64,000 bases of DNA from Legionella steelei (GTDB lineage Bacteria > Pseudomonadota > Gammaproteobacteria > Legionellales > Legionellaceae). The translations under genes and the position numbers were made by a program. The DNA lies in NCBI RefSeq assembly GCF_001468005.1, contig NZ_LNYY01000021.1:124637-188636 (forward strand), given 5' to 3'. The notes beneath the pieces were generated by a model. That model ran no database searches. It was not told the origin of the DNA and was given only the letters and a program-made list of their open reading frames with translations. This document shows, piece after piece, positions 1-64,000 of this stretch (the stretch's first letter is position 1; each line of letters opens with the position of its first letter).

Positions 1-1073
1 GGGATCCAGGTATTGGTAAATCCACTTTGTTATTGCAAACCTTGGCTAATCTTTCGATGCAGGAAACTGTTTTATATGTCACGGGTGAAGAGTCTTTACA
101 GCAAGTCGCCATGCGTGCCAAACGACTGGGATTACCTTTAGCAGGGTTAAGGCTTCTAGCGGAAACACAGGTTGAATCTATTATTGCACAAGCACAAAAA
201 GAAAATCCTAAAGTGATAGTGATCGATTCCATTCAAACTATTTTTACCGAGACTATAAGTTCTGCTCCAGGAGGGGTAAGCCAAGTGCGTGAATCGGCGG
301 CGCAATTAGTTCGTTTTGCTAAATTGACGCAAACTGCAGTGTTCTTGGTTGGCCATGTCACGAAAGAGGGCGCTTTAGCTGGGCCACGAGTTTTAGAGCA
401 TATGGTGGATAGTGTTTTATATTTTGAAGGCCAAAGTGATAGCCGTTTCAGGGTAATTCGCGCCATTAAAAATCGTTTTGGTGCAGTCAATGAATTGGGT
501 GTATTTGCGATGACTGACAAAGGATTAAAAGAGGTCGCTAATCCTTCGGCGATCTTTTTGTCGCGTCAGCCAGAACCCACTTCTGGGAGTGCCGTGATGG
601 TGACTTGGGAGGGCTCCCGTCCCATGTTAGTTGAAGTACAAGCTTTGGTTGATGAAGCACATGGGCAGCAATCCAAGCGGGTGACTGTAGGGCTTGAATC
701 CAATCGGCTAGCCATTTTATTGGCGGTTTTACATCGGCATGGAGGAATTGCCACCTACGATCAAGATATTTTCATCAATGTCGTTGGGGGGGTGAAAGTC
801 ACGGAAACTGGCTCGGATCTTGCATTGTTAGCTGCGGTAGTGTCCAGTTTGCGTAATCGGATTTTTGACAGGGAAACCATTATTTTTGGTGAAGTTGGCC
901 TTGCTGGTGAAATCAGACCCGTGCAAAGTGGGCAGGAGCGTTTAAAAGAAGCTGCAAAGCATGGATTTAAACGGGCTATAGTGCCTTTTGCTAATGCTCC
1001 CAAGCAACAACACGATGCGTCAATGGTGATTGAACCTGTTAAATATTTGCGTGAAGTTTTGGATAAAATGTAA
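1..1073 (+). CDS. radA: DNA repair protein RadA, 5'-truncated by the window edge
   Basis: RadA is a RecA-like ATPase that drives branch migration of recombination intermediates in the cytoplasm. The frame is open from base 3, where the Walker A stretch DPGIGKSTLL is already running, so the start codon and the N-terminal zinc finger lie outside the window. The RadA-specific KNRFG motif is encoded near 467-481, followed by NELGVF. The C-terminal Lon-protease-like domain contains GEVGLAGEIRPV near 888-923. The stop is TAA at 1071-1073, and a REP begins five bases later. The family and its motifs are well known, so the call is firm; only the missing 5' part is uncertain. Confidence 0.95.
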   Translation, partial: DPGIGKSTLLLQTLANLSMQETVLYVTGEESLQQVAMRAKRLGLPLAGLRLLAETQVESIIAQAQKENPKVIVIDSIQTIFTETISSAPGGVSQVRESAAQLVRFAKLTQTAVFLVGHVTKEGALAGPRVLEHMVDSVLYFEGQSDSRFRVIRAIKNRFGAVNELGVFAMTDKGLKEVANPSAIFLSRQPEPTSGSAVMVTWEGSRPMLVEVQALVDEAHGQQSKRVTVGLESNRLAILLAVLHRHGGIATYDQDIFINVVGGVKVTETGSDLALLAAVVSSLRNRIFDRETIIFGEVGLAGEIRPVQSGQERLKEAAKHGFKRAIVPFANAPKQQHDASMVIEPVKYLREVLDKM

Positions 1074-1078
1074 GTCTC

Positions 1079-1155
1079 TAGCCTGGGTGCCGCCTAGCGT
1101 AGCCCGGGTTTCTTATCAATTTCTCGGGTTACGGTTGTACCTTCACCCAGGCTAC
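1079..1155. repeat. REP palindrome pair
   Basis: Left arm TAGCCTGGGTG and right arm CACCCAGGCTA face each other around two internal CCGGGTT/CGGGTTACGG blocks. The first base is C where most copies have G (CTAG rather than GTAG). It sits directly behind the radA stop and could act as a 3' mRNA hairpin. Confidence 0.85.
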
Positions 1156-1230
1156 CAAGCAGTCCGTTGTAACATTTTAAGCGTTTAAGACATTGTTTTT
1201 ATCGTATTGAATCCAACAATAGGAGTAATA

Positions 1231-3177
1231 ATGACTTTTCCCACCAAGCTAAAACGTGACTTTATGGATATGTTAACCCGCAACAAAATTTCTCACACCC
1301 AAGGTTGGTCGAACTATATGGGCAATGTGAAGAATCCTGCTGCGGTGGTTGTTGATGTAGACAATGAACAACAAGTTCAATTAATCATGAAAGAAGTAAA
1401 AAAGCTGAATGGAGATCGGAATCCAAAGAATAAAATCACCTTAAGGGCGAGTGCGGGCTGGGATGATCAGGCGAGTGTAGGTTGCTGTTTATTTCCTTGG
1501 TCTCAAGTTCAGGAAAAAGAATATGCTGGCAGTTTCTCTTTTTCGGAAGTCGTCGGTGGGCGTGCTTCACCTCAAAGTGAAGGCACAGACATTATCATTC
1601 GTTTTAAAAAGAAATTTCATAAAGCAAAAGTGTTAGGGCCACTTAATACAAAACCTGCATGGATTAATCCAGACAATCCGATTCATCAACTCCCAGCCAA
1701 GCTGGTTGAGGTCAACGCAGGAATGCAAATTGCTGACTACGCAGATTTTTTACGGAAAAATAATTTATCTTCATCGACACTCAGTATGCTGAGTTGGGCG
1801 AGTCTTATAGGATTATTCATCCCTGGTGGGCATGGAACAGGTCGTGATGAACCGGCTGTGAGTGGTCTGGTTGAATCAATCACAATATGTGATGTGGATG
1901 GGAACATTCGTGAACTGACTCCCGACAACCCTGATTTTGAAACCTTGCGTGCGGCAAACAGCGGGTTTTTAGGAGTTATTCTGAGCGTTAAGATACGTGC
2001 AGTGCAGGCTTTTAATTTACGTGAAACGGTAGCAGTATTTCATAACACTGAAGAAATGAAGGGCAAACTAGGGGACATATTAAAAAACAATCAATATGTG
2101 AGTGTTATGGGAATGCCAAGTTCTGCAAGTTCTGAGCTCATTCACCAGTGGCAAGTGCGTATGTGGAACTTTACTACAGATAAACCAACCCAATCCACTA
2201 AGGCGACTTATTCCCCCTCACTGACCTCTCTAGTGCAAGAAATGGAGTTAAGACTGGGGTCGGATTTGCTGAATTTCTTGGTTAATTCAGAATTAAGTAG
2301 TTTATTACCCGAGTTCATGTTAATTGCGGCTGCTGAATCGATTGAAGGACGTGGTACAAATCCTATCGTTGATTTTGAAAACCATATTACTCATCCCCAA
2401 GTTGCTTTTCCTAAAGAAATGCGTGATGTGGATTATTTTATCCCTGTAAAAGATGACAAGGCAGGAGAGCATTTAGAGGCAATTTTAAAGCAAATAGAAA
2501 ACCAGATAAAAAGTGCCGCGAAAAAAGGAGAGTATCCGGTCACTTATGCGATTTACGTTCGCTATTTGAAAGGTACGAGTGGGGGATTATCTCCAACCAG
2601 TACGCAAGCACTCGATGAGCGTATTCTTGCTTTGGATATGGTGACTCATCCGCAGGCGAAAGGTATTGCGAATTTTGAAACAGGATTTCTGGGCTATCTA
2701 AAAGAAAAAGGGTTTGAAGTAAGAAATCATTTAGGAAAAGAATTTCCAGCCGGGGTGGTTCGTTATTCTCAGTTTTTAGATCCTAGAAATATGAAGAAAT
2801 TCATGGATGCAGCGGAGCGTTGGCATGCAACCACTGGGAAGAGCGATGGGGCAGAACGGTTGGCAATGGCTCCTTATTATACGAATTATTTTCAGGAAAT
2901 GCTGGACTTAAGTCCTCAGCTAGCCAGTGAGTTGGATGAGAAGAGTTCGGATGAGAAGAGCGTAAAAGCGAAACCTCTTGCAGCCAAAAAGAAACCTATG
3001 GAATATACTAAACAATATACTAGTGATGAACAGAGACAATTTTTGACTCGTTTATTTGACATAGTTGAGTTAATGCCAGCGCATCATGAGGCAGCAAAAA
3101 ATGCCAAGGCATCTTTTTTAACAAAGTGTCAGACTGAAATGGAACATCGAAAAGTACATGATTTAGTAATTAGTTAA
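1231..3177 (+). CDS. FAD-linked oxidase (PCMH-type FAD-binding), with C-terminal extension
   Basis: This is a 648-residue flavoprotein-type oxidoreductase; the substrate is not evident. The start is ATG 1231, because AGGAG at 1221-1225 sits five bases upstream; the in-frame TTG at 1207 would be upstream of that site. The N-terminal half has the layout of PCMH/vanillyl-alcohol-oxidase-type FAD domains: AAVVVDVDNEQQVQ early, VEVNAGMQIADYADFL, then IPGGHGTGRDEP around residues 195-207, and NPDFETLRAANSGFLG. The last 80 or so residues are Lys/Glu/Ser-rich (DEKSSDEKSVKAK, KAKPLAAKKKP) and end in a helical segment not typical of the core fold. No N-terminal signal peptide is visible. It lies alone between two REPs. 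FAD binding is well supported; the reaction is unknown. Confidence 0.75.
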   Translation: MTFPTKLKRDFMDMLTRNKISHTQGWSNYMGNVKNPAAVVVDVDNEQQVQLIMKEVKKLNGDRNPKNKITLRASAGWDDQASVGCCLFPWSQVQEKEYAGSFSFSEVVGGRASPQSEGTDIIIRFKKKFHKAKVLGPLNTKPAWINPDNPIHQLPAKLVEVNAGMQIADYADFLRKNNLSSSTLSMLSWASLIGLFIPGGHGTGRDEPAVSGLVESITICDVDGNIRELTPDNPDFETLRAANSGFLGVILSVKIRAVQAFNLRETVAVFHNTEEMKGKLGDILKNNQYVSVMGMPSSASSELIHQWQVRMWNFTTDKPTQSTKATYSPSLTSLVQEMELRLGSDLLNFLVNSELSSLLPEFMLIAAAESIEGRGTNPIVDFENHITHPQVAFPKEMRDVDYFIPVKDDKAGEHLEAILKQIENQIKSAAKKGEYPVTYAIYVRYLKGTSGGLSPTSTQALDERILALDMVTHPQAKGIANFETGFLGYLKEKGFEVRNHLGKEFPAGVVRYSQFLDPRNMKKFMDAAERWHATTGKSDGAERLAMAPYYTNYFQEMLDLSPQLASELDEKSSDEKSVKAKPLAAKKKPMEYTKQYTSDEQRQFLTRLFDIVELMPAHHEAAKNAKASFLTKCQTEMEHRKVHDLVIS

Positions 3178-3190
3178 AATGTTGTAGTTT

Positions 3191-3276
3191 GTAGCCTGAG
3201 TGCAGCGGAACCTGGGATTAAGAGGTTGATATGCCTCGGAAAACCCGGGTTATGGCTGCGCCTTCACCCAGGCTAC
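3191..3276. repeat. REP palindrome pair
   Basis: GTAGCCTGAGTGCAGCGGAA at the left and TTCACCCAGGCTAC at the right, with AACCCGGGTTATGGCTGCGCC inside. It fills most of the gap between the FAD oxidase and pilU. Confidence 0.85.
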
Positions 3277-3303
3277 AATATTTTAAATTAGACTAGGTGA
3301 TAT

Positions 3304-4410
3304 ATGGACATAACTCCTTTTTTTAAATTAATGGTTGATCGGGGTGCTTCGGACTTGTTTTTTAGTGTGGGTGCACCGCCTCATATTAAAGTTGAAGGAA
3401 TTATTTCACCGGTAGGTCAGACCCCTCTCAAAACACAACAAATGGCGGAAATTGTTTTGTCACTGATGAATGATGATCAGCGCAAAGAATTCGAGGCCAC
3501 TATGGAGCTGAACATGGGGCTTTCCATTCCTCAAGTTGGACGCTTCAGGATTAACTTGTTTCGCCAACGCGGCGATATTTCTATGGTGGTGCGCTATATC
3601 CAGAGTAAGATTCCTTCAATGGAACAATTAAATTTGCCTCCCATTTTAAAATCAATTGTTATGGAATTGCGTGGATTGGTACTTGTCGTAGGGGCTACTG
3701 GCTCGGGTAAATCAACTACTTTGGCCGCCATGATCGATTACCGCAATGAAAACCAAAGCGGGCATATTTTAACCATTGAAGACCCTATAGAATTTATTCA
3801 TCAACATAAAAAATCCATCGTCGATCAACGAGAAGTAGGTATTGATACCATGAGCTATGATAATGCTTTAGTCAATGCAATGCGCGAAGCGCCAGACGTG
3901 ATTTTAATTGGCGAGGTACGTGAACGCAGCACCATGAAACAGGCTATAGCTTATGCGGAAACAGGGCATTTATGTATTTCAACGCTGCATGCCAACAATG
4001 CGTATCAAACGATGGACCGGATTATTAACTTTTTCCCGGAAGATGCAAGAAAACAAGTATTGATGGATTTGTCCCTTAATCTGCGTGCAATTATTTCATT
4101 GCGACTGGTTCCTGGGGTCAACAATCAACGTATGGCAGCTGTGGAACTCTTATTAAACACCCCTTACGTCGCTGATTTAATCGAAAAAGGCAAAATCGAT
4201 GACATTAAGGAGGCTATGGAGCGCAGCACAGAGCAAGGGATGCAGACATTCGATCAGGCTTTATTAAAACTCTATCGCAGTGGTGCGATTTCCATGGAAA
4301 ATGCGATCAAGTATGCCGACTCAAAAAATAATGTGAGTTTGCAAATTCGTTTGAATAGTGCTGGAAACTTTGATTCTCAAGATGGGACATTGACTATAGA
4401 TGACAATTGA
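3304..4410 (+). CDS. pilU: Type IV pilus retraction ATPase PilU
   Basis: PilU is the accessory hexameric ATPase that works with PilT to retract type IV pili at the inner membrane. The protein has 368 residues, the usual PilU length. It opens DITPFFKLMVDRGASDLFF, closer to PilU than to PilT. Walker A is GATGSGKST at residues 130-138, the Glu box is EDPIEFIH, Walker B is VILIGEVR, and the His box is TLHANNAYQTMDRI. The start ATG follows AGGTGA closely. No pilT lies beside it here; its upstream neighbour is the FAD oxidase beyond a REP. Confusion with PilT is the main alternative. Confidence 0.9.
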   Translation: MDITPFFKLMVDRGASDLFFSVGAPPHIKVEGIISPVGQTPLKTQQMAEIVLSLMNDDQRKEFEATMELNMGLSIPQVGRFRINLFRQRGDISMVVRYIQSKIPSMEQLNLPPILKSIVMELRGLVLVVGATGSGKSTTLAAMIDYRNENQSGHILTIEDPIEFIHQHKKSIVDQREVGIDTMSYDNALVNAMREAPDVILIGEVRERSTMKQAIAYAETGHLCISTLHANNAYQTMDRIINFFPEDARKQVLMDLSLNLRAIISLRLVPGVNNQRMAAVELLLNTPYVADLIEKGKIDDIKEAMERSTEQGMQTFDQALLKLYRSGAISMENAIKYADSKNNVSLQIRLNSAGNFDSQDGTLTIDDN

Positions 4411-4425
4411 TTTTTTTGTGCCTCA

Positions 4426-4440
4426 TGTTAAAATTTAACA
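4426..4440. promoter_or_regulatory. 15-bp perfect palindrome between pilU and the ankyrin gene
   Basis: TGTTAAA-A-TTTAACA is a perfect inverted repeat lying 16 bases after the pilU stop and 42 bases before the next ATG. A TTGACA-like hexamer follows at 4445-4450, without a clear -10. It could be an operator or part of a transcript end; no binding protein can be named. Confidence 0.35.
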
Positions 4441-4481
4441 CAATTTGACACGCTTGTGTGACATCAATTTGATTTTCATTT

Positions 4482-6428
4482 ATGCCTGCTTTTTTCCGTA
4501 TTAAAGATATCAAGAAAGGCCCCGCATCACGGTCAACTGCGCATGTGGCATACCTCAACGCCATATATACTCCCCCCAATCAAATCGATCCTTCCTACAA
4601 AGTCATTTATAAAAAAAATAAATACGGTCGCTCCGAGCTATCGCGCCTTGAAGTAATGTTTGGCCAATTGGCGCGTCTTTTTCTATTGCCTGATCTGACG
4701 CCTTCTAATCACTTAGTGCTTGATGAGGGCAATAATGTTCTTGGCTTAGCAGTCGAACATCTTTGCCATCTCATTACCAAAAAAGAAGGTCTTGATCATA
4801 ATTTTTATGCTTTAAAAGACACTGATGAGGGCTGGGATTTCGTCCCTAAAAAAAGGAATAATCCCGCCAAAATACCGATTCATTTTCTTGATAAACTTCC
4901 TCAAGGATTTTTCGCGCTCTTAGTTGAAGAAGAAGAGGCCGGGCGTATAACTCTTGATTATGAATCATTGGCCAGTATCTTTGCGACTTCGTATACCTTA
5001 GAAGAGGATGATTTACATAAGGGAAATTATGGTTTCTATTTAGTCGAACGCAATGGTAAGCCGCATGCGGTATTTTTCAAAATCGATCATGATTTAATGT
5101 TTGTTGACAGCATCATGGGATTTCAAACTCGCAGGCCTTTTCATTTATTCCATGGTCCCAATGCTTTTGACATTACCGTATATGATTTGGAATCGCTGAT
5201 GTGTTTAACCAATTCATCTAACGCCTATTGGCCTACGAAATTTGGTTATGTGTCTAATCCTTTGGACAATAAGGAGTACCACAGTTATGACGAGATCGAT
5301 GCTTTTTCGCAGTTAAGTGATAACCCACAATTTGTCAGGGCAAAATGGAAATCCTTTTTTAAGCACATTTTAATGCCCAAAGAACTCATTAAGCGGACCT
5401 TACAGGAATGTGCTGATATGAATAGGGCTTCAGAGCGTGCCCAAGTTGCCTTAATGAATCAAGCCACCAGTGCACGACTTGCACGCTTGCGTGCTGCATT
5501 GTTTTCGAGCGCCAAATTTCGTGATTACTTGGAGCAATTAGATGCAGAACAAATCCGTATTTTAGTGCAAGAAATCATTCCGCCGCAGTGGGCAACAGAG
5601 GTGCTACGACAACAAATGCAGAAATCGATTGCTTCTTATCAAGAGTTATCTAAAAAAGACGATGGATTTGATCCAGAAGACACGCCATTACATATTGCAA
5701 TTAAGCTTGGCGAATATCGCTATGAAGAAACCTTAGGCATGTTTGCCGAATTCATTAATGTACCTAATAGTGTCGGCAAGACTCCTTTAGATATCGTATT
5801 GGAACGAGTGCAAGCGGGGTTAGTGGATAGTGAGGATGTACAGAACAATGGTTTCTTAATTGCCAAGCATTTGTTAGCCAACAAAGCACAGTATACAGAA
5901 GAATACGAAGAGGAGCTTTTGCTATCTGTTAAAGCATACACGTTTAAAAATCCTTATTTAGAAGGAATAAAAGTGAATATGAGTTATGGAGCCTTCAAAG
6001 AGATTTTACGAGATATAGGTGAAGATCATCGCTTTGGTTTGAAGTTTCAAAAGAATTTGGCCATGGAGTGCATGAAACATTTTATCAAGGTGAATGAGGG
6101 ATGCCCTGGCTTTGCAGACAAACTAGAACAATTAAAAGACGATATCAATGGCGACTCTCCTGAGGAAGAAGCAGCCCCTGTGAAATACATCCGCCAGTTA
6201 CGCAGTAGATACTGGATTATTCGCCAATTGCGCGGATTATATGGTTGGACTTCAAGCCAATGGGAAATAAATACTATGATTAACCAAGCGATGGAACGCA
6301 AAAAAGCTAAAGAACCCAATTCTTTTTCCTTCTTTTCTGGCGATGAATCTGATGATGAAGCTGGCGATGAAATCGAAGCAAATCTAATCGATTCAGGGCC
6401 AAGTCAGGAAGCATCTGTTGCCGTGTAG
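4482..6428 (+). CDS. Ankyrin-repeat protein with kinase-like motifs, candidate Dot/Icm effector
   Basis: The protein has 648 residues and no signal peptide. An N-terminal region of about 200 residues contains SELSRLEVMFGQLARLFL (51-68), then DLHKGNYGF (177-185) and KIDHDLMF (200-207). This spacing resembles the catalytic loop (HxGN) and metal-binding Asp of HipA- or phosphoinositide-kinase-like enzymes. Residues about 395-445 contain ankyrin-like units (EDTPLHIAIKLG, VGKTPLDIVLE). The C-terminus is acidic (DESDDEAGDEIEAN), like the E-block signals of Dot/Icm substrates. Ankyrin effectors with lipid-kinase activity are known in Legionella (LegA5), so this is a plausible family, but the match here rests on motifs only. 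The stop codon TAG is the first part of a REP. No good ribosome binding site precedes the ATG, so the start is moderately certain. Confidence 0.6.
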   Translation: MPAFFRIKDIKKGPASRSTAHVAYLNAIYTPPNQIDPSYKVIYKKNKYGRSELSRLEVMFGQLARLFLLPDLTPSNHLVLDEGNNVLGLAVEHLCHLITKKEGLDHNFYALKDTDEGWDFVPKKRNNPAKIPIHFLDKLPQGFFALLVEEEEAGRITLDYESLASIFATSYTLEEDDLHKGNYGFYLVERNGKPHAVFFKIDHDLMFVDSIMGFQTRRPFHLFHGPNAFDITVYDLESLMCLTNSSNAYWPTKFGYVSNPLDNKEYHSYDEIDAFSQLSDNPQFVRAKWKSFFKHILMPKELIKRTLQECADMNRASERAQVALMNQATSARLARLRAALFSSAKFRDYLEQLDAEQIRILVQEIIPPQWATEVLRQQMQKSIASYQELSKKDDGFDPEDTPLHIAIKLGEYRYEETLGMFAEFINVPNSVGKTPLDIVLERVQAGLVDSEDVQNNGFLIAKHLLANKAQYTEEYEEELLLSVKAYTFKNPYLEGIKVNMSYGAFKEILRDIGEDHRFGLKFQKNLAMECMKHFIKVNEGCPGFADKLEQLKDDINGDSPEEEAAPVKYIRQLRSRYWIIRQLRGLYGWTSSQWEINTMINQAMERKKAKEPNSFSFFSGDESDDEAGDEIEANLIDSGPSQEASVAV

Positions 6429-6483
6429 CCTGGGTGCAGGCGAAAGCCGAAACCCGGGTTCCGCTGCGCTGCACCCAGGCTAC
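6425..6483. repeat. REP palindrome pair supplying two stop codons
   Basis: A compact 59-bp copy: GTAGCCTGGGTGCAGGCG... to ...GCTGCACCCAGGCTAC. Its left TAG (6426-6428) is the stop of the ankyrin gene, and its right CTA (6480-6482) is the stop of the RAYT gene on the other strand. It also forms the shared 3' end and is likely a bidirectional hairpin. Confidence 0.9.
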
Positions 6484-7010
6484 ACATCACCAAAACTTCC
6501 CTCAAGAGATGTTCCTCCCCAATTGGAATCAATAATGCCCTGACGTATAAATCGATGGATACTTGAGTAAGGCCATACCTTCGGTGACGTTACTAACCCA
6601 TGTTTTACAGGATTATAATGAATGTATTCAACATGCCTTTGATAATCTAATTCATTTCGTATCCGATGTTCCCAAAATCTTCTTTGCCAAAAATTATATT
6701 CACCTCGTTGATTGGGTTTTAGTGATATTCCAGATTTTATTAGTGAACGAGTAAAATGTGCTTTTATTAAAAGCCAGCGCCGAGAATAATCAAAATCGTT
6801 ATAAGGTAATTGCCAAATCACATGAAGGTGATCTGGTAGGATAACAAAAGCATGCATTTCAAAATGGGCTTTTTTACGCACCGCTCTAAATGCATTGCCT
6901 AAGTTTCTGATGTGTAAGGTCAATAAGTTTGAATGCCTATTGCGTAAGGTAAGAGTAAAAAAATACATACCGCCCGCAGTAAAATCACGTCGATAATTAA
7001 CCATATTCAT
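6480..7010 (-). mobile_element. REP-associated tyrosine transposase (RAYT)
   Basis: This 176-residue protein is a Y1 transposase of the IS200/IS605-like RAYT branch; family members cut single-stranded REP DNA. Visible motifs are the HUH signature in ILPDHLHVIWQLP and the catalytic tyrosine region YQRHVEYIHYNPVKHGLV, with WPYSSIHRFI near the end. The gene opens YRRDFTAGGMYFFTLTLRNR, typical of the family. It is flanked by REPs at 6425-6483 and 7131-7214, with a partial one at 7088-7119, and these start with GTAG, the tetranucleotide usual for RAYT-linked REPs. The frame is intact. Two Met codons lie at 7010 and 7004; the ribosome site is weak, so the exact start is open. Confidence 0.92.
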
Positions 7011-7087
7011 TTAAAGGTTGGATTTCCTATACCCAGAATATCAAAAGGGAAGTGCAATGAGAAGCAAAGAAGGTTATTAATCTCAAT

Positions 7088-7119
7088 CCCCGGGTTACGG
7101 CTTCGCCCGCACCTAGGCC
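7088..7119. repeat. Partial REP
   Basis: CCCGGGTTACGGCTTCGCCC followed by GCACCTAGGCC is a right-hand half REP with a changed end. It lies upstream of the RAYT start. Confidence 0.7.
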
Positions 7120-7130
7120 AAACGATACAT

Positions 7131-7214
7131 GTAGCCTGGGTGCAGCGTAGCGGAACCCGGGAGCGTGATTTTTATTGAAATCCCGGGTTACGGCTTCGCC
7201 TTCACCCAGGCTAC
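7131..7214. repeat. REP palindrome pair upstream of the RAYT gene
   Basis: GTAGCCTGGGTGCAGCGTAG at the left and GCCTTCACCCAGGCTAC at the right, close to the consensus of the family in this window. Together with the copy at 6425-6483 it brackets the transposase gene. Confidence 0.9.
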
Positions 7215-7233
7215 ACTACTCCGAGGTCTGGGA

Positions 7234-7539
7234 CTAATGCGTTTGCATTTCTCCCAAGTGGAAGGGGTAATCATGGCGGCAACGGGCATAGGCGGCGCCA
7301 ATTTTGGCAGGGTTGGGGTAAAATGCGTAATGAGTGGCCTTGTACGCACAGCAGGGGACTGCGCTGACAAAACAGCCTCTTTTGGCGTTCCAGCGGTAAT
7401 GGCCATCTTCTGCCAATTGCAATGTTCTGCCATCAAAACAGACATACCGCGGTTGCGAAGGAATTTCGCCAATAACACAGCCTTGAGCATGCACTCCATT
7501 TATTAATGCAAATAATAATCCAGTTAGTATGATTTTCAC
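7234..7539 (-). CDS. Small secreted cysteine-rich protein, function unknown
   Basis: The protein has 101 residues. The start is GTG at 7539-7537, since AAGGA lies about seven bases upstream on this strand. The N-terminus is a signal peptide (IILTGLLFALINGVHAQG) with a likely cut after HAQ or AHA. The mature part has seven cysteines, including PCCAYKATHYAFYPNP and YARCRHDYPF. Even cysteine spacing suggests disulfides in the periplasm or outside the cell. It stands alone between the RAYT/REP block and the large effector-like gene. No family is recognised; the real-gene call rests on signal peptide and ribosome site. Confidence 0.6.
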   Translation of the reverse strand: MKIILTGLLFALINGVHAQGCVIGEIPSQPRYVCFDGRTLQLAEDGHYRWNAKRGCFVSAVPCCAYKATHYAFYPNPAKIGAAYARCRHDYPFHLGEMQTH

Positions 7540-7628
7540 ACGTAATCCTTTAATCTTGCTATAATAATGTTATAACGTTAGTCCATCTTACCGCCTTTAT
7601 TCAAGCAAGATGTACTGGAGCGATGAAA

Positions 7629-7661
7629 TTTAAGGTTATTTTAAGAAAATAAGTTTAAAAT
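7629..7661 (+). promoter_or_regulatory. PmrA-type box and -10 upstream of the 1214-residue effector candidate
   Basis: Half-sites TTTAAG (7629-7634) and TTTAAG (7640-7645) are five bases apart, fitting the YTTAAK-N5-YTTAAK PmrA pattern. After seven further bases beyond the 20-base box lies TAAAAT (7656-7661), a -10 candidate. The same geometry is seen at 47837-47869 and 47923-47955. PmrA controls many Dot/Icm effector genes in Legionella; binding here is inferred. Confidence 0.55.
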
Positions 7662-7692
7662 AAATACATAATGGTCTGCGGAGTGTTTGATT

Positions 7693-10600
7693 ATGCCTAA
7701 GAATAGAGAGTTATTAACTGCGATAAGAAATACCACAGCGTTACGAGTTGCACCGAGGAATGTTCCTATTAGAAATGCTGCATTAGAGGCAATATTGTCA
7801 GCTAATGAAACACAAGGCCCTTTTGAAGATGCCGTGATTGCTCATGCCACATTTTGGGGCGGAATCGATCACACTCTTGCAGGACTTTATAAGAGACCTT
7901 CGGTACGTGGCGATGACTATATAGAAGCAACCGACCCAACGAATACTTTTAGACTAATGAAACAAGCCGCTGCTGAGCAACGTGTCAAATTTGCATTAGC
8001 TGGCGCACCAACTGATGCTTTAGTTGGTCTTTTAACAACGGATTATGCAGATAATGGAAAACAACTGAGAGACTACTTAGAATTAAAACAAAATGCTCTT
8101 GGACTTACACTCAACACGGTACCTGGATGGAATACAGCTAATGAGGATATTCTGACTAAAGATGCTTTGCTGCGCGTTAGAACAGAAGCAGCAAACCAGG
8201 TATTAATTCAATTAATAGCTAAACCTGGACTCACTGATCCTAAATTATTTGATGATCTAGTTAAGGCTACAAATGAAAGAGAACTTCAAGCAGCTGCGAA
8301 AGCACTTGCTACCGCAGGAGGGATTACTCCGCCCACAACAGTAGATAAGCTTGTTGATGCGATGACATTTGCCGACAGGGGGATTGTTGTTGATGCAGCT
8401 ACAGCACGCCATAAGACCCTGCTTGACGACAAGGCCATAACAGAGTTTGAGAAACAACTACGGGAGTTTAGAAGTAGTGTTACAGACGCGAATCTTTTGG
8501 GGATGCAAGCTATCCTTAGCCAGAGGGATCCTGTAAATTTCTTTGATAATTTAGCAACTAGTCCAAATTTAAAAGAGGATGGCGCGAACCTGTATAAGGG
8601 CAGAATGCCGGGCGTGGATGATCCCAAAAAACAAAAATTTGCAAATGATCATCAACAAGCATTATGTGAACAATATCTGAAAGCAAAGATACCCACTGTA
8701 GCTCCAAATGGGCATTTAATCAGTGCATTGAAGGCAGCAGATGCAACTAATTTAAGAACACACTTAAAAAACTTTATAAACGTCCGTGGTGACGATGCTA
8801 TCATCGACAAGGCTGTAACAGATACAAATGTGGCCGCGATTAAACTTGCTTTAGCGAAGGATGCAATTAAGCATTTGATTCCAACTCTTAGTGACGTTGA
8901 GTTGAAAAAGCTTCAGGAAAACGCTGCTAATTTAGATAGTTTTAAAGTAGCGATGAATGCGAAGGTTGGAGATCCTAATGCCTTTGATTTTCTTAAGAAG
9001 GAGGACTTGCCTGAGTTAAGAGCCGCAATTCGTGAGGGGGTTGATGTTAAGGCGCGAACTAAGCGCGAAGCAGATTTTGATGCCGCAGTTGCAACATCTC
9101 GTCTAGGCGGCGCAGGAATACATGCACAATTAAAGGTAGTATTTAAAGACTTACCCAGTGAAAAGCAAAAAGAGCTATTTAAAGCTGATGGAACAGTAGA
9201 TCGTCAAAAGGTTGATGTGTTAATTAATGCAAAAACTGAAGACAGGCTTCACTCCCTTTTGGGAAATAAAAACGCCAAGGGACAACCGCTTGTTGTTGCT
9301 GGATTAGCTGCTGAAAATGAACGACTTGCTTTGCTTAGGCAAATTAGTAATCCCGAAATAGCAAAAGTTTTGGCAGGCCGTACTGATGATCTTGATCAAG
9401 ATAAGATTGATCGTATAAATGCAATTTTATTAAATAGACGACATAATCCAGGAGCTGTACATCCAGCTGTTCCATTTGATATAAATACTGCTGCTGATTA
9501 TAAAACCTTTATTACAGAAATTGCTACTGTTCTTGGTAAGGGGACTGATGATGTATTTCATCAAGCGTTTAACCTAACAGACCGTAACAGTAATGTTTTA
9601 AATGGTGCTGGTGGCAATGCAATCGCAGTTGCTGTTAAAGCACGACAGGTAACGAACCAACACTTGTTTGCTGCTCTTGCAGATCCTACCCCTCCTCCCA
9701 CTGGTCTAACTGAGTCACAGAAAAAACTTGTGGAGATTTTTGCGAGAGTAGAAGGGACACATGGTCTTACCAAACCGCAACCAGCAACAGTACCGCCAAC
9801 AGTACCAGCACCACCACCCTATAATATGAATTCTGTGGCTGGTATCAAAAAAATTGTAGAGACATTTTTATATCACAACGATCCTGATGGATTCCTTGAT
9901 GAGCTTATTCCAAGCCCAGCTGCTAATTCTCCTGAGGAGAAAATGAAAGCGGAGTTGCGTAGAGAATTTACGCCTGAGCAATTTCGTGCTGTAGAAGACC
10001 TTAGACTTAAGTCTAATTTTGTTGGTCCTATGGCTACTGATGAGAAAAGACTGAAAGTTATAAAAGAGATCAATGAAAATCTAGACCAACAAGAAAAAAT
10101 TACGCCAAAGATTGAAAAACATAAAGGGCATTTAGATAAGCTTAATCAAGATCTTGCGATACTCCCTAATTTATTTAGTAAAGCAAATGACGAAATCGCA
10201 AAGAATAAAGCTGGGAAAATGATAGGGGAATATAAAGCGCTGTCAGGACAATGCGATCTACTTATAGAGCATTTAGCGACAGCTCAACGCGATCTGCAAG
10301 CACGTCTCGATGATACGCCTATGCCCGCTGAAGATCCTACTGCGCCACAACGTGGAGCAGTAAGGAAAGCAACCAAAGAGCTGCATGACAGATTAGAAAA
10401 AGAACTTGCTGTAATTGATGAGCAATTGGAATTTTATAAAGGGGTACAAGACAAAATAGGCGGAGCCTTAAGAGACATTGACAAAATGATGAAGGGTACG
10501 GGAACTGCTCTTGTAGAGACAGAAACTATTAAATACACAGTTCTTGACAAGGGCAAGGAAAAAGCATCAGATACAGCGATTCAAGCAAATGCTTCAGGAC

Positions 10601-11337
10601 CTGCACCCGTGGTGCACGGTACGGTTAATGCGGATCCCGATGCGCCGATCTTTAAAGTCAAAGACATACCCAAAGCAGGTCAAGTCCTTGCTATTGACAT
10701 AACTCATCCTAATCCAACAACACCTGGCGGAGCCCCAGTATCCCAATCACGCGTTACAGTTGATTATCATCCTGGTCCAGCTAACACAGATGGCTCTAGA
10801 CCTATAAGGGTAAATATAGCTGAAGCAGCTACAGGGGGGGATAAATTTTTAGCAGAACAAGCTATGGAGGCTGCAAAAAATCTATTAAAAGACTGGAATG
10901 GTAAGAGCCCTATTAGATTAAATGGAGTGCATGGGAAGGATAAGCAATTACAATTTTTATGGACAGCAGTGTGCCGTCTAGGTGAAGAGCACCCTAAGTT
11001 CTCGCGTGATAAAATAGAATTTAGAGGTACTAGTTCTTGGAGACCGGATAACGAACGAAGTTTTGGTCGTTATACTGCGGAATCTGCTTATAAGAAGGTA
11101 TTTGAAGGTTCAGCCAAATCATTAGTTGATGCAAAAGTAGACGAGTTCAAGGCTTTGGTTAATAAAGATAAAAGAAATGCAATCGATAAAGGTGTGAAAT
11201 CTGCTACCAGTCTCTTTAGAGATTCATTGGATGAAGGTAGGAAACAGGATATTGCCACTAGAGCGAAAAAGGATATTGCAGTGCAGGGTCCGATGGTATC
11301 TCGTGCTCCTACTCTTGGCGGTGGGAGTGACGATTAA
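7693..11337 (+). CDS. Large effector-like protein with helical repeats and coiled coil
   Basis: The protein has 1214 residues from ATG 7693, which follows GGAG at 7679-7682; an in-frame TTG at 7687 is less well placed. Residues about 100-650 consist of alternating helical, Ala/Leu/Asp-rich segments (for instance ALAKDAIKHLIPTLSDVELK, SNPEIAKVLAGRTDDLDQDK) that look like a degenerate repeat. A proline linker (TVPPTVPAPPPYN) lies near 700. Residues about 794-936 are a charged coiled coil. The C-terminal region (about 975-1150) is globular, with NGVHGKDKQLQFLWTAVC and IEFRGTSSWRPDNERSFGRY. There is no signal peptide and no enzyme motif that I recognise. Size, modular make-up and the PmrA-type promoter suggest a Dot/Icm substrate. 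murI follows 17 bases downstream. Confidence 0.6.
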   Translation: MPKNRELLTAIRNTTALRVAPRNVPIRNAALEAILSANETQGPFEDAVIAHATFWGGIDHTLAGLYKRPSVRGDDYIEATDPTNTFRLMKQAAAEQRVKFALAGAPTDALVGLLTTDYADNGKQLRDYLELKQNALGLTLNTVPGWNTANEDILTKDALLRVRTEAANQVLIQLIAKPGLTDPKLFDDLVKATNERELQAAAKALATAGGITPPTTVDKLVDAMTFADRGIVVDAATARHKTLLDDKAITEFEKQLREFRSSVTDANLLGMQAILSQRDPVNFFDNLATSPNLKEDGANLYKGRMPGVDDPKKQKFANDHQQALCEQYLKAKIPTVAPNGHLISALKAADATNLRTHLKNFINVRGDDAIIDKAVTDTNVAAIKLALAKDAIKHLIPTLSDVELKKLQENAANLDSFKVAMNAKVGDPNAFDFLKKEDLPELRAAIREGVDVKARTKREADFDAAVATSRLGGAGIHAQLKVVFKDLPSEKQKELFKADGTVDRQKVDVLINAKTEDRLHSLLGNKNAKGQPLVVAGLAAENERLALLRQISNPEIAKVLAGRTDDLDQDKIDRINAILLNRRHNPGAVHPAVPFDINTAADYKTFITEIATVLGKGTDDVFHQAFNLTDRNSNVLNGAGGNAIAVAVKARQVTNQHLFAALADPTPPPTGLTESQKKLVEIFARVEGTHGLTKPQPATVPPTVPAPPPYNMNSVAGIKKIVETFLYHNDPDGFLDELIPSPAANSPEEKMKAELRREFTPEQFRAVEDLRLKSNFVGPMATDEKRLKVIKEINENLDQQEKITPKIEKHKGHLDKLNQDLAILPNLFSKANDEIAKNKAGKMIGEYKALSGQCDLLIEHLATAQRDLQARLDDTPMPAEDPTAPQRGAVRKATKELHDRLEKELAVIDEQLEFYKGVQDKIGGALRDIDKMMKGTGTALVETETIKYTVLDKGKEKASDTAIQANASGPAPVVHGTVNADPDAPIFKVKDIPKAGQVLAIDITHPNPTTPGGAPVSQSRVTVDYHPGPANTDGSRPIRVNIAEAATGGDKFLAEQAMEAAKNLLKDWNGKSPIRLNGVHGKDKQLQFLWTAVCRLGEEHPKFSRDKIEFRGTSSWRPDNERSFGRYTAESAYKKVFEGSAKSLVDAKVDEFKALVNKDKRNAIDKGVKSATSLFRDSLDEGRKQDIATRAKKDIAVQGPMVSRAPTLGGGSDD

Positions 11338-11354
11338 CAATAGAGGGGAATCAA

Positions 11355-12170
11355 TTGAATTCAAACCAACTGGCGATTGGTGTATTTGACTCAGGGATGG
11401 GCGGCCTAACGGTTTTGCGTGCATTACGTGAGGGATTGCCGCAAGAATCGTTTATTTATTTAGGGGATACTGCCCGGCTGCCTTATGGGACTAAAAGCCC
11501 GGATACTGTAAAACAATATGCGATGCAAATGGTAAAATTGTTGGTAGAGCGACGGATTAAGGCTTTAGTGATTGCCTGTAATACCGCAACTACCGCGGCA
11601 TTGCCGTATTTGCAAGAAATGCTACCTGACATACCTGTGCTTGGGGTGGTTGCTCCAGGGGCTGCAGCGGCGGTTGCGGCAACTACAAACAAACGTATTA
11701 TTGTTTTGGCGACTGAAACAACGATTGCATCGAATGCATACCAACAGCTTATTATCCAAAAATTACCGCAGGCCGAAATTAATACGCGTGCGTGTAGTGT
11801 CTTGGTTGCTTTAGCAGAAGAAGGCATGGTGAACAACCAAGTGGCTCGTGAAGCATTAAAGCATTATCTGGACGGCTTTACTCACGAAGATACGGTTTTG
11901 TTGGGATGTACCCATTTCCCAGTGTTTAAGCCTCTGTTACACAGCTTATTGCCACAAGGAGTGACGATAGTCGACTCGGCACATGCAACATCGCTTGCAC
12001 TGCAGCAGCTGCTCGAAAAGCAGGATTTGTTGAGTAATGTTCCTGCCTTGCATCGCAAAATGAACTATTTAGTCACTGATTCTATCAAGCGCTTCCAGAT
12101 TGTAGGTGAGATATTTTTAGGAGAACAGCTGGCATCGGCTGATATTGAGCTTGTGGATGTTAGGCCTTGA
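11355..12170 (+). CDS. murI: Glutamate racemase MurI
   Basis: MurI converts L-glutamate to D-glutamate for peptidoglycan in the cytoplasm. The protein has 271 residues. The start is TTG 11355, preceded by AGAGGGGAA, and gives MNSNQLAIGVFDSGMGGLTVL, matching the family N-terminus. The two catalytic cysteines lie in ACNTATTAALPYL and LLGCTHFPVF. It starts 17 bases after the large effector-like gene and could be read from the same transcript. A partial REP and a hairpin-ended repeat follow. Confidence 0.95.
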   Translation: MNSNQLAIGVFDSGMGGLTVLRALREGLPQESFIYLGDTARLPYGTKSPDTVKQYAMQMVKLLVERRIKALVIACNTATTAALPYLQEMLPDIPVLGVVAPGAAAAVAATTNKRIIVLATETTIASNAYQQLIIQKLPQAEINTRACSVLVALAEEGMVNNQVAREALKHYLDGFTHEDTVLLGCTHFPVFKPLLHSLLPQGVTIVDSAHATSLALQQLLEKQDLLSNVPALHRKMNYLVTDSIKRFQIVGEIFLGEQLASADIELVDVRP

Positions 12171-12189
12171 CATTGTTTGTGTGATTCTG

Positions 12190-12222
12190 AACCCCAGCTC
12201 CGCCGTGCTGCACCTAGGCTAC
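12190..12222. repeat. Partial REP
   Basis: AACCCCAGCTCCGCCGTGCT then GCACCTAGGCTAC is a right half of the REP family, diverged (ACCTAGG for ACCCAGG). It lies just behind murI. Confidence 0.6.
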
Positions 12223-12285
12223 TTGGTAACTACGGACCGCGATCCCTGCATGTGTTAAGCAATTCGTTGACAAAACTAAATAACC

Positions 12286-12447
12286 GTAGGCTGGGCTACT
12301 AAGCCCAGCATGTAACAGCACCAATATTTTCTTAAAAACAATGGATAAGTATTTGTTAATTGGGCTTACGGTGATGGATTTCGTGAATGGATATTTTGGG
12401 GCGTAAGAGTTAATTCAGCAAATGCTGGGCTTAGCAGCCCAGCCTAC
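12286..12447 (-). repeat. Hairpin-ended repeat, family 2, copy 1 (inverted)
   Basis: Both ends hold GCTGGGCT/AGCCCAGC hairpins, bounded by GTAGG and CCTAC. Read on the minus strand its core (AATTAACTC...CCCCAAAATATCC...AATATTGGTGCTGTTACATG) aligns with copy 3 at 15908. About 35 bases outside its left end match the tail seen outside the fragment at 23511. Copies lie at 13804, 15908 and 21756. No reading frame is inside, so it is non-autonomous. Confidence 0.8.
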
Positions 12448-12523
12448 ACTTGCTTGACATTTTTGTGTAATTTTTAGCGGGTTATAATGTTAATCCGAGA
12501 TTAGAGTGGAAATCACCGTTCTT

Positions 12524-12592
12524 TAACCCGGGTTTCGGCAATAATCATGCTCCCATATCCCGGGTTCCGCTGCTGCGCTGCACCCAGGCTAC
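12524..12592. repeat. REP, left end missing
   Basis: AACCCGGGTTTCGGCAATAA, then CCCGGGTTCCGCTGCTGCGC and CACCCAGGCTAC. The usual left GTAGCCTGGGTG is absent. It lies in the 465-bp gap between murI and the end of gpsA, which otherwise holds only the family 2 repeat and a partial REP. Confidence 0.75.
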
Positions 12593-12635
12593 ATGTTACG
12601 TTGTATCGCTTGAGCGGAGCCGTAACCGGGGGAGA

Positions 12636-13625
12636 TCATTCATCCTTTGGCGGTCTACTCATTAGATTTTGTACCACTTGTTTTGCACTGATTTTACCTT
12701 GTAACAGTGCATTAATCTGCTCACAGATGGGCATTTCGACTTGGTGTTGTTTGGCGATGAAGCAAACTTGTGAGGCATTGTATTTGCCTTCTACAACTTG
12801 GCCAATTTGCTTTTCAGCATCGGTGATGCTGATATTTTGTCCTACAAGCAAACCAAAGCGACGATTTCGTGATTGATCATCGGTACAGGTCAACACCAAA
12901 TCACCAACGCCAGCTAATCCAAGAAAAGTCTCTGCGCGTGCGCCCAATGCAAGCCCCAGTCGCTCCATTTCTGCTAAGCCACGTGTTATTAATGCTGCTT
13001 TGGCATTCGCGCCATAACCCAAACCATCACTGATCCCACAGCCTATAGCCAAGACGTTTTTAATCGCACCACAAACCTGGATGCCAATCAGATCGTCACT
13101 CATATAAACACGCACATTGTCGTGATGAAGTAATTCGCGAATGTTTTTTTGATATTGCGGATCATTGGAAGCCAAAGTCATCGCCGTAGGTAAAAAATGA
13201 GCGACTTCTTTAGCAAACGATGGGCCTGAAATAATTGCTTGCGGAAAGGAAGGGCCAAAAGTTTGACTTACTAGATCACTTAATAATTGATGGCTTTGTG
13301 GATCGATGCCTTTAGTCAGCCAAGCTAAACCTTGGGGTGGTTTTTTTATTTTTGTAATAATTTCCGCAAATGCATGGGAAGGAACCGCAACAATGACGTA
13401 TTGGGCTGCGTTGATGCAGTGATCGAAATCAGCTGAAACCTCCAAAGTATCAGGAAAATTGATGCCTGGTAAAAAGCGTGGGTTTGCTTTTTTTTCTTTC
13501 ATCAGCGCAATATGTTGAGGATCATGTCCCCACAACAAAACATGATGCCCTGCCTTAGCCAGGTGAATTGCAACGGCAGTGCCCCAAGAGCCGGCACCTA
13601 ATATAGCAATGGTTGTTTGGTTCAT
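12636..13625 (-). CDS. gpsA: NAD(P)H-dependent glycerol-3-phosphate dehydrogenase GpsA
   Basis: GpsA reduces dihydroxyacetone phosphate to sn-glycerol 3-phosphate for phospholipid synthesis. The chosen start is ATG at 13625, giving MNQTTIAILGAGSWGTAVA with the Rossmann motif GAGSWGTA; a longer frame to 13730 runs into a repeat and is not used. The 329 residues fit the family. Catalytic and binding motifs include GPSFAKEVA, QVCGAIKNVLAIGCGISDGLGYGAN and GLAGVGDLVLTCT. In related bacteria gpsA follows secB directly; here 384 bases of repeats separate them. Confidence 0.96.
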   Translation of the reverse strand: MNQTTIAILGAGSWGTAVAIHLAKAGHHVLLWGHDPQHIALMKEKKANPRFLPGINFPDTLEVSADFDHCINAAQYVIVAVPSHAFAEIITKIKKPPQGLAWLTKGIDPQSHQLLSDLVSQTFGPSFPQAIISGPSFAKEVAHFLPTAMTLASNDPQYQKNIRELLHHDNVRVYMSDDLIGIQVCGAIKNVLAIGCGISDGLGYGANAKAALITRGLAEMERLGLALGARAETFLGLAGVGDLVLTCTDDQSRNRRFGLLVGQNISITDAEKQIGQVVEGKYNASQVCFIAKQHQVEMPICEQINALLQGKISAKQVVQNLMSRPPKDE

Positions 13626-13704
13626 TTTTATATTCTTAACTAGAGTTAAATGAAGCTCGAAGCCGTGTCCTATTAAGTTAAAGTTAAAGCCTTGCACGTA
13701 AATT

Positions 13705-13787
13705 GTCATCCCCGCGAAGGCGGGATCCAACCCTAAAGCGAGGCCAAAGCCAATTTAGGAATGGATTCCCGCCTACGCGGGAACGAC
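13705..13787. repeat. Inverted repeat of the GTCATCCCCGCG type
   Basis: GTCATCCCCGCGAAGGCGGG at the left and GGATTCCCGCCTACGCGGGA with GAACGAC at the right form a pair of hairpins, an intergenic repeat type common in many proteobacteria. A partial relative is at 59657-59691. It lies upstream of the gpsA start, in the gap that splits gpsA from secB. Confidence 0.75.
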
Positions 13788-13803
13788 ACGTTATTTAAGC
13801 AAG

Positions 13804-13971
13804 GTAGGCTGGGGCTGTTAAGCCCAGCGTTTGCAGAATTAATTCGTACTTTCGAAATGCTATCATGAAACCCATTAATGTAAGCCTAATTAGCAAGTAT
13901 CTTTTTCATATGCTCCTAAGGAAAAATACTTTGGCGCGTCGTTGCGTGCTGGGCTTAGCAGCCCAGCCTAC
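13804..13971 (+). repeat. Hairpin-ended repeat, family 2, copy 2
   Basis: Starts GTAGGCTGGGGCTGTTAAGC and ends GGCTTAGCAGCCCAGCCTAC, each end a stem-loop. The core shares AGAATTAATTC, CATTAATGTAAGCC and CTTTGGCGCGT-type blocks with copies 3 and 4. The flank CGTTTATTAAGCTATTTTTG recurs after the fragment at 23511. It is placed between secB and gpsA. Confidence 0.82.
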
Positions 13972-14009
13972 GTTTATTAAGCTATTTTTGTACGCTTCAA
14001 TGTAAATTT

Positions 14010-14480
14010 TTAAGCTTGGGTTTCTTTTTGTTTTTCTGCAACTTGTTGCATGTATAGTGCATCAAAATTAATAGGTGCCAGTACCAGTTGTGGGAAGCTG
14101 CCACGAATTACTTGTGATGTAATTGCTTCACGAGCATAAGGGAATAAAATATTGGGGCAGAAACTATTTAATAAGTGATCCAGTTGATTCTCTGGAGCGC
14201 CTTGGATGGTAAAAATACCTGCTTGTTTTACTTCAACAAGAAATGCCGTAGCTTTCTTATTGGATACTGTTGCCGTAACCGTTAATACCACTTCAAAAAC
14301 ACCTTCCTCCAGTTTGGTATTGGCGGTATTGAGTTCAAGATTCAGTTCAGGTTCCCATTGTTGTTGGAATACAGCAGGAGTATTAGGGGTTTCAAAAGAT
14401 AAATCTTTAACATAAATCCTTTGAATCATAAATTGGGTTTCATTTTGATTTTGTTGCGCCTGGTTTTCTTGTTCGTTCAT
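14010..14480 (-). CDS. secB: Protein-export chaperone SecB
   Basis: SecB is the tetrameric cytoplasmic chaperone that keeps preproteins unfolded and hands them to SecA. The protein has 156 residues, normal length. It shows [17 protein letters not shown] near residues 19-35, LNLELNTAN, and the SecA/client region [20 protein letters not shown]. It is seven bases behind grxC, in the same order as in other gammaproteobacteria (rhodanese-grxC-secB), so one transcript is likely. Confidence 0.96.
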
Positions 14481-14487
14481 GACTTTG

Positions 14488-14742
14488 TTATCCTCTTAGT
14501 AATGTATCGAGTTTCCCCTGGGCGTCCAGGGCATATAAATCATCGCAGCCACCAATATGTTGGCCATTAATGAAAATTTGTGGCACGGTACGTCTGCCAC
14601 TTTTGCTTATCATTTCATCACGTAATTCGGGCTGTACATCCACACGAATCTCGGTAAATGAAGCGTGCTTTTGCTGTAATAACTCTTTGGCTCTGACACA
14701 GTAAGGGCAATAAGCAGTACTGTACATGATGACTTCAGCCAT
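14488..14742 (-). CDS. grxC: Glutaredoxin 3 GrxC
   Basis: GrxC is a glutathione-dependent dithiol oxidoreductase of the cytoplasm. The protein has 84 residues with the redox motif CPYC at residues 12-15 ([15 protein letters not shown]), the cis-proline loop [11 protein letters not shown] and the GSH-binding GGCDDL. It starts four bases after the rhodanese stop and ends seven bases before secB, in a conserved operon order. Confidence 0.95.
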
Positions 14743-14746
14743 AATC

Positions 14747-15166
14747 TTACTTTCCTTTAACTAAGGGTAACTCGGCATTTTGCCAAGCAGCAATCCCGCC
14801 ACTCAGTACATGGGCTTGGTACCCTTGAGCACGAATTTTGTTGGCAAGAGACTGAGCATCAAAAGGGCGTGTAGCGATCAGAATAAGGGGTTTATTTTTA
14901 TACTTATCCATTTTCTGTTGTTCAAAATCCTCGCTTTTCGCATGGATTGAGTCAATAATGTGACCTTTGGTATAGGCTTCTTTGTCACGCAAATCAATGA
15001 CCACCGCATTTTCATTATTGATTAAATCGACAGCAACTTGCGGCGTGAGTTCCTTGGCCTTCTTTTTTTGTGTGATGAGCTCGTTGATAAAGACTAAGAA
15101 TAAAATCACGATAAAGGCGAGCCATAGCTGCCAATGATTTATGATGAATTGACCTAAATGTTCCAT
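14747..15166 (-). CDS. Membrane-anchored rhodanese-like protein lacking its cysteine (YibN-like)
   Basis: The 139-residue protein has one N-terminal membrane segment (about 10-29, WQLWLAFIVILFLVFI) and a rhodanese fold (AVVIDLRDKEAYTKGHI, residues 54-70; VLSGGIAAWQNAELPLVKG at the end). The loop that should hold the catalytic Cys reads LILIATRPFDAQS (94-106), and the whole protein has no cysteine. It therefore cannot transfer sulfur by the standard mechanism. Position ahead of grxC-secB matches YibN. The role of YibN-type proteins at the membrane is best seen as structural or interaction-based here; that is inference. Confidence 0.85.
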   Translation of the reverse strand: MEHLGQFIINHWQLWLAFIVILFLVFINELITQKKKAKELTPQVAVDLINNENAVVIDLRDKEAYTKGHIIDSIHAKSEDFEQQKMDKYKNKPLILIATRPFDAQSLANKIRAQGYQAHVLSGGIAAWQNAELPLVKGK

Positions 15167-15245
15167 GTTCTCTCTTGATATTTTATTAATGTAGCGAATT
15201 ATCGCCAGAATGAGGTCTTAACGCAAGTAAGGGAACCATTTAAAT

Positions 15246-15260
15246 GTAGTCTGGGTGCAG
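15246..15260. repeat. REP remnant
   Basis: GTAGTCTGGGTGCAG is a left REP end with one change (AGTC for AGCC), four bases outside the smrB stop codon. Confidence 0.5.
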
Positions 15261-15263
15261 TGC

Positions 15264-15806
15264 CTATCTTTTTCTTTTAAGCAGGACATAGACTGCGCCA
15301 CTTCCCCCATCTTTGGGAAGTGCACTGTGAAAAGCCAAGACCTCGTCTAACTGGGGTAACCAGCGATTTAGCAAATTTTTAATGACGGGTGGCGCACCAA
15401 GATAACCGCCTTTACCGTGAATGATTAAGATGCATCTTTTGTCATTTTCCGCTTGCGTTTGAATAAATTGACACAAGGTATCGCGCGCATTTTCACTTTT
15501 TAAACCATGTAAATCCAAGCGGGCTTCCCAGGGGATTTGGCCTGTTCTTAATGCTTTAAACCTTTGGTTGGAAAGGCTGGGATGCATATAGGACAGGATT
15601 GTTTCGGAAAGAACTGTATCGACAATCATATCAGATAAATAATATGTCTTTTTTTCTTGTGTTGGTTGTGGTGGTTTTTTTTTAGGAATTGCAGGCTTAG
15701 GTTGCGACACCTTGACCTTTTTTGCTTGTTGAGTCAACGGTTTTACAGAGCGCATGGATTCGCGAAACAGGGCTTTGTCTTCATCCGACAAAAAATCGTC
15801 AGCCAT
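15264..15806 (-). CDS. smrB: Smr-domain endonuclease SmrB
   Basis: SmrB cleaves mRNA between collided ribosomes. The protein has 180 residues: an unstructured basic N-terminus (KKVKVSQPKPAIPKKKPPQP), then the Smr domain with the catalytic DLHG at residues 98-101, LIIHGKGG at 127-133, and the C-terminal AFHSALPKDGGSGAVYVLLK. It is divergent from prmB-aroC, the arrangement found in E. coli. An inactive-looking relative lies 3.8 kb away at 19576. Confidence 0.92.
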   Translation of the reverse strand: MADDFLSDEDKALFRESMRSVKPLTQQAKKVKVSQPKPAIPKKKPPQPTQEKKTYYLSDMIVDTVLSETILSYMHPSLSNQRFKALRTGQIPWEARLDLHGLKSENARDTLCQFIQTQAENDKRCILIIHGKGGYLGAPPVIKNLLNRWLPQLDEVLAFHSALPKDGGSGAVYVLLKRKR

Positions 15807-15840
15807 ATTTTACTAAAATAATTAAGTGATAACTAAAGTA

Positions 15841-15876
15841 TAACCCGGGTTACGCTACGCTGCACCCCAGGCTGCG
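15841..15876. repeat. Half REP
   Basis: TAACCCGGGTTACGCTACGC then TGCACCCCAGGCTGCG is a right half REP whose terminal CTAC has become CTGC. It lies in the smrB-prmB divergent region. Confidence 0.65.
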
Positions 15877-15907
15877 CAGTATTTTGATATAGTTTCGTTG
15901 TGGCCGC

Positions 15908-16068
15908 GTATGCTGGGCTGTTAAGCCTGGCATTTGTAGCATTAATTCTTTCTCCCCAAAATGTCCATCATCAAACCTGCACGGTAAGCTCAGTTATCAA
16001 GTGTTTATCCATCTACTTAGAAAGAAATATTGGTTTGGTTACATGCTGGGCTTAGCAGCCCAGCCTAT
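15908..16068 (+). repeat. Hairpin-ended repeat, family 2, copy 3
   Basis: Starts GTATGCTGGGCTGTTAAGCC and ends GGCTTAGCAGCCCAGCCTAT. The core is the closest match to the reverse complement of copy 1. It takes up most of the 398-bp divergent gap between smrB and prmB; after it come a degenerate tail (CCAATAACACATGCAATCCG) and no gene. Confidence 0.82.
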
Positions 16069-16204
16069 TGAGCTTGGCAACCAATAACACATGCAATCCG
16101 GAGCGTAGTGGGGGAGCTCCATGCACCTGGTTACTCAATAGGCTACTTTTGTTGATTAACATAGGGTACAATTTGTACTTTTTCTGGATGAGAATTGAAG
16201 CCCC

Positions 16205-17122
16205 ATGAGCAACTATATACTTAAGGAAACGGAAGAATTAGTCACGATTTTAGATTTTTTACGTTTTAGCGTCTCTTGCGCAACTCATGCGAATTTATAT
16301 TATGGCCATGGCACCGATAATGCTTGGGATGATATGCATTCATTAATCTTGAGAAGCTTGTCTTTGCCCTATGATCTAGATGCAAATTGGCTTAACGCAC
16401 GTCTCACTACAAGTGAAAAAAAATATTTATATCAACAATTGGAAAAGCGCATTAATCATCGCGTACCAGTGCCTTATCTAATCAAAGAAGCTTATTTCTG
16501 TGATATTCCATTTTATGTGGATGAACGGGTTCTTATTCCGCGCTCACCTATCGCGGAGCTGATAAAAAATGAATTTTCTCCTTGGGTCGAGGCGGATAAG
16601 GTGCACCGTATTTTGGATTTGTGTACGGGAAGTGGATGCATTGCAATTGCTTGTTGTTATGCTTTTCCTGAGGCACAGGTCGATGCAGTTGATATTTCCA
16701 GTGAAGCACTTGCTGTTGCTGCGATGAATCGCGAAGAGTTGGGTGTTGAAGAGCAACTTACTTTAATTGAGTCGGATTGTTTCTCCAAAGTGCCAAAGGT
16801 AGGCTATGATTTAATTGTCAGCAATCCGCCCTATGTGGGTAAGGAAGAGATGCAGACTCTACCTGATGAGTTCCGGCATGAGCCTGTTTTAGCTTTGGAA
16901 ACCGGCAATAATGGATTAGCTATTGTTAAAACAATTCTCCAGAATGCGTCTGACTATTTAAGCGAAGAAGGTGTTTTGATTGTGGAAGTAGGGAACAGTG
17001 AAGAGGCTTTATGTGAGGCTTATCCCGATCTTCCCTTCACCTGGCTTGAGATGAGCCATGGTGGACAAGGTATATTTTTATTAACGAAGCAGCAGCTAGA
17101 CGAGTACTTTAATGTCCGGTAA
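16205..17122 (+). CDS. prmB: Ribosomal protein uL3 glutamine methyltransferase PrmB
   Basis: PrmB methylates the side-chain nitrogen of a conserved glutamine in ribosomal protein L3, using S-adenosylmethionine. The protein has 305 residues. Motif I is [20 protein letters not shown], and the glutamine-methyltransferase signature NPPYVG follows in [19 protein letters not shown]. The N-terminal helical recognition domain ([26 protein letters not shown]) is PrmB-like rather than PrmC-like. It overlaps aroC by 11 bases, so the two are co-transcribed and probably coupled. Confidence 0.93.
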
Positions 17123-18176
17123 CACATTGGGAACTTTATTTACGGTAACCACATTTGGTGAAAGCCATGGCCCGGCTATTGGCTGCGTGGTAGATGGCTG
17201 TCCTCCTGGATTGATGTTGCAGGAAGAGGATATTCAACCATTTCTGGATAAACGTAAGCCTGGACAATCTAAATACACAACACAACGCAGAGAAGAAGAC
17301 AAGGTACAAATTCTATCTGGCGTATTTGAAAGTAAAACGACGGGGGCACCGATTGCCTTATTGATTCATAATACCGATCAACGCTCGAGGGATTATGAAG
17401 AAATCAAAAATTTATTTCGTCCAGGTCATGCAGATTTTACCTATCATCATAAATATGGGCATAGAGATTATCGTGGTGGCGGTCGTTCTTCGGCCCGAGA
17501 AACAGCAGCACGTGTAGCAGCTGGCGCGATTGCGCGTTTGTATTTGCAGCGTCATTTAAACTTGGAAATAGTGGGTTATTTGCAGCAGATGGGCGATTTG
17601 ATTTTGGACTTTGTTGATGAGGCAGAGATTAATAATAATCCTTTTTTCTGCCCTAACATGACTCAAACTCAGGATCTTGCTGATGCAATTGAACGCTTAA
17701 GACGCCAAGGGGACTCTGTGGGCGCTCGGGTTAAGGTGATTGCGAAAAATGTGCCTGTAGGATTAGGCGACCCCGTATTTGATAGACTGGATGCTACTTT
17801 AGCTTATGCTATGATGTCCATTAATGCTGTTAAAGGTGTTGAGGTTGGTGCGGGATTTGCTGCGGTGAATCAGTTGGGTTCTGTACATAGAGATCAAATG
17901 TCACGTCAGGGATTTCTGAGTAATCATGCGGGTGGTATTTTGGGTGGTATTTCCACAGGACAAAATATAGAAGTGAGTATCGCATTAAAGCCTACTTCGA
18001 GCATTATTACTCCAGGTAAGACGCTTAATACTTCTGGGGATGAAGTGACGGTCGTAACTAAGGGACGTCATGACCCTTGTGTAGGAATTAGGGCTGTGCC
18101 TATAGCGGAAGCAATGATGGCTTTGGTGTTGATGGATCACTATTTGAGAAATAAAGCGATAAGTTCTTTTCCATAA
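17112..18176 (+). CDS. aroC: Chorismate synthase AroC
   Basis: AroC makes chorismate from 5-enolpyruvylshikimate 3-phosphate with reduced FMN, the last shared step of aromatic biosynthesis. The protein has 354 residues. It shows the family signatures [18 protein letters not shown] near the start, [26 protein letters not shown], and the C-terminal [18 protein letters not shown]. The ATG lies inside the end of prmB. A dispersed hairpin repeat follows the stop. Confidence 0.97.
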
Positions 18177-18191
18177 TAAGAGCGTAAATAA

Positions 18192-18293
18192 TCCCTTCTT
18201 CCCTAGGGAGAAGGTGCCCGAAGGGCGGATGAGGGTAAACGATGTAATAAAACATCCTTTCCCTAGCCCTCTCCCGCAGCGAGAGGGGATTTT
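18192..18293. repeat. Dispersed inverted repeat (CATCCGCCCT family)
   Basis: CCCTTCTTCCCTAGGGAGAA with GAAGGGCGGATGAGGG, then CCCTAGCCCTCTCCCGCAGC and GAGAGGGGA. Two hairpins face each other between aroC and asd. A second, shorter member lies at 42041-42097. It may also end the aroC transcript. Confidence 0.65.
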
Positions 18294-18344
18294 TCCTTTT
18301 CCCAATAGGGAATAGATGATGATGGAATTTAGATGAGGTTGAGA

Positions 18345-19367
18345 ATGAGCAGAGAATTAAATGTAGCCATAGTTGGTGCCACTGGGGCCGTAGGTGAAAC
18401 GTTTCTAACCGTGTTGGAAGAACGAGATTTTCCTATAAAAAATCTTTATCCATTAGCTAGTTCTCGCTCTGTTGGTAAAACGGTGCGATTCAGAAATAAG
18501 CAATTGGATGTTTTAGATCTGGCCGAGTTTGATTTTAGCAAAGTAGACATCGCTTTATTCTCAGCAGGTGGTTCTGTATCTAAAGAATATGCCCCCAAGG
18601 CGGCTGCCAGTGGATGTGTGGTTGTCGATAATAGTTCTTGTTTCCGCTATGAAGAAGACATCCCTTTAGTTGTTCCTGAAGTCAATCCTCACCGTATTGC
18701 TGACTATAAAAATAGAGGCATTATTGCCAATCCTAATTGCTCGACGATTCAGATGGTTGTTGCGCTAAAGCCTATATATGATGCAGTAGGAATTGCGCGA
18801 ATTAATGTGGCAACGTATCAATCTGTTTCAGGTACTGGAAAGAAAGCCATTAGTGAACTTGTGGCGCAAGTAGGGGATCTTTTGAATGGCCGACCTGCTA
18901 ATGTTAATGTGTATCCCCAACAGATAGCGTTTAATGCGATCCCACATATTGATCAGTTTGAAGAGAATGGGTATACCCGCGAAGAAATGAAAATGGTCTG
19001 GGAAACACGTAAAATCATGGAAGACGACCACATTATGGTCAACCCTACAGCAGTGAGAGTACCTGTCATTTATGGTCATTCTGAAGCCATTCATTTGGAA
19101 TTAAAAAAACCGTTAACTGCAGACGAAGCGCGTAAAATTCTTTCTAAAGCTCCGGGAGTAAAGGTTGTTGATAATGTGAGCAAGGCCAGTTATCCAACTG
19201 CTATAAAAAATGCTGTAGGACATGATGATGTATTTGTGGGGCGAATTCGCCAAGATATTTCCCATCCTAATGGATTAAATTTGTGGGTCGTTGCAGATAA
19301 TATTCGTAAAGGTGCGGCATCGAATGCAGTACAAATTGCTGAAATTTTGCAAAGAGAGTTTTTGTAA
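18345..19367 (+). CDS. asd: Aspartate-semialdehyde dehydrogenase Asd
   Basis: Asd reduces aspartyl phosphate to aspartate semialdehyde, the branch point to lysine/diaminopimelate, threonine and methionine. From ATG 18345 the protein has 340 residues and opens MSRELNVAIVGATGAVGETFL with the NADP-binding GATGAVG. The active-site cysteine is in ANPNCSTIQMV. TGAGG at 18334-18338 suits this start; an in-frame ATG at 18333 is possible. A REP follows the stop. Confidence 0.94.
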   Translation: MSRELNVAIVGATGAVGETFLTVLEERDFPIKNLYPLASSRSVGKTVRFRNKQLDVLDLAEFDFSKVDIALFSAGGSVSKEYAPKAAASGCVVVDNSSCFRYEEDIPLVVPEVNPHRIADYKNRGIIANPNCSTIQMVVALKPIYDAVGIARINVATYQSVSGTGKKAISELVAQVGDLLNGRPANVNVYPQQIAFNAIPHIDQFEENGYTREEMKMVWETRKIMEDDHIMVNPTAVRVPVIYGHSEAIHLELKKPLTADEARKILSKAPGVKVVDNVSKASYPTAIKNAVGHDDVFVGRIRQDISHPNGLNLWVVADNIRKGAASNAVQIAEILQREFL

Positions 19368-19391
19368 TATATTGATGTTATTGTAATTATT

Positions 19392-19473
19392 GTAGCCTGG
19401 GTGCAGCGTAGCGTAACCCGGGGTTATTATTTATGCCTCATTCCTGGGTTCCGCTGCGTTGCGCTCAGGCTAC
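19392..19473. repeat. REP palindrome pair
   Basis: GTAGCCTGGGTGCAGCGTAG at the left and GCGTTGCGCTCAGGCTAC at the right (CTCAGG for CCCAGG). It separates asd from the Smr-like/AnkH-like pair. Confidence 0.85.
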
Positions 19474-19575
19474 AATAAGTCATAGTTTTTAAACAATAAG
19501 CAGAACTTTAAAAAAATCCTCCTACTTTTTACAACCTAAGTTATACTTTGATTAACACGATTGGATTTTTAAAAT

Positions 19576-20340
19576 ATGCTAAATGAATATTATTTGACTG
19601 ATGATATTGAAGAGCCGGTTCTTGCTAGCAGTGTTTTGTCCTATGTTACTCCCTATGTTTCTGGTAAGCAGTTTCACGAATTAAAAACAGGACAAATTTC
19701 TTGGGAAGCAAAACTGGATCTCTCTAATTTAATGCCAGAGGATGCTCGTCAGGCTTTGTTGGGATTTATTCAAAAACAGGTGAAGAAGAACAAATATTCT
19801 TTGCTTATTGTTCACGGTACACAAGGTGCTACCAATGCTCCTCCACTACTAAAGAATTTAATTAATCACTGGTTGCCGCAAATTGGAGAGGTGGCTGCTT
19901 TTCATAGCGCGAAGCCTAGTGATGGTGGTGTTGGTGCTGTATATGTTTTGCTAAAAAAGGTATCGAATCTTCCCGTACTGACGCGCGCAGAACAAAGCAC
20001 TTCTTTTTTAGTTGTTGAAACTAAAGACATGGAACGACAAAGACGGCTTGCCGAACAGCAAGGTGAACGACGGATAGCACTCGTGAAGGCACGTGAGCAC
20101 TCTAATCAGGAGTCTCAACCTGGTCTTGAAGGTGAGTTACAAAATAGCATTTTACAACATCCTGCTTTAGATAGTCAGCGTTTTGATGGTATTGATTCTC
20201 CTTTAAATCCAGAACCTCCTTTAAATACTGATGCGCGACGTGAATACGATAATGAACGACGTAATCAGGAACAAGAAAAGCAACTGCGCTTAGGTAATAT
20301 GCCGAAATTCACTAATACGCCTAAACCTAGAGGTCCCTAA
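19576..20340 (+). CDS. Degenerate Smr-domain paralog fused to a charged tail
   Basis: The protein has 254 residues. Residues 4-128 align along their length with SmrB of this window (YYL.D...VL, LSY..P, LKTGQISWEAKLDL, PPLLKNLINHWLPQ, AFHSAKPSDGG.GAVYVLLKK). The catalytic DLHG is DLSN at 48-51, losing the active-site His, and HGKGG is HGTQG at 80-84. After residue 130 comes a Gln/Arg/Glu-rich, disordered tail (DMERQRRLAEQQGERR, NERRNQEQEKQLR). The stop overlaps the next ATG (TAATG), so it is coupled to the AnkH-like gene. It probably keeps the fold, perhaps RNA or ribosome binding, but not the nuclease. An effector or chaperone-like role is only inferred. Confidence 0.78.
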   Translation: MLNEYYLTDDIEEPVLASSVLSYVTPYVSGKQFHELKTGQISWEAKLDLSNLMPEDARQALLGFIQKQVKKNKYSLLIVHGTQGATNAPPLLKNLINHWLPQIGEVAAFHSAKPSDGGVGAVYVLLKKVSNLPVLTRAEQSTSFLVVETKDMERQRRLAEQQGERRIALVKAREHSNQESQPGLEGELQNSILQHPALDSQRFDGIDSPLNPEPPLNTDARREYDNERRNQEQEKQLRLGNMPKFTNTPKPRGP

Positions 20341-21743
20341 TGACAATTGCAAGTGACATAATCAGCCATCGAATGCCTGATTTTGAAGCTTATCTTCGAG
20401 CAGGAGAATCGTTGGATGACATTGATGAATACGGTTTTACACCCTTAATCGAGTGCGCTATCACACGTCAACTCGAAATTGCTGAACAATTAATTGTGCG
20501 TAAAGTCGACGTAAATAAAGGCGATGTGACCGGACGTACTCCCCTGCATTGGGCCGTAGATAATAATGATGTCGAGTTGGCAGAATTATTATTAAATAGT
20601 GGCGCAGACCCTAATGCTTATACACGTAATGGACTTTCGATATTGGTTTATCCTGTATTACGCAATCAAGAACCTCTCAAACATTTACTCTATCGCTATG
20701 GAGCGAAGCTTGATTTTGCTCTTGATTTTATTAATGGCAAACTCATTGGGCATCGTTTTGAATTACAAGGAGATGTCGATATTGTTAATGCCAAGGGTGA
20801 ATTTATTGAACTGGATTATGAAGGGTTTATCCTTGAATTTACTGTTGCTGTGATAAGAGATGCGCTTAGACGTTTTATCAGCAGCTATTCAACACGTCAT
20901 TTACGCGATTATTTTCCATTGGCGCATGTGATTATCGATGCGTTTGTACTTGCGGAAGAACTGTTACAATATCAACATGTGCCTATTTTAGGGGAACAAC
21001 ACTTTAGACGTCTCAATGAATGTTTAAAGGCCCCAATGCTGATTCTTCCGGCAGCCAGTCGCGGTCATGCCATGGGATTTATCCGCTTTGGTTTATGGTG
21101 GGCTAAAATTGATCGGGGTGAAAACAGCTTACAAGAGGGCAGTGTTAATATCTATAAAATAAATAATCCTGAAGCTTTGAATGCGAGTTTTCTACAAAAT
21201 TTTCTTTATAAAAAACAACCAAGACGTTATTTTCATCAGGTGATTAATCAACAATTAGGATTGATTCCCGTTGCAAAAATGCCAATTAGTTCGCAAATTA
21301 GTGGCAATTGCTCTTGGGCCAATATACAAGCGATTATAGCAGTTGCTTATGCCATTCAAGAATTGGAAAAAAACAATTTTTTAAATCCCGATCCCGCGAT
21401 GTTCTTTTATAATGAATGGGTATCCTGGGATAAGGAACGTGCCATAGATGAATGCATCCAGCGTTTTTATTTGGCCAATCCTGTTCGTAAAGCCAGTATT
21501 GCGGCAATGTTAGGTGGTGTTTTATATCAGGCCTGTAATTATGAAAACAAACGGCATTTGGAAATGGCGGAGAAAATACTCCGAATTCTCACTTTACCTG
21601 ATTATGAGTATATTTTAAAAAGTTACCTTGAAGAGTACTGCATCAAACGATTAACCAAAAAAGGTAATAATTTACTGAAAATTCTCGATGATTGCGGTAT
21701 CAATCCCAATATTGGTGTTAATCCTATTGCGACAGGGTTGTAA
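20340..21743 (+). CDS. ankH: AnkH/LegA3-like ankyrin protein with cysteine-protease-like domain
   Basis: The protein has 467 residues; L. pneumophila AnkH is about the same length. Ankyrin repeats fill residues about 30-125 (YGFTPLIECAITRQLEIAEQ, GRTPLHWAVDNNDVELAELL, GADPNAYTRNG). The C-terminal half has a papain-like set: RGHAMGFIRF with His 243, KIDRG with Asp 258 and SGNCSWANIQA with Cys 324. AnkH is a core Dot/Icm effector of the genus, with ankyrin repeats plus a cysteine-protease-like pocket, and binds host LARP7. The order of residues here (His before Cys) is like other circularly arranged effector proteases. It starts one base before the upstream stop ends. The assignment rests on architecture and length, not on an alignment. 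Confidence 0.75.
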   Translation: MTIASDIISHRMPDFEAYLRAGESLDDIDEYGFTPLIECAITRQLEIAEQLIVRKVDVNKGDVTGRTPLHWAVDNNDVELAELLLNSGADPNAYTRNGLSILVYPVLRNQEPLKHLLYRYGAKLDFALDFINGKLIGHRFELQGDVDIVNAKGEFIELDYEGFILEFTVAVIRDALRRFISSYSTRHLRDYFPLAHVIIDAFVLAEELLQYQHVPILGEQHFRRLNECLKAPMLILPAASRGHAMGFIRFGLWWAKIDRGENSLQEGSVNIYKINNPEALNASFLQNFLYKKQPRRYFHQVINQQLGLIPVAKMPISSQISGNCSWANIQAIIAVAYAIQELEKNNFLNPDPAMFFYNEWVSWDKERAIDECIQRFYLANPVRKASIAAMLGGVLYQACNYENKRHLEMAEKILRILTLPDYEYILKSYLEEYCIKRLTKKGNNLLKILDDCGINPNIGVNPIATGL

Positions 21744-21755
21744 GCGTTGCCATAA

Positions 21756-21882
21756 GTAGGCTGGGCTGTTAAGTCCAGCGTTTGCATTAATTGTACTCGC
21801 TAAGCCCAATTTTATAGCGTGTTTCTATGCAAAAGAAGCTTTGGGCTCGTTGTTATGCGCTGGGCTTAGCAGCCCAGCCTAC
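21756..21882 (+). repeat. Hairpin-ended repeat, family 2, copy 4 (short)
   Basis: Starts GTAGGCTGGGCTGTTAAGTC and ends GGCTTAGCAGCCCAGCCTAC. The core is about 35 bases shorter than in other copies but keeps CGTTTGCATTAATTGTACTC and TTTGGGCTCGTTGTTATGCG. It lies behind the AnkH-like gene. Confidence 0.8.
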
Positions 21883-22005
21883 GATTGCTTACCTGATTTT
21901 TAATCCTCAGTTCTACACTCAGGCTACGCTTGGTGTTTTTCTTTGCCCTTATTTTTTCGACTATAATTAAAGGATAAGCATGTCGCTTAAGATAAGGAGA
22001 TCATC

Positions 22006-22188
22006 ATGTTAAAGTGGGCGCTCATCTTTTTGGTTGTTGCCATTGTTGCGGGATTATTTGGTTTTCGCGGCATTGCGTCCACAGCAACCGGCATTGCTAA
22101 AGTGCTCTTCTTTTTGTTTATCGTTATTTTCCTGGCATTTTTAATTTTGAGTTTATTTGGAACCGGATCACTTAACTCGGTACCGTAG
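22006..22188 (+). CDS. DUF1328 (YtjA-family) small membrane protein
   Basis: The protein has 60 residues with two hydrophobic segments ([19 protein letters not shown] and [20 protein letters not shown]-like) joined by [12 protein letters not shown], the layout of the YtjA/DUF1328 family. AAGGAG lies about eight bases upstream of the ATG. Function of the family is unknown. The gene stands alone and a hairpin follows. Confidence 0.85.
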
Positions 22189-22209
22189 TTGCAGCGTAGG
22201 TGAGCCTTC

Positions 22210-22236
22210 GTCATCCCGAACGTAGCTCGGGATGAC
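22210..22236. terminator. Hairpin GTCATCCCGA/TCGGGATGAC between convergent genes
   Basis: Arms GTCATCCCGA and TCGGGATGAC flank ACGTAGC. It lies between the convergent DUF1328 and alcohol dehydrogenase genes and could end both transcripts, though no T-run follows. Related hairpins are at 39964 and 52976. Confidence 0.55.
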
Positions 22237-22253
22237 GGAGGCAAATTTAGAGA

Positions 22254-23294
22254 CTATAGAGTGGCAATGTCAATGACAAAACGATAGCGTACATCGCTTT
22301 TTACAACACGTTCATAAGCCTCATTAACTTGTTGTATGGGAATTAATTCAATATCAGACACGATGTTGTGCTTGCCGCAGAAATCAAGCATTTCCTGAGT
22401 TTCTTTAATGCCGCCAATTAATGATCCAGACAGACTTCTGCGTTTACTTATCATGGAAAAGGGATTAATTGGGATGGCTTCCTCTGGAATACCAACTACA
22501 ACCATAGTTCCATCACGTTTGAGTAATTGGATGTATTCATTCCAGTCGATTTTGGCGGAAACGGTACAGATAATGAGGTCAAAATAAGTGTTTAATTTTT
22601 TGAATGTTTGCGGATCTGAAGTAGCAAAAAAATGATCGGCACCCATACGTTTGCCATCAGCTTCTTTATTGAGTGAGTGGCTTAACACCGTAACCTCTGC
22701 TCCCATTGCATGCGCTATTTTGACACCCATGTGTCCAAGTCCACCCAAGCCTAAAATGCCCACGCGTTTTCCAGGACCAATATGCCAATGTCTTAAAGGG
22801 GAATAGAGGGTTATTCCTGCACAAAGCAGAGGTGCTGCGGCATCCATAGGTAAGTTTTCTGGGATTTTCAGAACATAATTTTCATCAACAACAATTTTGG
22901 TCGAGTAGCCACCTTGAACCAAATTACCGTTAGCATCCAGATTGTTATAGGTTAATGTCATTCCACCTTCGCAAAACTGTTCCATTCCTTCATGACAACT
23001 TTCGCATTGTCGACACGAATTAACAAAACAACCCACACCAACGTGGTCACCTACTTTAAACTTACTGACTGATGATCCTACTTTGCTGACTATACCAACA
23101 ATTTCATGGCCTGGAACCATTGGAAATAAGGAGCCACCCCATTCATCTTTTATTTGATGAATATCTGAGTGACAAATACCACAATAATGGATATCAATGA
23201 GCACGTCATTTTTTTCAACCTCACGACGTTCAAATGAGTAGGGTTTGAGTGGTGCTTTTGCGCTATGAGCAGCATAGCCTTTTACGGGTATCAT
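22254..23294 (-). CDS. Zinc-dependent alcohol dehydrogenase (YahK/cinnamyl-alcohol type)
   Basis: This 346-residue medium-chain dehydrogenase uses NADP(H), judging from its subfamily. Catalytic zinc ligands are in YCGICHSDIH and PGHEIVGIV, and the structural zinc cluster is CRQCESCHEGMEQFC. The Rossmann motif is GLGGLGHMGVK. The family reduces a wide range of aldehydes. It is transcribed toward the DUF1328 gene. TAAAACTCTCCTTG on the plus strand gives an AAGGAGAG ribosome site before the ATG. Confidence 0.9.
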   Translation of the reverse strand: MIPVKGYAAHSAKAPLKPYSFERREVEKNDVLIDIHYCGICHSDIHQIKDEWGGSLFPMVPGHEIVGIVSKVGSSVSKFKVGDHVGVGCFVNSCRQCESCHEGMEQFCEGGMTLTYNNLDANGNLVQGGYSTKIVVDENYVLKIPENLPMDAAAPLLCAGITLYSPLRHWHIGPGKRVGILGLGGLGHMGVKIAHAMGAEVTVLSHSLNKEADGKRMGADHFFATSDPQTFKKLNTYFDLIICTVSAKIDWNEYIQLLKRDGTMVVVGIPEEAIPINPFSMISKRRSLSGSLIGGIKETQEMLDFCGKHNIVSDIELIPIQQVNEAYERVVKSDVRYRFVIDIATL

Positions 23295-23616
23295 TTAAAA
23301 CTCTCCTTGTTGTATCGCGTTAGTTCACTTTCGTTAGTGAGTGAGGGAAATCCTTAATTCGAGGAGTAAACATACAGAAAAGGATGTTTCTCGAATTTTA
23401 GAATTATAGCCTAGATGGAAGGGAAGTCGTAACTAGGGAACTTTTGCTGTGTCATCTTTTATTGCATTCGGATTGTATGTGTTAGGGTAATTTGTTGACA
23501 AACAAAGCAAGTGCAGGCTTAGCAGCCTAGCCTACGCTTTATTGAGCTATTTTTGCCAACGAACTAGCTAACACATTCGGGGATGATGGGACGCAGCCCC
23601 TCATCCACGTTACAAT
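23295..23616. other. 322-bp intergenic gap with a family 2 fragment
   Basis: A half copy of the hairpin repeat is at 23511-23535 (GCAGGCTTAGCAGCCTAGCC), followed to about 23590 by the tail CTATTTTTGCCAACGAACTA and GCTAACACATTCGGGGATG that also occurs outside copy 1 and behind groEL. The remainder presumably holds the alcohol dehydrogenase promoter and the rne 3' end; no gene is seen. Confidence 0.6.
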
Positions 23617-25566
23617 TTATTCTTTTACAGCAGTCTCTCTTTTTTTATTGCCTTCTCCCTTAGGCGCTGCTTTGACATTTCCTTGTTGCTGCTGGCCTGT
23701 TTTTCTACGATTCTGGTTGGAGGCTGTTGCATTATTACCTGTACCTGTTCGTTGCTGCTGGCCACCACTGGGGCGACGTCTTCTATTTTGTGGTCTTCGG
23801 TCACCACCAGAATTAGAACCTTTCGAAGTTCTTGTCTGATTTTGATTACGTCCTGGCATTCTTTTAGATTGGCTTTGTGGTGCTACAGCCGAGGAATCTG
23901 TGTGTCCACCAAATAAACTTGACCATAAGCGTTTGATAAAGCTGGCTTGCGTGCTTTTTATAGGCTGATGTTCTATTAATGGTTTGACTGCGGGTTCATC
24001 CCGTAAAGAGCCTTCTGCGTCACTACCAGTAATATGTAATTCTGGTTGTTGGATTAAAGTATAACTAGGCTTTTTCGATTTACCTACATTGTCTTCTTTT
24101 AGACGATTGATTGAGTACTGTGGTAAGTGCATGTAAGGATTAGCGATAATCATTACGGATACACTGTGTCTTTTTTCAATGTCTTTAATGAAATCGCGCT
24201 TTTCATTCATGATGAAGGTTGCCATTTCTGCAGGAAGCTGGACTTGGATTTCAGCGGTCTTTTCCTTTAGGGCTTCTTCTTCAATAAGACGCGTAATGGC
24301 TAGTCCATGAGATTGAATGTTACGAACAGTACCTCGTCCTTCACAACGTGGACATACTTCTTGAGCACTTTCACCAAGTGATAATCGCAAGCGTTGACGC
24401 GACATTTCTAACAGGCCAAAACGGGAAATACGTCCAACCTGAATGCGTGCTCTATCTGCCTGTAATGCTTCTTTCAGACGATTTTCGACATCTCGTTGAT
24501 TTTTACTTGAGCTCATATCGATGAAATCGATTACAACTAAACCGCCCAAATCACGTAGTCGTAACTGACGAGCAATTTCGTCAGCTGCTTCAATATTGGT
24601 ATTGAACGCTGTTGCTTCAATATCTGCTCCGCCAGTTGCTTTGGCTGAGTTGACATCAATTGACACCAGAGCTTCGGTTCTATCAATCACCAAAGCACCT
24701 CCAGATGGCAACATCACTTGACGTTGGTATGCAGTTTCTATCTGACTTTCAATTTGATAGAAATTGAATAAAGGGATACTGCTGTTATAGAGCTTCAAGT
24801 TTGGTAAGAATTCTGGTTTTACTCGCTCGATATATTGCTTGGCTTTAATGTAAGAAATCTGGTCATCTATGATAATTTCACTGATGGATTTGCGTAAATT
24901 ATCACGAATAGAACGAATGATGACATCACCTTCTTGATGAATCAAACAAGGAGCTAGTTCTGTGTTATAAGCCTGCTTGATGGATTGCCATTGATTGCAC
25001 AGCATATCCAAGTCATCTTGTAATTCTTCTTGGCTTTTACCAACACCCGCTGTACGGATAATAAGTCCCATGTCTTCGGGCAAAGTCAATGCATTGAGTG
25101 TCTCGCGCAGTTCATCACGCTCTTCACCTTCAATGCGTCGTGATATCCCACCAGAGCGGGGATTATTAGGCATTAAAACGAGATAGCAGCCTGCTAACGT
25201 AATATAAGTAGTCAGTGCGGCGCCTTTACTACCACGCTCTTCTTTATCTACCTGGACTAGTAATTCCTGGCCTTCACGGATTAACGAAGTGATTGGCGGT
25301 TTTTCATCGCCAAATTCTTCAGGATTTTTGCTTAAATATTCAGGAGCGATTTCTTTAAGAGGCAGGAAACCTTGGCGTTTCGAGCCGTATTCTACAAAAA
25401 CAGCATCGAGGCTTGGTTCTCGTCTGGTGACGGTTGCTTTATAAATATTCCCCTTTTTCTTCACTTCACCAGGACATTCAATATCCAAGTCAAATAAATA
25501 ACGGTCTTTAATGAGTGCAACACGAACTTCTTCAGTTTGCATTGCATTGATTAACATTTTTTCCAT
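23617..25566 (-). CDS. rne: Ribonuclease E, short form
   Basis: RNase E is the main mRNA-decay endonuclease and processes rRNA and tRNA. The protein has 649 residues against about 1060 in E. coli. It opens MEKMLINAMQTEEVRVALI, with the S1 domain around 35-125, the DNase-I-like catalytic part holding VSIDVNSAKATGG and VVIDFIDMSS, and the zinc-link CPRCEGRG. The C-terminus is a short Arg/Gln/Gly/Asn-rich tail (RRPQNRRRRPSGGQQQ), with no visible long scaffold for enolase or PNPase. RNase G is shorter and lacks such a tail, so E is preferred. It is divergent from rluC, as in E. coli. Confidence 0.93.
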   Translation of the reverse strand: MEKMLINAMQTEEVRVALIKDRYLFDLDIECPGEVKKKGNIYKATVTRREPSLDAVFVEYGSKRQGFLPLKEIAPEYLSKNPEEFGDEKPPITSLIREGQELLVQVDKEERGSKGAALTTYITLAGCYLVLMPNNPRSGGISRRIEGEERDELRETLNALTLPEDMGLIIRTAGVGKSQEELQDDLDMLCNQWQSIKQAYNTELAPCLIHQEGDVIIRSIRDNLRKSISEIIIDDQISYIKAKQYIERVKPEFLPNLKLYNSSIPLFNFYQIESQIETAYQRQVMLPSGGALVIDRTEALVSIDVNSAKATGGADIEATAFNTNIEAADEIARQLRLRDLGGLVVIDFIDMSSSKNQRDVENRLKEALQADRARIQVGRISRFGLLEMSRQRLRLSLGESAQEVCPRCEGRGTVRNIQSHGLAITRLIEEEALKEKTAEIQVQLPAEMATFIMNEKRDFIKDIEKRHSVSVMIIANPYMHLPQYSINRLKEDNVGKSKKPSYTLIQQPELHITGSDAEGSLRDEPAVKPLIEHQPIKSTQASFIKRLWSSLFGGHTDSSAVAPQSQSKRMPGRNQNQTRTSKGSNSGGDRRPQNRRRRPSGGQQQRTGTGNNATASNQNRRKTGQQQQGNVKAAPKGEGNKKRETAVKE

Positions 25567-26381
25567 CTGGTTACCCCATAATTTAGGGCGCCCATCATTT
25601 AAGTTGAGATAGTATAAGGCTCAAAATACCTCAGAGGTTCAATAGGATTTACTGCTATTTCTACACTTTTGGCTGATGTCTGGATTTTCTGTGCTTTATG
25701 GCACACAACAGTATGCTTTGTTGCAATGTTTGAAAATCCGAGTGTTTTGCCGCAAGTAGATAATAGGTCAGTAGCACCTGGGATTGAACAATAAGCGATG
25801 TGATCTTTAAGCGAACCCATGGCCTCATAAACAGACTTTACGCATGCTCCCTGTTCAACAGACTCTTTTTGAACCGCTAGTGTAGAGGACAACTGTGCTG
25901 TTGGCCCGGTGCGCGAACTTTCATGTACTGATGGGTACACTCTAGTTCTGCGCTCAGCGAGTTTCGAAAAAGATCTAACGAGAGGTGCATACTGTGAAAT
26001 ATACTGGTTACAAATCAAACGGGTTGGAATAGATAGCCAAAGGCGTGCGAAGGCCCGGAAATAATTCGTAATCGGTATAAAGCATGTCTGGCATGCGTAG
26101 GTTTCTGTCAAAAATATGGTCAATTTATCTCTGGCATTGGGTCGCTTCCTTATATCTTTATGCTTAAATGGAAGCGCTATTTTTTATGTAACTCTATTTA
26201 ACAAATAATCATTCATTTAGATCGGCCAAAGCCTAACTTCCTCAATGATTGGCATATACTTTAAAGTAAATAGTCACGCTTTTTTTATTTAAATGCGTTA
26301 TAATTCGGTTGCATGGAAATTTTCCCACGCTACAGGTGATCATATCAAAAAAATCACGCTCAGCAAACAGGTTTATTGACA
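25567..26381 (-). promoter_or_regulatory. Long rne upstream region, probable structured leader
   Basis: The 815 bases between the divergent rne and rluC genes hold no convincing gene. In E. coli rne has a long leader whose hairpins let RNase E control its own mRNA. Here the stretch 25911-25953 can fold: GCGC with AACT pairs with AGTT and GCGC, around two GTAC blocks. Much of the rest is of even composition, which is typical of structured RNA. The rluC promoter must lie near 26200-26340. A leader role is inferred from position. Confidence 0.5.
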
Positions 26382-27338
26382 ATGAATGAAGTAAGTTATA
26401 AAGAAATTAGTAATGAAGAAGAAGGGCAACGTCTAGATAATTACTTGATTCGTATTTTAAAGGGCGTTCCCAAGAGCCATATTTACAGAATTATACGTGG
26501 TGGTGAGGTCCGTGTTAATAAAAAAAGAGCACAAGTCAGTTCACGATTACACGCCGGAGACAGCATTCGCATTCCACCAATTCGCTTGTCCGAGTCAAAA
26601 GAGGTATTTGTAGGTGATGCTTTAGCAAAACGACTAAAAGATTGTATTATTTTTGAAGATTCCTGTTTCTTAGTAATTAACAAGCCCGCGGGTATTGCTG
26701 TTCATGGTGGAAGTGGTTTAAGTCTTGGGGTAATCGAAGCGTTGAGAAAAACCAGACAAGATTTAACTTATTTAGAGTTGATCCATCGACTTGATAAGGA
26801 CACTTCGGGTTGTCTTTTATTAGCTAAGAAAAGAAGTACTTTGAGAGCAATGCATGCACTGCTTGAGGCGCGTGAGGTGCAAAAAACTTATTGGACGTTA
26901 TTAACTCATCGCTGGGAAGGCAAAAAACAAGTAATCGTCCGAGCCGCACTTGAAAAAAATACTTTAAAATCAGGTGAACGTATTGTGTCTGTTAAAGAAG
27001 ACGGCAAGGCATCTGAAACAGCATTTAAACTTCTTGAAAACTATCAGCAAGCATGTTGGGTTGAGGCTAGTCCTAAAACGGGTCGTACACACCAGATTCG
27101 TGTACATAGCGCACATTTAGGACACGTTATAGTTGGAGATAAAAAATATGGGGCACTTGCAGGAGAAGTAGAAGGGATAGATAATCAGCATCATCGCCTT
27201 TTTTTACATGCGCGATCCGTGCAATTTGAATTGAATGGCACGAAGCATTTGTTTCAGGCTGATGCAGATAACCATTTTTCTACCGCACTAAAACAATTAC
27301 GTGCGAGGAGCGTAGTGAGCAATGAGCAATCCATATGA
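26382..27338 (+). CDS. rluC: 23S rRNA pseudouridine synthase RluC
   Basis: RluC makes pseudouridines at positions 955, 2504 and 2580 of 23S rRNA. From ATG 26382 the protein has 318 residues. An S4 RNA-binding domain lies at about 15-75 (QRLDNYLIRILKGVPKSHIYRIIRGG), and the catalytic motif HRLDKDTSGCLLLAK holds the essential Asp. The C-terminal SPKTGRTHQIRVH motif is present. A TTG two codons upstream is closer to ACAGG and is an alternative start. The HAD gene overlaps its end by 17 bases. Confidence 0.93.
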   Translation: MNEVSYKEISNEEEGQRLDNYLIRILKGVPKSHIYRIIRGGEVRVNKKRAQVSSRLHAGDSIRIPPIRLSESKEVFVGDALAKRLKDCIIFEDSCFLVINKPAGIAVHGGSGLSLGVIEALRKTRQDLTYLELIHRLDKDTSGCLLLAKKRSTLRAMHALLEAREVQKTYWTLLTHRWEGKKQVIVRAALEKNTLKSGERIVSVKEDGKASETAFKLLENYQQACWVEASPKTGRTHQIRVHSAHLGHVIVGDKKYGALAGEVEGIDNQHHRLFLHARSVQFELNGTKHLFQADADNHFSTALKQLRARSVVSNEQSI

Positions 27339-27978
27339 TTTGGTAGTATTTGACTGGGAAGGTACTATTGCGGATACTTTAGGGATAGTGTTACATGTTG
27401 TTGCTACCGAAGCGAATGTGCTGGGATTTGGTGATTTTGATCCCCAGCAAGCGAGAAAATTTGTTGATTTGGGTTTGGTACAGGCTTTGAAGAAGACTTA
27501 TCCTCATTTGACAGAACCACAACATCAACAATTATTACAATCGGTGCAATTGGCTATGCATTCTCGGTCTGCAGATGTATGCTTGATGCCTGGCGTACGT
27601 GAATTGATCTTTCAATTACATGATGCAGGGATAAATCTGGCAGTTGCAACGAACAAGGGGCATCAATCTTTGTTTCGAGCATTACAGGCAGCAGGTCTTG
27701 ATAAGCTATTTAAAGTAACCCGTTCTGCGGGACAAGTACCTGCAAAACCTTGTCCACAAATGTTGGAAGAAATTATTGCCGAATATAGCGGAGCTGCTGC
27801 TACGACTTTGATGATAGGTGATTCACTTATCGATATGGAAATGGCAAAAAGTGTTAAAGTAACCGCCGTAGGAATAGACATTTATCATCAACAGGAAGAG
27901 GCCGCACTTAAGGCTGCTGGAGCACTGGCAGTTTTTGATGATTATAAACAAGTAGCGGATTTTTTAAATTTGTCATAA
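27322..27978 (+). CDS. HAD-family hydrolase with DWEGT motif
   Basis: The protein has 218 residues and the C1-capped phosphoglycolate-phosphatase-like layout. Motif I reads FDWEGTIADT with Asp 11 as nucleophile, but Glu 13 where most phosphatases have the second Asp. Later motifs are present: VATNKG, the Lys in PAKPCPQ and GDSLIDMEMA. It overlaps rluC by 17 bases, so translation is likely coupled; a phosphatase next to rluC is a known arrangement. The substrate is unknown. Glu may still act as acid/base or may lower activity. Confidence 0.85.
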   Translation: MSNPYDLVVFDWEGTIADTLGIVLHVVATEANVLGFGDFDPQQARKFVDLGLVQALKKTYPHLTEPQHQQLLQSVQLAMHSRSADVCLMPGVRELIFQLHDAGINLAVATNKGHQSLFRALQAAGLDKLFKVTRSAGQVPAKPCPQMLEEIIAEYSGAAATTLMIGDSLIDMEMAKSVKVTAVGIDIYHQQEEAALKAAGALAVFDDYKQVADFLNLS

Positions 27979-28040
27979 TAGAGAGTGAACCACGTACAGC
28001 TTGTTGTAATGTGGTAAAGAACATAGACCTAGAGTCAGAA

Positions 28041-28073
28041 TTCCCGGGTTATGCTTCGCTTCACCCAGGCTAC
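28041..28073. repeat. Half REP
   Basis: TTCCCGGGTTATGCTTCGCT then TCACCCAGGCTAC, a right half only, between the HAD gene and pgsA. Confidence 0.7.
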
Positions 28074-28140
28074 ATTTTTATTTTTGCGCTACTCATAGTA
28101 CGGGAGTTTATTTAGTCATCTGTAAAGGGAGTATCAAACG

Positions 28141-28704
28141 TTGAGTACAATAACCAGTTTACCAAATTTATTAACTTTGCTGCGCATCGTGCTGATTCCA
28201 GTGCTTGTTGTCGTATTTTATTTACCATTTTCATTTGCGCATATGTTTGCCGCAAGTATCTTTGCTGCAGCAAGTTTTACCGATTGGTTAGATGGTTATT
28301 TGGCGCGCAGACTGAAGTTGATGTCTCCTTTTGGTGCTTTTCTTGATCCTGTTGCAGACAAATTATTGGTTTCTACAAGTTTGTTGTTGCTCGTAGGTGC
28401 TAAGGAAATTAATTACATTACTATTCCTGCTATTGTAATTGTTGGGCGTGAAATCGTTATTTCGGCCTTAAGGGAATGGATGGCTGAAATTGGTCGACGT
28501 GCGAGTGTGACTGTTGGATATGTGGGGAAGATAAAAACATTTTTACAAATGGTCGCCTTATTTTTATTGTTGGCATTTAATTCGTTAGATAGTTGGGGTG
28601 GGATTTTCGGTTTTGTCCTGCTATATGTGGCCGCAATTTTAACTATTTGGTCGATGATTATTTATTTGGCGATTGCCTGGCCAGAATTAACGAAAAAAAA
28701 TTAA
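28141..28704 (+). CDS. pgsA: CDP-diacylglycerol-glycerol-3-phosphate 3-phosphatidyltransferase PgsA
   Basis: PgsA makes phosphatidylglycerol phosphate at the inner membrane. The protein has 187 residues. The start is TTG 28141, with AAAGGGAG a suitable distance upstream, giving MSTITSLPNLLTLLRIVLIP. The CDP-alcohol phosphotransferase signature DWLDGYLARRLKLMSPFGAF followed by LDPVADK is complete. Four to five membrane segments follow. It precedes tRNA-Gly, -Cys and -Leu, exactly the E. coli neighbourhood. Confidence 0.95.
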   Translation: MSTITSLPNLLTLLRIVLIPVLVVVFYLPFSFAHMFAASIFAAASFTDWLDGYLARRLKLMSPFGAFLDPVADKLLVSTSLLLLVGAKEINYITIPAIVIVGREIVISALREWMAEIGRRASVTVGYVGKIKTFLQMVALFLLLAFNSLDSWGGIFGFVLLYVAAILTIWSMIIYLAIAWPELTKKN

Positions 28705-28712
28705 TTTTATTA

Positions 28713-28740
28713 TTGACAGGGTGTTAAATTTCGGTAGAAT
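28713..28740 (+). promoter_or_regulatory. Sigma-70 promoter of the tRNA cluster
   Basis: TTGACA at 28713-28718 and TAGAAT at 28735-28740 with a 16-bp spacer, followed by a C-rich stretch (CACACCCCG) typical of stable-RNA promoters. The tRNA-Gly starts 17 bases on. Confidence 0.8.
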
Positions 28741-28756
28741 CACACCCCGTAGAGAC

Positions 28757-28832
<76 letters not shown>

Positions 28833-28836
28833 AATT

Positions 28837-28865
28837 AAAGCGACAAAAAAAGTCGCTTTTTTTTT
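28837..28865 (+). terminator. Rho-independent terminator inside the tRNA cluster
   Basis: AAAGCGAC and GTCGCTTT pair across seven A, followed by a run of T. It comes directly behind tRNA-Gly and before tRNA-Cys, so it should end or attenuate transcription between them. Confidence 0.85.
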
Positions 28866-28902
28866 AGAGCAATAGACATAGACGTATTAGAAGTATAAAT
28901 GA

Positions 28903-28976
28903 GGCTGTGTGGCAGAGTGGTCATGCAGCGGCCTGCAAAGCCGTGTACGCCGGTTCGATTCCGGCCTCAGCCTCCA
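28903..28976 (+). tRNA. tRNA-Cys (GCA)
   Basis: 74 bases with encoded CCA. The anticodon loop CTGCAAA gives GCA. The acceptor GGCTGTG faces CTCAGCC with a T-T mismatch at pair 6:67; the other six pairs are sound. Confidence 0.95.
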
Positions 28977-28986
28977 TAAATAGATT

Positions 28987-29074
28987 GCCCAGGTGGCGAA
29001 ACAGGTAGACGCAAGGGACTTAAAATCCCTCGGACCAAAAGTCCGTGCCGGTTCGATTCCGGCCCTGGGCACCA
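28987..29074 (+). tRNA. tRNA-Leu (UAA)
   Basis: 88 bases with long variable arm and encoded CCA. Acceptor GCCCAGG pairs with CCTGGGC. The anticodon loop CTTAAAA gives TAA. It ends 8 bases from the stop of the convergent DMT gene. Confidence 0.97.
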
Positions 29075-29082
29075 ATCACCAG

Positions 29083-29502
29083 TTATTCTGTAGCAAATAA
29101 GACTAACGCAAGAATCGCAAAAATCATTCCTAGGACATGTTTCACAGTTAACCCTTGCTTGAGAAATACAACGGACAATAATAGGGTAATCATAGGATAC
29201 ATGGATGTCACGAGTACCACAGGCATTGTAGGTCCATTGCGTAATGCCAAAATGAAAAAAATACAGGCAATGCCACTTGCTAAACCGTTCAATAATCCAT
29301 ATGTCCCTCCTTTGGGACAAAGATCCAATTTAAAATCAAGTAATACAAGGGCGATGAGTCCTGAAATTAATACACCAATGCTTGAATAAAACGTGATGGA
29401 TAAAGGATTAATAAAGCTTGATGCTCTTGTACCCCAATACCCCCAGGCACCATAAAGACATAAAGCAATGAGTGAAGGAAAATACCAAGAGCTAGGATTC
29501 AT
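29083..29502 (-). CDS. Half-size EamA/DMT-type membrane protein
   Basis: The protein has 139 residues and about four to five hydrophobic segments (FPSLIALCLYGAWGYWGT, ITFYSSIGVLISGLIALVLL, GLASGIACIFFILALRN, VVLVTSMYPMITLLLSVVFL, VLGMIFAILALVLFA). This is one half of a drug/metabolite transporter fold, like the dimeric EamA-only proteins. The substrate is unknown. GAGG lies about ten bases upstream of the ATG. It converges on the tRNA cluster, with 8 bases between its stop and tRNA-Leu. Confidence 0.82.
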   Translation of the reverse strand: MNPSSWYFPSLIALCLYGAWGYWGTRASSFINPLSITFYSSIGVLISGLIALVLLDFKLDLCPKGGTYGLLNGLASGIACIFFILALRNGPTMPVVLVTSMYPMITLLLSVVFLKQGLTVKHVLGMIFAILALVLFATE

Positions 29503-29692
29503 ACAAATTTACCTCACCTGACAACAGGCTTTACAAAGTGTCTATATAGGATAACCGGTAGCTTATTAAAATAATACTCCCAAAGTTATCTTTGTGACTA
29601 TCCTGGGTACGATTTGCGCGATAACCTGATGCATCGAAACCCATTTGGAGTCCCTGTATATGTTCGATAATTCGTTTGAAAAATAGTCAAAT

Positions 29693-29744
29693 AAGGCTGG
29701 GTTTAATAGCCTGAGGACATCTCAGGCGTTAACAGCGCAGCCTT
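29693..29744. repeat. Nested inverted repeat behind the ankyrin gene
   Basis: Outer arms AAGGCTG and CAGCCTT enclose inner arms GCCTGAG and CTCAGGC. It lies 34 bases after the stop of the minus-strand ankyrin gene and could end its transcript. The outer arms resemble worn family 2 ends. Confidence 0.55.
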
Positions 29745-29778
29745 CAGAATAATCTTGTATGATTGTCATATCTTGCTT

Positions 29779-31317
29779 TTAGCTAGAGGGAGCTACAGCA
29801 GCAGCTATTGATGGACTGGATTCATGCTCTAGTGATCTTTGTTTGTCTAACCAATCAACTAAGCGGCTGCGGTATGCTTTAAAAAACAAGGAAAAGCGAT
29901 TGGATGAACGAATCTGGGCACTTTCACTGCTTTCAAACAATCTCGTTACTTCTTTTGATGTAGCTAATTTCAAATTTAAGGCAATTTTATCTGCATGAAA
30001 GGCGATGTCAGTCAGCGCACAATTTCTTAATTTGAAGGAGCCCTCAATAATTTCACCTCGTTCTCCTTCGATTATGAAATCAGTAAGCGTAAATGGATGT
30101 TTTGCGAAATAAGTACTGTTTTTACCATTCGATGCGATCAGTTCTTCTTTGGCGCCAGCGGCAACAAGCTCTATACATAAATCATCAAAGTGATAAAATC
30201 TTGCCCAGTGAAGTGCGGTCATCCCGTGATTGTCAGCCTGATTTACATCACAGTGTAACTCAAGCATTTTTTGCAAAATTTGCTTTGCAGCTTCTTTATC
30301 GGCCAGCTTACAAGCTAAAATCAAAGCGGTATTGCTAAAAGAGGTTGCTAAGAGCAGTTTCGAGTTTGCCATTCTCAGTGCATAGTTTAGGTTGTAATGA
30401 TTTCGGTCAATAATGGCTTGATGTAATGGGGTATTGGCTGGTTCTATATCATCATAACTTTCCATGTCTCGACGAGAAAGTTGGCAAAATAGAGCTAGTT
30501 TTTCTAACGTTTCTTGGCGTGAGCTAACTGCTTTTATCTCATCTTGGTAGATATTGAAAAAAGTTTTAATAGTGTCCAAATTAGTTTCTAATAAGGGTAG
30601 GGTGCGTTTTAGAACACCGGGTAATAGTAAATCTTGGCTCTGTAGATAGCTTAGGAACAATTGCAGTTTATCTAATTCACTTTTATATTTTAATTTAGGG
30701 AGCATTGCTTCGATTATATCTTTTCGTAACAGATCAACTTGCTTCATGAATTTAAAAAAATTATCAAGGAGTTGTAGATCTTCTGCCGAGGGATACGCTG
30801 TACTTAATAATTCTGCTATTAAAGGAATCAAATCAGGAGGTAGTGTTTTACAGAGTCCAAATAGTTCAAAAATTAAATGCCAATCACTATGTTCTTCCGT
30901 ATATTCCTGGTCACCCCTGCTCATCGTAAAGCGTAGTGGAGTGACCTTGGTTATTTGGGTATATCGTTCTAGCTTATTTTTTTTGGCTAATAAGCAGATG
31001 AGTTCATAAATTTTATCGTCGCCTGCAGAGGACATCCTAATTGCCTGAATCATTGCCTTGCGTGTTTCTGGAGTTGTATCACTAGCCACATATATTTGCA
31101 GGGCTCTCATAGGGTCAGAAAAACGTTTTGTTTTAATGAATGAAGCTAAGTGAAGAAAATCAGTGAACTGATCGAGTGCTACTCCTGCCGAGACGTTATG
31201 AAGCTCTACATCTATTGCTGCATCAACCTCATCAAAACGCACGTCGGGTGAGTTAATTAAGGCAGTAAGCTTATCACTAAGAATGATTTTTTTTACCTGC
31301 AATTGTGATGATGCCAT
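29779..31317 (-). CDS. Ankyrin-repeat protein, candidate Dot/Icm effector
   Basis: The protein has 512 residues, no signal peptide and no membrane segment. Residues 1-290 are helical and carry no motif I recognise. Ankyrin repeats lie at about 294-390 (ANTPLHQAIIDRNHYNLNYA, FSNTALILACKLADKEAAKQ, HGMTALHWARFYHFDDLCIE). The C-terminus is Ser/Glu/Ala-rich (LEHESSPSIAAAVAPSS), suited to a Dot/Icm signal. The junction ahead of the ankyrins (LSRRDMESYDDIEPANTPLH) resembles that in the 4482 protein (LSKKDDGFDPEDTPLH). It is divergent from lolC across a region with two palindromes. GAGGGAA on this strand precedes the ATG. Confidence 0.7.
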   Translation of the reverse strand: MASSQLQVKKIILSDKLTALINSPDVRFDEVDAAIDVELHNVSAGVALDQFTDFLHLASFIKTKRFSDPMRALQIYVASDTTPETRKAMIQAIRMSSAGDDKIYELICLLAKKNKLERYTQITKVTPLRFTMSRGDQEYTEEHSDWHLIFELFGLCKTLPPDLIPLIAELLSTAYPSAEDLQLLDNFFKFMKQVDLLRKDIIEAMLPKLKYKSELDKLQLFLSYLQSQDLLLPGVLKRTLPLLETNLDTIKTFFNIYQDEIKAVSSRQETLEKLALFCQLSRRDMESYDDIEPANTPLHQAIIDRNHYNLNYALRMANSKLLLATSFSNTALILACKLADKEAAKQILQKMLELHCDVNQADNHGMTALHWARFYHFDDLCIELVAAGAKEELIASNGKNSTYFAKHPFTLTDFIIEGERGEIIEGSFKLRNCALTDIAFHADKIALNLKLATSKEVTRLFESSESAQIRSSNRFSLFFKAYRSRLVDWLDKQRSLEHESSPSIAAAVAPSS

Positions 31318-31373
31318 AAGATTCCCTCCAATTAGATTAGTTTGATGAATCAGTCTACGTTAAATAAATTTAA

Positions 31374-31388
31374 TTTACAATTTGTAAA
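31374..31388. promoter_or_regulatory. 15-bp perfect palindrome, possible operator
   Basis: TTTACAA-T-TTGTAAA lies in the divergent region 57 bases upstream of the ankyrin-gene start. A binding protein cannot be named. Confidence 0.4.
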
Positions 31389-31422
31389 ATTAATGGCTTA
31401 AAAAATCTTATGTGCGACTAAA

Positions 31423-31444
31423 TATCCACAAATTTTGTGGATAA
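31423..31444. promoter_or_regulatory. Inverted DnaA-box-like pair
   Basis: Ten-base arms TATCCACAAA and TTTGTGGATA around one T form a perfect palindrome. The right arm with its next base (31436-31444, TGTGGATAA) is a perfect TTATCCACA DnaA box on the minus strand; the left (31422-31430) matches 8 of 9. Confidence 0.45.
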
Positions 31445-31556
31445 CTATGTGGGTTATCTGATGACGAAACAATAAAATAGCAGAACCAGCTATAGGGTAT
31501 ATCTCTTAGGGGATTTTTTCTCTACAATAAGACTTTAACCAAAAATCAAAGCAAAT

Positions 31557-32801
31557 ATGTATAAACCATTAGCCCTTTTTATGGGCTTACGCTATACGCG
31601 TTCTCGAAAAAAGAATCATTTTGTTTCTTTTATATCTCTGAGCTCTATGCTTGGTATTGGCATAGGAGTGATGGTTCTGGTTACTGTTTTATCAGTAATG
31701 AATGGATTTGATGAACAGATACATAACCGTTTTTTTGGTATGGCCCCTGAAATTACGGTTTCTGGACCCAATGAGCGACTCGATAATTGGTCTGAAGTAG
31801 CTAAAAAAATTCAAACGGTTCCTGAAATTAAAGCATTATCTCCTTATGTCGGTGGACAAGGATTAATGGTGCACGAAGGACAGGTTTTACCTATTGTCTT
31901 AACGGGCGTATTGCCTGAGCAAGAAGAAAAGATGAGTCACTTGCAAGATAAATTGTTGGCTGGAAATCTCAATAATTTAAAAGATTTTGGCATAATCCTA
32001 GGTAAAGGCCTTGCAGACAATATGGGGACGATGATTGGGGATAAGGTTACAGTGATGATTCCTCAGGCAACGGTGACTCCTGCGGGAATGATTCCGCGTT
32101 TTAAGCGATTTACAGTAGTAGGTGTTTTCTCTGCTGGAACAGGATTTAGCTTTGATACAAAGCTGGCTTTTATCAATATGGGGGATGCCCAAAAGTTATT
32201 GCAAATGGGGGATGATGTCACCGGCATCAAAATGAAAATAGATAATGTGTACCAAGCTCCTGAACTGTCTGTTCGCTTGTCTCAATTGTTAGGTGGAGAA
32301 TACCAGGTTGGTAATTGGACGCAGCAGTATGGTGCGTTTTTCCAGGCGGTCAAAATGGAAAAAACGATGATGTTTATGATCTTATTGCTCATTATCGCGG
32401 TAGCTGCATTTAATCTGGTCTCCTCTTTGGTGATGGTTGTTAATGACAAACAAGCAGAAATTGCAATTCTACGAACGATTGGTGCAACCCCTTCTACCAT
32501 ATTATGGACGTTCATTGTTCAAGGCATGATGGTCGGAATTGTGGGGACGTTTTTTGGTTTGCTTGCTGGATTAGTCTTGGCTGAAAATGCGACCACGATC
32601 GTGAATCATCTGCAAGCCTGGTTTCATTTTAAAGTCTTGTCATCGAGTATTTATTTTGTTGATTATTTACCTTCTAAGATTATGTTGAGTGATCTATGGA
32701 AAGTTTGTGTTATGGCTTTATTAATGAGCTTTTTTGCAACCATTTATCCTGCCTGGCGCGCCTCAAAAACAGTGATTGCGGAGGCTTTGCATTATGAGTG
32801 A
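31557..32801 (+). CDS. lolC: Lipoprotein-releasing ABC transporter permease LolC/E
   Basis: This is the inner-membrane permease of the LolCDE machine that lifts outer-membrane lipoproteins onto LolA. The protein has 414 residues with one N-terminal membrane segment ([20 protein letters not shown]), a large periplasmic domain, and three C-terminal segments, the MacB/LolC layout. Motifs include [15 protein letters not shown] and [18 protein letters not shown]. Only one permease gene lies here beside lolD, so a homodimeric (LolF-like) complex or a second gene elsewhere is possible. lolD overlaps by eight bases. Confidence 0.93.
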
Positions 32802-33477
32802 TATTATTTTACATGCGACAAAACTGTGTAAATCCTACAATGATGGAGCCTCTAAGGTTGATGTTTTACGAGGTGTCGATTTGTCCATCGCGAAAGGTGA
32901 GCGTTTGGCAATTATCGGTCCTTCGGGCTCTGGGAAAAGCACTTTATTGCATCTAATGGGCGGGTTGGATAAGCCAACAAGTGGCGAGGTATTAATTAAG
33001 GATGTGAATTGGCAGAAAGTAAATGAAAAGCAACGTTGTCGATTACGCAATCAAGGCTTGGGATTTATCTATCAGTTCCATCACCTGTTACCGGAATTTA
33101 CCGCGCTTGAAAATGTTTCTATGCCACTACTGCTAGCCAAAATCTCAGTGATGGATGCCATGGCAGAAGCAAGTAAAATACTGGATGATGTTGGCCTGAA
33201 AGAAAGAAAAACACATAAGCCCGCCCAGCTTTCCGGAGGAGAGCGCCAACGGGTTGCTATCGCTCGAGCATTGGTACATCAACCATACTGCGTATTGGCA
33301 GATGAGCCAACAGGTAATCTCGATCAAACAACTGCAACAAAAGTATTTAATTTAATGTTGGAGTTGAATCGAAAAATGAATACAGCTTTGGTCATTGTAA
33401 CTCATGATCAACAGCTGGCAAAACAAATGGACCGTGTTTTAGTACTGGGCGAGGGTATTTTGTCCGAATTTAAATAA
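32794..33477 (+). CDS. lolD: Lipoprotein-releasing ABC transporter ATP-binding protein LolD
   Basis: LolD powers release of lipoproteins from the inner membrane. From ATG 32794 the protein has 227 residues, the usual length; a TTG upstream at 32776 is not preceded by the ribosome site, which is GGAGG at 32780-32784. Walker A is GPSGSGKST, the signature [15 protein letters not shown], and Walker [12 protein letters not shown]. Its first eight bases overlap the end of lolC. Confidence 0.95.
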
Positions 33478-33551
33478 GCTTGTATCAACAGAGACTCTCT
33501 GAGCTATTGTTTTTGCAGGTAAGAGTTATCTATAGAGGAGTTAATAAAAGA

Positions 33552-33770
33552 ATGCTTAAAGATAAGGATAAGGGGAGTAGTGCCCAAGCAACCCAGCTTG
33601 CGAAAAGTTTTTTAGATGGGCTTAGAAAGAATAAAGAAGCTTATGATTTTGTAGATATGGGGGTAAATCCACATCGATTTTTAAAAAATAAAGTGGCTCC
33701 TCAAGTATTAGCACCTATTGCTGAAGACGATGCAGAAGAAAGAGCCGGAGTAAGTGGTCCTGGTTTGTAG
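33552..33770 (+). CDS. Small hypothetical protein
   Basis: The protein has 72 residues from ATG 33552, which follows AGAGGAG at 33534-33540; the frame is open up to TTG 33480. It is charged and helical (KDKDKGSSAQATQLAKSFLD, FLKNKVAPQVLAPIAEDD) with no membrane segment. It is 74 bases after lolD and may share its transcript. No family is recognised. Confidence 0.5.
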   Translation: MLKDKDKGSSAQATQLAKSFLDGLRKNKEAYDFVDMGVNPHRFLKNKVAPQVLAPIAEDDAEERAGVSGPGL

Positions 33771-33773
33771 ATT

Positions 33774-33830
33774 GTAGCCAGGGTGAAGGCATTCGCCCAA
33801 CCCGGGTTTCGCTGTGCGCTACCCGGGTTA
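33774..33830. repeat. REP, diverged
   Basis: GTAGCCAGGGTGAAGGCATT at the left and GCGCTACCCGGGTTATT at the right; the final CAGGCTAC is missing. It lies between the convergent small gene and asnS and could end both. Confidence 0.7.
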
Positions 33831-33852
33831 TTAAGAAATCTAGATGGGTGTT

Positions 33853-35256
33853 TTAGTAGTCTGCATGCCCTGGTGTACGTGGGAAAGGAATTACATCGCG
33901 TACGTTGGCTAAGCCAGTAACATAACTCACCAAACGTTCAAAGCCCAAACCGAATCCTGCATGGGGTACAGTACCATAACGACGTAGATCTCGATACCAT
34001 TGATAGCTTTCTTTGCTTAGATTGCATTCTTCGATACGCTTATCCAGAATGTCGAGACGTTCCTCACGTTGACTACCTCCGATGATTTCACCAATTCCAG
34101 GCGCTAAAACATCCATCGCCGCAACGGTTTTTTCATCATCATTGAGGCGCATATAAAACCCTTTGATTTCCTGGGGATAGTTAGTCAGAATCACCGGTTT
34201 TTTGCAGTGAACTTCTGCCAAATAACGCTCATGTTCCGATTGCAAATCCAAACCCCAACTAACTGGGAATTCAAATGACTGTCCACACTGTTCCAAAATT
34301 TTAATGGCATCAGTATATGTCATAATTTCAAAATCAGAGTCAGCAACGTGTTCCAGTCGTTCAATACATCCTGGTGCAACAAATTGATTGAAAAATTCCA
34401 TATCATCAGCACGCTCTTCGAGAACTGCTTTACATAAATAACGCAACATCTTTTGACTTAAATCGCAAATATCTTGCAACGTGGCAAAAGCGACTTCGGG
34501 CTCAATCATCCAGAACTCAGCTAAGTGTCGGCTTGTATTTGAGTTTTCAGCACGGAAAGTGGGTCCAAAAGTATATACTTTGGACATCGCCATGCAATAA
34601 GCCTCAAGATTTAATTGTCCTGAAACCGTAAGAAATGTTTCTTTACCAAAAAAGTCTTTATTGAAATCGATTTGGCCGTATTCGTTTTTAGGAGTATTTA
34701 AGAGGTCTAAAGTGGACACGCGAAACATTTCACCCGCACCTTCGCAATCACTGGAAGTAATAATGGGGGTATGGATCCAAAAGAACCCTTGTTCGTGGAA
34801 AAAGCGATGGATGGCTTGTGATAAACAATGACGAATCCGTGTAACAGCGCTAATCGTATTCGTACGAGGACGTAGATGAGCTACCTCGCGTAGAAACTCC
34901 AGAGTGTGTCGTTTTGCTTGAATAGGGTAAGTATCTGGATTATCTACCCAGCCTACAATTTGAATAGACTCCGCCTGAATTTCAAACGATTGGCCTTTAC
35001 CTTGAGAGGCTACTAATTTGCCTGAGGCAATTATCGAACAGCCTGCAGTCAGTTTACTGACTTCAGTGGTGTAATTGTCCAAATTGTCTGTAGCTACGAT
35101 TTGAATGGGAGCAAAACAAGAACCATCATGCAGGCTAATAAAAGACAAACCTGCTTTGGAATCACGTCGAGTCTTAACCCAGCCTCTCACTGTGACGTGT
35201 TTATCAATGTTGATTTCACCATCTAAACACTGCTTTATGGTAAAAACTTCACTCAT
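33853..35256 (-). CDS. asnS: Asparagine-tRNA ligase
   Basis: AsnS charges tRNA-Asn with asparagine. The protein has 467 residues: an OB-fold anticodon-binding part ([20 protein letters not shown]) and a class II core, with motif 2 [21 protein letters not shown] and motif 3 [15 protein letters not shown]. The length and FRAE/ARHL-type motif place it with AsnRS rather than AspRS. The gene ends in a REP. Confidence 0.96.
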
Positions 35257-35600
35257 TTTTTTACTCCTCGCTCTGAGTATACTTTGTACAGTCGCTGAGC
35301 ACTGTTTTAGTGCATTTAAATTCCATCAGTCCTAGGACGCTTGTTGAAACAATGCATACGTATTGTGTTACATCAAGCATGTTCCGATTGAAGGATTTAT
35401 CTGGTTAGCGAAACAGGGTAATGCCAATCCCAATTTGTGACTTCACGAAGTATAGATACCTTTAACTAAAAATGAGATGATACACCGGGGTTATCAGCAT
35501 TTCTACTATATTAGTGCTAAAACACATTGATTTTCTCGCTTTATTAGGGTAATCCCAAACAAGAATGAAAGTGCTTCAGTATAATCATTGAGGAAAGATT
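35257..35600. other. 344-bp divergent gap, no gene seen
   Basis: Between asnS and the secreted protein. It should hold both promoters; TATAAT at 35580-35585 is a possible -10 for the latter but no matching -35 is clear. No repeat of the families above is present. Confidence 0.4.
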
Positions 35601-36161
35601 ATGTTGCAAAAAATGTTCTGTATCTCATTGTTTTTTTGTTCTTTGGGGGCGGCAGCAGATGATACGGTATTAAAATTATTCAGGCCTTATGGTGATATAA
35701 CGAATCAAGTGGTTCCACAAGTGAAAAAAACACTCATGGGAGAATGTTATTCTCAATCCCAATTAATTGAACGGGAAGATGCTTGGCGTTGCCTTGCAGG
35801 CGGCAAAACGTATGATCCTTGTTTTGTTAAGGCCGGTCCAAACAGGACGGAGGCTTTATGTCCTCAATCTCCTTGGCGCGGAGACAGCGTGTTGATTATG
35901 GTGAAAGAACCTTTGAATAATGAGCAAAACAAAACATTAGATATGTCACGCGCTTATCCTTGGGGCATCGAATTAACTAATGGCGAACGTTGTAAAGCGA
36001 TTAATTCAGGGAAAATTTATGATCAAATGCCAGTGCGCTATAGATGCAGCAATAAAAATTATCTGATTGGTCATTTACAGCGATGCAAAACTGTGTGGAG
36101 CATGCTTGAGAAAACGCCAAAAGGTGTTGTGACTGTCGAATTAAAGAAGGCATGGTTTTAA
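35601..36161 (+). CDS. Secreted protein of unknown function
   Basis: The protein has 186 residues. A signal peptide is clear (MFCISLFFCSLGAAADD; cut likely after AAA or ADD-1). The mature protein has seven to eight cysteines in pairs (GECYSQ, WRCLAGGKTYDPCFVK, EALCPQSPW, GERCKAI, YRCSNK, LQRCKTVW), suggesting disulfides in the periplasm. AGGAAAG precedes the ATG. I recognise no family; the gene appears real from signal peptide and ribosome site. It ends against a partial REP. Confidence 0.7.
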   Translation: MLQKMFCISLFFCSLGAAADDTVLKLFRPYGDITNQVVPQVKKTLMGECYSQSQLIEREDAWRCLAGGKTYDPCFVKAGPNRTEALCPQSPWRGDSVLIMVKEPLNNEQNKTLDMSRAYPWGIELTNGERCKAINSGKIYDQMPVRYRCSNKNYLIGHLQRCKTVWSMLEKTPKGVVTVELKKAWF

Positions 36162-36185
36162 ATAAATTTATTACCATAAACTTTA

Positions 36186-36217
36186 TAGCCTGGGTTCCGC
36201 TGCGCGTCACCCAGGTT
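36186..36217. repeat. Partial REP
   Basis: TAGCCTGGGTTCCGCTGCGC then GTCACCCAGGTTT, a short hairpin between convergent genes (secreted protein and maiA). Confidence 0.65.
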
Positions 36218-36228
36218 TCAACCAATAC

Positions 36229-36861
36229 CTATTGAACCTCGGGAATTGCCTTTTGAAATGGTTCCAGAGTCAAACAATGGGTGTTGATTTCATTGATAAG
36301 CGGATAGTTATCCATAGCAAAATGAAAACGGTTTGCATTATAGACTTGAGGTATAAGGCAGAGATCAGCCAATGTCACTGTGTCACCAAAACAAAAAAGT
36401 TGTCGACGTTTAATATGTTGTAGCTTCGCTTCAAAAGCATCAAATCCTGCTTTAAGCCAATGATGATACCATTCCATAACTTGTGATTCGCTGGCTTGAA
36501 ATTGTTCTTTTAAGCGGTTTAAAACCCTTAAATTATTTAAAGGATGCATATCACAGGCAACAATTAAGGCAAAAGATTTTATGGTCGCCTTATCCCACGG
36601 GTCTTGTGGTAATAACGGAGGATTAGGGTAGGTTTCATCCAGATAGTCAATTATGGCAAGTGATTGACTAATCACTTGTCCATTGACTTCTAAGCTGGGA
36701 ACTAATTGTTGGGGATTGATCGCTTGATACTCTGGACTATGCTGTTCTCCACCATGATTCACTAGATGAATGTTCATTGTCTCATAAGCAATATTTTTTA
36801 AGTTCAGAGCAATTCGGACACGATAACATGCTGTTGAGCGAAAATAATCATATAGTTTCAT
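36229..36861 (-). CDS. maiA: Maleylacetoacetate isomerase (zeta-class GST)
   Basis: MaiA converts maleylacetoacetate to fumarylacetoacetate with glutathione, in tyrosine breakdown. The protein has 210 residues and opens MKLYDYFRSTACYRVRIALNLK with the zeta-class SxxCxxR motif (STACYR). NPQQLVPSLEV and the C-terminal helical domain fit. It is three bases behind fahA and is certainly co-transcribed with it. Confidence 0.93.
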   Translation of the reverse strand: MKLYDYFRSTACYRVRIALNLKNIAYETMNIHLVNHGGEQHSPEYQAINPQQLVPSLEVNGQVISQSLAIIDYLDETYPNPPLLPQDPWDKATIKSFALIVACDMHPLNNLRVLNRLKEQFQASESQVMEWYHHWLKAGFDAFEAKLQHIKRRQLFCFGDTVTLADLCLIPQVYNANRFHFAMDNYPLINEINTHCLTLEPFQKAIPEVQ

Positions 36862-36864
36862 TAT

Positions 36865-37848
36865 TTATACCTGCTTCACCACTTGATCGATGGCCCCAAA
36901 TAGACTTCGGCCTTGTTTATCACGCATTTCAATACGAATTCTGTCACCAAAACGCATAAAAGATGTTTTTGCTTGACCTTGCTCTATGATTTCCAGCATT
37001 CGTTTTTCGGCAATACACGATGAACCTTTGCTGCGATCAAGATTTGAGACTGTACCTGAACCAATAATAGTTCCTGCACGAAGGACTCTGGTTTTGGCTG
37101 CATGTTCAATTAGTTTTGCGAAGGAAAACGTCATATCAATTCCTGCATTGGGCTGGCCAAATAATTGCTCATTCAGATGACTTAATAAAGGCAAATGCAC
37201 TCGTTGCCCATCCCAATCAGGGCCTAGTTCATCAGGAGTGATGGCAACTGGAGAAAAGCTGCTGGAGGGCTTGGATTGAAAAAAACCAAAGCCTTTTGCG
37301 AGCTCATTTGGTATTAAATTACGTAATGAGACATCATTGACCAGCATCAGAAGTTTAATATGTTGTCCTGCATTGTCCTGACTTATGCCCATAGGAACAT
37401 CATCAGTAATGATTGCAACTTCTGCTTCAAAATCGATGCCATATGCCTCATCTGCCATCAATATGGGGTCTCTAGGTCCCAAAAATGAATCAGAACCACC
37501 TTGATACATTAAGGGATCAGTCCAAAAATTCTCTGGCAACTCCGCACCACGCGCCTTACGCACCAGCTCGACATGATTCACATAAGCGCTGCCATCTGCC
37601 CATTGATAGGCGCGAGGAAGAGGTGAGTCACATTGTTGTGGATCAAAACTAAAGGCATTTTCTAAATGTCCTTCATTAAGTTGTTGAGACACTTTTTGCA
37701 ATTGTTCTTCTACTACATCCCAATGATCTAAAGCATATTGTAAGTTGGGTGCGATTTGAGGTACTCGTACGGCAAGAGTTAATGTTTGATTGACCACACA
37801 TAACTCTCCGTCGCGTGATGATGCTGATTTTAAACTGGCAAGTTTCAT
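36865..37848 (-). CDS. fahA: Fumarylacetoacetase-family hydrolase
   Basis: The enzyme splits fumarylacetoacetate to fumarate and acetoacetate, the last step of tyrosine breakdown. The protein has 327 residues, the short bacterial form. The metal site is suggested by GIDFEAEVAIITDDVP, with the later LRAGTIIGSGTVSN region also typical. It stands between lly and maiA; a 137-base gap with a REP separates it from lly. Confidence 0.9.
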   Translation of the reverse strand: MKLASLKSASSRDGELCVVNQTLTLAVRVPQIAPNLQYALDHWDVVEEQLQKVSQQLNEGHLENAFSFDPQQCDSPLPRAYQWADGSAYVNHVELVRKARGAELPENFWTDPLMYQGGSDSFLGPRDPILMADEAYGIDFEAEVAIITDDVPMGISQDNAGQHIKLLMLVNDVSLRNLIPNELAKGFGFFQSKPSSSFSPVAITPDELGPDWDGQRVHLPLLSHLNEQLFGQPNAGIDMTFSFAKLIEHAAKTRVLRAGTIIGSGTVSNLDRSKGSSCIAEKRMLEIIEQGQAKTSFMRFGDRIRIEMRDKQGRSLFGAIDQVVKQV

Positions 37849-37865
37849 AAGCTCCTCGTTTAGTT

Positions 37866-37973
37866 GTAGCCTGGGTGTTTTGTAGCCTGGGTGAAGCTGA
37901 AGCCGTAACCCGGGTTATGGGCGTGTATTTTTGATCCGAACCCCTGGGTTCAGCTGCGCTTCACCCAGGCTAC
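37866..37973. repeat. REP with duplicated left end
   Basis: GTAGCCTGGGTG occurs at 37866 and again at 37882, then GAAGCTGAAGCCGTAACCCG and the right end CGCTTCACCCAGGCTAC. It lies inside the lly-fahA gap. Confidence 0.85.
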
Positions 37974-37985
37974 AATGATATTTTT

Positions 37986-39038
37986 TTAAGCTGATTTTTC
38001 TTTCAAGGTGCCACGTTTGATTTGATCTCGCTCAATGGCCTCAAATAATGCTTGAAAGTTACCCTCACCGAATCCTTGATTTCCTTTACGTTGGATAATT
38101 TCAAAAAACACAGGGCCAAAAATATTTTCAGTAAAGATTTGCAGCAATAAACCATGTTTTGGATCGACGTCACCATCAATCAATATTTTCTCTTCTTGTA
38201 GTTGCTGAACTTGCTCTTGATGCCAAGGAAGGCGATCATGCAGCATTTCATAGTACGTATCTGGAACATCAAGGAATTTAACGCTTTGCTCTCTTAATGT
38301 ATGCACTGTATGGTAAATGTTGTTAGTAGTTAATGCGATATGCTGGATGCCTTCACCTTTGTATTCATGTAAAAACTCTTCAATTTGAGATAAATCATCT
38401 TTGGATTCATTCAATGGGATTTTAATTTTTCCGCAAGGGCTACCTAGAGCACGACTTAATAAGCCCGTCATTTTTCCTTTAATGTTAAAATAACGAATTT
38501 CCTGGAAGTTAAAAATAGACTCATAAAACTGAGCCCATTTATCCATGTTGCCACGAAATACGTTATGGGTTAAATGATCAATAAGTACTAAGCCATTTCC
38601 TTCTATTTTTTTATTGGGTTGATGCTCCCAATGAGCAGAGAAGGGGTGGTGTTGATCGTCAACAAAATAAATAACACTACCACCTATGGCTTGGATACCC
38701 AGTAAACCATGATGTGCATGTGAGCAATCTTCAAATGCACTGGCTCCGTGCTGAAGTGCATATTCGAAAGCGGCTTGAGCATTTTTCACTTTAAATCCCA
38801 TGGCACAAGCACCCGCGCCATGAGTTTTGGCATGTTCTTCTGCTTGGCAATTTGTTGCTGCATTAACTATAAATTGAATCTGGCCTTGCTGGAATAAAGT
38901 GATGTCTTGATTTTTATGATGCGCAACAGCTTGGAAACCCATGTCTATGAACTGTTGATGCAGACGTTTTTTATCTGGGCCTGAAAACTCTAAGAAAGCA
39001 AAACCATCTAGTCCACAAGGGTTGTTGTTTGTTTGCAT
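37986..39038 (-). CDS. lly: 4-hydroxyphenylpyruvate dioxygenase (legiolysin)
   Basis: The enzyme converts 4-hydroxyphenylpyruvate to homogentisate with Fe(II). In Legionella it is called legiolysin because cloned lly gives haemolysis and a brown, fluorescent pigment from homogentisate. The protein has 350 residues. Iron-ligand regions are LVLIDHLTHNV, GIQHIALTTNNIY and PVFFEIIQRKGNQGFGEGNF, near the C-terminus, with FQALFEAIE as in the family. GGAGTAATC precedes the ATG. Downstream come fahA and maiA; no homogentisate dioxygenase gene is in this window. Confidence 0.95.
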   Translation of the reverse strand: MQTNNNPCGLDGFAFLEFSGPDKKRLHQQFIDMGFQAVAHHKNQDITLFQQGQIQFIVNAATNCQAEEHAKTHGAGACAMGFKVKNAQAAFEYALQHGASAFEDCSHAHHGLLGIQAIGGSVIYFVDDQHHPFSAHWEHQPNKKIEGNGLVLIDHLTHNVFRGNMDKWAQFYESIFNFQEIRYFNIKGKMTGLLSRALGSPCGKIKIPLNESKDDLSQIEEFLHEYKGEGIQHIALTTNNIYHTVHTLREQSVKFLDVPDTYYEMLHDRLPWHQEQVQQLQEEKILIDGDVDPKHGLLLQIFTENIFGPVFFEIIQRKGNQGFGEGNFQALFEAIERDQIKRGTLKEKSA

Positions 39039-39114
39039 TGTTGATTACTCCTTTAAAATGATTCAGTACTTATAAAAAACCTTCCTCTACAAGAAATGGC
39101 AGAAAGCAAGGTCA

Positions 39115-39207
39115 GTAATCTGGGTGAAGTGCAGCGGAACCCAGGGTTAAAGACACGAAGGCCAACAACTTAAACCAGGGTTACGGTTTCGCTTTCATCC
39201 AGGCTAC
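39115..39207. repeat. REP palindrome pair
   Basis: GTAATCTGGGTGAAGTGCAG at the left (AATC for AGCC) and GCTTTCATCCAGGCTAC at the right; more worn than most copies. It lies upstream of lly and behind the O-methyltransferase gene. Confidence 0.7.
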
Positions 39208-39232
39208 AAGATACTTAGGCATACAGTATGCG

Positions 39233-39889
39233 CTAAGATGGTTGTACTAAAAATAATCCATCAGCTATTGGCAATAAACTAATAAACACGCGTTGATCAT
39301 TTTTAATCAAATCGTTAAGTTTTTTTATTTCTCTGGTTTGTCCACCTGTTTCATTTTTATCAATTACTTTACCATCCCAAAAAATATTATCTATAGCGAT
39401 TAATCCTTTTGGTTGAATTAGTTTTAATGCCAATTCATAGTAATGCACATAATTGGTTTTATCAGCATCAATAAAAATGAAATCGAATTTTTGCTCCCAA
39501 CCTTCGGCGATGAGTGCATGTAAGCTATCTAAGGCACGGCCGAGTCTTAATTCGATTTTATGGTCTTGCTGTGCTTCCTGCCAGAAGGGATGTGCTTTGC
39601 TCGTCCACTCGGAGCTGATGTCACAAGTGATGAGCTTGCCATCATCCGGCAAAACTAAAGACATGGCTAAAGCACTATAGCCAGTAAATGTTCCCAGCTC
39701 CAAAACATTTTTTGCACCGATAAGGCGCAGAAGTAATTGCATAAATTGAGCTTGTTCCGGCGCAACTTGCATGTTCGCCAGGTCCATAGTCGACGTCACC
39801 TTACGTAAACCAGTTAGAGATGGATGCTCACGCAAAGATTTGTCCAGCATGTATTCATAAAGTTCGGGGGTTAGGCTTAAATGTTTCAT
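39233..39889 (-). CDS. Class I SAM-dependent O-methyltransferase (CCoAOMT family)
   Basis: The protein has 218 residues and follows the caffeoyl-CoA/catechol O-methyltransferase pattern: VLELGTFTGYSALAMSLVLP for SAM binding, FDFIFIDADKTNYVHYYELA with the metal-ligand Asp, GLIAIDNIFWDGKV, and QTREIKKLNDLI. It probably methylates a catechol or phenolic hydroxyl using Mg(II). Its position next to lly may be chance. The substrate is unknown. Confidence 0.88.
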   Translation of the reverse strand: MKHLSLTPELYEYMLDKSLREHPSLTGLRKVTSTMDLANMQVAPEQAQFMQLLLRLIGAKNVLELGTFTGYSALAMSLVLPDDGKLITCDISSEWTSKAHPFWQEAQQDHKIELRLGRALDSLHALIAEGWEQKFDFIFIDADKTNYVHYYELALKLIQPKGLIAIDNIFWDGKVIDKNETGGQTREIKKLNDLIKNDQRVFISLLPIADGLFLVQPS

Positions 39890-39963
39890 AGATTCCTAAA
39901 GTTCTGCTATTTTGGCTAAAGTGGCACGAATTTTATGTTTTCTGATACCGCACATACTAGTCC

Positions 39964-39990
39964 GTCATCCCTCGTTATACTCGGGATGAC
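39964..39990. terminator. Hairpin of the GTCATCCC family
   Basis: GTCATCCC and GGGATGAC arms around TCGTTATACTC, 13 bases beyond the stop of leucine dehydrogenase. Likely folds in its transcript end. Confidence 0.5.
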
Positions 39991-40002
39991 GCCTTAACAA
40001 CC

Positions 40003-41076
40003 CTAAGATAATTTTTCTTTTGCTAAATTATCTGCAATTTCACTTGTAGGTAAGTTTTCTTGAGCGGAGCGCGCAAAAATTTCAGTTAAATGAGTATAAA
40101 TTGCATCGATTTGTTCGTTAATTTTTTCTTCAGGAGTATGCAGATACTTAGATGCTGCAAAAATTAATCCTCCAGCATTAATGACGTAATCTACTGCAAA
40201 TAAAATACCTTTATCATGTAATTTATTACCATGATAAGTATGCGCTAATTGGTTATTTGCCGCACCTGCAACAATGGTTGTTTGCAATTGAGAAATGGTG
40301 ATGTCATTGATAATTGCGCCTAAAGCACATGGAGCAAAAACGTCGCAGGGAACTTTATGAATTTGATCCGTACTTACCGCTTTAGCACCTAATTCGGTCA
40401 CAGCACGTTCTACCGCAGCCGGAGAAACATCGGCAACAGTCAATGTCGCACCTAACTCATGCAAATGTCTGGCAAGCAAAAATCCAACATGGCCTAAACC
40501 TTGGATGGCCACATGAACTCCATTTAGACTTTCTTTTCCTAGTTTAAAAGCCACTGCAGCTTGAATACCACGTAGAATACCTCTGGCAGTAGAAGGTGAT
40601 GGGTCACCATCGTATTTGGATAAACTGGCTACATAGGGGGTATGTTCTGCAATAATGTCCATATCTGGTAATTCGGTGCCACTATCAAGAGCAGTAATGT
40701 AGCGACCATTTAATTCATTAACAAATCGACCAAACTGGTGCATGTATTGGGCACGATCAAATGAGCCTTTGGGTTTGATAATTACAGATTTGCCGCCTCC
40801 CAATGGCAAGTTGACCGATGCTGCTTTAAAGCTCATTCCTCGGGCAAGACGCATTGCATCTTGAATCGCTGCATAAGTATTTGGATACTCAATGAAACGG
40901 CAACCACCTAAAGCAGGGCCTAATTTGGTATTGTGGATGGCAATGATTGCTTTCATTCCAGTTGCTGGGTCTACTTTGAAGTGCAAGTCACCAAAACCGT
41001 GAGAGAGAGCGTAATCGAGGAAATCATCATCGGTTATTATTTGGTTAGTATTTGATATATTGTCCACAGAAATCAT
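40003..41076 (-). CDS. ldh: Leucine/valine dehydrogenase (Glu/Leu/Phe/Val family)
   Basis: The enzyme oxidatively deaminates branched-chain amino acids with NAD. The protein has 357 residues, shorter than glutamate dehydrogenase. The catalytic Lys region is LPLGGGKSVIIKPKG, the Rossmann motif GLGHVGFLLARHL, and the substrate region CALGAIINDITI and ANNQLA fits leucine dehydrogenases. GAGGAG lies ahead of the ATG. Amino-acid use fits a Legionella lifestyle. Phenylalanine dehydrogenase is a possible alternative. Confidence 0.88.
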   Translation of the reverse strand: MISVDNISNTNQIITDDDFLDYALSHGFGDLHFKVDPATGMKAIIAIHNTKLGPALGGCRFIEYPNTYAAIQDAMRLARGMSFKAASVNLPLGGGKSVIIKPKGSFDRAQYMHQFGRFVNELNGRYITALDSGTELPDMDIIAEHTPYVASLSKYDGDPSPSTARGILRGIQAAVAFKLGKESLNGVHVAIQGLGHVGFLLARHLHELGATLTVADVSPAAVERAVTELGAKAVSTDQIHKVPCDVFAPCALGAIINDITISQLQTTIVAGAANNQLAHTYHGNKLHDKGILFAVDYVINAGGLIFAASKYLHTPEEKINEQIDAIYTHLTEIFARSAQENLPTSEIADNLAKEKLS

Positions 41077-41291
41077 TATTTATGCTCCTCTTTTGCAAAT
41101 ATTTTTGCAGAAGTTATATTCCTATTTTTTGATTAAATCAATGGTATATACCCAAGAAACTCCAAAATGCTATTTTTAGCAAGTCGTCTAAAACCAGCAT
41201 CTTGGCGTTTCTTGGTATGGTGAATAATTTGGTATCTGAAGGCATGCTGGTATACACTAATTTGTTTATTCATCAAAAATCGGAGAGGGTT

Positions 41292-42023
41292 ATGCGCCAA
41301 ATAGCTGTCAGAATACTGGCTTTAATGGTTATCACATCGTTCGCTTTTGCTGAAGGCGTCTTACCGCCACCACCTCCACCACAGCCGCAGTTAGTTCTTG
41401 ATAAAATTGATTTCCAACTTTCAGCAAAACAATGGGTCACAACACAAACTGCTTTACTAGGAGTTAATATTAATGTGACGTTAACCAGTGCTGACTTGGT
41501 AAAAGCGCGTGCTGACATCATTGAGCGATTAAATAAAATTGCGAAAGGAGATTGGCACCTAATCGAGTTTGATCGCTCTCAGGACAATTCTGGACTTGAG
41601 AAGCTCTATGTGCAAGCACAAGCGCGAGTCAATCAGGAGGCGTTAACTGATATTTATAAAAATGCCAAAGAGGTCAGTTTACCTGGTGCTAAATATGAGA
41701 TATCCAGTGTGGATTTTAAACCAAGTTTTGATGAAACTCAGAATGTTTTAGGTGAAATTCGCCAACGGTTATATCAGCAGGTAAATGATGAGCTCGCCCG
41801 TATTAATAAGGCTTATCCAGGACAAAATTATAGCTTAAGCAACTTGACGTTTATGGAAGGCTCTAATCCGTCTCAGCCACGACCTTTGCAAGCAAAGGTG
41901 ATGAACACGATGATGGCTGGTGAAGCAGCAGCTGCAGCGCCCGCATTAACAGTAAGTAATGAGTTGATATTGACTGCAATCGTTGAGGTAGCCTCAAATC
42001 GTAAGCAAAATATTATAAAGTAG
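41292..42023 (+). CDS. Periplasmic protein, weakly SIMPL-like
   Basis: The protein has 243 residues from ATG 41292, which follows GGAGAGGG; the open frame extends up to 41202 but has no better start. The N-terminus is a signal peptide (IAVRILALMVITSFAFAEG), then a proline run (LPPPPPPQPQ). The rest alternates helices and strands (DKIDFQLSAKQWV, AKYEISSVDFKPSFDETQNV, NELILTAIVEV), a pattern reminiscent of SIMPL/DUF541 periplasmic proteins. That resemblance is weak. It stands between ldh and ugpQ and is followed by a hairpin repeat. Confidence 0.65.
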   Translation: MRQIAVRILALMVITSFAFAEGVLPPPPPPQPQLVLDKIDFQLSAKQWVTTQTALLGVNINVTLTSADLVKARADIIERLNKIAKGDWHLIEFDRSQDNSGLEKLYVQAQARVNQEALTDIYKNAKEVSLPGAKYEISSVDFKPSFDETQNVLGEIRQRLYQQVNDELARINKAYPGQNYSLSNLTFMEGSNPSQPRPLQAKVMNTMMAGEAAAAAPALTVSNELILTAIVEVASNRKQNIIK

Positions 42024-42040
42024 GTTGCTCAATAAGTTAA

Positions 42041-42097
42041 AAATCTCCCTCATCCGCCCTAATGGATACCTCTACCCCAAGGGGCGAAGGGAGATTT
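42041..42097. repeat. Dispersed inverted repeat (CATCCGCCCT family)
   Basis: AAATCTCCCT and AGGGAGATTT are perfect outer arms; CATCCGCCCT and CCCCAAGGGGCGAA lie inside. Relative of 18192-18293. It may end the preceding transcript. Confidence 0.65.
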
Positions 42098-42112
42098 ACT
42101 TCCTGGCAGTTT

Positions 42113-42139
42113 GTAGCCTGGGTGCAGCCTAGTGTTATA
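42113..42139. repeat. REP remnant
   Basis: GTAGCCTGGGTGCAGCCTAG only; the right half is missing. It lies upstream of ugpQ. Confidence 0.6.
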
Positions 42140-42179
42140 ATTTCACTTTCACCCACATTTTATAAAAGGGGAATGAATT

Positions 42180-42902
42180 TTGTTGGTTGTTGAAAAAATT
42201 ATTGGACATCGAGGAGCTGCAGCTTATGCTCCTGAGAATACATTAGCTTCATTCGACAAGGCGTTGGCTTTAGGATGTCATTTCATTGAGTTTGATGTCA
42301 TGTGCAGTGTTGATGGTGAACCTTTCGTTATTCATGATGATAATTTAAAGAGAACAACAAATGGACGTGGTGATGTAGGCAAGGTTGAGTCTGCTTATGT
42401 GCAATCTTTGGACGCAGGCTCTTGGTTTTCACGACAATTTAAAGGCGAGCGTATTCCTCATTTTAAAGAGGCATTGAAGTGGCTGTCTTTTTCGGGTGTA
42501 CAAGCAAATATAGAAATTAAACCCTATCCTGGTACTGCAGAACAAACGGCAGTAGCTGTGATGAGCCACATTCAACGTTATTGGCCACAGGGAAAAGATT
42601 TACCCTTGGTGTCTAGCTTTTCTTGGGATGCTTTGGTTTTATGTCGCAGTATTGCTCCGGAAATGCCATTGGGTTTACTTCTGCATGCTTGGGATGAACA
42701 ATGGTTACAAAAAGCCAAGCAATTAGAATGTTTTTCAATTCATTTTAATCGCAGAGTTTTAACAGAAGAGCGTGCTAAAGCAATTAAAGCAGCAGGTTAT
42801 GTTCTCTGTGCATATACGGTGAATCGCAGACGCTTGGCTAATAAGCTATTTGCTTGGGGTGTTGATGCGGTTTTTAGTGATTATCCAGACTTATTGGCAT
42901 GA
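42180..42902 (+). CDS. ugpQ: Glycerophosphodiester phosphodiesterase UgpQ
   Basis: The enzyme splits deacylated phospholipids into glycerol 3-phosphate and an alcohol. The protein has 240 residues from TTG 42180, with AAAGGGGA upstream. The GDPD signature IIGHRGAAAYAPENTLASFD is complete, then EFDVMCSVDGEPFVIHDDNL and QANIEIKPYP carry metal ligands. There is no signal peptide, so it acts in the cytoplasm. The stop overlaps the ugpB start (ATGA). Confidence 0.93.
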   Translation: MLVVEKIIGHRGAAAYAPENTLASFDKALALGCHFIEFDVMCSVDGEPFVIHDDNLKRTTNGRGDVGKVESAYVQSLDAGSWFSRQFKGERIPHFKEALKWLSFSGVQANIEIKPYPGTAEQTAVAVMSHIQRYWPQGKDLPLVSSFSWDALVLCRSIAPEMPLGLLLHAWDEQWLQKAKQLECFSIHFNRRVLTEERAKAIKAAGYVLCAYTVNRRRLANKLFAWGVDAVFSDYPDLLA

Positions 42903-44176
42903 AAAAATTAATTCTTCTTTTAGTCGGCATCTTCTTTACTCTATCAGCCCAGGCAAAACCGGTTGAACTGCTGTTGTGGCATGGAATGGCTGGACATTTG
43001 GGTGATGAAGTTCGCCTACTTGCCGATGATTTTAACCGAAGTCAAAATGAATACATAATTAAACCCGTTTATAAGGGCCATTATGTAGAGACATTAACGA
43101 GCTTTGCCGCTGCATTCAAAGCACATCATCCACCTGCCATGGTACAGGTTTTTGAAGTGGGAAATGCCATTATGGAGTCGCCTAAGGGCGTAATCAAACC
43201 AGTAGATGAGCTGATGCAAGAGCAAGGAATAAGCTTGCCTAAAGAAGATTTTATTCAATCTATTCGTGAGTTTTATAGTAAAGATGGGCAATTAATGGCT
43301 TTACCTTTTAATCTTTCGGTTGCAACCTTGTATTACAATCAAGATATTCTTGCCAAGGTAGGTTACTCCCAAGTGAATTTCCCACGCACTTGGTCTGAGA
43401 TGGAAGTATTGGCAGAGAAGTTAAAAAAAGCAGGCTATGATTGTACTTATACAACCGCGTACCCAGGTTGGGTGCTTTTTGAATCCTTTTTAGCAATTCA
43501 TGGATTGCCATTAACTCAAGAAAATCCCGCACGCGCTGTGTTTAATACCCCGCAATTAGGCAGTCATTTTAAGCGTTTAAAACGGTGGCATACATTGCAT
43601 TATTTTCGCTATGCAGGAAGGGTAGATGATGCCACTATTTTATTTACCAGTGGTGTTTGCCCTTTGTTGAGCCAATCATCTGGTGCTTATAATAGTTTGT
43701 CCGCTTTAGTTCCTTTCCGGTTAGGAATTTCCAGCATGCCTTTGGATACAAAAGTGAGTAAGATACGACATGCAAATGTTGCTGGCGGTGCAGCATTATG
43801 GGCCGTAGCGGGACAGACCAAGGAACAGTATAAAGGAATCGCTCAATTTTTTGCATTTATCGTGAAACCCGAGACCCAAAAGCATTGGCATGAGCATACA
43901 GGTTATATCCCCATAGGTTTACAAGGTATCTATGCTAATATTTTGCGAAGCAGTCATCATCCAACTTTATTGATGGCGCGTACGGATTTAGCCGGGGACT
44001 TGCAGGAAAAACCGTTACCACGTTTTGGTCCGCAAAATCAGATTCGCGGTATTAACGATGAGGTTTTGGAAGCGATGTTTGCAGGTTTTCTAAGCCCAAG
44101 TGAGGCGTTACGAGAATCCTCAGTACGTACCAATCATGTATTGTCACGTTTTGTGAGAAATACGACAGGACCATAA
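42899..44176 (+). CDS. ugpB: Glycerol-3-phosphate-type substrate-binding protein UgpB
   Basis: UgpB is the periplasmic receptor for glycerol 3-phosphate and glycerophosphodiesters. The protein has 425 residues with a signal peptide (LILLLVGIFFTLSAQAKP). The mature start VELLLWHGMAGHLGDEVRLL and later LPFNLSVATLYYNQDIL and GGAALWAVAG fit the ABC type 1 binding family. It overlaps ugpQ by four bases and the DUF2165 gene by one. No ugpA, ugpE or ugpC is next to it. Confidence 0.9.
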   Translation: MKKLILLLVGIFFTLSAQAKPVELLLWHGMAGHLGDEVRLLADDFNRSQNEYIIKPVYKGHYVETLTSFAAAFKAHHPPAMVQVFEVGNAIMESPKGVIKPVDELMQEQGISLPKEDFIQSIREFYSKDGQLMALPFNLSVATLYYNQDILAKVGYSQVNFPRTWSEMEVLAEKLKKAGYDCTYTTAYPGWVLFESFLAIHGLPLTQENPARAVFNTPQLGSHFKRLKRWHTLHYFRYAGRVDDATILFTSGVCPLLSQSSGAYNSLSALVPFRLGISSMPLDTKVSKIRHANVAGGAALWAVAGQTKEQYKGIAQFFAFIVKPETQKHWHEHTGYIPIGLQGIYANILRSSHHPTLLMARTDLAGDLQEKPLPRFGPQNQIRGINDEVLEAMFAGFLSPSEALRESSVRTNHVLSRFVRNTTGP

Positions 44177-44661
44177 TGATAAGAATATCGAAGATACTTT
44201 GTATTGTAGCACTTGCTTTTTACTGTTTTCTTGTTGTCTTAGGTAATATTACCGATTATAAGGCGAACTATGTTCTGGTAGAACATACATTGGCGATGAC
44301 GGACATCTTTGCGGACTCGCGAATTGGTTATCGCGCAATTTTCAATCCTATAGTGCAGCACACAATCTATCTTATGATCATTGGCTTAGAAATCCTAACC
44401 ATGGTGCTTTGTGCTGCAGGCGCTTGGAAGTTATTTAAAGTGCGGCATGAAAGTGCATTGATTTTTAATGGAGCTAAAAATTGGGCGGTAGCCGGCCTCA
44501 CATTAGGCTTTTTAACTTGGCAAGTGGTTTTTATGTCTATAGCAGGTGAGTGGTTTGGTCTATGGATGTCTTCATTGTTTAGAGGGGCTCTAACAACGGC
44601 TTTTCATCTATTTATTACTTTTTTAGTTCTTCTAATCTACTTGGTTATTAAGGATGAGTGA
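44176..44661 (+). CDS. DUF2165-family membrane protein
   Basis: The protein has 161 residues with four membrane segments (ILCIVALAFYCFLVVLGNI, IYLMIIGLEILTMVLCAAGA, WAVAGLTLGFLTWQVVFMSI, AFHLFITFLVLLIYLVI). The conserved NITDY, FNPIVQHTIYL and GEWFGLW pieces are typical of DUF2165. Function is unknown. Its ATG overlaps the ugpB stop by one base, so it belongs to the ugpQ-ugpB transcript, which the terminator at 44719 ends. Confidence 0.85.
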   Translation: MIRISKILCIVALAFYCFLVVLGNITDYKANYVLVEHTLAMTDIFADSRIGYRAIFNPIVQHTIYLMIIGLEILTMVLCAAGAWKLFKVRHESALIFNGAKNWAVAGLTLGFLTWQVVFMSIAGEWFGLWMSSLFRGALTTAFHLFITFLVLLIYLVIKDE

Positions 44662-44718
44662 ATACTTGTGAATGGTGTTGGATTAAATTTGTAGCAGGAA
44701 TCCAGTTCGTAGAAATAA

Positions 44719-44744
44719 AAAACCTCCGCCTAGGCGGAGGTTTT
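44719..44744. terminator. Bidirectional rho-independent terminator
   Basis: AAAACCTCCGCC and GGCGGAGGTTTT are perfect 12-base arms around TA. It lies between the convergent DUF2165 gene and the helicase-like gene and should stop both. Confidence 0.9.
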
Positions 44745-44767
44745 AATGAAGTACAACTTAAAGCTAT

Positions 44768-47734
44768 TTAAACTTGGAATTGTCTGTTGAGCTCTTGCAT
44801 TTGTTCTAACAATCGAGCTTCTTGCTCTTTCAGTTTACTCAACTGCATAGTCCCTTCTTGGATAGCTTGCTTCAGTTCAACTATAGATTTTTCTAGTTGT
44901 TCTACTTCCTCTCCAAGTTCCTGAATAGTTTGCTTGACAACTGTTGTTGACGTTTCGAGCTCTGCTTGTTTAAGTTTTATTTTAACCCACGTTAAAAACA
45001 GAACCGGATTGCGAGCATATTCAGTTGGAAGTTGGGCGCCTTTTTTTCTTCCTGGTACAATTTCTAATTCCTTTTCAAGCCTATCAAGTTCCCTAAGAAT
45101 AGATTCTGATTCACTAGCACCTACTTCGGCAACTTTAGCCTGAAGTTCTTTTTTCGTACTCTTGTTTTTTTCTTTGTCCTTTAATAGGCCATCGAGTACT
45201 TCCAGTTTTTGAGAAAGCTCCACAATCTTTTGATGTAAAGGGACACTTTGTTGGAACAAGGTAAAAGTTTGGAACCCTCTTATTACACTTTGCAGTGTAA
45301 CAATCGCTTTCGCCTCTTTTTTTGCTTGTTCCTCTCGATTCAGCATCACTTCTCTTGTTTTTGCGGCTGAATCTTTAGGATCAATGATATCATCTACAGT
45401 AAGAACGAGACCTTTATCTTGATATCGCTTATCAATGTATTGTTGAGCACGAGCTGAAACATCTTTATTTCGTACGCAACGTCCAGTTGCCTGAGGTCCT
45501 GACAGTATTCCGTTAATCGCATTGATATTCGACTCAACAACTGGCGAATGACTATTGATAACTTGCACATTTAAGATATCTCGAATACTCACACCTGTAG
45601 CAATTACTTCATCTGCAACAATATGTGTTCTCAGACCAACTTCAATTTGCGCAAGCTGCTCGTCGATTATAGACTGTTTCGTCTTCATATCAATTGCACT
45701 GGCATAACCTTCAGTTGCTTTTAAGGCAACTAAATCAACAGGAGTAGCATGAGTTACCACATCAGAAATAGGATTTGACGTTTTGATCTTAGCTACCATT
45801 GCTTCTGCTCTGTCCAAAATTAATTTAACCATTGCTTCTTTTTGCGCAGTAGGCAATTTGGAAATAGGTGGTCCTAATTTCGTCAAAGCTGTATTTAATT
45901 TTATCCTATCTGCGTCTTCACAGGCTTTAAGCTTGCTTAAAAACGGAGGAGGTATCTCACCATCTTTTGTTTTGTATTTCTTGATATGCTCATCGCATTC
46001 TTTTAAATATTCATCAAGCTTGTGAGATCTGTCTTTCTCAGCAATATCAGTGAACTTTTCATTAAAGATAAGTGCAAGAGCAAAGCTATTGACCGTTCTT
46101 TGAATGTCTTTTTGTTGTTCAATATCGATATCATTTTTTAAATTCACTGCACGTAAAGGAACTTGTCTACGTAATTCCAGTTCATCGACAGCACCAAATT
46201 TTTTGGCCAATTGCACTCTTGCTTGAGATTCAGACTCTTTGCGGAGCTCTGCTACTTTCCCTTGATATTTTTCCAGGGTAGGTCTATCTCCATTCGCAAG
46301 CTTCTGATAGGTTTCAGCTAATTTCTCACGAGTTGCTTGGTCATCAGAAAAACCCATGTTGCGTTGAGCACGAATGCGGTTCAACTCTAAAGCTTGTTCA
46401 ATGGCTTGTTGTTGCGCCACAGCGTCTTCAATTCCCATTGTCGCTTTTTTAATTTGTGCTTTTAATTCGACCGGATCAACATAACCAACCATTCCCTCTT
46501 GGAGATAATAATCATCAAAGTAATGAATCACTGCTTGATCAATCAAATCTTTTTCTTCTAAATAAGCTACTTCAGGCTTAATCGGACGAATTGTTCCTAA
46601 CTCAATTGCAGCACCAAGACTTAAATCATCTAAAGGCGTACCAGTAAAGAGATCATACAATTTCGAAGTTGGTGTCGCTGTTAATGCTAGAATTGAATTG
46701 CGAGCTTTCAATCTTTGCAAAATTTGTGTATCTTCTTCAGTAAATGTATGGCGATGGCTTTCATCAATTAACACCATTGAATCTTTTATTTCGCCAGCGA
46801 TGATCTTGAATAATGGATGTTCCGCCTGCAAAACAACTTGATCAAAATGCTCAGTACCTGCAATTACTTTGGCAAAATATGCTCTAATTTTTTGTTTGTC
46901 TTCCTCTTCCATGTCACTTAAATCGTCCTTCAAACCGTCCCAATCCACATCAACGTTGGGTTTAATCGTTTCCAAAGTAAATACGGTAGGAACATGTGTG
47001 CTGCCTCCGACCTTACCTGCACCTAACATTTTTTGGGTTTCAGATGATTGCTGATCAACTAGTGTCTTATCAGGAACAATCATGACCGTGCGCCCAACTG
47101 CCTGTGCAATACCTGCCATTACAATACTTTTGCCTGAACCTGTTCCCATGACGGCAAGACGTTGTTCTTTTCCTGCGGCCAAGCTATCAGAAAATTTGGC
47201 TAATATTTCATTTTGATATGCATGAGGAACAAACGATTTAGTATCAACAGCTAAACCTTTCTTAGTTACTGCGTGAAGATCACCTACTCTATCATAGGTT
47301 AATTTAACAGTGGCGGAATGGTCATGATCGAAGAATAATTTACCTCTGCTCACTTCTGCATCTAATTTGCTGGTTATTTTAACCGTGTATTCTTGTTGCT
47401 CGTCTTTGATACCATCGTAAGTAAAATCTACTGTATATACAGCACCACCAATTGTAATCGCAGCTTCAAGATGTAACTTTTCGTCTGCTTTCTTAGTCCA
47501 TTGGCTTCTTTCTTCTCCGGGCTTGCCTGCTTTTGCCAAAATTGCTTTGACAACATTTCCAATCTTAGGATCCTTTTTTGAGTTTTCTACAGCAATAATC
47601 TCTTTTGCTGAACCTACTGTAACCACTGCTCCGTTGGTTACAACTTCTTTTAATAAATGAACTGCTGCAACTGTGTCTGTGTAATCCCTAAGATCTGCAA
47701 TCTGTTTTCTAACAATTTCGCTGTTGGCGCCCAT
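44768..47734 (-). CDS. Superfamily 2 helicase-like protein with coiled-coil tail, candidate effector
   Basis: The protein has 988 residues. The helicase core shows PHAYQNEIL (170-178), Walker A GTGSGKS (197-203), DESH (324-327), TATPT (352-356) and motif VI QATGRCVR (748-755), so ATP binding and hydrolysis are plausible. It is type III restriction/ResIII-like, but no methylase or nuclease neighbour is present. Between motifs III and VI is a long Lys/Glu-rich helical insertion. Residues 811-988 form a coiled coil with an IQ-like motif (LQSVIRGFQTF, 814-824) at its start. GGGGAG precedes the ATG, and two PmrA-type promoters lie upstream. This suggests a Dot/Icm substrate that acts on host nucleic acid or protein; the target is unknown. 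Confidence 0.7.
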   Translation of the reverse strand: MGANSEIVRKQIADLRDYTDTVAAVHLLKEVVTNGAVVTVGSAKEIIAVENSKKDPKIGNVVKAILAKAGKPGEERSQWTKKADEKLHLEAAITIGGAVYTVDFTYDGIKDEQQEYTVKITSKLDAEVSRGKLFFDHDHSATVKLTYDRVGDLHAVTKKGLAVDTKSFVPHAYQNEILAKFSDSLAAGKEQRLAVMGTGSGKSIVMAGIAQAVGRTVMIVPDKTLVDQQSSETQKMLGAGKVGGSTHVPTVFTLETIKPNVDVDWDGLKDDLSDMEEEDKQKIRAYFAKVIAGTEHFDQVVLQAEHPLFKIIAGEIKDSMVLIDESHRHTFTEEDTQILQRLKARNSILALTATPTSKLYDLFTGTPLDDLSLGAAIELGTIRPIKPEVAYLEEKDLIDQAVIHYFDDYYLQEGMVGYVDPVELKAQIKKATMGIEDAVAQQQAIEQALELNRIRAQRNMGFSDDQATREKLAETYQKLANGDRPTLEKYQGKVAELRKESESQARVQLAKKFGAVDELELRRQVPLRAVNLKNDIDIEQQKDIQRTVNSFALALIFNEKFTDIAEKDRSHKLDEYLKECDEHIKKYKTKDGEIPPPFLSKLKACEDADRIKLNTALTKLGPPISKLPTAQKEAMVKLILDRAEAMVAKIKTSNPISDVVTHATPVDLVALKATEGYASAIDMKTKQSIIDEQLAQIEVGLRTHIVADEVIATGVSIRDILNVQVINSHSPVVESNINAINGILSGPQATGRCVRNKDVSARAQQYIDKRYQDKGLVLTVDDIIDPKDSAAKTREVMLNREEQAKKEAKAIVTLQSVIRGFQTFTLFQQSVPLHQKIVELSQKLEVLDGLLKDKEKNKSTKKELQAKVAEVGASESESILRELDRLEKELEIVPGRKKGAQLPTEYARNPVLFLTWVKIKLKQAELETSTTVVKQTIQELGEEVEQLEKSIVELKQAIQEGTMQLSKLKEQEARLLEQMQELNRQFQV

Positions 47735-47836
47735 AAGAATCTCCCCATAGAATATTTTTTAAATATAAAAATATAATCAAGGTCCTTATAAATTATATTT
47801 AGAAACATAGGTGATTATCGAACCTAATGTTTTCCG

Positions 47837-47869
47837 ATTATACATAATTAATATTAAGCAACCATTAAG
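47837..47869 (-). promoter_or_regulatory. PmrA-type box and -10, proximal promoter
   Basis: On the minus strand CTTAAT-GGTTG-CTTAAT with ATT after it (47869-47850) fits YTTAAK-N5-YTTAAK and the Legionella form cTTAATatT-N2-cTTAATatT. Seven bases further is TATAAT (47842-47837). It drives toward the helicase-like gene, whose ATG is 103 bases away. Confidence 0.65.
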
Positions 47870-47922
47870 TACTTTTATTGTTTAATTGGATAACCTAGTA
47901 CACAGCTTACTTAATGTTGGCA

Positions 47923-47955
47923 ATTATACAAAAAGAATATTAAGTGACTATTAAG
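47923..47955 (-). promoter_or_regulatory. PmrA-type box and -10, distal promoter
   Basis: CTTAAT-AGTCA-CTTAAT on the minus strand (47955-47936), then seven bases and TATAAT (47928-47923): the same geometry as the proximal copy, 86 bases away. The two look like a duplication. Confidence 0.62.
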
Positions 47956-48195
47956 CGTCTTTATTGAATGTAAATTGATCACTTTGTGGTGTGAGTGTTG
48001 CAGGTAGCTAGATAAATAGGGTATAGAACTATGCTTCTGACAGCGGGCCATTGTCGTTATTTCTTCATATAGGGTATTTAAAATATATTTATTTGATAAT
48101 ATTTTGACCTTGGTGCCCCTTTTGATGATAAAATCAGAAATAATAGATAAAGATTTTTTATAGCTGTCAAACGACACAGGATAGTGAGGCGGTAT

Positions 48196-49251
48196 ATGGC
48201 ATATATTAAGTTTAATCAAGTAACTGAAGCGAGAAGTAAAATCATGGCACGCTTAAGTCAATTAGGTTTAGAGCCTGATGAAGACATGATGCACACTCTT
48301 GAAGCGAATCCTCAATATCTGAATCGATTGACTTCTTTATTCAAGGCATTAAAAAAATATAATATTGCGCTTAATGATAAACTCCATAAGACTATTGCAA
48401 GTAACGCTGCTAATGCGGGCTATGTGGTTCATCTATTAGAGTTTATGCATGAAGCTGGCATTGACACTGCAATTATTGCACCCGAGGTTTTGTTTCAAGT
48501 TGCAAAGTCAGAAACCACTCTCATTCATGGGATTCGTCAACTTATCGCTCATAATGCAATTGGTACAGCCAATTTAAAACTAATGTTTTCTTATCCTGAG
48601 CAATCGTACTTACTTGCTGATTTAATCATTAACTTTCAAGCACATGCTTATCCTACTGAAAAAATAGTTGAAAAGCTGGGTAAATTTCATTCAAAAAAAA
48701 TGAATACAGTGATTGAGTTGCTTACTCTACTTTTAAATAAAAATCTCTATTACAGCGAATGTTTGGACATTTTTTTAGCTCAGCAAGAGCATATAAGTAA
48801 TATTTATGAGGGAGCGAAAAAGCTTGCCGTAGAAAATAAGTTGGCAGCAAGTTATTTAGATACCATCGGAAAAGCGCCAAAAAATGCCAATATTCTCGCT
48901 AATATTATTTTGCTACTACATAGCACCTCACTTATTGATTATAAAAAAACAGAGGATCTTTTAATTGCAAGTAGATTGGGAGCTGGCGCGTTTCATTTGT
49001 TGATGCACTTGCAGCAAGCAGGTATCTTAGATGCAGAGCATTATAAAAAAGTGTGCCAGCATAATCCGATACTGAATAAACCTGAAGTCATCGAATCTTT
49101 AAGTAATCTTCCTCTATTCGTTGCATTTGAGAAAGGCGAGTTAGAACAAATGTTGATTTTAATAACTAAAGAACCTGGTTCTGATACCGATTGCAATGAA
49201 TTGATCGAAATGATCCAAAAGCATGTTTTAACAATTACACCCCATTTGTAA
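48196..49251 (+). CDS. Helical-repeat protein, paralog 1, candidate effector
   Basis: The protein has 351 residues from ATG 48196, with GAGG six bases upstream. It is wholly helical. Units of about 35-40 residues repeat a pattern like P-x-x-x-x-x-L-x-x-L-I-x-x-L (NPQYLNRLTSLFKALKKYNI, YPEQSYLLADLIINFQAHAY, QQEHISNIYEGAKKLAVENK, APKNANILANIILLLHS). No signal peptide, membrane segment or enzyme motif is seen. It aligns along its length with the next gene. HEAT/ARM-like scaffold proteins are common among Dot/Icm substrates, so that role is a guess by context. Confidence 0.65.
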   Translation: MAYIKFNQVTEARSKIMARLSQLGLEPDEDMMHTLEANPQYLNRLTSLFKALKKYNIALNDKLHKTIASNAANAGYVVHLLEFMHEAGIDTAIIAPEVLFQVAKSETTLIHGIRQLIAHNAIGTANLKLMFSYPEQSYLLADLIINFQAHAYPTEKIVEKLGKFHSKKMNTVIELLTLLLNKNLYYSECLDIFLAQQEHISNIYEGAKKLAVENKLAASYLDTIGKAPKNANILANIILLLHSTSLIDYKKTEDLLIASRLGAGAFHLLMHLQQAGILDAEHYKKVCQHNPILNKPEVIESLSNLPLFVAFEKGELEQMLILITKEPGSDTDCNELIEMIQKHVLTITPHL

Positions 49252-49323
49252 CCCATGCAAAATTGCTTTAATACACTCATTTGTGTTATATTTATGCCCT
49301 TAGAGATCAATTAAGGGACAGTT

Positions 49324-50451
49324 ATGACTGTGACAGACAGTAGTACAAATAGAATGATTACCAGCTTAAAACCTGGTACCGCCACAGCAATAACTAATTC
49401 ACCTGGTGCTTCCTTTGTGGAACGTTTGAGAAAATTAAATCTAGGAAATGATCCACAAATGATAGCTCTTCTTGAAGCAAACCCTGATTATGGTAACCGT
49501 TTGATTTCTTTATTTAAGGTCCTTAAAGAGCTCAAAATTGACTTGACTGATGGACTTGCTCGACTCATTGCAAATAATATTTCTCAAATTGGTAGAGTGG
49601 TCAATTTGCTGGAATTGATAAAAAAAGAAGTAAATATTGATCCCAGAACTCTTTCAATGCCGCTTTTATTTAATGCGGCTCCATTTGATGAAGCTGTTGC
49701 TCAAAGCGTACGTGATTTAACACAGGGAGATTTGCTTGATCCTGATATTTTTAAATTATTGCTTGCTTATCCTGCACAAGCACACAAGATTTCGCAATTG
49801 TTGATTAATCTTCAAGAACGCGCCTATGAGAGCTCCGCTTTAGTAGAGAAACTTAATGCTGTCTCAATTACGGCAGAGCGTATGGATACGGTTATTAATT
49901 TGCTTGATTTAGTATTGGAAAACAACCTCTTTTACCCTGAGATGGTAGATATTCTTCTAAGACAAGAAGCATATATCGATAGAATTTATGAAGGAGCTAC
50001 AAAGCTTATTGCAGAACACTCGCTATTCCCTGACTATTTTGCGATGCTCGAAGCAAATCCGAAAAATGCTAATATCTTCGCTAAAAATATTTTGTTATTA
50101 CGTGATGCACAATTTATTAATTTCTCTAATCCTGAATGTTTAGCCATAGTAAGTCAATTAGGTATTGGTGCATTTCACTTTATGAAAATTTTGCATCGTG
50201 CGGATCAGTTAAATGAAGAAAATTTTGAAATAGTTTGTCAAAAAGATAATATATTAAATCGTGAAGAAGTCATTGACGAATTAAGCCGACTTCCTTTGCT
50301 TACTGAGTTCGATGAGGATGAATTGGAAATGATGTTGTGCTTAGTGGCTCAAACAGAATTGTCTGATGCAGATGTTGAAGGGTTCAATAGCATAATACGT
50401 TACCATCATATTTTTGAAAATCAATGCGCTGCATCTGTAAGTCTCTCTTAA
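49324..50451 (+). CDS. Helical-repeat protein, paralog 2, candidate effector
   Basis: The protein has 375 residues from ATG 49324. After a 30-residue Ser/Thr-rich start it aligns with the preceding protein (NPDYGNRLISLFKVLKELKI, YPAQAHKISQLLINLQERAY, RQEAYIDRIYEGATKLIAEH, NPKNANIFAKNILLL, SQLGIGAFHFMKILHRA). The C-terminal part is acidic (LTEFDEDELEMM). No known domain was recognised. AAGGGA lies ahead of the ATG. The pair arose by tandem duplication and has diverged substantially. Confidence 0.65.
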   Translation: MTVTDSSTNRMITSLKPGTATAITNSPGASFVERLRKLNLGNDPQMIALLEANPDYGNRLISLFKVLKELKIDLTDGLARLIANNISQIGRVVNLLELIKKEVNIDPRTLSMPLLFNAAPFDEAVAQSVRDLTQGDLLDPDIFKLLLAYPAQAHKISQLLINLQERAYESSALVEKLNAVSITAERMDTVINLLDLVLENNLFYPEMVDILLRQEAYIDRIYEGATKLIAEHSLFPDYFAMLEANPKNANIFAKNILLLRDAQFINFSNPECLAIVSQLGIGAFHFMKILHRADQLNEENFEIVCQKDNILNREEVIDELSRLPLLTEFDEDELEMMLCLVAQTELSDADVEGFNSIIRYHHIFENQCAASVSLS

Positions 50452-50511
50452 TCCGCAAGCAGTGTTTCTGTTTGCATCCTAATTTATCTTAATGATTGCA
50501 GCTGCCTCTAT

Positions 50512-50829
50512 TTATCGAGGTAGTGCCATTATATTCATTTGTTGTTGAATTGCTTGCTGTTGTGCGGCCGCGTTTTGCTGTTGTGTAATGGCAATAGAGT
50601 CATTCATGGCGTTAATCGCATTTTCCTGTTGGACAATCGCATTGCTATCTATTGAGGTGTTGGCATCTAAGGGGACATCGGGATAAGCTGCTTGTGGGGG
50701 ATTATATCCACGAGTAAATGTGTAGTTGGCTGGTGGATTTGAGGTTCCAACAACATAAGCGGTTGGAGCGCATCCGTTTAAAATAAGCATTGTTCCTAAG
50801 AGACACATAGAGCAGGTAGTCTTTATCAT
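50512..50829 (-). CDS. Small lipoprotein, Gln/Asn-rich
   Basis: The protein has 105 residues from ATG 50829, chosen because AAGGGCG is upstream and the N-terminus is then a lipoprotein signal (TTCSMCLLGTMLILNGCAPT) with lipobox LNGC; a longer frame to 50985 is not used. After the anchor Cys come APTAYVVGTSNPPANYTFTR, then a Gln/Asn/Ala-rich tail (AITQQQNAAAQQQAIQQQMN). Function is unknown. Confidence 0.7.
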   Translation of the reverse strand: MIKTTCSMCLLGTMLILNGCAPTAYVVGTSNPPANYTFTRGYNPPQAAYPDVPLDANTSIDSNAIVQQENAINAMNDSIAITQQQNAAAQQQAIQQQMNIMALPR

Positions 50830-51047
50830 AAAAATCGCCCTTAAGGCATACAATAATTGTATTACCAATTCCATCTTAATTGTATAATTATAGATCAAAT
50901 TATTCATTATTTGATCGATTATTGGGCGGTAAAGAGAAGATATTGTAATCAGGACCCAGTAGAATGGGACTTGATAGGTAGACACTAACTTACTAATTTC
51001 TTGTGATACAATAAATTTTTACAGCGCTCTCTATGTATCGCGCTTTC

Positions 51048-51139
51048 TAGCCTGGGTAGAGGCGAAGCCGTAACCCGAGGATTCGAATAAGAATCATGCT
51101 TTCATAACCCGGGTTTTCGCTATGCTTCACCCAGGCTAC
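51048..51139. repeat. REP palindrome pair
   Basis: TAGCCTGGGTAGAGGCGAAG at the left (preceded by C) and GCTTCACCCAGGCTAC at the right, with AACCCGAGG and AACCCGGG inside. It lies 12 bases behind slt. Confidence 0.82.
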
Positions 51140-51151
51140 AAAACATCATCA

Positions 51152-52936
51152 TTATAATGGCGCTAAGAAATTACCCATATTAGGTTTTTGACCCAGACGA
51201 TATTGGTACACTACATAAAAAGCCATAATATTTTTTAGGTAATTCCGTGTTTCTTGCCAAGGTAGGGTTTCTATCCATACATCAATTTCTTTAGGTGGGT
51301 GCGTCCTTAACCAATAAACGACTTGTTTGGGCCCTGCATTGTATGCTGCAGCAATGAGGATCGGGTGATTGTCGAATCGTTTTTTAAGTTGTTTTAAATA
51401 CGCCACGCCAATATTGATGTTCTTTTGGGACAGAAATAACTGCTTTTGATCATTATATGGAATTTTATCTGCTTTGGAGACCACCCTGGCAGTATAAGGC
51501 ATGACTTGCATTAAACCGCGAGCGCCTACTGAAGATGTTGCGTCATCTCTAAAGCCACTTTCCTGACGAATAATGGCGTAAATAAACTCTGGAGCAACAG
51601 CATATTTTTTAGAGTAGAGGGAAATGCTGTCTTTATAAGCCAAAGGAAATCTTAACGACAGTTGATTATTTAGGGTCTCGTTATTACTTAAGTAAACAGA
51701 TTTCCCATGCCATTGCAGCTTCTGATCAATCCAATAAACCAGAGCGCTTGCCTCATCTTTAGGCAGCTCACTAATAAAATCATTAAGTAAGCGCGATGCT
51801 TGTAGCGTTTGTTTGTTCAAGTAGAGTGTCTGAATTTGATCAATAAATGCTTGGTAGGGCTTCAATACATCCAGATTTGTTGTTGGATTTTCATTGGTAA
51901 AACTGGGCGTTTTATTGAGGCGAAGACTGGCAAGAAAGCCATAATATTGTCTGTTTTTCGCTAAAGGCTCATAAATTGCTTTTGCTTCTGCTTTTTTTCC
52001 TTGTTCTTCTAAAGAACGTGCTAGCCAATATTGCCAACACGGTTCATCTTTATGTTTTGAATCATTAATTAATGCGGTAACTTGTGCCCAGTTTTTGCGT
52101 TTTAATGCAAAACGTATTTGCCAGTCCAGTAAAACATCATTGTAATATTGAGGTTTTACTTTGGCGAACCATTGCAAAGCGTCTTCGTGATTGCGCATGG
52201 CTCTATAAAGTGCTACATGGGCTAAAAAAGCTTGTTGTTGTGCTTGATTAAGCATTTTTTGCGTTTTACTTTGTTGCCATAGCGTCAGTGCTTTATCCAT
52301 ATTAATAGAGACCATTCGTTTAAGGCCATAAAGGTAGATCTCACTATTTAATCCGCCTGGATTTAGCTTGCTGATGTTTGCTGGGTTTTGATACACAACG
52401 TTTAAAGCATTTAACTCAGATGCATGGGGTGTTTTGTATTGCTTTAACAAATATCGGGCGAGTTGGATATTGCGCCTATCTAAAGCCAAGTTAATTCGGT
52501 GTGTAATTAAATTTTGATTAAAATTATTATCTTTCAAAAGCAAGTCAAATAAACTATTGCATGAAGGAGGCATTGAATCACCGCTTAACCACAGTGGAAT
52601 GGACGCTTTTAATGCCTCTTGCTGCTTGCCCGTGTTGTAGTTTGCTATTTGTTCATAACAAGCAAGATTCAAATCATTAGAAGGTTGGTAGTATTGGCTA
52701 AAGCTCGTCCAATCCTTGTTTCTGGCTAATTCATACAACCATTTTTCGCGTAGTTTCGTGGATAAAGGAGTGGTTCCTTTAATAAAATCCAAAAATGCGG
52801 TACTGGGCGTAGTTGTAGGAAGATTTTGGCTAAAAGACAAATAAGTGTTAAAACGTTCCATGTACGCTTCACCTGAGAGCGCAATGCACGTCTGGGAACT
52901 AATAATGCTGCAAAAGAGTAAAATAACTTTTTTCAT
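51152..52936 (-). CDS. slt: Soluble lytic murein transglycosylase Slt
   Basis: Slt cleaves peptidoglycan with formation of anhydromuramic ends in the periplasm. The protein has 594 residues with a signal peptide (VILLFCSIISSQTCIALS), a long alpha-superhelical U/L domain and the C-terminal SLT domain. The catalytic Glu is in AIIRQESGFRDDATSSVGA, followed by RGLMQVMPYTA and AAYNAGP. A REP follows its stop, and a hairpin precedes rpe. Confidence 0.94.
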   Translation of the reverse strand: MKKVILLFCSIISSQTCIALSGEAYMERFNTYLSFSQNLPTTTPSTAFLDFIKGTTPLSTKLREKWLYELARNKDWTSFSQYYQPSNDLNLACYEQIANYNTGKQQEALKASIPLWLSGDSMPPSCNSLFDLLLKDNNFNQNLITHRINLALDRRNIQLARYLLKQYKTPHASELNALNVVYQNPANISKLNPGGLNSEIYLYGLKRMVSINMDKALTLWQQSKTQKMLNQAQQQAFLAHVALYRAMRNHEDALQWFAKVKPQYYNDVLLDWQIRFALKRKNWAQVTALINDSKHKDEPCWQYWLARSLEEQGKKAEAKAIYEPLAKNRQYYGFLASLRLNKTPSFTNENPTTNLDVLKPYQAFIDQIQTLYLNKQTLQASRLLNDFISELPKDEASALVYWIDQKLQWHGKSVYLSNNETLNNQLSLRFPLAYKDSISLYSKKYAVAPEFIYAIIRQESGFRDDATSSVGARGLMQVMPYTARVVSKADKIPYNDQKQLFLSQKNINIGVAYLKQLKKRFDNHPILIAAAYNAGPKQVVYWLRTHPPKEIDVWIETLPWQETRNYLKNIMAFYVVYQYRLGQKPNMGNFLAPL

Positions 52937-52975
52937 AACTTATCTTCATTAAGGTCCATTGATATTTGCTACCAT

Positions 52976-53002
52976 GTCATCCCTTGCTGTGCTCATGATG
53001 AC
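52976..53002. repeat. Hairpin of the GTCATCCC family, worn
   Basis: GTCATCC and TGATGAC-type arms around CTTGCTGTGCT; the right arm has one change. It lies between rpe and slt. Confidence 0.4.
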
Positions 53003-53044
53003 GTGGGTTTAGATTCGTTTAAAATCACTCCATATTGGCTCAAT

Positions 53045-53707
53045 CTAACCTTTGGTAACAGAGTCCAATTGTTGGCGCATGGAGTCAATTGTTTCTTTAT
53101 AATTTTTGCTTTTGAATACCGCAGCACCGGCTACAAATTGGTTTGCTCCTGCACGGGCTAAAGTAGCAATATTTTCTATGGTTACTCCACCATCGACACA
53201 CAGATCAATGTGGGGATAGAGTTTACGAATTTGGGGGATTTTATCGATAATTTCCGTGATAATTTTTTGCCCGCCAAAACCAGGATTTACGGTCATTACC
53301 AATACAAAATCGAGTTTATGGGCGCACCATGTCAGCACCTCAATAGGTGTTGCTGGATTTAATACAAGTCCTGCCTCACATCCTAAATCTTTTATCAATT
53401 TTAAGCTGCGATCCAAATGTATTGTTGCATCGGGGTGAATACTAATTCGTTTTGCTCCTGCTTTCCCAAATGCCTCAATTAATGTATCTACAGGTTCAGC
53501 CATGAGATGGACATCGATGGGAAGTTTAGGGAAACGTTTGAGCAAGGCCTCACAGAAAGCAGGGCCAAATGTTAGATTGGGAACATAATGATTATCCATT
53601 ACATCAAAATGTATGAAATCAGCTCCTGCATTCATAACGGCTTCTACTTCGTTGCCTAGGCACGTGAGATCAGCAGACAAAATCGAGGGTAAAATATGAT
53701 AAGTCAT
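53045..53707 (-). CDS. rpe: Ribulose-phosphate 3-epimerase
   Basis: Rpe interconverts ribulose 5-phosphate and xylulose 5-phosphate in the pentose phosphate pathway. The protein has 220 residues, a TIM barrel. It opens HILPSILSADLTCLGNEVEA, with the metal ligands in HFDVMDNHYVPNLTFGP, VDVHLM-type VHLMAEP, NPGFGGQKI and the CVDGGV motif (LCVDGGVTIENI). It stands alone between slt and the small plus-strand gene. Confidence 0.96.
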   Translation of the reverse strand: MTYHILPSILSADLTCLGNEVEAVMNAGADFIHFDVMDNHYVPNLTFGPAFCEALLKRFPKLPIDVHLMAEPVDTLIEAFGKAGAKRISIHPDATIHLDRSLKLIKDLGCEAGLVLNPATPIEVLTWCAHKLDFVLVMTVNPGFGGQKIITEIIDKIPQIRKLYPHIDLCVDGGVTIENIATLARAGANQFVAGAAVFKSKNYKETIDSMRQQLDSVTKG

Positions 53708-53984
53708 AGAGTATTTTTCTAATTTGGGCGAATAGGTATATCATATGCTGTCTTGGAAAAACATTCCATGATGTTAAACTAAAGAGTTTGCATTCAAATC
53801 GATTTTTTTAAGATTGTGGTTCTTAATAAGCTCACGTTCAGGTTTTCCAGAATGCTTTGTATCTTGAAAATTTGGTCAAAATATGAGACAATGTGTCTTT
53901 ATTTCAGCACTTGTAATTTGGAGGTTATCTCAATTATGATAGCCAAATTACAGAAAGCTAATCATGCTTTTTAGGAAGAATAAT

Positions 53985-54251
53985 ATGAGTCAAAACTGGC
54001 CTACCAGAGACAAAGATTTACAAGCTGCCCGCGTGATTATGGAAGAGTACGCTAGTGAACGTGAAAGTGATTCGTTAGGTCTTTTTGAAATTGTTGTGGA
54101 TCAAGCGGAGAAAAAAATGGATTTTCGTTTGTCTGGTTGGGTTATCGTTTTAGCAAAGCATTTTAATTCAATGTATGGCGTGAGCCAGGGTGACTTTGTA
54201 ACTCGGCAAATTATCACGCGTTGTTTGACTCAGGGACAAACATTGCATTAA
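53985..54251 (+). CDS. Small hypothetical protein
   Basis: The protein has 88 residues from ATG 53985, which follows AGGAAG by eight bases. It is mixed helix/strand (DKDLQAARVIMEEYASERES, VVDQAEKKMDFRLSGWVIVL, YGVSQGDFVTRQIITRCL), without signal peptide. No family is recognised. Its mRNA would end in the REP at 54309. Confidence 0.55.
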   Translation: MSQNWPTRDKDLQAARVIMEEYASERESDSLGLFEIVVDQAEKKMDFRLSGWVIVLAKHFNSMYGVSQGDFVTRQIITRCLTQGQTLH

Positions 54252-54308
54252 ATTTTCTCGGTCCCTTAGGGGATAATCTACTAAATGCTCTATTCATAAA
54301 TCTACTTC

Positions 54309-54369
54309 TAGCCTGGGTGCGGCGCAGCGAAACCCGGGTTTCGGCCTCGTTGGCTTTGCACCCAGGTTA
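54309..54369. repeat. REP palindrome pair
   Basis: TAGCCTGGGTGCGGCGCAGC at the left, CTTTGCACCCAGGTTA at the right (GGTTA for GGCTA). It lies between convergent genes and ends four bases from the next stop. Confidence 0.8.
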
Positions 54370-54373
54370 TTTT

Positions 54374-55111
54374 TTAGAATTCAAACAAATACTTATTGTA
54401 ATTTTGTTTGTATTCATCGGAATTTTGAAATTGGACTAGTGCTTGGTTTAGCTGCGTTAATAAGTCTGCATTAGCAGGATTAATGACTATTCCATAACCA
54501 TATCCATACATATAGGGCGGTCCCATTAATTGAAACATATCTCCAGAGTTAGATGCCCAATAAATAGCGGTCGCATTGTCCATTAGAATGATGTCTACAG
54601 CGCCATTGCTCAAGGCTGCGAGTTGGTCCTCAATACCGGAATATTCCTTAACATTAGGATTATTAACGCCCATTTGCTTTAGTTGTTCTAAAAATACAGT
54701 ACCGGTTTCTAATCCTATTCTTTTCTTGTTTAAAAGATCCAGGCTAAACGGTTCTTTTGAATTGGATCGTTTTCCTAAAAATCGAGAGTAACTGAGTAGA
54801 TAGGGTAAGCTGAAATTGACTATTTTTGCACGTTCATTAGTAATCGTGATTGAGCTGACTGCAACATCTAATTTATTGTTAGCCACTGCATCAATTAATT
54901 TATCAAAACGCATGACATGAAAGACGCACGTTCTATTCATAATTTTGCATAGATTGTTCATCATATCCACATCAAAGCCATAGGCTTCTTTGTGGGTTCC
55001 TTGCATGACGAATGGCGGGTCAAAACTTTCAATCCCTACATTGAGTGGTTCGCCTAGGGCAAACAGTGATGATGTGAAACAAATAAATGCAATGAGAATT
55101 AATCGAGTCAT
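54374..55111 (-). CDS. Polar-amino-acid-type periplasmic binding protein
   Basis: The protein has 245 residues with a signal peptide (LILIAFICFTSSLFALGEP). It belongs to the family 3 binding proteins: LNVGIESFDPPFVMQG, GFDVDMMNNLCKIMN, FDKLIDAVANNKLDVAVSSI, TNERAKIVNFSLPYL. The ligand is likely an amino acid (Arg/His/Gln type). No permease or ATPase is adjacent, so it is an orphan or shared receptor. Confidence 0.88.
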   Translation of the reverse strand: MTRLILIAFICFTSSLFALGEPLNVGIESFDPPFVMQGTHKEAYGFDVDMMNNLCKIMNRTCVFHVMRFDKLIDAVANNKLDVAVSSITITNERAKIVNFSLPYLLSYSRFLGKRSNSKEPFSLDLLNKKRIGLETGTVFLEQLKQMGVNNPNVKEYSGIEDQLAALSNGAVDIILMDNATAIYWASNSGDMFQLMGPPYMYGYGYGIVINPANADLLTQLNQALVQFQNSDEYKQNYNKYLFEF

Positions 55112-55164
55112 TTTTAATATGAAATTATTATTGATTTTTATAGATTATAACGAGAGTATTAATT

Positions 55165-57921
55165 TTGGGAATGAAAAATATAAAATTTATGCAAATGGAA
55201 ATCCCTAAGCTATTGGAATCAAAAGCATGGTTCATTGAAAAACATCTGGCGGATTTACAACACCCCCTGCATGACAAGGTCATCGAGCTACTCCTTGTTA
55301 GTGATTATGCATGTCGACAGATTCAATTATTAAAAACATTACTCCAAGATGATGAATGTCGTTCTTTGTTGTCTCGAGAGGATTATTTTCACTGTTTGCA
55401 GGCCGTGTCATTTAGTTTGCCTCAGGCGGCTTATTTTCGTACATTGCGGCAATTTCGTAACACCCATTTTTTGCGGTTACTTCTTCTTGAACTAGCAGAT
55501 ATTGCCAGTACGGCACAGGTTATGCGTGCATGGTCTGATTGCGCTGATGCGCTTATTTTGCATGCAATCAATTATTGCAAACTGGAATTATCCCGGCGTT
55601 ATGGTGTTCCACGTGATGAAAAAGGAAATGAGGTCGAATTATTTACTCTAGCCATGGGGAAATTAGGAGGTAGAGAGTTAAATTACTCCTCAGATATTGA
55701 TCTCATTTTTGCCTATACAGTGGTGGGAGAAACTGATGGTGAGGAGCGCATCGATAATCAGCACTATTTTAGTCGCTTAGTACAACAGTTCGTGCAGACG
55801 TTACAAAATGTAACTCCTGATGGCTTTGTTTTTCGAGTCGATATACGCTTACGCCCCAATGGAGACAGTGGCCCACTGGTTTCTAGCTTGGCTGCAATGG
55901 AAACTTATTACCAAGAGCAGGGTCGTGATTGGGAACGCTATGCTATGGTGAAGGCACGGGTTATTACTGAAACAGCGGATGAGGTGCTCCCCTGGTTTGA
56001 GCGTTTGATTGTACCATTTGTTTACAGACGCTATGTGGATTTTAGTGTGATTGAATCATTACGTAGTATGAAGGCTATGATTGAGCGGGAAGTGCAATTA
56101 AATCCACGATTAGATGATATAAAGCGTGGCAAAGGCGGGATCAGGGAAGTCGAGTTTGTTATTCAAAATTTTCAGTTAATTCGTGGTGGCCGTTTACCGC
56201 AATTACAAGTACAAAATGCTCTGCTCGCACTTACTGTTTTAAAGCGAGAACAACTATTACCGCACACCGATGCTTTAAAACAAGCTTATTTGTTTTTACG
56301 TAAACTCGAAAATACACTTCAGAGTTTAAATGATCAGCAAACCCACTCTTTACCCGAAGATCTGGTGAAACAAGAACAAATTATTTTGGCTATGGGCTAT
56401 TTGTCTTGGGAGGATTTGCTTAATAAATTGCATAAATATCAACGCATTATTAGTTATGCGTTTCATTCAGTGCTTGGTAAGGTCAAAGATTATGAAGATG
56501 AGAAAAGATTATTAGCAAATCAATTAGCTAGCCTTTGGCAAGGGCATGTCGAAACCAGTATGGCAATTAATTTGCTTACTAGTTTAGGTTTCGCAAATGC
56601 GTCACATTGCTATCAAATGATTCATTCTTTCCGTCACAGCCCTCGCTGCCGACGTCTTACGCAAGGCGCGCGTATGCGTTTGGACCGATTTATGGTGATG
56701 TTGCTTGCGGAACTGACGCATGTTGAAAAAACGGATGAAGTGTTATTGCAGGTGATGCATTTGCTCGAAAATATAGTAGGTCGCAGCGCTTATCTTGCTT
56801 TGTTAACGGAGAATCCTCAGGTTTTAACTGAATTATTATTTTGGTTTGCGCAAAGTCCATTTATTACCTCTTTATTAGTGAACCAACCTTTTTTGTTGGA
56901 AGTCCTGTTGGATCAGGACGAAGAATGGCGCCCGCAATCATTGCATCAGTTACAAGGACTATTAGTTGAAAGATTAACCCATCATCATGATGTTGAAGTA
57001 CAAGAAGAAATACTGCGTCAATTTAAGTTAACTAATTGGTTAATGGCAGCACGAGCAGAACTTTATGGCTTTTGCAATGCCGTACGCATTGGTCAATTTT
57101 TGTCTGATGTGGCTCAAGTCATTGTCAACCAGGTATTAATCATTGCCAGTGAGCAATTGTGTATGCGATATCCGGAAATGCAGCAGGTAAAAACCCACTT
57201 TGCAATTATTGCTTATGGAAAATTAGGTAGTCGTGAAATGAATTATGCTTCTGATTTGGATTTGGTGTTTTTGCATTCGGCACCACTGTCTGAGGAGGCA
57301 TTGATTACTCGTTTAACGCAAAAAATTTTACATATGCTAACTACTCGCTCTCAGTCTGGGGTTTTGTATACGGTAGATACGCGTCTTAGGCCTTCTGGAG
57401 CAGCCGGGTTATTGGTAAGTCATGTTGATGCCTTTGTCGAATACCAAAAAAATCAAGCATGGACATGGGAACATCAGGCCTTATTAAAAGCACGCATTCT
57501 CAGCGGACATAGTCGGATTAGACATACCTTTATACAGTTAAAAAAATCAGTTTTGTTGTTGGCGCGTGACAAACCGACACTACTGCAAGATGTATTGGCG
57601 ATGCGATCCAAAATGGAGCAATACCAAGATAGGAATCCTATTTCTGAAGGGTTACTGGATTTGGAATTTTTAGTACAGTTTTTAATCCTACATTTGGGTG
57701 ATCCTTCTTTAGCTCGTTATACACATACATTAAGCCAACTCCAGCATTTGTTATTAGCAGGCGTTCTAAGCAAAGAACACTATAGCCTTTTAAAGAAAGC
57801 ATATAAGAAACACCATAAATTATTGCATCAGAATTTACTGCGTCCAGGAGTGATGAGCCAAAAAAATATGCAGGATGAGATATTGAGCGTGTGTAAAGAA
57901 CTTTTTAATCAATTGCAGTAA
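55165..57921 (+). CDS. glnE: Bifunctional glutamine-synthetase adenylyltransferase/deadenylase GlnE
   Basis: GlnE adds and removes AMP on glutamine synthetase in response to PII. The protein has about 918 residues, normal length. The two nucleotidyltransferase sites are both intact: GKLGGRELNYSSDIDLIFAY in the N-terminal half and GKLGSREMNYASDLDLVFLH in the C-terminal half, each followed by RLRPxGxxG-type stretches. Start is uncertain: TTG 55165 lies eight bases behind GAGAG, ATG 55171 is two codons in. REPs follow its stop. Confidence 0.95.
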   Translation: MGMKNIKFMQMEIPKLLESKAWFIEKHLADLQHPLHDKVIELLLVSDYACRQIQLLKTLLQDDECRSLLSREDYFHCLQAVSFSLPQAAYFRTLRQFRNTHFLRLLLLELADIASTAQVMRAWSDCADALILHAINYCKLELSRRYGVPRDEKGNEVELFTLAMGKLGGRELNYSSDIDLIFAYTVVGETDGEERIDNQHYFSRLVQQFVQTLQNVTPDGFVFRVDIRLRPNGDSGPLVSSLAAMETYYQEQGRDWERYAMVKARVITETADEVLPWFERLIVPFVYRRYVDFSVIESLRSMKAMIEREVQLNPRLDDIKRGKGGIREVEFVIQNFQLIRGGRLPQLQVQNALLALTVLKREQLLPHTDALKQAYLFLRKLENTLQSLNDQQTHSLPEDLVKQEQIILAMGYLSWEDLLNKLHKYQRIISYAFHSVLGKVKDYEDEKRLLANQLASLWQGHVETSMAINLLTSLGFANASHCYQMIHSFRHSPRCRRLTQGARMRLDRFMVMLLAELTHVEKTDEVLLQVMHLLENIVGRSAYLALLTENPQVLTELLFWFAQSPFITSLLVNQPFLLEVLLDQDEEWRPQSLHQLQGLLVERLTHHHDVEVQEEILRQFKLTNWLMAARAELYGFCNAVRIGQFLSDVAQVIVNQVLIIASEQLCMRYPEMQQVKTHFAIIAYGKLGSREMNYASDLDLVFLHSAPLSEEALITRLTQKILHMLTTRSQSGVLYTVDTRLRPSGAAGLLVSHVDAFVEYQKNQAWTWEHQALLKARILSGHSRIRHTFIQLKKSVLLLARDKPTLLQDVLAMRSKMEQYQDRNPISEGLLDLEFLVQFLILHLGDPSLARYTHTLSQLQHLLLAGVLSKEHYSLLKKAYKKHHKLLHQNLLRPGVMSQKNMQDEILSVCKELFNQLQ

Positions 57922-57933
57922 ATCGATATAAAG

Positions 57934-57968
57934 AACCCGGGTTACGGCTTCGCTTGCACCCAGGCTAC
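57934..57968. repeat. Half REP, right-hand
   Basis: AACCCGGGTTACGGCTTCGC then TTGCACCCAGGCTAC, behind glnE. Confidence 0.75.
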
Positions 57969-57978
57969 AATAATAAAT

Positions 57979-58010
57979 GTAGCCTGGATATATCGCAGCG
58001 AAACCCAGGT
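57979..58010. repeat. Half REP, left-hand
   Basis: GTAGCCTGGATATATCGCAG then CGAAACCCAGGT. With the copy ten bases before, it is a back-to-back pair, the reverse of the usual face-to-face order. It ends 7 bases from the rimO stop. Confidence 0.72.
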
Positions 58011-58016
58011 ATCAAG

Positions 58017-59336
58017 TTAACTGGCTATATTTGTGAATTCTGCATAGAGATCATAATCATCACTATCGGTAATAACGACCTCAGCAAAAGAGCCCACTTT
58101 AATGCCAGGAGTTGGTGGCAGAATAACGAGACCATCGATTTCTGGTGCGTCGCTTTTACTGCGTGCAATAATTTGCTCTGAATTGACCTCATCAATTAAT
58201 ACGGTTTGCACACCGCCAATTTTATTCTCTAATTTATCACGGCTAATTTCTGCTTGTAATTGCATGAAGCGATGGTAGCGCTCTTCTTTAACTTCCTCTG
58301 GCACTGGGTCGCTTAACTCATTCGCTTTCGCGCCTTCAACAGGAGAGTATTTGAAACATCCCACGCGATCTAATTGAGCTTCCTCAAGAAAGTCGAGTAA
58401 TTCCTCAAACTCTGCTTCTGTTTCTCCAGGAAAGCCGACAATAAAGGTCGAACGTAATGTAATATCCGGGCAAATTTCTCGCCAGGAAGCGATACGCAGC
58501 AAAGTATTTTCACTACTTGCAGGTCGCTTCATTGCTTTAAGCACTCGTGAATTAGCGTGTTGTAATGGGATATCTAAATATGGAAGAATCAGCCCATCTC
58601 GCATTAAAGGGATAATCTCATCTACATGTGGGTAAGGGTATACATAATGCAGACGGATCCAAATACCTAATTCCCCTAATTGTTCGCATAAATCGTAAAA
58701 ACGTGTGTCAACGTCTTTTCCTTTCCAGTTTATAGGTTGATAACGGGTATCCACACCATAAGCGCTTGTATCTTGGGAAATCACTAAAATTTCATTAACA
58801 CCTGCATCTTTTAATTTTTGAGCTTCAGTTAATACTTGTGCCATTGGGTAACTTTGCAATTTTCCACGCATGGTAGGAATAATGCAAAACGTACATTTTT
58901 GATTGCAGCCTTCAGATATTTTTAAGTAGGCATAATGGCGTGGCGTTAATTTAATGCCCTGTGGTGGAATCAGTTGCGTAAAAGGATCTGCAGGGGGAGG
59001 CAGGTGCTGATGAACTGCATTAACGACTTCTTCATAGGCATGTGTGCCGCTAATATGCAGCACATCAGGGCACGCCTCTTTGATGATCTCGGCTTTGGCA
59101 CCTAGACAACCCGTAACAATAACACGTCCGTTTTCGGCCATTGCTTCTTTAATAGTATCCAGAGACTCTTTAACGGCGCTATCAATAAACCCACAGGTAT
59201 TAATTACTACAACACCTGCATCTTGATAACTGGACACTAATTCATATCCCTGTGCACGCAACTGGGTAATAATGCGTTCGGAATCTACCAGCGCTTTGGG
59301 ACAACCCAGGCTAACAAAACCTACTTTATGATTCAT
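58017..59336 (-). CDS. rimO: Ribosomal protein uS12 methylthiotransferase RimO
   Basis: RimO adds a methylthio group to an aspartate of ribosomal protein S12 by radical-SAM chemistry. The protein has 439 residues. The N-terminal UPF0004 part opens [19 protein letters not shown]; the radical SAM cluster motif is CNQKCTFC in [22 protein letters not shown]-terminal TRAM domain is present ([15 protein letters not shown]). The [10 protein letters not shown] pattern fits RimO rather than MiaB. Confidence 0.95.
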
Positions 59337-59721
59337 AAAACTCTAACTGTAAAAAAAGTGAACGAATTATACCTCTTATTGAGTATTTTTGTCGACAGGA
59401 TTAGGGATAAAATTATTGGAGTATCATTTTTTTACGTGAACATATGCCTGACTGTAAGCATGCTCGAAGAATAACGGTAGAAGAGGCCCTGGTTGCAAGC
59501 AATCAGGCTAGGGGGGATTGATAAATAATATGGACGTGTACACAATGGCAAACAGCCAATATTTTGGAGGCAGCCCGAAAATGGAGGCTCTGTTTCATCA
59601 AGATAAAGAACCTAAATTGCATAGCAATTAGAGGGTACAAAGTAATAGTGCTAGACCATGGATGGATTCCCTGCCTGCGTGGGGCATGACAGCGGAGCCA
59701 GGGCGTTTTAGCTGTTTCATT
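59337..59721. other. 385-bp gap, no gene seen, with a partial repeat
   Basis: Lies between rimO and dsbD. At 59657-59691 GGATGGATTCCCTGCCTGCG and GGGGCATGAC resemble the right half of the repeat at 13705. The rimO promoter must lie near 59340-59420. The rest shows nothing clear. Confidence 0.5.
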
Positions 59722-61482
59722 TCAGTCTATTTGTTTTAGCGTTTTTAAAAATTTATTTGCAGATACTTCTCCAACCAACTTGAGATTATTCAGTTCTTTG
59801 CCTTGCGCATCAAAAAATATAAACGTTGGCGGTGCCACAACATCAAAGTACTTGAGTAGGGCTTTATTTTCCGTTGTGTTTGTTGTGACATCTACTTTAA
59901 TGACTGTAAAACGAGCTAAAGCTTTTTGTACACGAGGGTCTTTAAACGTTGTTGCTTCCATAACTTTGCAGGATGTACACCAGTCAGCATAAAAATCAAG
60001 CATCACCGGTGTGCCTTCAGCATCAGCTAAAGCTTCTTTTATGATGCTTAGATTCTGTTTTTGTTGTGTTTTAACAGGAGCGTTAACTGGTACTGCATTT
60101 GCTGATTGTGCCGTGGTTAAAGGTTGTAACGGATTGCTTGCCCCCATACTGGCGCCAACCAAAATCAAGAAACCATAGACTAGTAGAATGAGCCCCATTC
60201 CTTGATTGAACTTTTCGCGATGTGTTGCTGAATAAGTGAGCGCACCGCAGTAAATTCCTGAAAAAATAAGCAAACTGGCCCATAAGATCATTCGGACTAA
60301 GGGGGGCGCAATTCGCGAAATGAGCTCAATGGCAACAGCAATAAAAATAATACCAAACAGCGCTTTGATGGTATTCATCCAACTGCCTGTTTCAGGCAAC
60401 CAACGACCAGCAGAAGTACCAATGAGAAGTAAGGGGGTTCCCATTCCCAGGCCTAAAACAAATAAGGTCAGACAGCCTAAAAGAATATTTCCGGTTTGGG
60501 CAATGTAAGTTAATACCCCAATTAATGGTGCTGTAACACAAGGTGAAAGGATTAGGGTAGATAAACAGCCCATGATTGCGGCCCCAACATAGTGGCCACC
60601 TCTTTGGTTGCTGGAACCATGTATTTTTGCTTGCCAGGAATGCGGTAACTTGAATTCATAAAATCCAAACATGGATAACGCCAATAGCAAAAAAATCAGG
60701 CTAAATACACCTATAGCCCATGGTGATTGCATGCTAATTTGCAGATTGGCGCCCAGTAAAGCAACTACAGCACCAATGATTGCATAGGTAATTGACATGC
60801 TGAGCACATAGCTTAATGAAAGGAAAAAAGCTTTTCTCGTCGTAATGGTCTTACCATGACCAACAATAATTCCAGATAAAACTGGAACCATAGGTAAGAT
60901 ACATGGCGTAAACGATAACAGCAAACCAAAACCATAAAAAGTAATCAAAATGAGGAGCCAGTTGTTGCTTGAGAAGACTTTTGTGATTCCATCGTTTTGA
61001 GGTTCTTCGGTGACAGCTGGCTGAGTATTGCTTGGTTGCTCCAGGCTCGCTTGTGTTAAAGCCAAACTGTCATCAATAGTTAGCTGAATCGTTTTGATTT
61101 CCGGTGCATAACAAAAGCCATCATCTGAGCATCCTTGATAGTGTAAATCAACTAAAGCTTTTCCAGGTTTATTTCCTAAAATACCTACAGGAATGGTGAT
61201 TTGATTGCGATAGACGGTATACACATGTCCTTGCTTATCTACTTTTTTCTCTGTATGAGGAAGCCGAAGAGTACCTAATTGAATTGCACTGTTGGGTTTG
61301 GTACTTAATTTAATACGTTCACTATAAAGAAAATAATTGGGTTTTATCTGAAAATTGATGGCGAACGTATTAGGATCCACCGTAGTGACATTGACATGAA
61401 ATACTTCTGCAGCAGGAAGCGGGTTTGCATGCAGAGCAAATGTGGTTATAAAACAAAGCAACAATAAAAACCATTTTCTCAT
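59722..61482 (-). CDS. dsbD: Thiol:disulfide interchange protein DsbD
   Basis: DsbD carries electrons from cytoplasmic thioredoxin to the periplasm to reduce DsbC and cytochrome c precursors. The protein has 586 residues. Signal peptide, then the alpha domain with the redox pair in YQGCSDDGFCYAP, eight membrane segments with conserved cysteines in FTPCILPMVPVLSG and LSPCVTAPLIG, and a C-terminal thioredoxin domain with ADWCTSCKVMEA. A REP remnant lies ahead of it. Confidence 0.95.
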   Translation of the reverse strand: MRKWFLLLLCFITTFALHANPLPAAEVFHVNVTTVDPNTFAINFQIKPNYFLYSERIKLSTKPNSAIQLGTLRLPHTEKKVDKQGHVYTVYRNQITIPVGILGNKPGKALVDLHYQGCSDDGFCYAPEIKTIQLTIDDSLALTQASLEQPSNTQPAVTEEPQNDGITKVFSSNNWLLILITFYGFGLLLSFTPCILPMVPVLSGIIVGHGKTITTRKAFFLSLSYVLSMSITYAIIGAVVALLGANLQISMQSPWAIGVFSLIFLLLALSMFGFYEFKLPHSWQAKIHGSSNQRGGHYVGAAIMGCLSTLILSPCVTAPLIGVLTYIAQTGNILLGCLTLFVLGLGMGTPLLLIGTSAGRWLPETGSWMNTIKALFGIIFIAVAIELISRIAPPLVRMILWASLLIFSGIYCGALTYSATHREKFNQGMGLILLVYGFLILVGASMGASNPLQPLTTAQSANAVPVNAPVKTQQKQNLSIIKEALADAEGTPVMLDFYADWCTSCKVMEATTFKDPRVQKALARFTVIKVDVTTNTTENKALLKYFDVVAPPTFIFFDAQGKELNNLKLVGEVSANKFLKTLKQID

Positions 61483-61503
61483 TATGAAACCTTTATAATA
61501 AAT

Positions 61504-61520
61504 GTAGTCTGGGTGCAGGA
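61504..61520. repeat. REP remnant
   Basis: GTAGTCTGGGTGCAGGA, a left end as at 15246, between dsbD and groES. Confidence 0.5.
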
Positions 61521-61600
61521 GGCTTAATATATATTGTAACTATATCAGAACATTGTATGGTGTGAAAAAAATTAAAGCTAAAATTTTTTTTATTTTTACC

Positions 61601-61628
61601 CTTGAAACTCCTTTCCTAGCCCCCATAT
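61601..61628 (+). promoter_or_regulatory. Sigma-32 heat-shock promoter of groESL
   Basis: CTTGAAA at 61601-61607 and CCCCATAT at 61621-61628 with a 13-bp spacer match the sigma-32 consensus closely. It lies 58 bases before the groES start. No CIRCE inverted repeat is seen. Confidence 0.85.
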
Positions 61629-61685
61629 GTCAGTCAGTAACATTGCAAATTGACTTTAAAGATTAATTAATCAGGAGATAGAAGC

Positions 61686-61976
61686 ATGAAAATTCGTCCT
61701 TTACACGATCGAGTTGTTGTTCGTCGTATGGAAGAAGAACGTACTACAGCAGGTGGTATTGTTATTCCAGATAGCGCTACTGAAAAACCAATGCGTGGTG
61801 AAATCGTTGCTGTTGGTGCTGGTAAGATATTAGACAACGGTGATGTTCGCGCTTTAGCAGTAAAAGTGGGTGATGTTGTTCTGTTTGGCAAATACTCAGG
61901 TACTGAAGTGAAAATCGACGGGAAAGAACTGGTTGTGATGCGTGAAGACGACATCATGGGTGTAATTGAGAAGTAA
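61686..61976 (+). CDS. groES: Co-chaperonin GroES
   Basis: GroES caps the GroEL ring during folding. The protein has 96 residues and opens [20 protein letters not shown], then the mobile loop [15 protein letters not shown]. Length and motifs are normal. AGGAGA lies before the ATG. In Legionella it is known as HtpA. groEL follows 25 bases downstream. Confidence 0.97.
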
Positions 61977-61989
61977 ATTGTTTCATTAG

Positions 61990-63651
<1,662 letters not shown>

Positions 63652-63675
63652 GCCTCTCTCATTCCTATTCCTTTA

Positions 63676-63703
63676 AAAACCCGCCTTAATTGGCGGGTTT
63701 TTT
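63676..63703 (+). terminator. Rho-independent terminator of groESL
   Basis: AAAACCCGCC and GGCGGGTTTT pair around TTAATT and run into further T bases, 25 bases after the groEL stop. Confidence 0.92.
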
Positions 63704-63726
63704 ATTTGTAAGGGCTGTATCGACTC

Positions 63727-63787
63727 ATGTCATCCCTACACCTGCCATTTTTGCTAACGAATACCTAACATGTACAGGGATGGCGAG
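63727..63787. repeat. Tail of the family 2 composite, bounded by CATCCCT/AGGGATG
   Basis: GTCATCCCTACACCTGCC, then ATTTTTGCTAACGAATACCT with AACATGTACAGGGATGG. The middle matches the tail found after the fragment at 23511 and outside copy 1. Confidence 0.5.
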
Positions 63788-63861
63788 AATTGTAAACAGC
63801 GCCTGGAATTTTTGAAACGTATCATCCACAATAAATGAGAACTATAAAGTCAGGAGTTATA

Positions 63862-64000
63862 ATGGGAACAATAATTAAAAAAATGGAAGTAGTTTTGGCC
63901 GATACTTATGCTCTATATCTTAAAACGCAAAATTATCACTGGCATGTTAAGGGGGTACACTTTAAAAGCCTGCATGAATTGTTTGAAATGCAATATAAGG
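63862..64000 (+). CDS. Dps/ferritin-like DNA-protection protein, 3'-truncated by the window edge
   Basis: Only the first 46 residues are in the window: GTIIKKMEVVLADTYALYLK, then TQNYHWHVKGVHFKSLHELF. The NYHWHVKG stretch holds the first-helix His ligand typical of the Dps ferroxidase site. AGGAG lies five bases before the ATG. A Dps function (iron and H2O2 detoxification, DNA binding) is expected but the metal site cannot be completed here. Confidence 0.88.
   Translation, partial: MGTIIKKMEVVLADTYALYLKTQNYHWHVKGVHFKSLHELFEMQYK

What the first reader, a model, noticed from the sequence alone, without database searches (positions are those of the whole stretch)
47837..47955. Two tandem PmrA-type promoters of identical geometry in front of the helicase-like gene
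On the minus strand CTTAAT-N5-CTTAAT-ATT is followed after seven bases by TATAAT, and the same arrangement occurs again 86 bases upstream. The pattern fits the published Legionella PmrA box and puts the box over the -35 region, as in activated promoters. From base composition I estimate that less than one such box would arise by chance in the whole window, so two within 120 bp with the same spacing look like a functional duplication. It links this gene to the effector regulon.
Basis: partly seen in the sequence, partly recalled or inferred. Interest (0 to 1): 0.75.

Follow-up and report, generated by a model that had tools for sequence, protein, structure and literature searches.

The report
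Duplicated PmrA promoter before helicase gene
A Legionella gene for an uncharacterised helicase-like protein carries two nearly identical switch-on sites for the regulator PmrA in a row, and related species have kept this doubling, so the gene is very probably co-regulated with genes for proteins the bacterium injects into its host, which is a new case of a known kind of switch.

Summary
CTTAAT-N5-CTTAAT-N10-TATAAT occurs twice on the minus strand (47955-47923 and 47869-47837), 86 bp apart, and nowhere else exactly in the window; none arise in 100 shuffles. The geometry is real genome-wide: 10 hits in the 4.23 Mb genome, all with spacer N10 although N8-N16 was allowed, and 0 reversed controls. 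In 45 genus genomes there are 184 hits against 6 controls; of the 150 listed, 128 have N10. The promoter stands before 20 of 21 genus copies of the gene. The doubling occurs in 6 of 45 genus genomes, and 6 of 143 in the order, always at this gene, with one origin on the protein tree. Both copies keep all 18 core positions in all six. A PmrA homologue with the expected DNA-reading helix is in the genome. Best reading: two PmrA-activated promoters made by one tandem duplication. Against it: no expression data, and three near full-length homologues lack the box. PmrA dependence and effector status are inferred. It is a new member of a known kind.

The parts
47923..47955 (-). Distal promoter P1: half-sites CTTAAT/CTTAAT, linker AGTCA, spacer N10, TATAAT
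   Evidence: core kept in 6 of 6 tandem genomes
47837..47869 (-). Proximal promoter P2: half-sites CTTAAT/CTTAAT, linker GGTTG, spacer N10, TATAAT
   Evidence: core kept in 6 of 6 tandem genomes
47735..47836 (-). Leader from P2 to the ATG (102 nt after TATAAT), with a block conserved among homologues
44768..47734 (-). 988-aa DExH superfamily-2 helicase-like protein; putative Icm/Dot effector (effector status inferred)
   Evidence: ResIII E 2.9e-15, DEAD 3.4e-8; GTGSGKS, DExH, TATPT and QAxGRxxR invariant in the 5 sequences aligned

Best explanation
The two sites are two complete PmrA-activated sigma-70 promoters for the helicase-like gene. A head-to-tail PmrA dimer occupies the two CTTAAT half-sites, stands in for a good -35 element, and recruits RNA polymerase to the TATAAT ten bases downstream (class II activation as for OmpR/PhoB-family activators; recalled knowledge, not shown here). 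The pair arose once by tandem duplication of an 86-87 bp segment (promoter plus early leader) in the ancestor of six sampled species; both copies have been kept under selection, giving two PmrA-dependent start points, probably for higher or more PmrA-sensitive output. Shown: sequence, geometry, conservation, single origin on one tree. Inferred: PmrA binding, activation, two active starts, dosage purpose.
For: Fixed geometry genome-wide: 10 of 10 own-genome hits at N10 with N8-N16 allowed, 0 controls; 184 hits against 6 controls in 45 genomes; of the 150 listed, 128 have N10, 15 N11, 7 others, with 6 to 20 allowed. TATAAT 6/6 at N10 behind a box in 20 of 21 genus copies (17 with core 12/12, three with 11/12), as a conserved island, also in L. 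waltersii (50% identity) with other neighbours. Tandem pair only at this gene: 6 of 45 and 6 of 143 genomes; one change on the tree, SH-aLRT 99. Core 18/18 invariant in both copies over six genomes against 13/65 and 15/65 flank columns. Distal upstream flank matches single-copy homologues in all six. Regulator: L043 is the best of 28 hits to the PmrA model (256.6 bits, next 145.9), is followed by a sensor-kinase-like frame, and its best PDB sequence matches are the two BasR (PmrA) sequences 8jo2 and 4s04, with nearly the same helix NxLEVHIHNLRxK. The Klebsiella/Salmonella PmrA box is two such half-sites 5 bp apart (PMC3973317, passages).
Against: No expression or binding data. Three near full-length homologues lack the box: G024 and G130 and G097 in other genera, so it is not tied to the gene as such. 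The PmrA candidate is below the curated cut-off of the model (256.6 of 330). The papers that defined the Legionella box are not held. The proximal copy has lost the conserved linker in 5 of 6 genomes. The proximal upstream flank shows little trace of duplication (z 1.0-2.4), and downstream matches vary widely (0.3-7.0). The generic promoter scan of the region is not above shuffles (4 found, 3.7 expected), misses P2 and lists another candidate inside the leader (47821-47792).
Confidence: 0.82

Rival explanations
1. Only the distal promoter matters; the proximal copy is a decaying by-product of the duplication.
For: Linker RGTCA, which with the preceding T gives a 4/6 -35-like hexamer 16 nt before TATAAT, is kept in 12 of 12 close single promoters and 6 of 6 distal promoters but in 1 of 6 proximal ones; the two distant L. 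waltersii copies have ACTCA and AATCA. The generic promoter scan lists the distal site and not the proximal one.
Against: The proximal core (both half-sites and TATAAT) is 18/18 invariant in six species whose flanks have diverged. The proximal copy sits at -131 to -150 from the ATG, near the -130 to -136 of the 12 close single promoters.
Confidence: 0.2
2. The boxes are read by another OmpR-family regulator rather than PmrA.
For: The genome has at least three other full-length OmpR-like regulators (L044, L045, L046), and box recognition was not measured.
Against: Of these four, only L043 carries the NxLEVHIHNLRxK stretch of the BasR/PmrA structures, and the Klebsiella PmrA site is of the same form; the published copper regulator LciR reads a different inverted repeat.
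Confidence: 0.08
3. Chance matches in AT-rich intergenic DNA, conserved only by shared ancestry.
For: The region is AT-rich and the genomes are related.
Against: Shuffles give almost none; reversed-pattern controls are 0 in this genome and 6 against 184 in the genus; flanks diverged while the core did not; kept with one core mismatch in L. waltersii at 50% protein identity in another neighbourhood.
Confidence: 0.01

Closest known systems
Legionella PmrA regulon promoters (PmrAB two-component system, Icm/Dot effector genes)
   Same: Two direct half-sites CTTAAT with 11-bp period at a fixed distance before TATAAT; resident PmrA homologue; PmrA reported to activate 42 effector genes directly (PMC12239595, passages). 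The Legionella consensus itself is recalled, its paper is not held.
   Different: Two complete promoters in series before one gene; the tandem pattern searched (30-60 bases between TATAAT and next box) hits no other gene in 143 genomes.
Klebsiella pneumoniae pbgP promoter with box1 and box2
   Same: Two candidate PmrA boxes about 80 bp apart (-170 and -90 from the start codon; PMC3973317, passages).
   Different: There box2 has a 4-bp linker and box1 was confirmed as the main PmrA box; here both boxes are perfect, each with its own TATAAT.
PhoB-type class II activation (pho box in place of -35)
   Same: OmpR/PhoB-family direct-repeat box with 11-bp period about ten bases upstream of the -10 (recalled, from no call).
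   Different: Different recognition sequence and regulator.

Membership tests
PmrA-regulated promoter | Two direct half-sites of the CTTAAT/CTTAAG kind separated by 5 bp | tested here: met
   site definition from PMC3973317 passages
PmrA-regulated promoter | Fixed spacing to a -10 element shared with other promoters of the genus | tested here: met
PmrA-regulated promoter | PmrA present in the genome | tested here: met
   best hit by over 100 bits, but below the model's curated cut-off
PmrA-regulated promoter | PmrA binding and loss of expression without PmrA | not testable with these tools
   no expression or binding data on hand
Icm/Dot effector (the gene product) | C-terminal glutamate-rich E block | tested here: inconclusive
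   17 of 20 complete copies pass a simple test of my own, but 11-47% of internal 30-aa windows of the same proteins pass too
Icm/Dot effector (the gene product) | Translocation into host cells | not testable with these tools
   none
Superfamily-2 DExH helicase (the gene product) | Walker A, DExH, SAT-like and QxxGRxxR motifs (motif names recalled) | tested here: met

The most novel reading that the evidence does not exclude
Related Legionella lineages raised the dose of one helicase-like putative effector by two alternative routes: tandem duplication of the PmrA promoter (six species, each with one gene copy) or duplication of the whole gene with its own PmrA-type promoter on each copy (side by side in G001, G004, G019). 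The ancestral promoter keeps a gene-specific linker that the second copy mostly lost, so the pair may have split into one partly basal and one strictly PmrA-dependent start.
Probability: 0.25. Interest if true: 0.5.

Novelty: new member of a known kind. Interest (0 to 1): 0.36.

Why it matters
It places an uncharacterised helicase-like gene in the PmrA regulon with strong comparative support, and gives a natural experiment on promoter duplication: the same gene with no box, one promoter, two promoters, or two gene copies in related species. It also shows that one strict pattern (box-N10-TATAAT) finds PmrA-type promoters in this genus at about 30 hits to 1 reversed control.

Tried and rejected
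Chance: rejected by shuffles and reversed controls. The first tandem search used a wrong gap (35-65) and so missed even the known pair; corrected. The first orientation of loci was wrong for minus-strand matches; redone. The AlphaFold model of the protein has low confidence (mean pLDDT 56.2, pTM 0.31, five sequences), so no fold search was made. A profile search against PDB sequences gave nothing at E 0.001. The E-block test does not discriminate. Distant partial relatives in other genera (4 loci of G046, G048, G075) show no convincing box; one weak 10/12 match with TATTAT far upstream in L065 was taken as chance. A remnant of a lost gene copy as the source of the distal promoter was considered; the 86-87 bp period and the leader-like stretch after both copies fit a local duplication better, but it was not formally excluded.

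Literature: nine searches. In their listings, and in the passages of nine papers opened (PMC6989116, PMC12239595, PMC6448907, PMC4273665, PMC3973317, PMC4117601, PMC3096851, PMC5714930, PMC12308824; none read whole), I saw no report of this gene's promoter or of doubled PmrA promoters in Legionella. The 'tandem promoters' in PMC5714930 is an engineered reporter; the helicase in PMC12308824 is LidB, in another context; the other seven hits were not opened. The key PmrA papers are not held, so this is no proof of absence from print.

Full report
What was checked. The minus strand at 47837-47955 was read directly. In the window, CTTAAT-N5-CTTAAT occurs only at these two places (0.01 expected), and no third exact box-N10-TATAAT exists (0 in 100 shuffles). 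The looser YTTAAK form has 5 matches against 0.59 expected; with one mismatch allowed, 24 against 13.65.

Is the geometry real? The own genome (4,227,172 bases, 21 contigs) was searched with the box and TATAAT at any of nine spacings (8-16). Ten matches were found, all with exactly ten bases between box and TATAAT, and none for the reversed pattern. In 45 genomes of the genus, a similar search (first base C, spacings 6-20) gave 184 matches in 43 genomes against 6 reversed controls (totals). The tool lists 150 of the 184 (those of G001-G037; G000 and G038-G044 are not listed); of these, 128 have spacer 10, 15 have 11, and 7 are spread over other values. Without TATAAT the signal is weaker: 23 box matches, one palindromic site counted on both strands, against 10 controls in the own genome. 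So the box plus a fixed -10 is a real promoter class of this genus.

What does it stand before? The gene starts 102 nt after the proximal TATAAT and 188 nt after the distal one. Its 988-aa product matches ResIII and DEAD helicase families, and GTGSGKS, DExH, TATPT and QAxGRxxR are invariant in the five sequences aligned. No NCBIfam model reaches its cut-off. Of the eight other own-genome sites of this class, seven are followed by a reading frame whose likely start lies about 30-40 nt after TATAAT; for L002 and L005 I took an internal ATG, the L010 start is TTG, and the L001 and L010 frames run off the DNA held. The eighth (L003) has no frame of 50 aa or more starting within 700 nt on that strand. 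Of the seven products, one has a calpain-type peptidase match, one a GNAT match and one a pyridine-nucleotide oxidoreductase match; four have no Pfam match. None matches a named effector model. That fits an effector-like regulon but does not prove it.

Conservation. The protein has matches in 17 of 45 genus genomes, giving 21 copies. In 20 of 21 a box stands before the gene with TATAAT 6/6 at spacer 10 (17 with 12/12 core matches, three with 11/12); the copy in G024 has none. The alignment shows the box and -10 as an island. The first three keep largely the same neighbours (the 161-aa frame was not listed in L. wadsworthii); L. waltersii has other neighbours but keeps the box with one core mismatch. 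In the order (143 genomes) 42 have some match, mostly weak; two more near full-length homologues exist in other genera (G130, G097), and neither has a box (best 9 of 12 within 400 nt). So the gene was brought under this control, or lost it, during the history of the family.

The doubling. A pattern for two boxes 55-85 bases apart hits 6 of 45 genus genomes, once each, always at this gene; a stricter pattern with both TATAATs hits the same 6 of 143 in the order. The six form one group on the protein tree (SH-aLRT 99, one change, quick method, no bootstrap, one row partial). The period is 86 or 87. Both copies keep 18 of 18 core positions in all six, while 13 of 65 and 15 of 65 flank columns are invariant. 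Against mononucleotide shuffles, the distal upstream flank matches that of the 12 close single-copy promoters in all six (z 6.7-8.2); distal downstream z is 1.7-6.7 and proximal downstream 0.3-7.0; the proximal upstream flank barely matches (1.0-2.4). This fits duplication of a segment that begins shortly before the box and ends in the early leader. The linker is RGTCA in 12 of 12 close single and 6 of 6 distal promoters but in only 1 of 6 proximal ones; the two L. waltersii copies have ACTCA and AATCA. With the preceding T, RGTCA forms a weak -35-like hexamer, and the generic scan reports the distal site and not the proximal one, though that scan is not above shuffles (4 found, 3.7 expected). 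The two promoters may therefore differ in basal activity.

The regulator. The best of 28 own-genome hits to the PmrA model NF007928 is L043 (256.6 bits; next 145.9; curated cut-off 330 not reached). A sensor-kinase-like frame follows it. Its best PDB sequence matches are the BasR entries 8jo2 and 4s04, with the stretch NxLEVHIHNLRxK shared; that BasR is PmrA, that these chains are from Klebsiella and that this stretch is the recognition helix are recalled. Klebsiella PmrA binds a box of two half-sites, CTTAAT and CCTAAG, head to tail, and Salmonella boxes have half-sites 5 bp apart (PMC3973317, passages). PmrA is reported to activate 42 L. pneumophila effector genes directly (PMC12239595, passages) and to be present in all Legionella species examined (PMC6989116, passages). 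The paper that defined the Legionella box could not be read.

Mechanism and verdict. Most likely two PmrA-dependent class II promoters in series, born by one tandem duplication and kept. The sequence facts and conservation are shown; binding, activation, two active starts and the benefit are inferred. Dose is a guess: the six tandem-promoter genomes each have one gene copy, while G001, G004, G019 and G043 have two, which is suggestive but too few to test. As a kind this is known: a PmrA promoter before a putative effector gene. The perfect doubling is a small, well supported twist.

Noticed in passing
window 7629-7661 (+): A near-match box (TTTAAG-N5-TTTAAG-N10-TAAAAT, one mismatch) stands just before the 1216-aa reading frame at 7687; a possible third PmrA-type promoter in the window.
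   Followed up: no
L003:1501-1533 (own genome C19:129662-129694 +): A perfect box-N10-TATAAT overlaps the end of a 498-aa frame with only a convergent gene nearby downstream, followed by an inverted repeat (CTTATCATGAATG / CATTCATGATAAG); look-alike sites are listed in G004, G005, G019, G025, G033. Possibly a small-RNA promoter or a coincidence at a gene end; no terminator-like site and no Rfam hit.
   Followed up: partly
window 47781-47794 (-): A leader block (AATTTATAAGGACC here, around ACAATGACC in many single-promoter homologues), ending 47 nt before the ATG, is conserved among homologues; role unknown.
   Followed up: no
window 48184-49251 and 49324-50451 (+): Two adjacent, similar-looking reading frames of 355 and 375 aa, divergent from the helicase gene, with no Pfam or NCBIfam match at cut-off; similar frames keep this place in L. 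wadsworthii, L. sp. PATHC038 and L. steigerwaltii.
   Followed up: no
window 4482-6428, 20340-21743, 29779-31317: Homologues of the effectors AnkK/LegA5, AnkH/LegA3 and AnkQ/LegA10, all above the NCBIfam cut-offs.
   Followed up: no
G001, G004, G019 loci (L018/L032, L017/L029, L022/L028): The helicase-like gene is itself present as two neighbouring copies, each with its own box promoter (11/12 core in the second G001 copy).
   Followed up: partly
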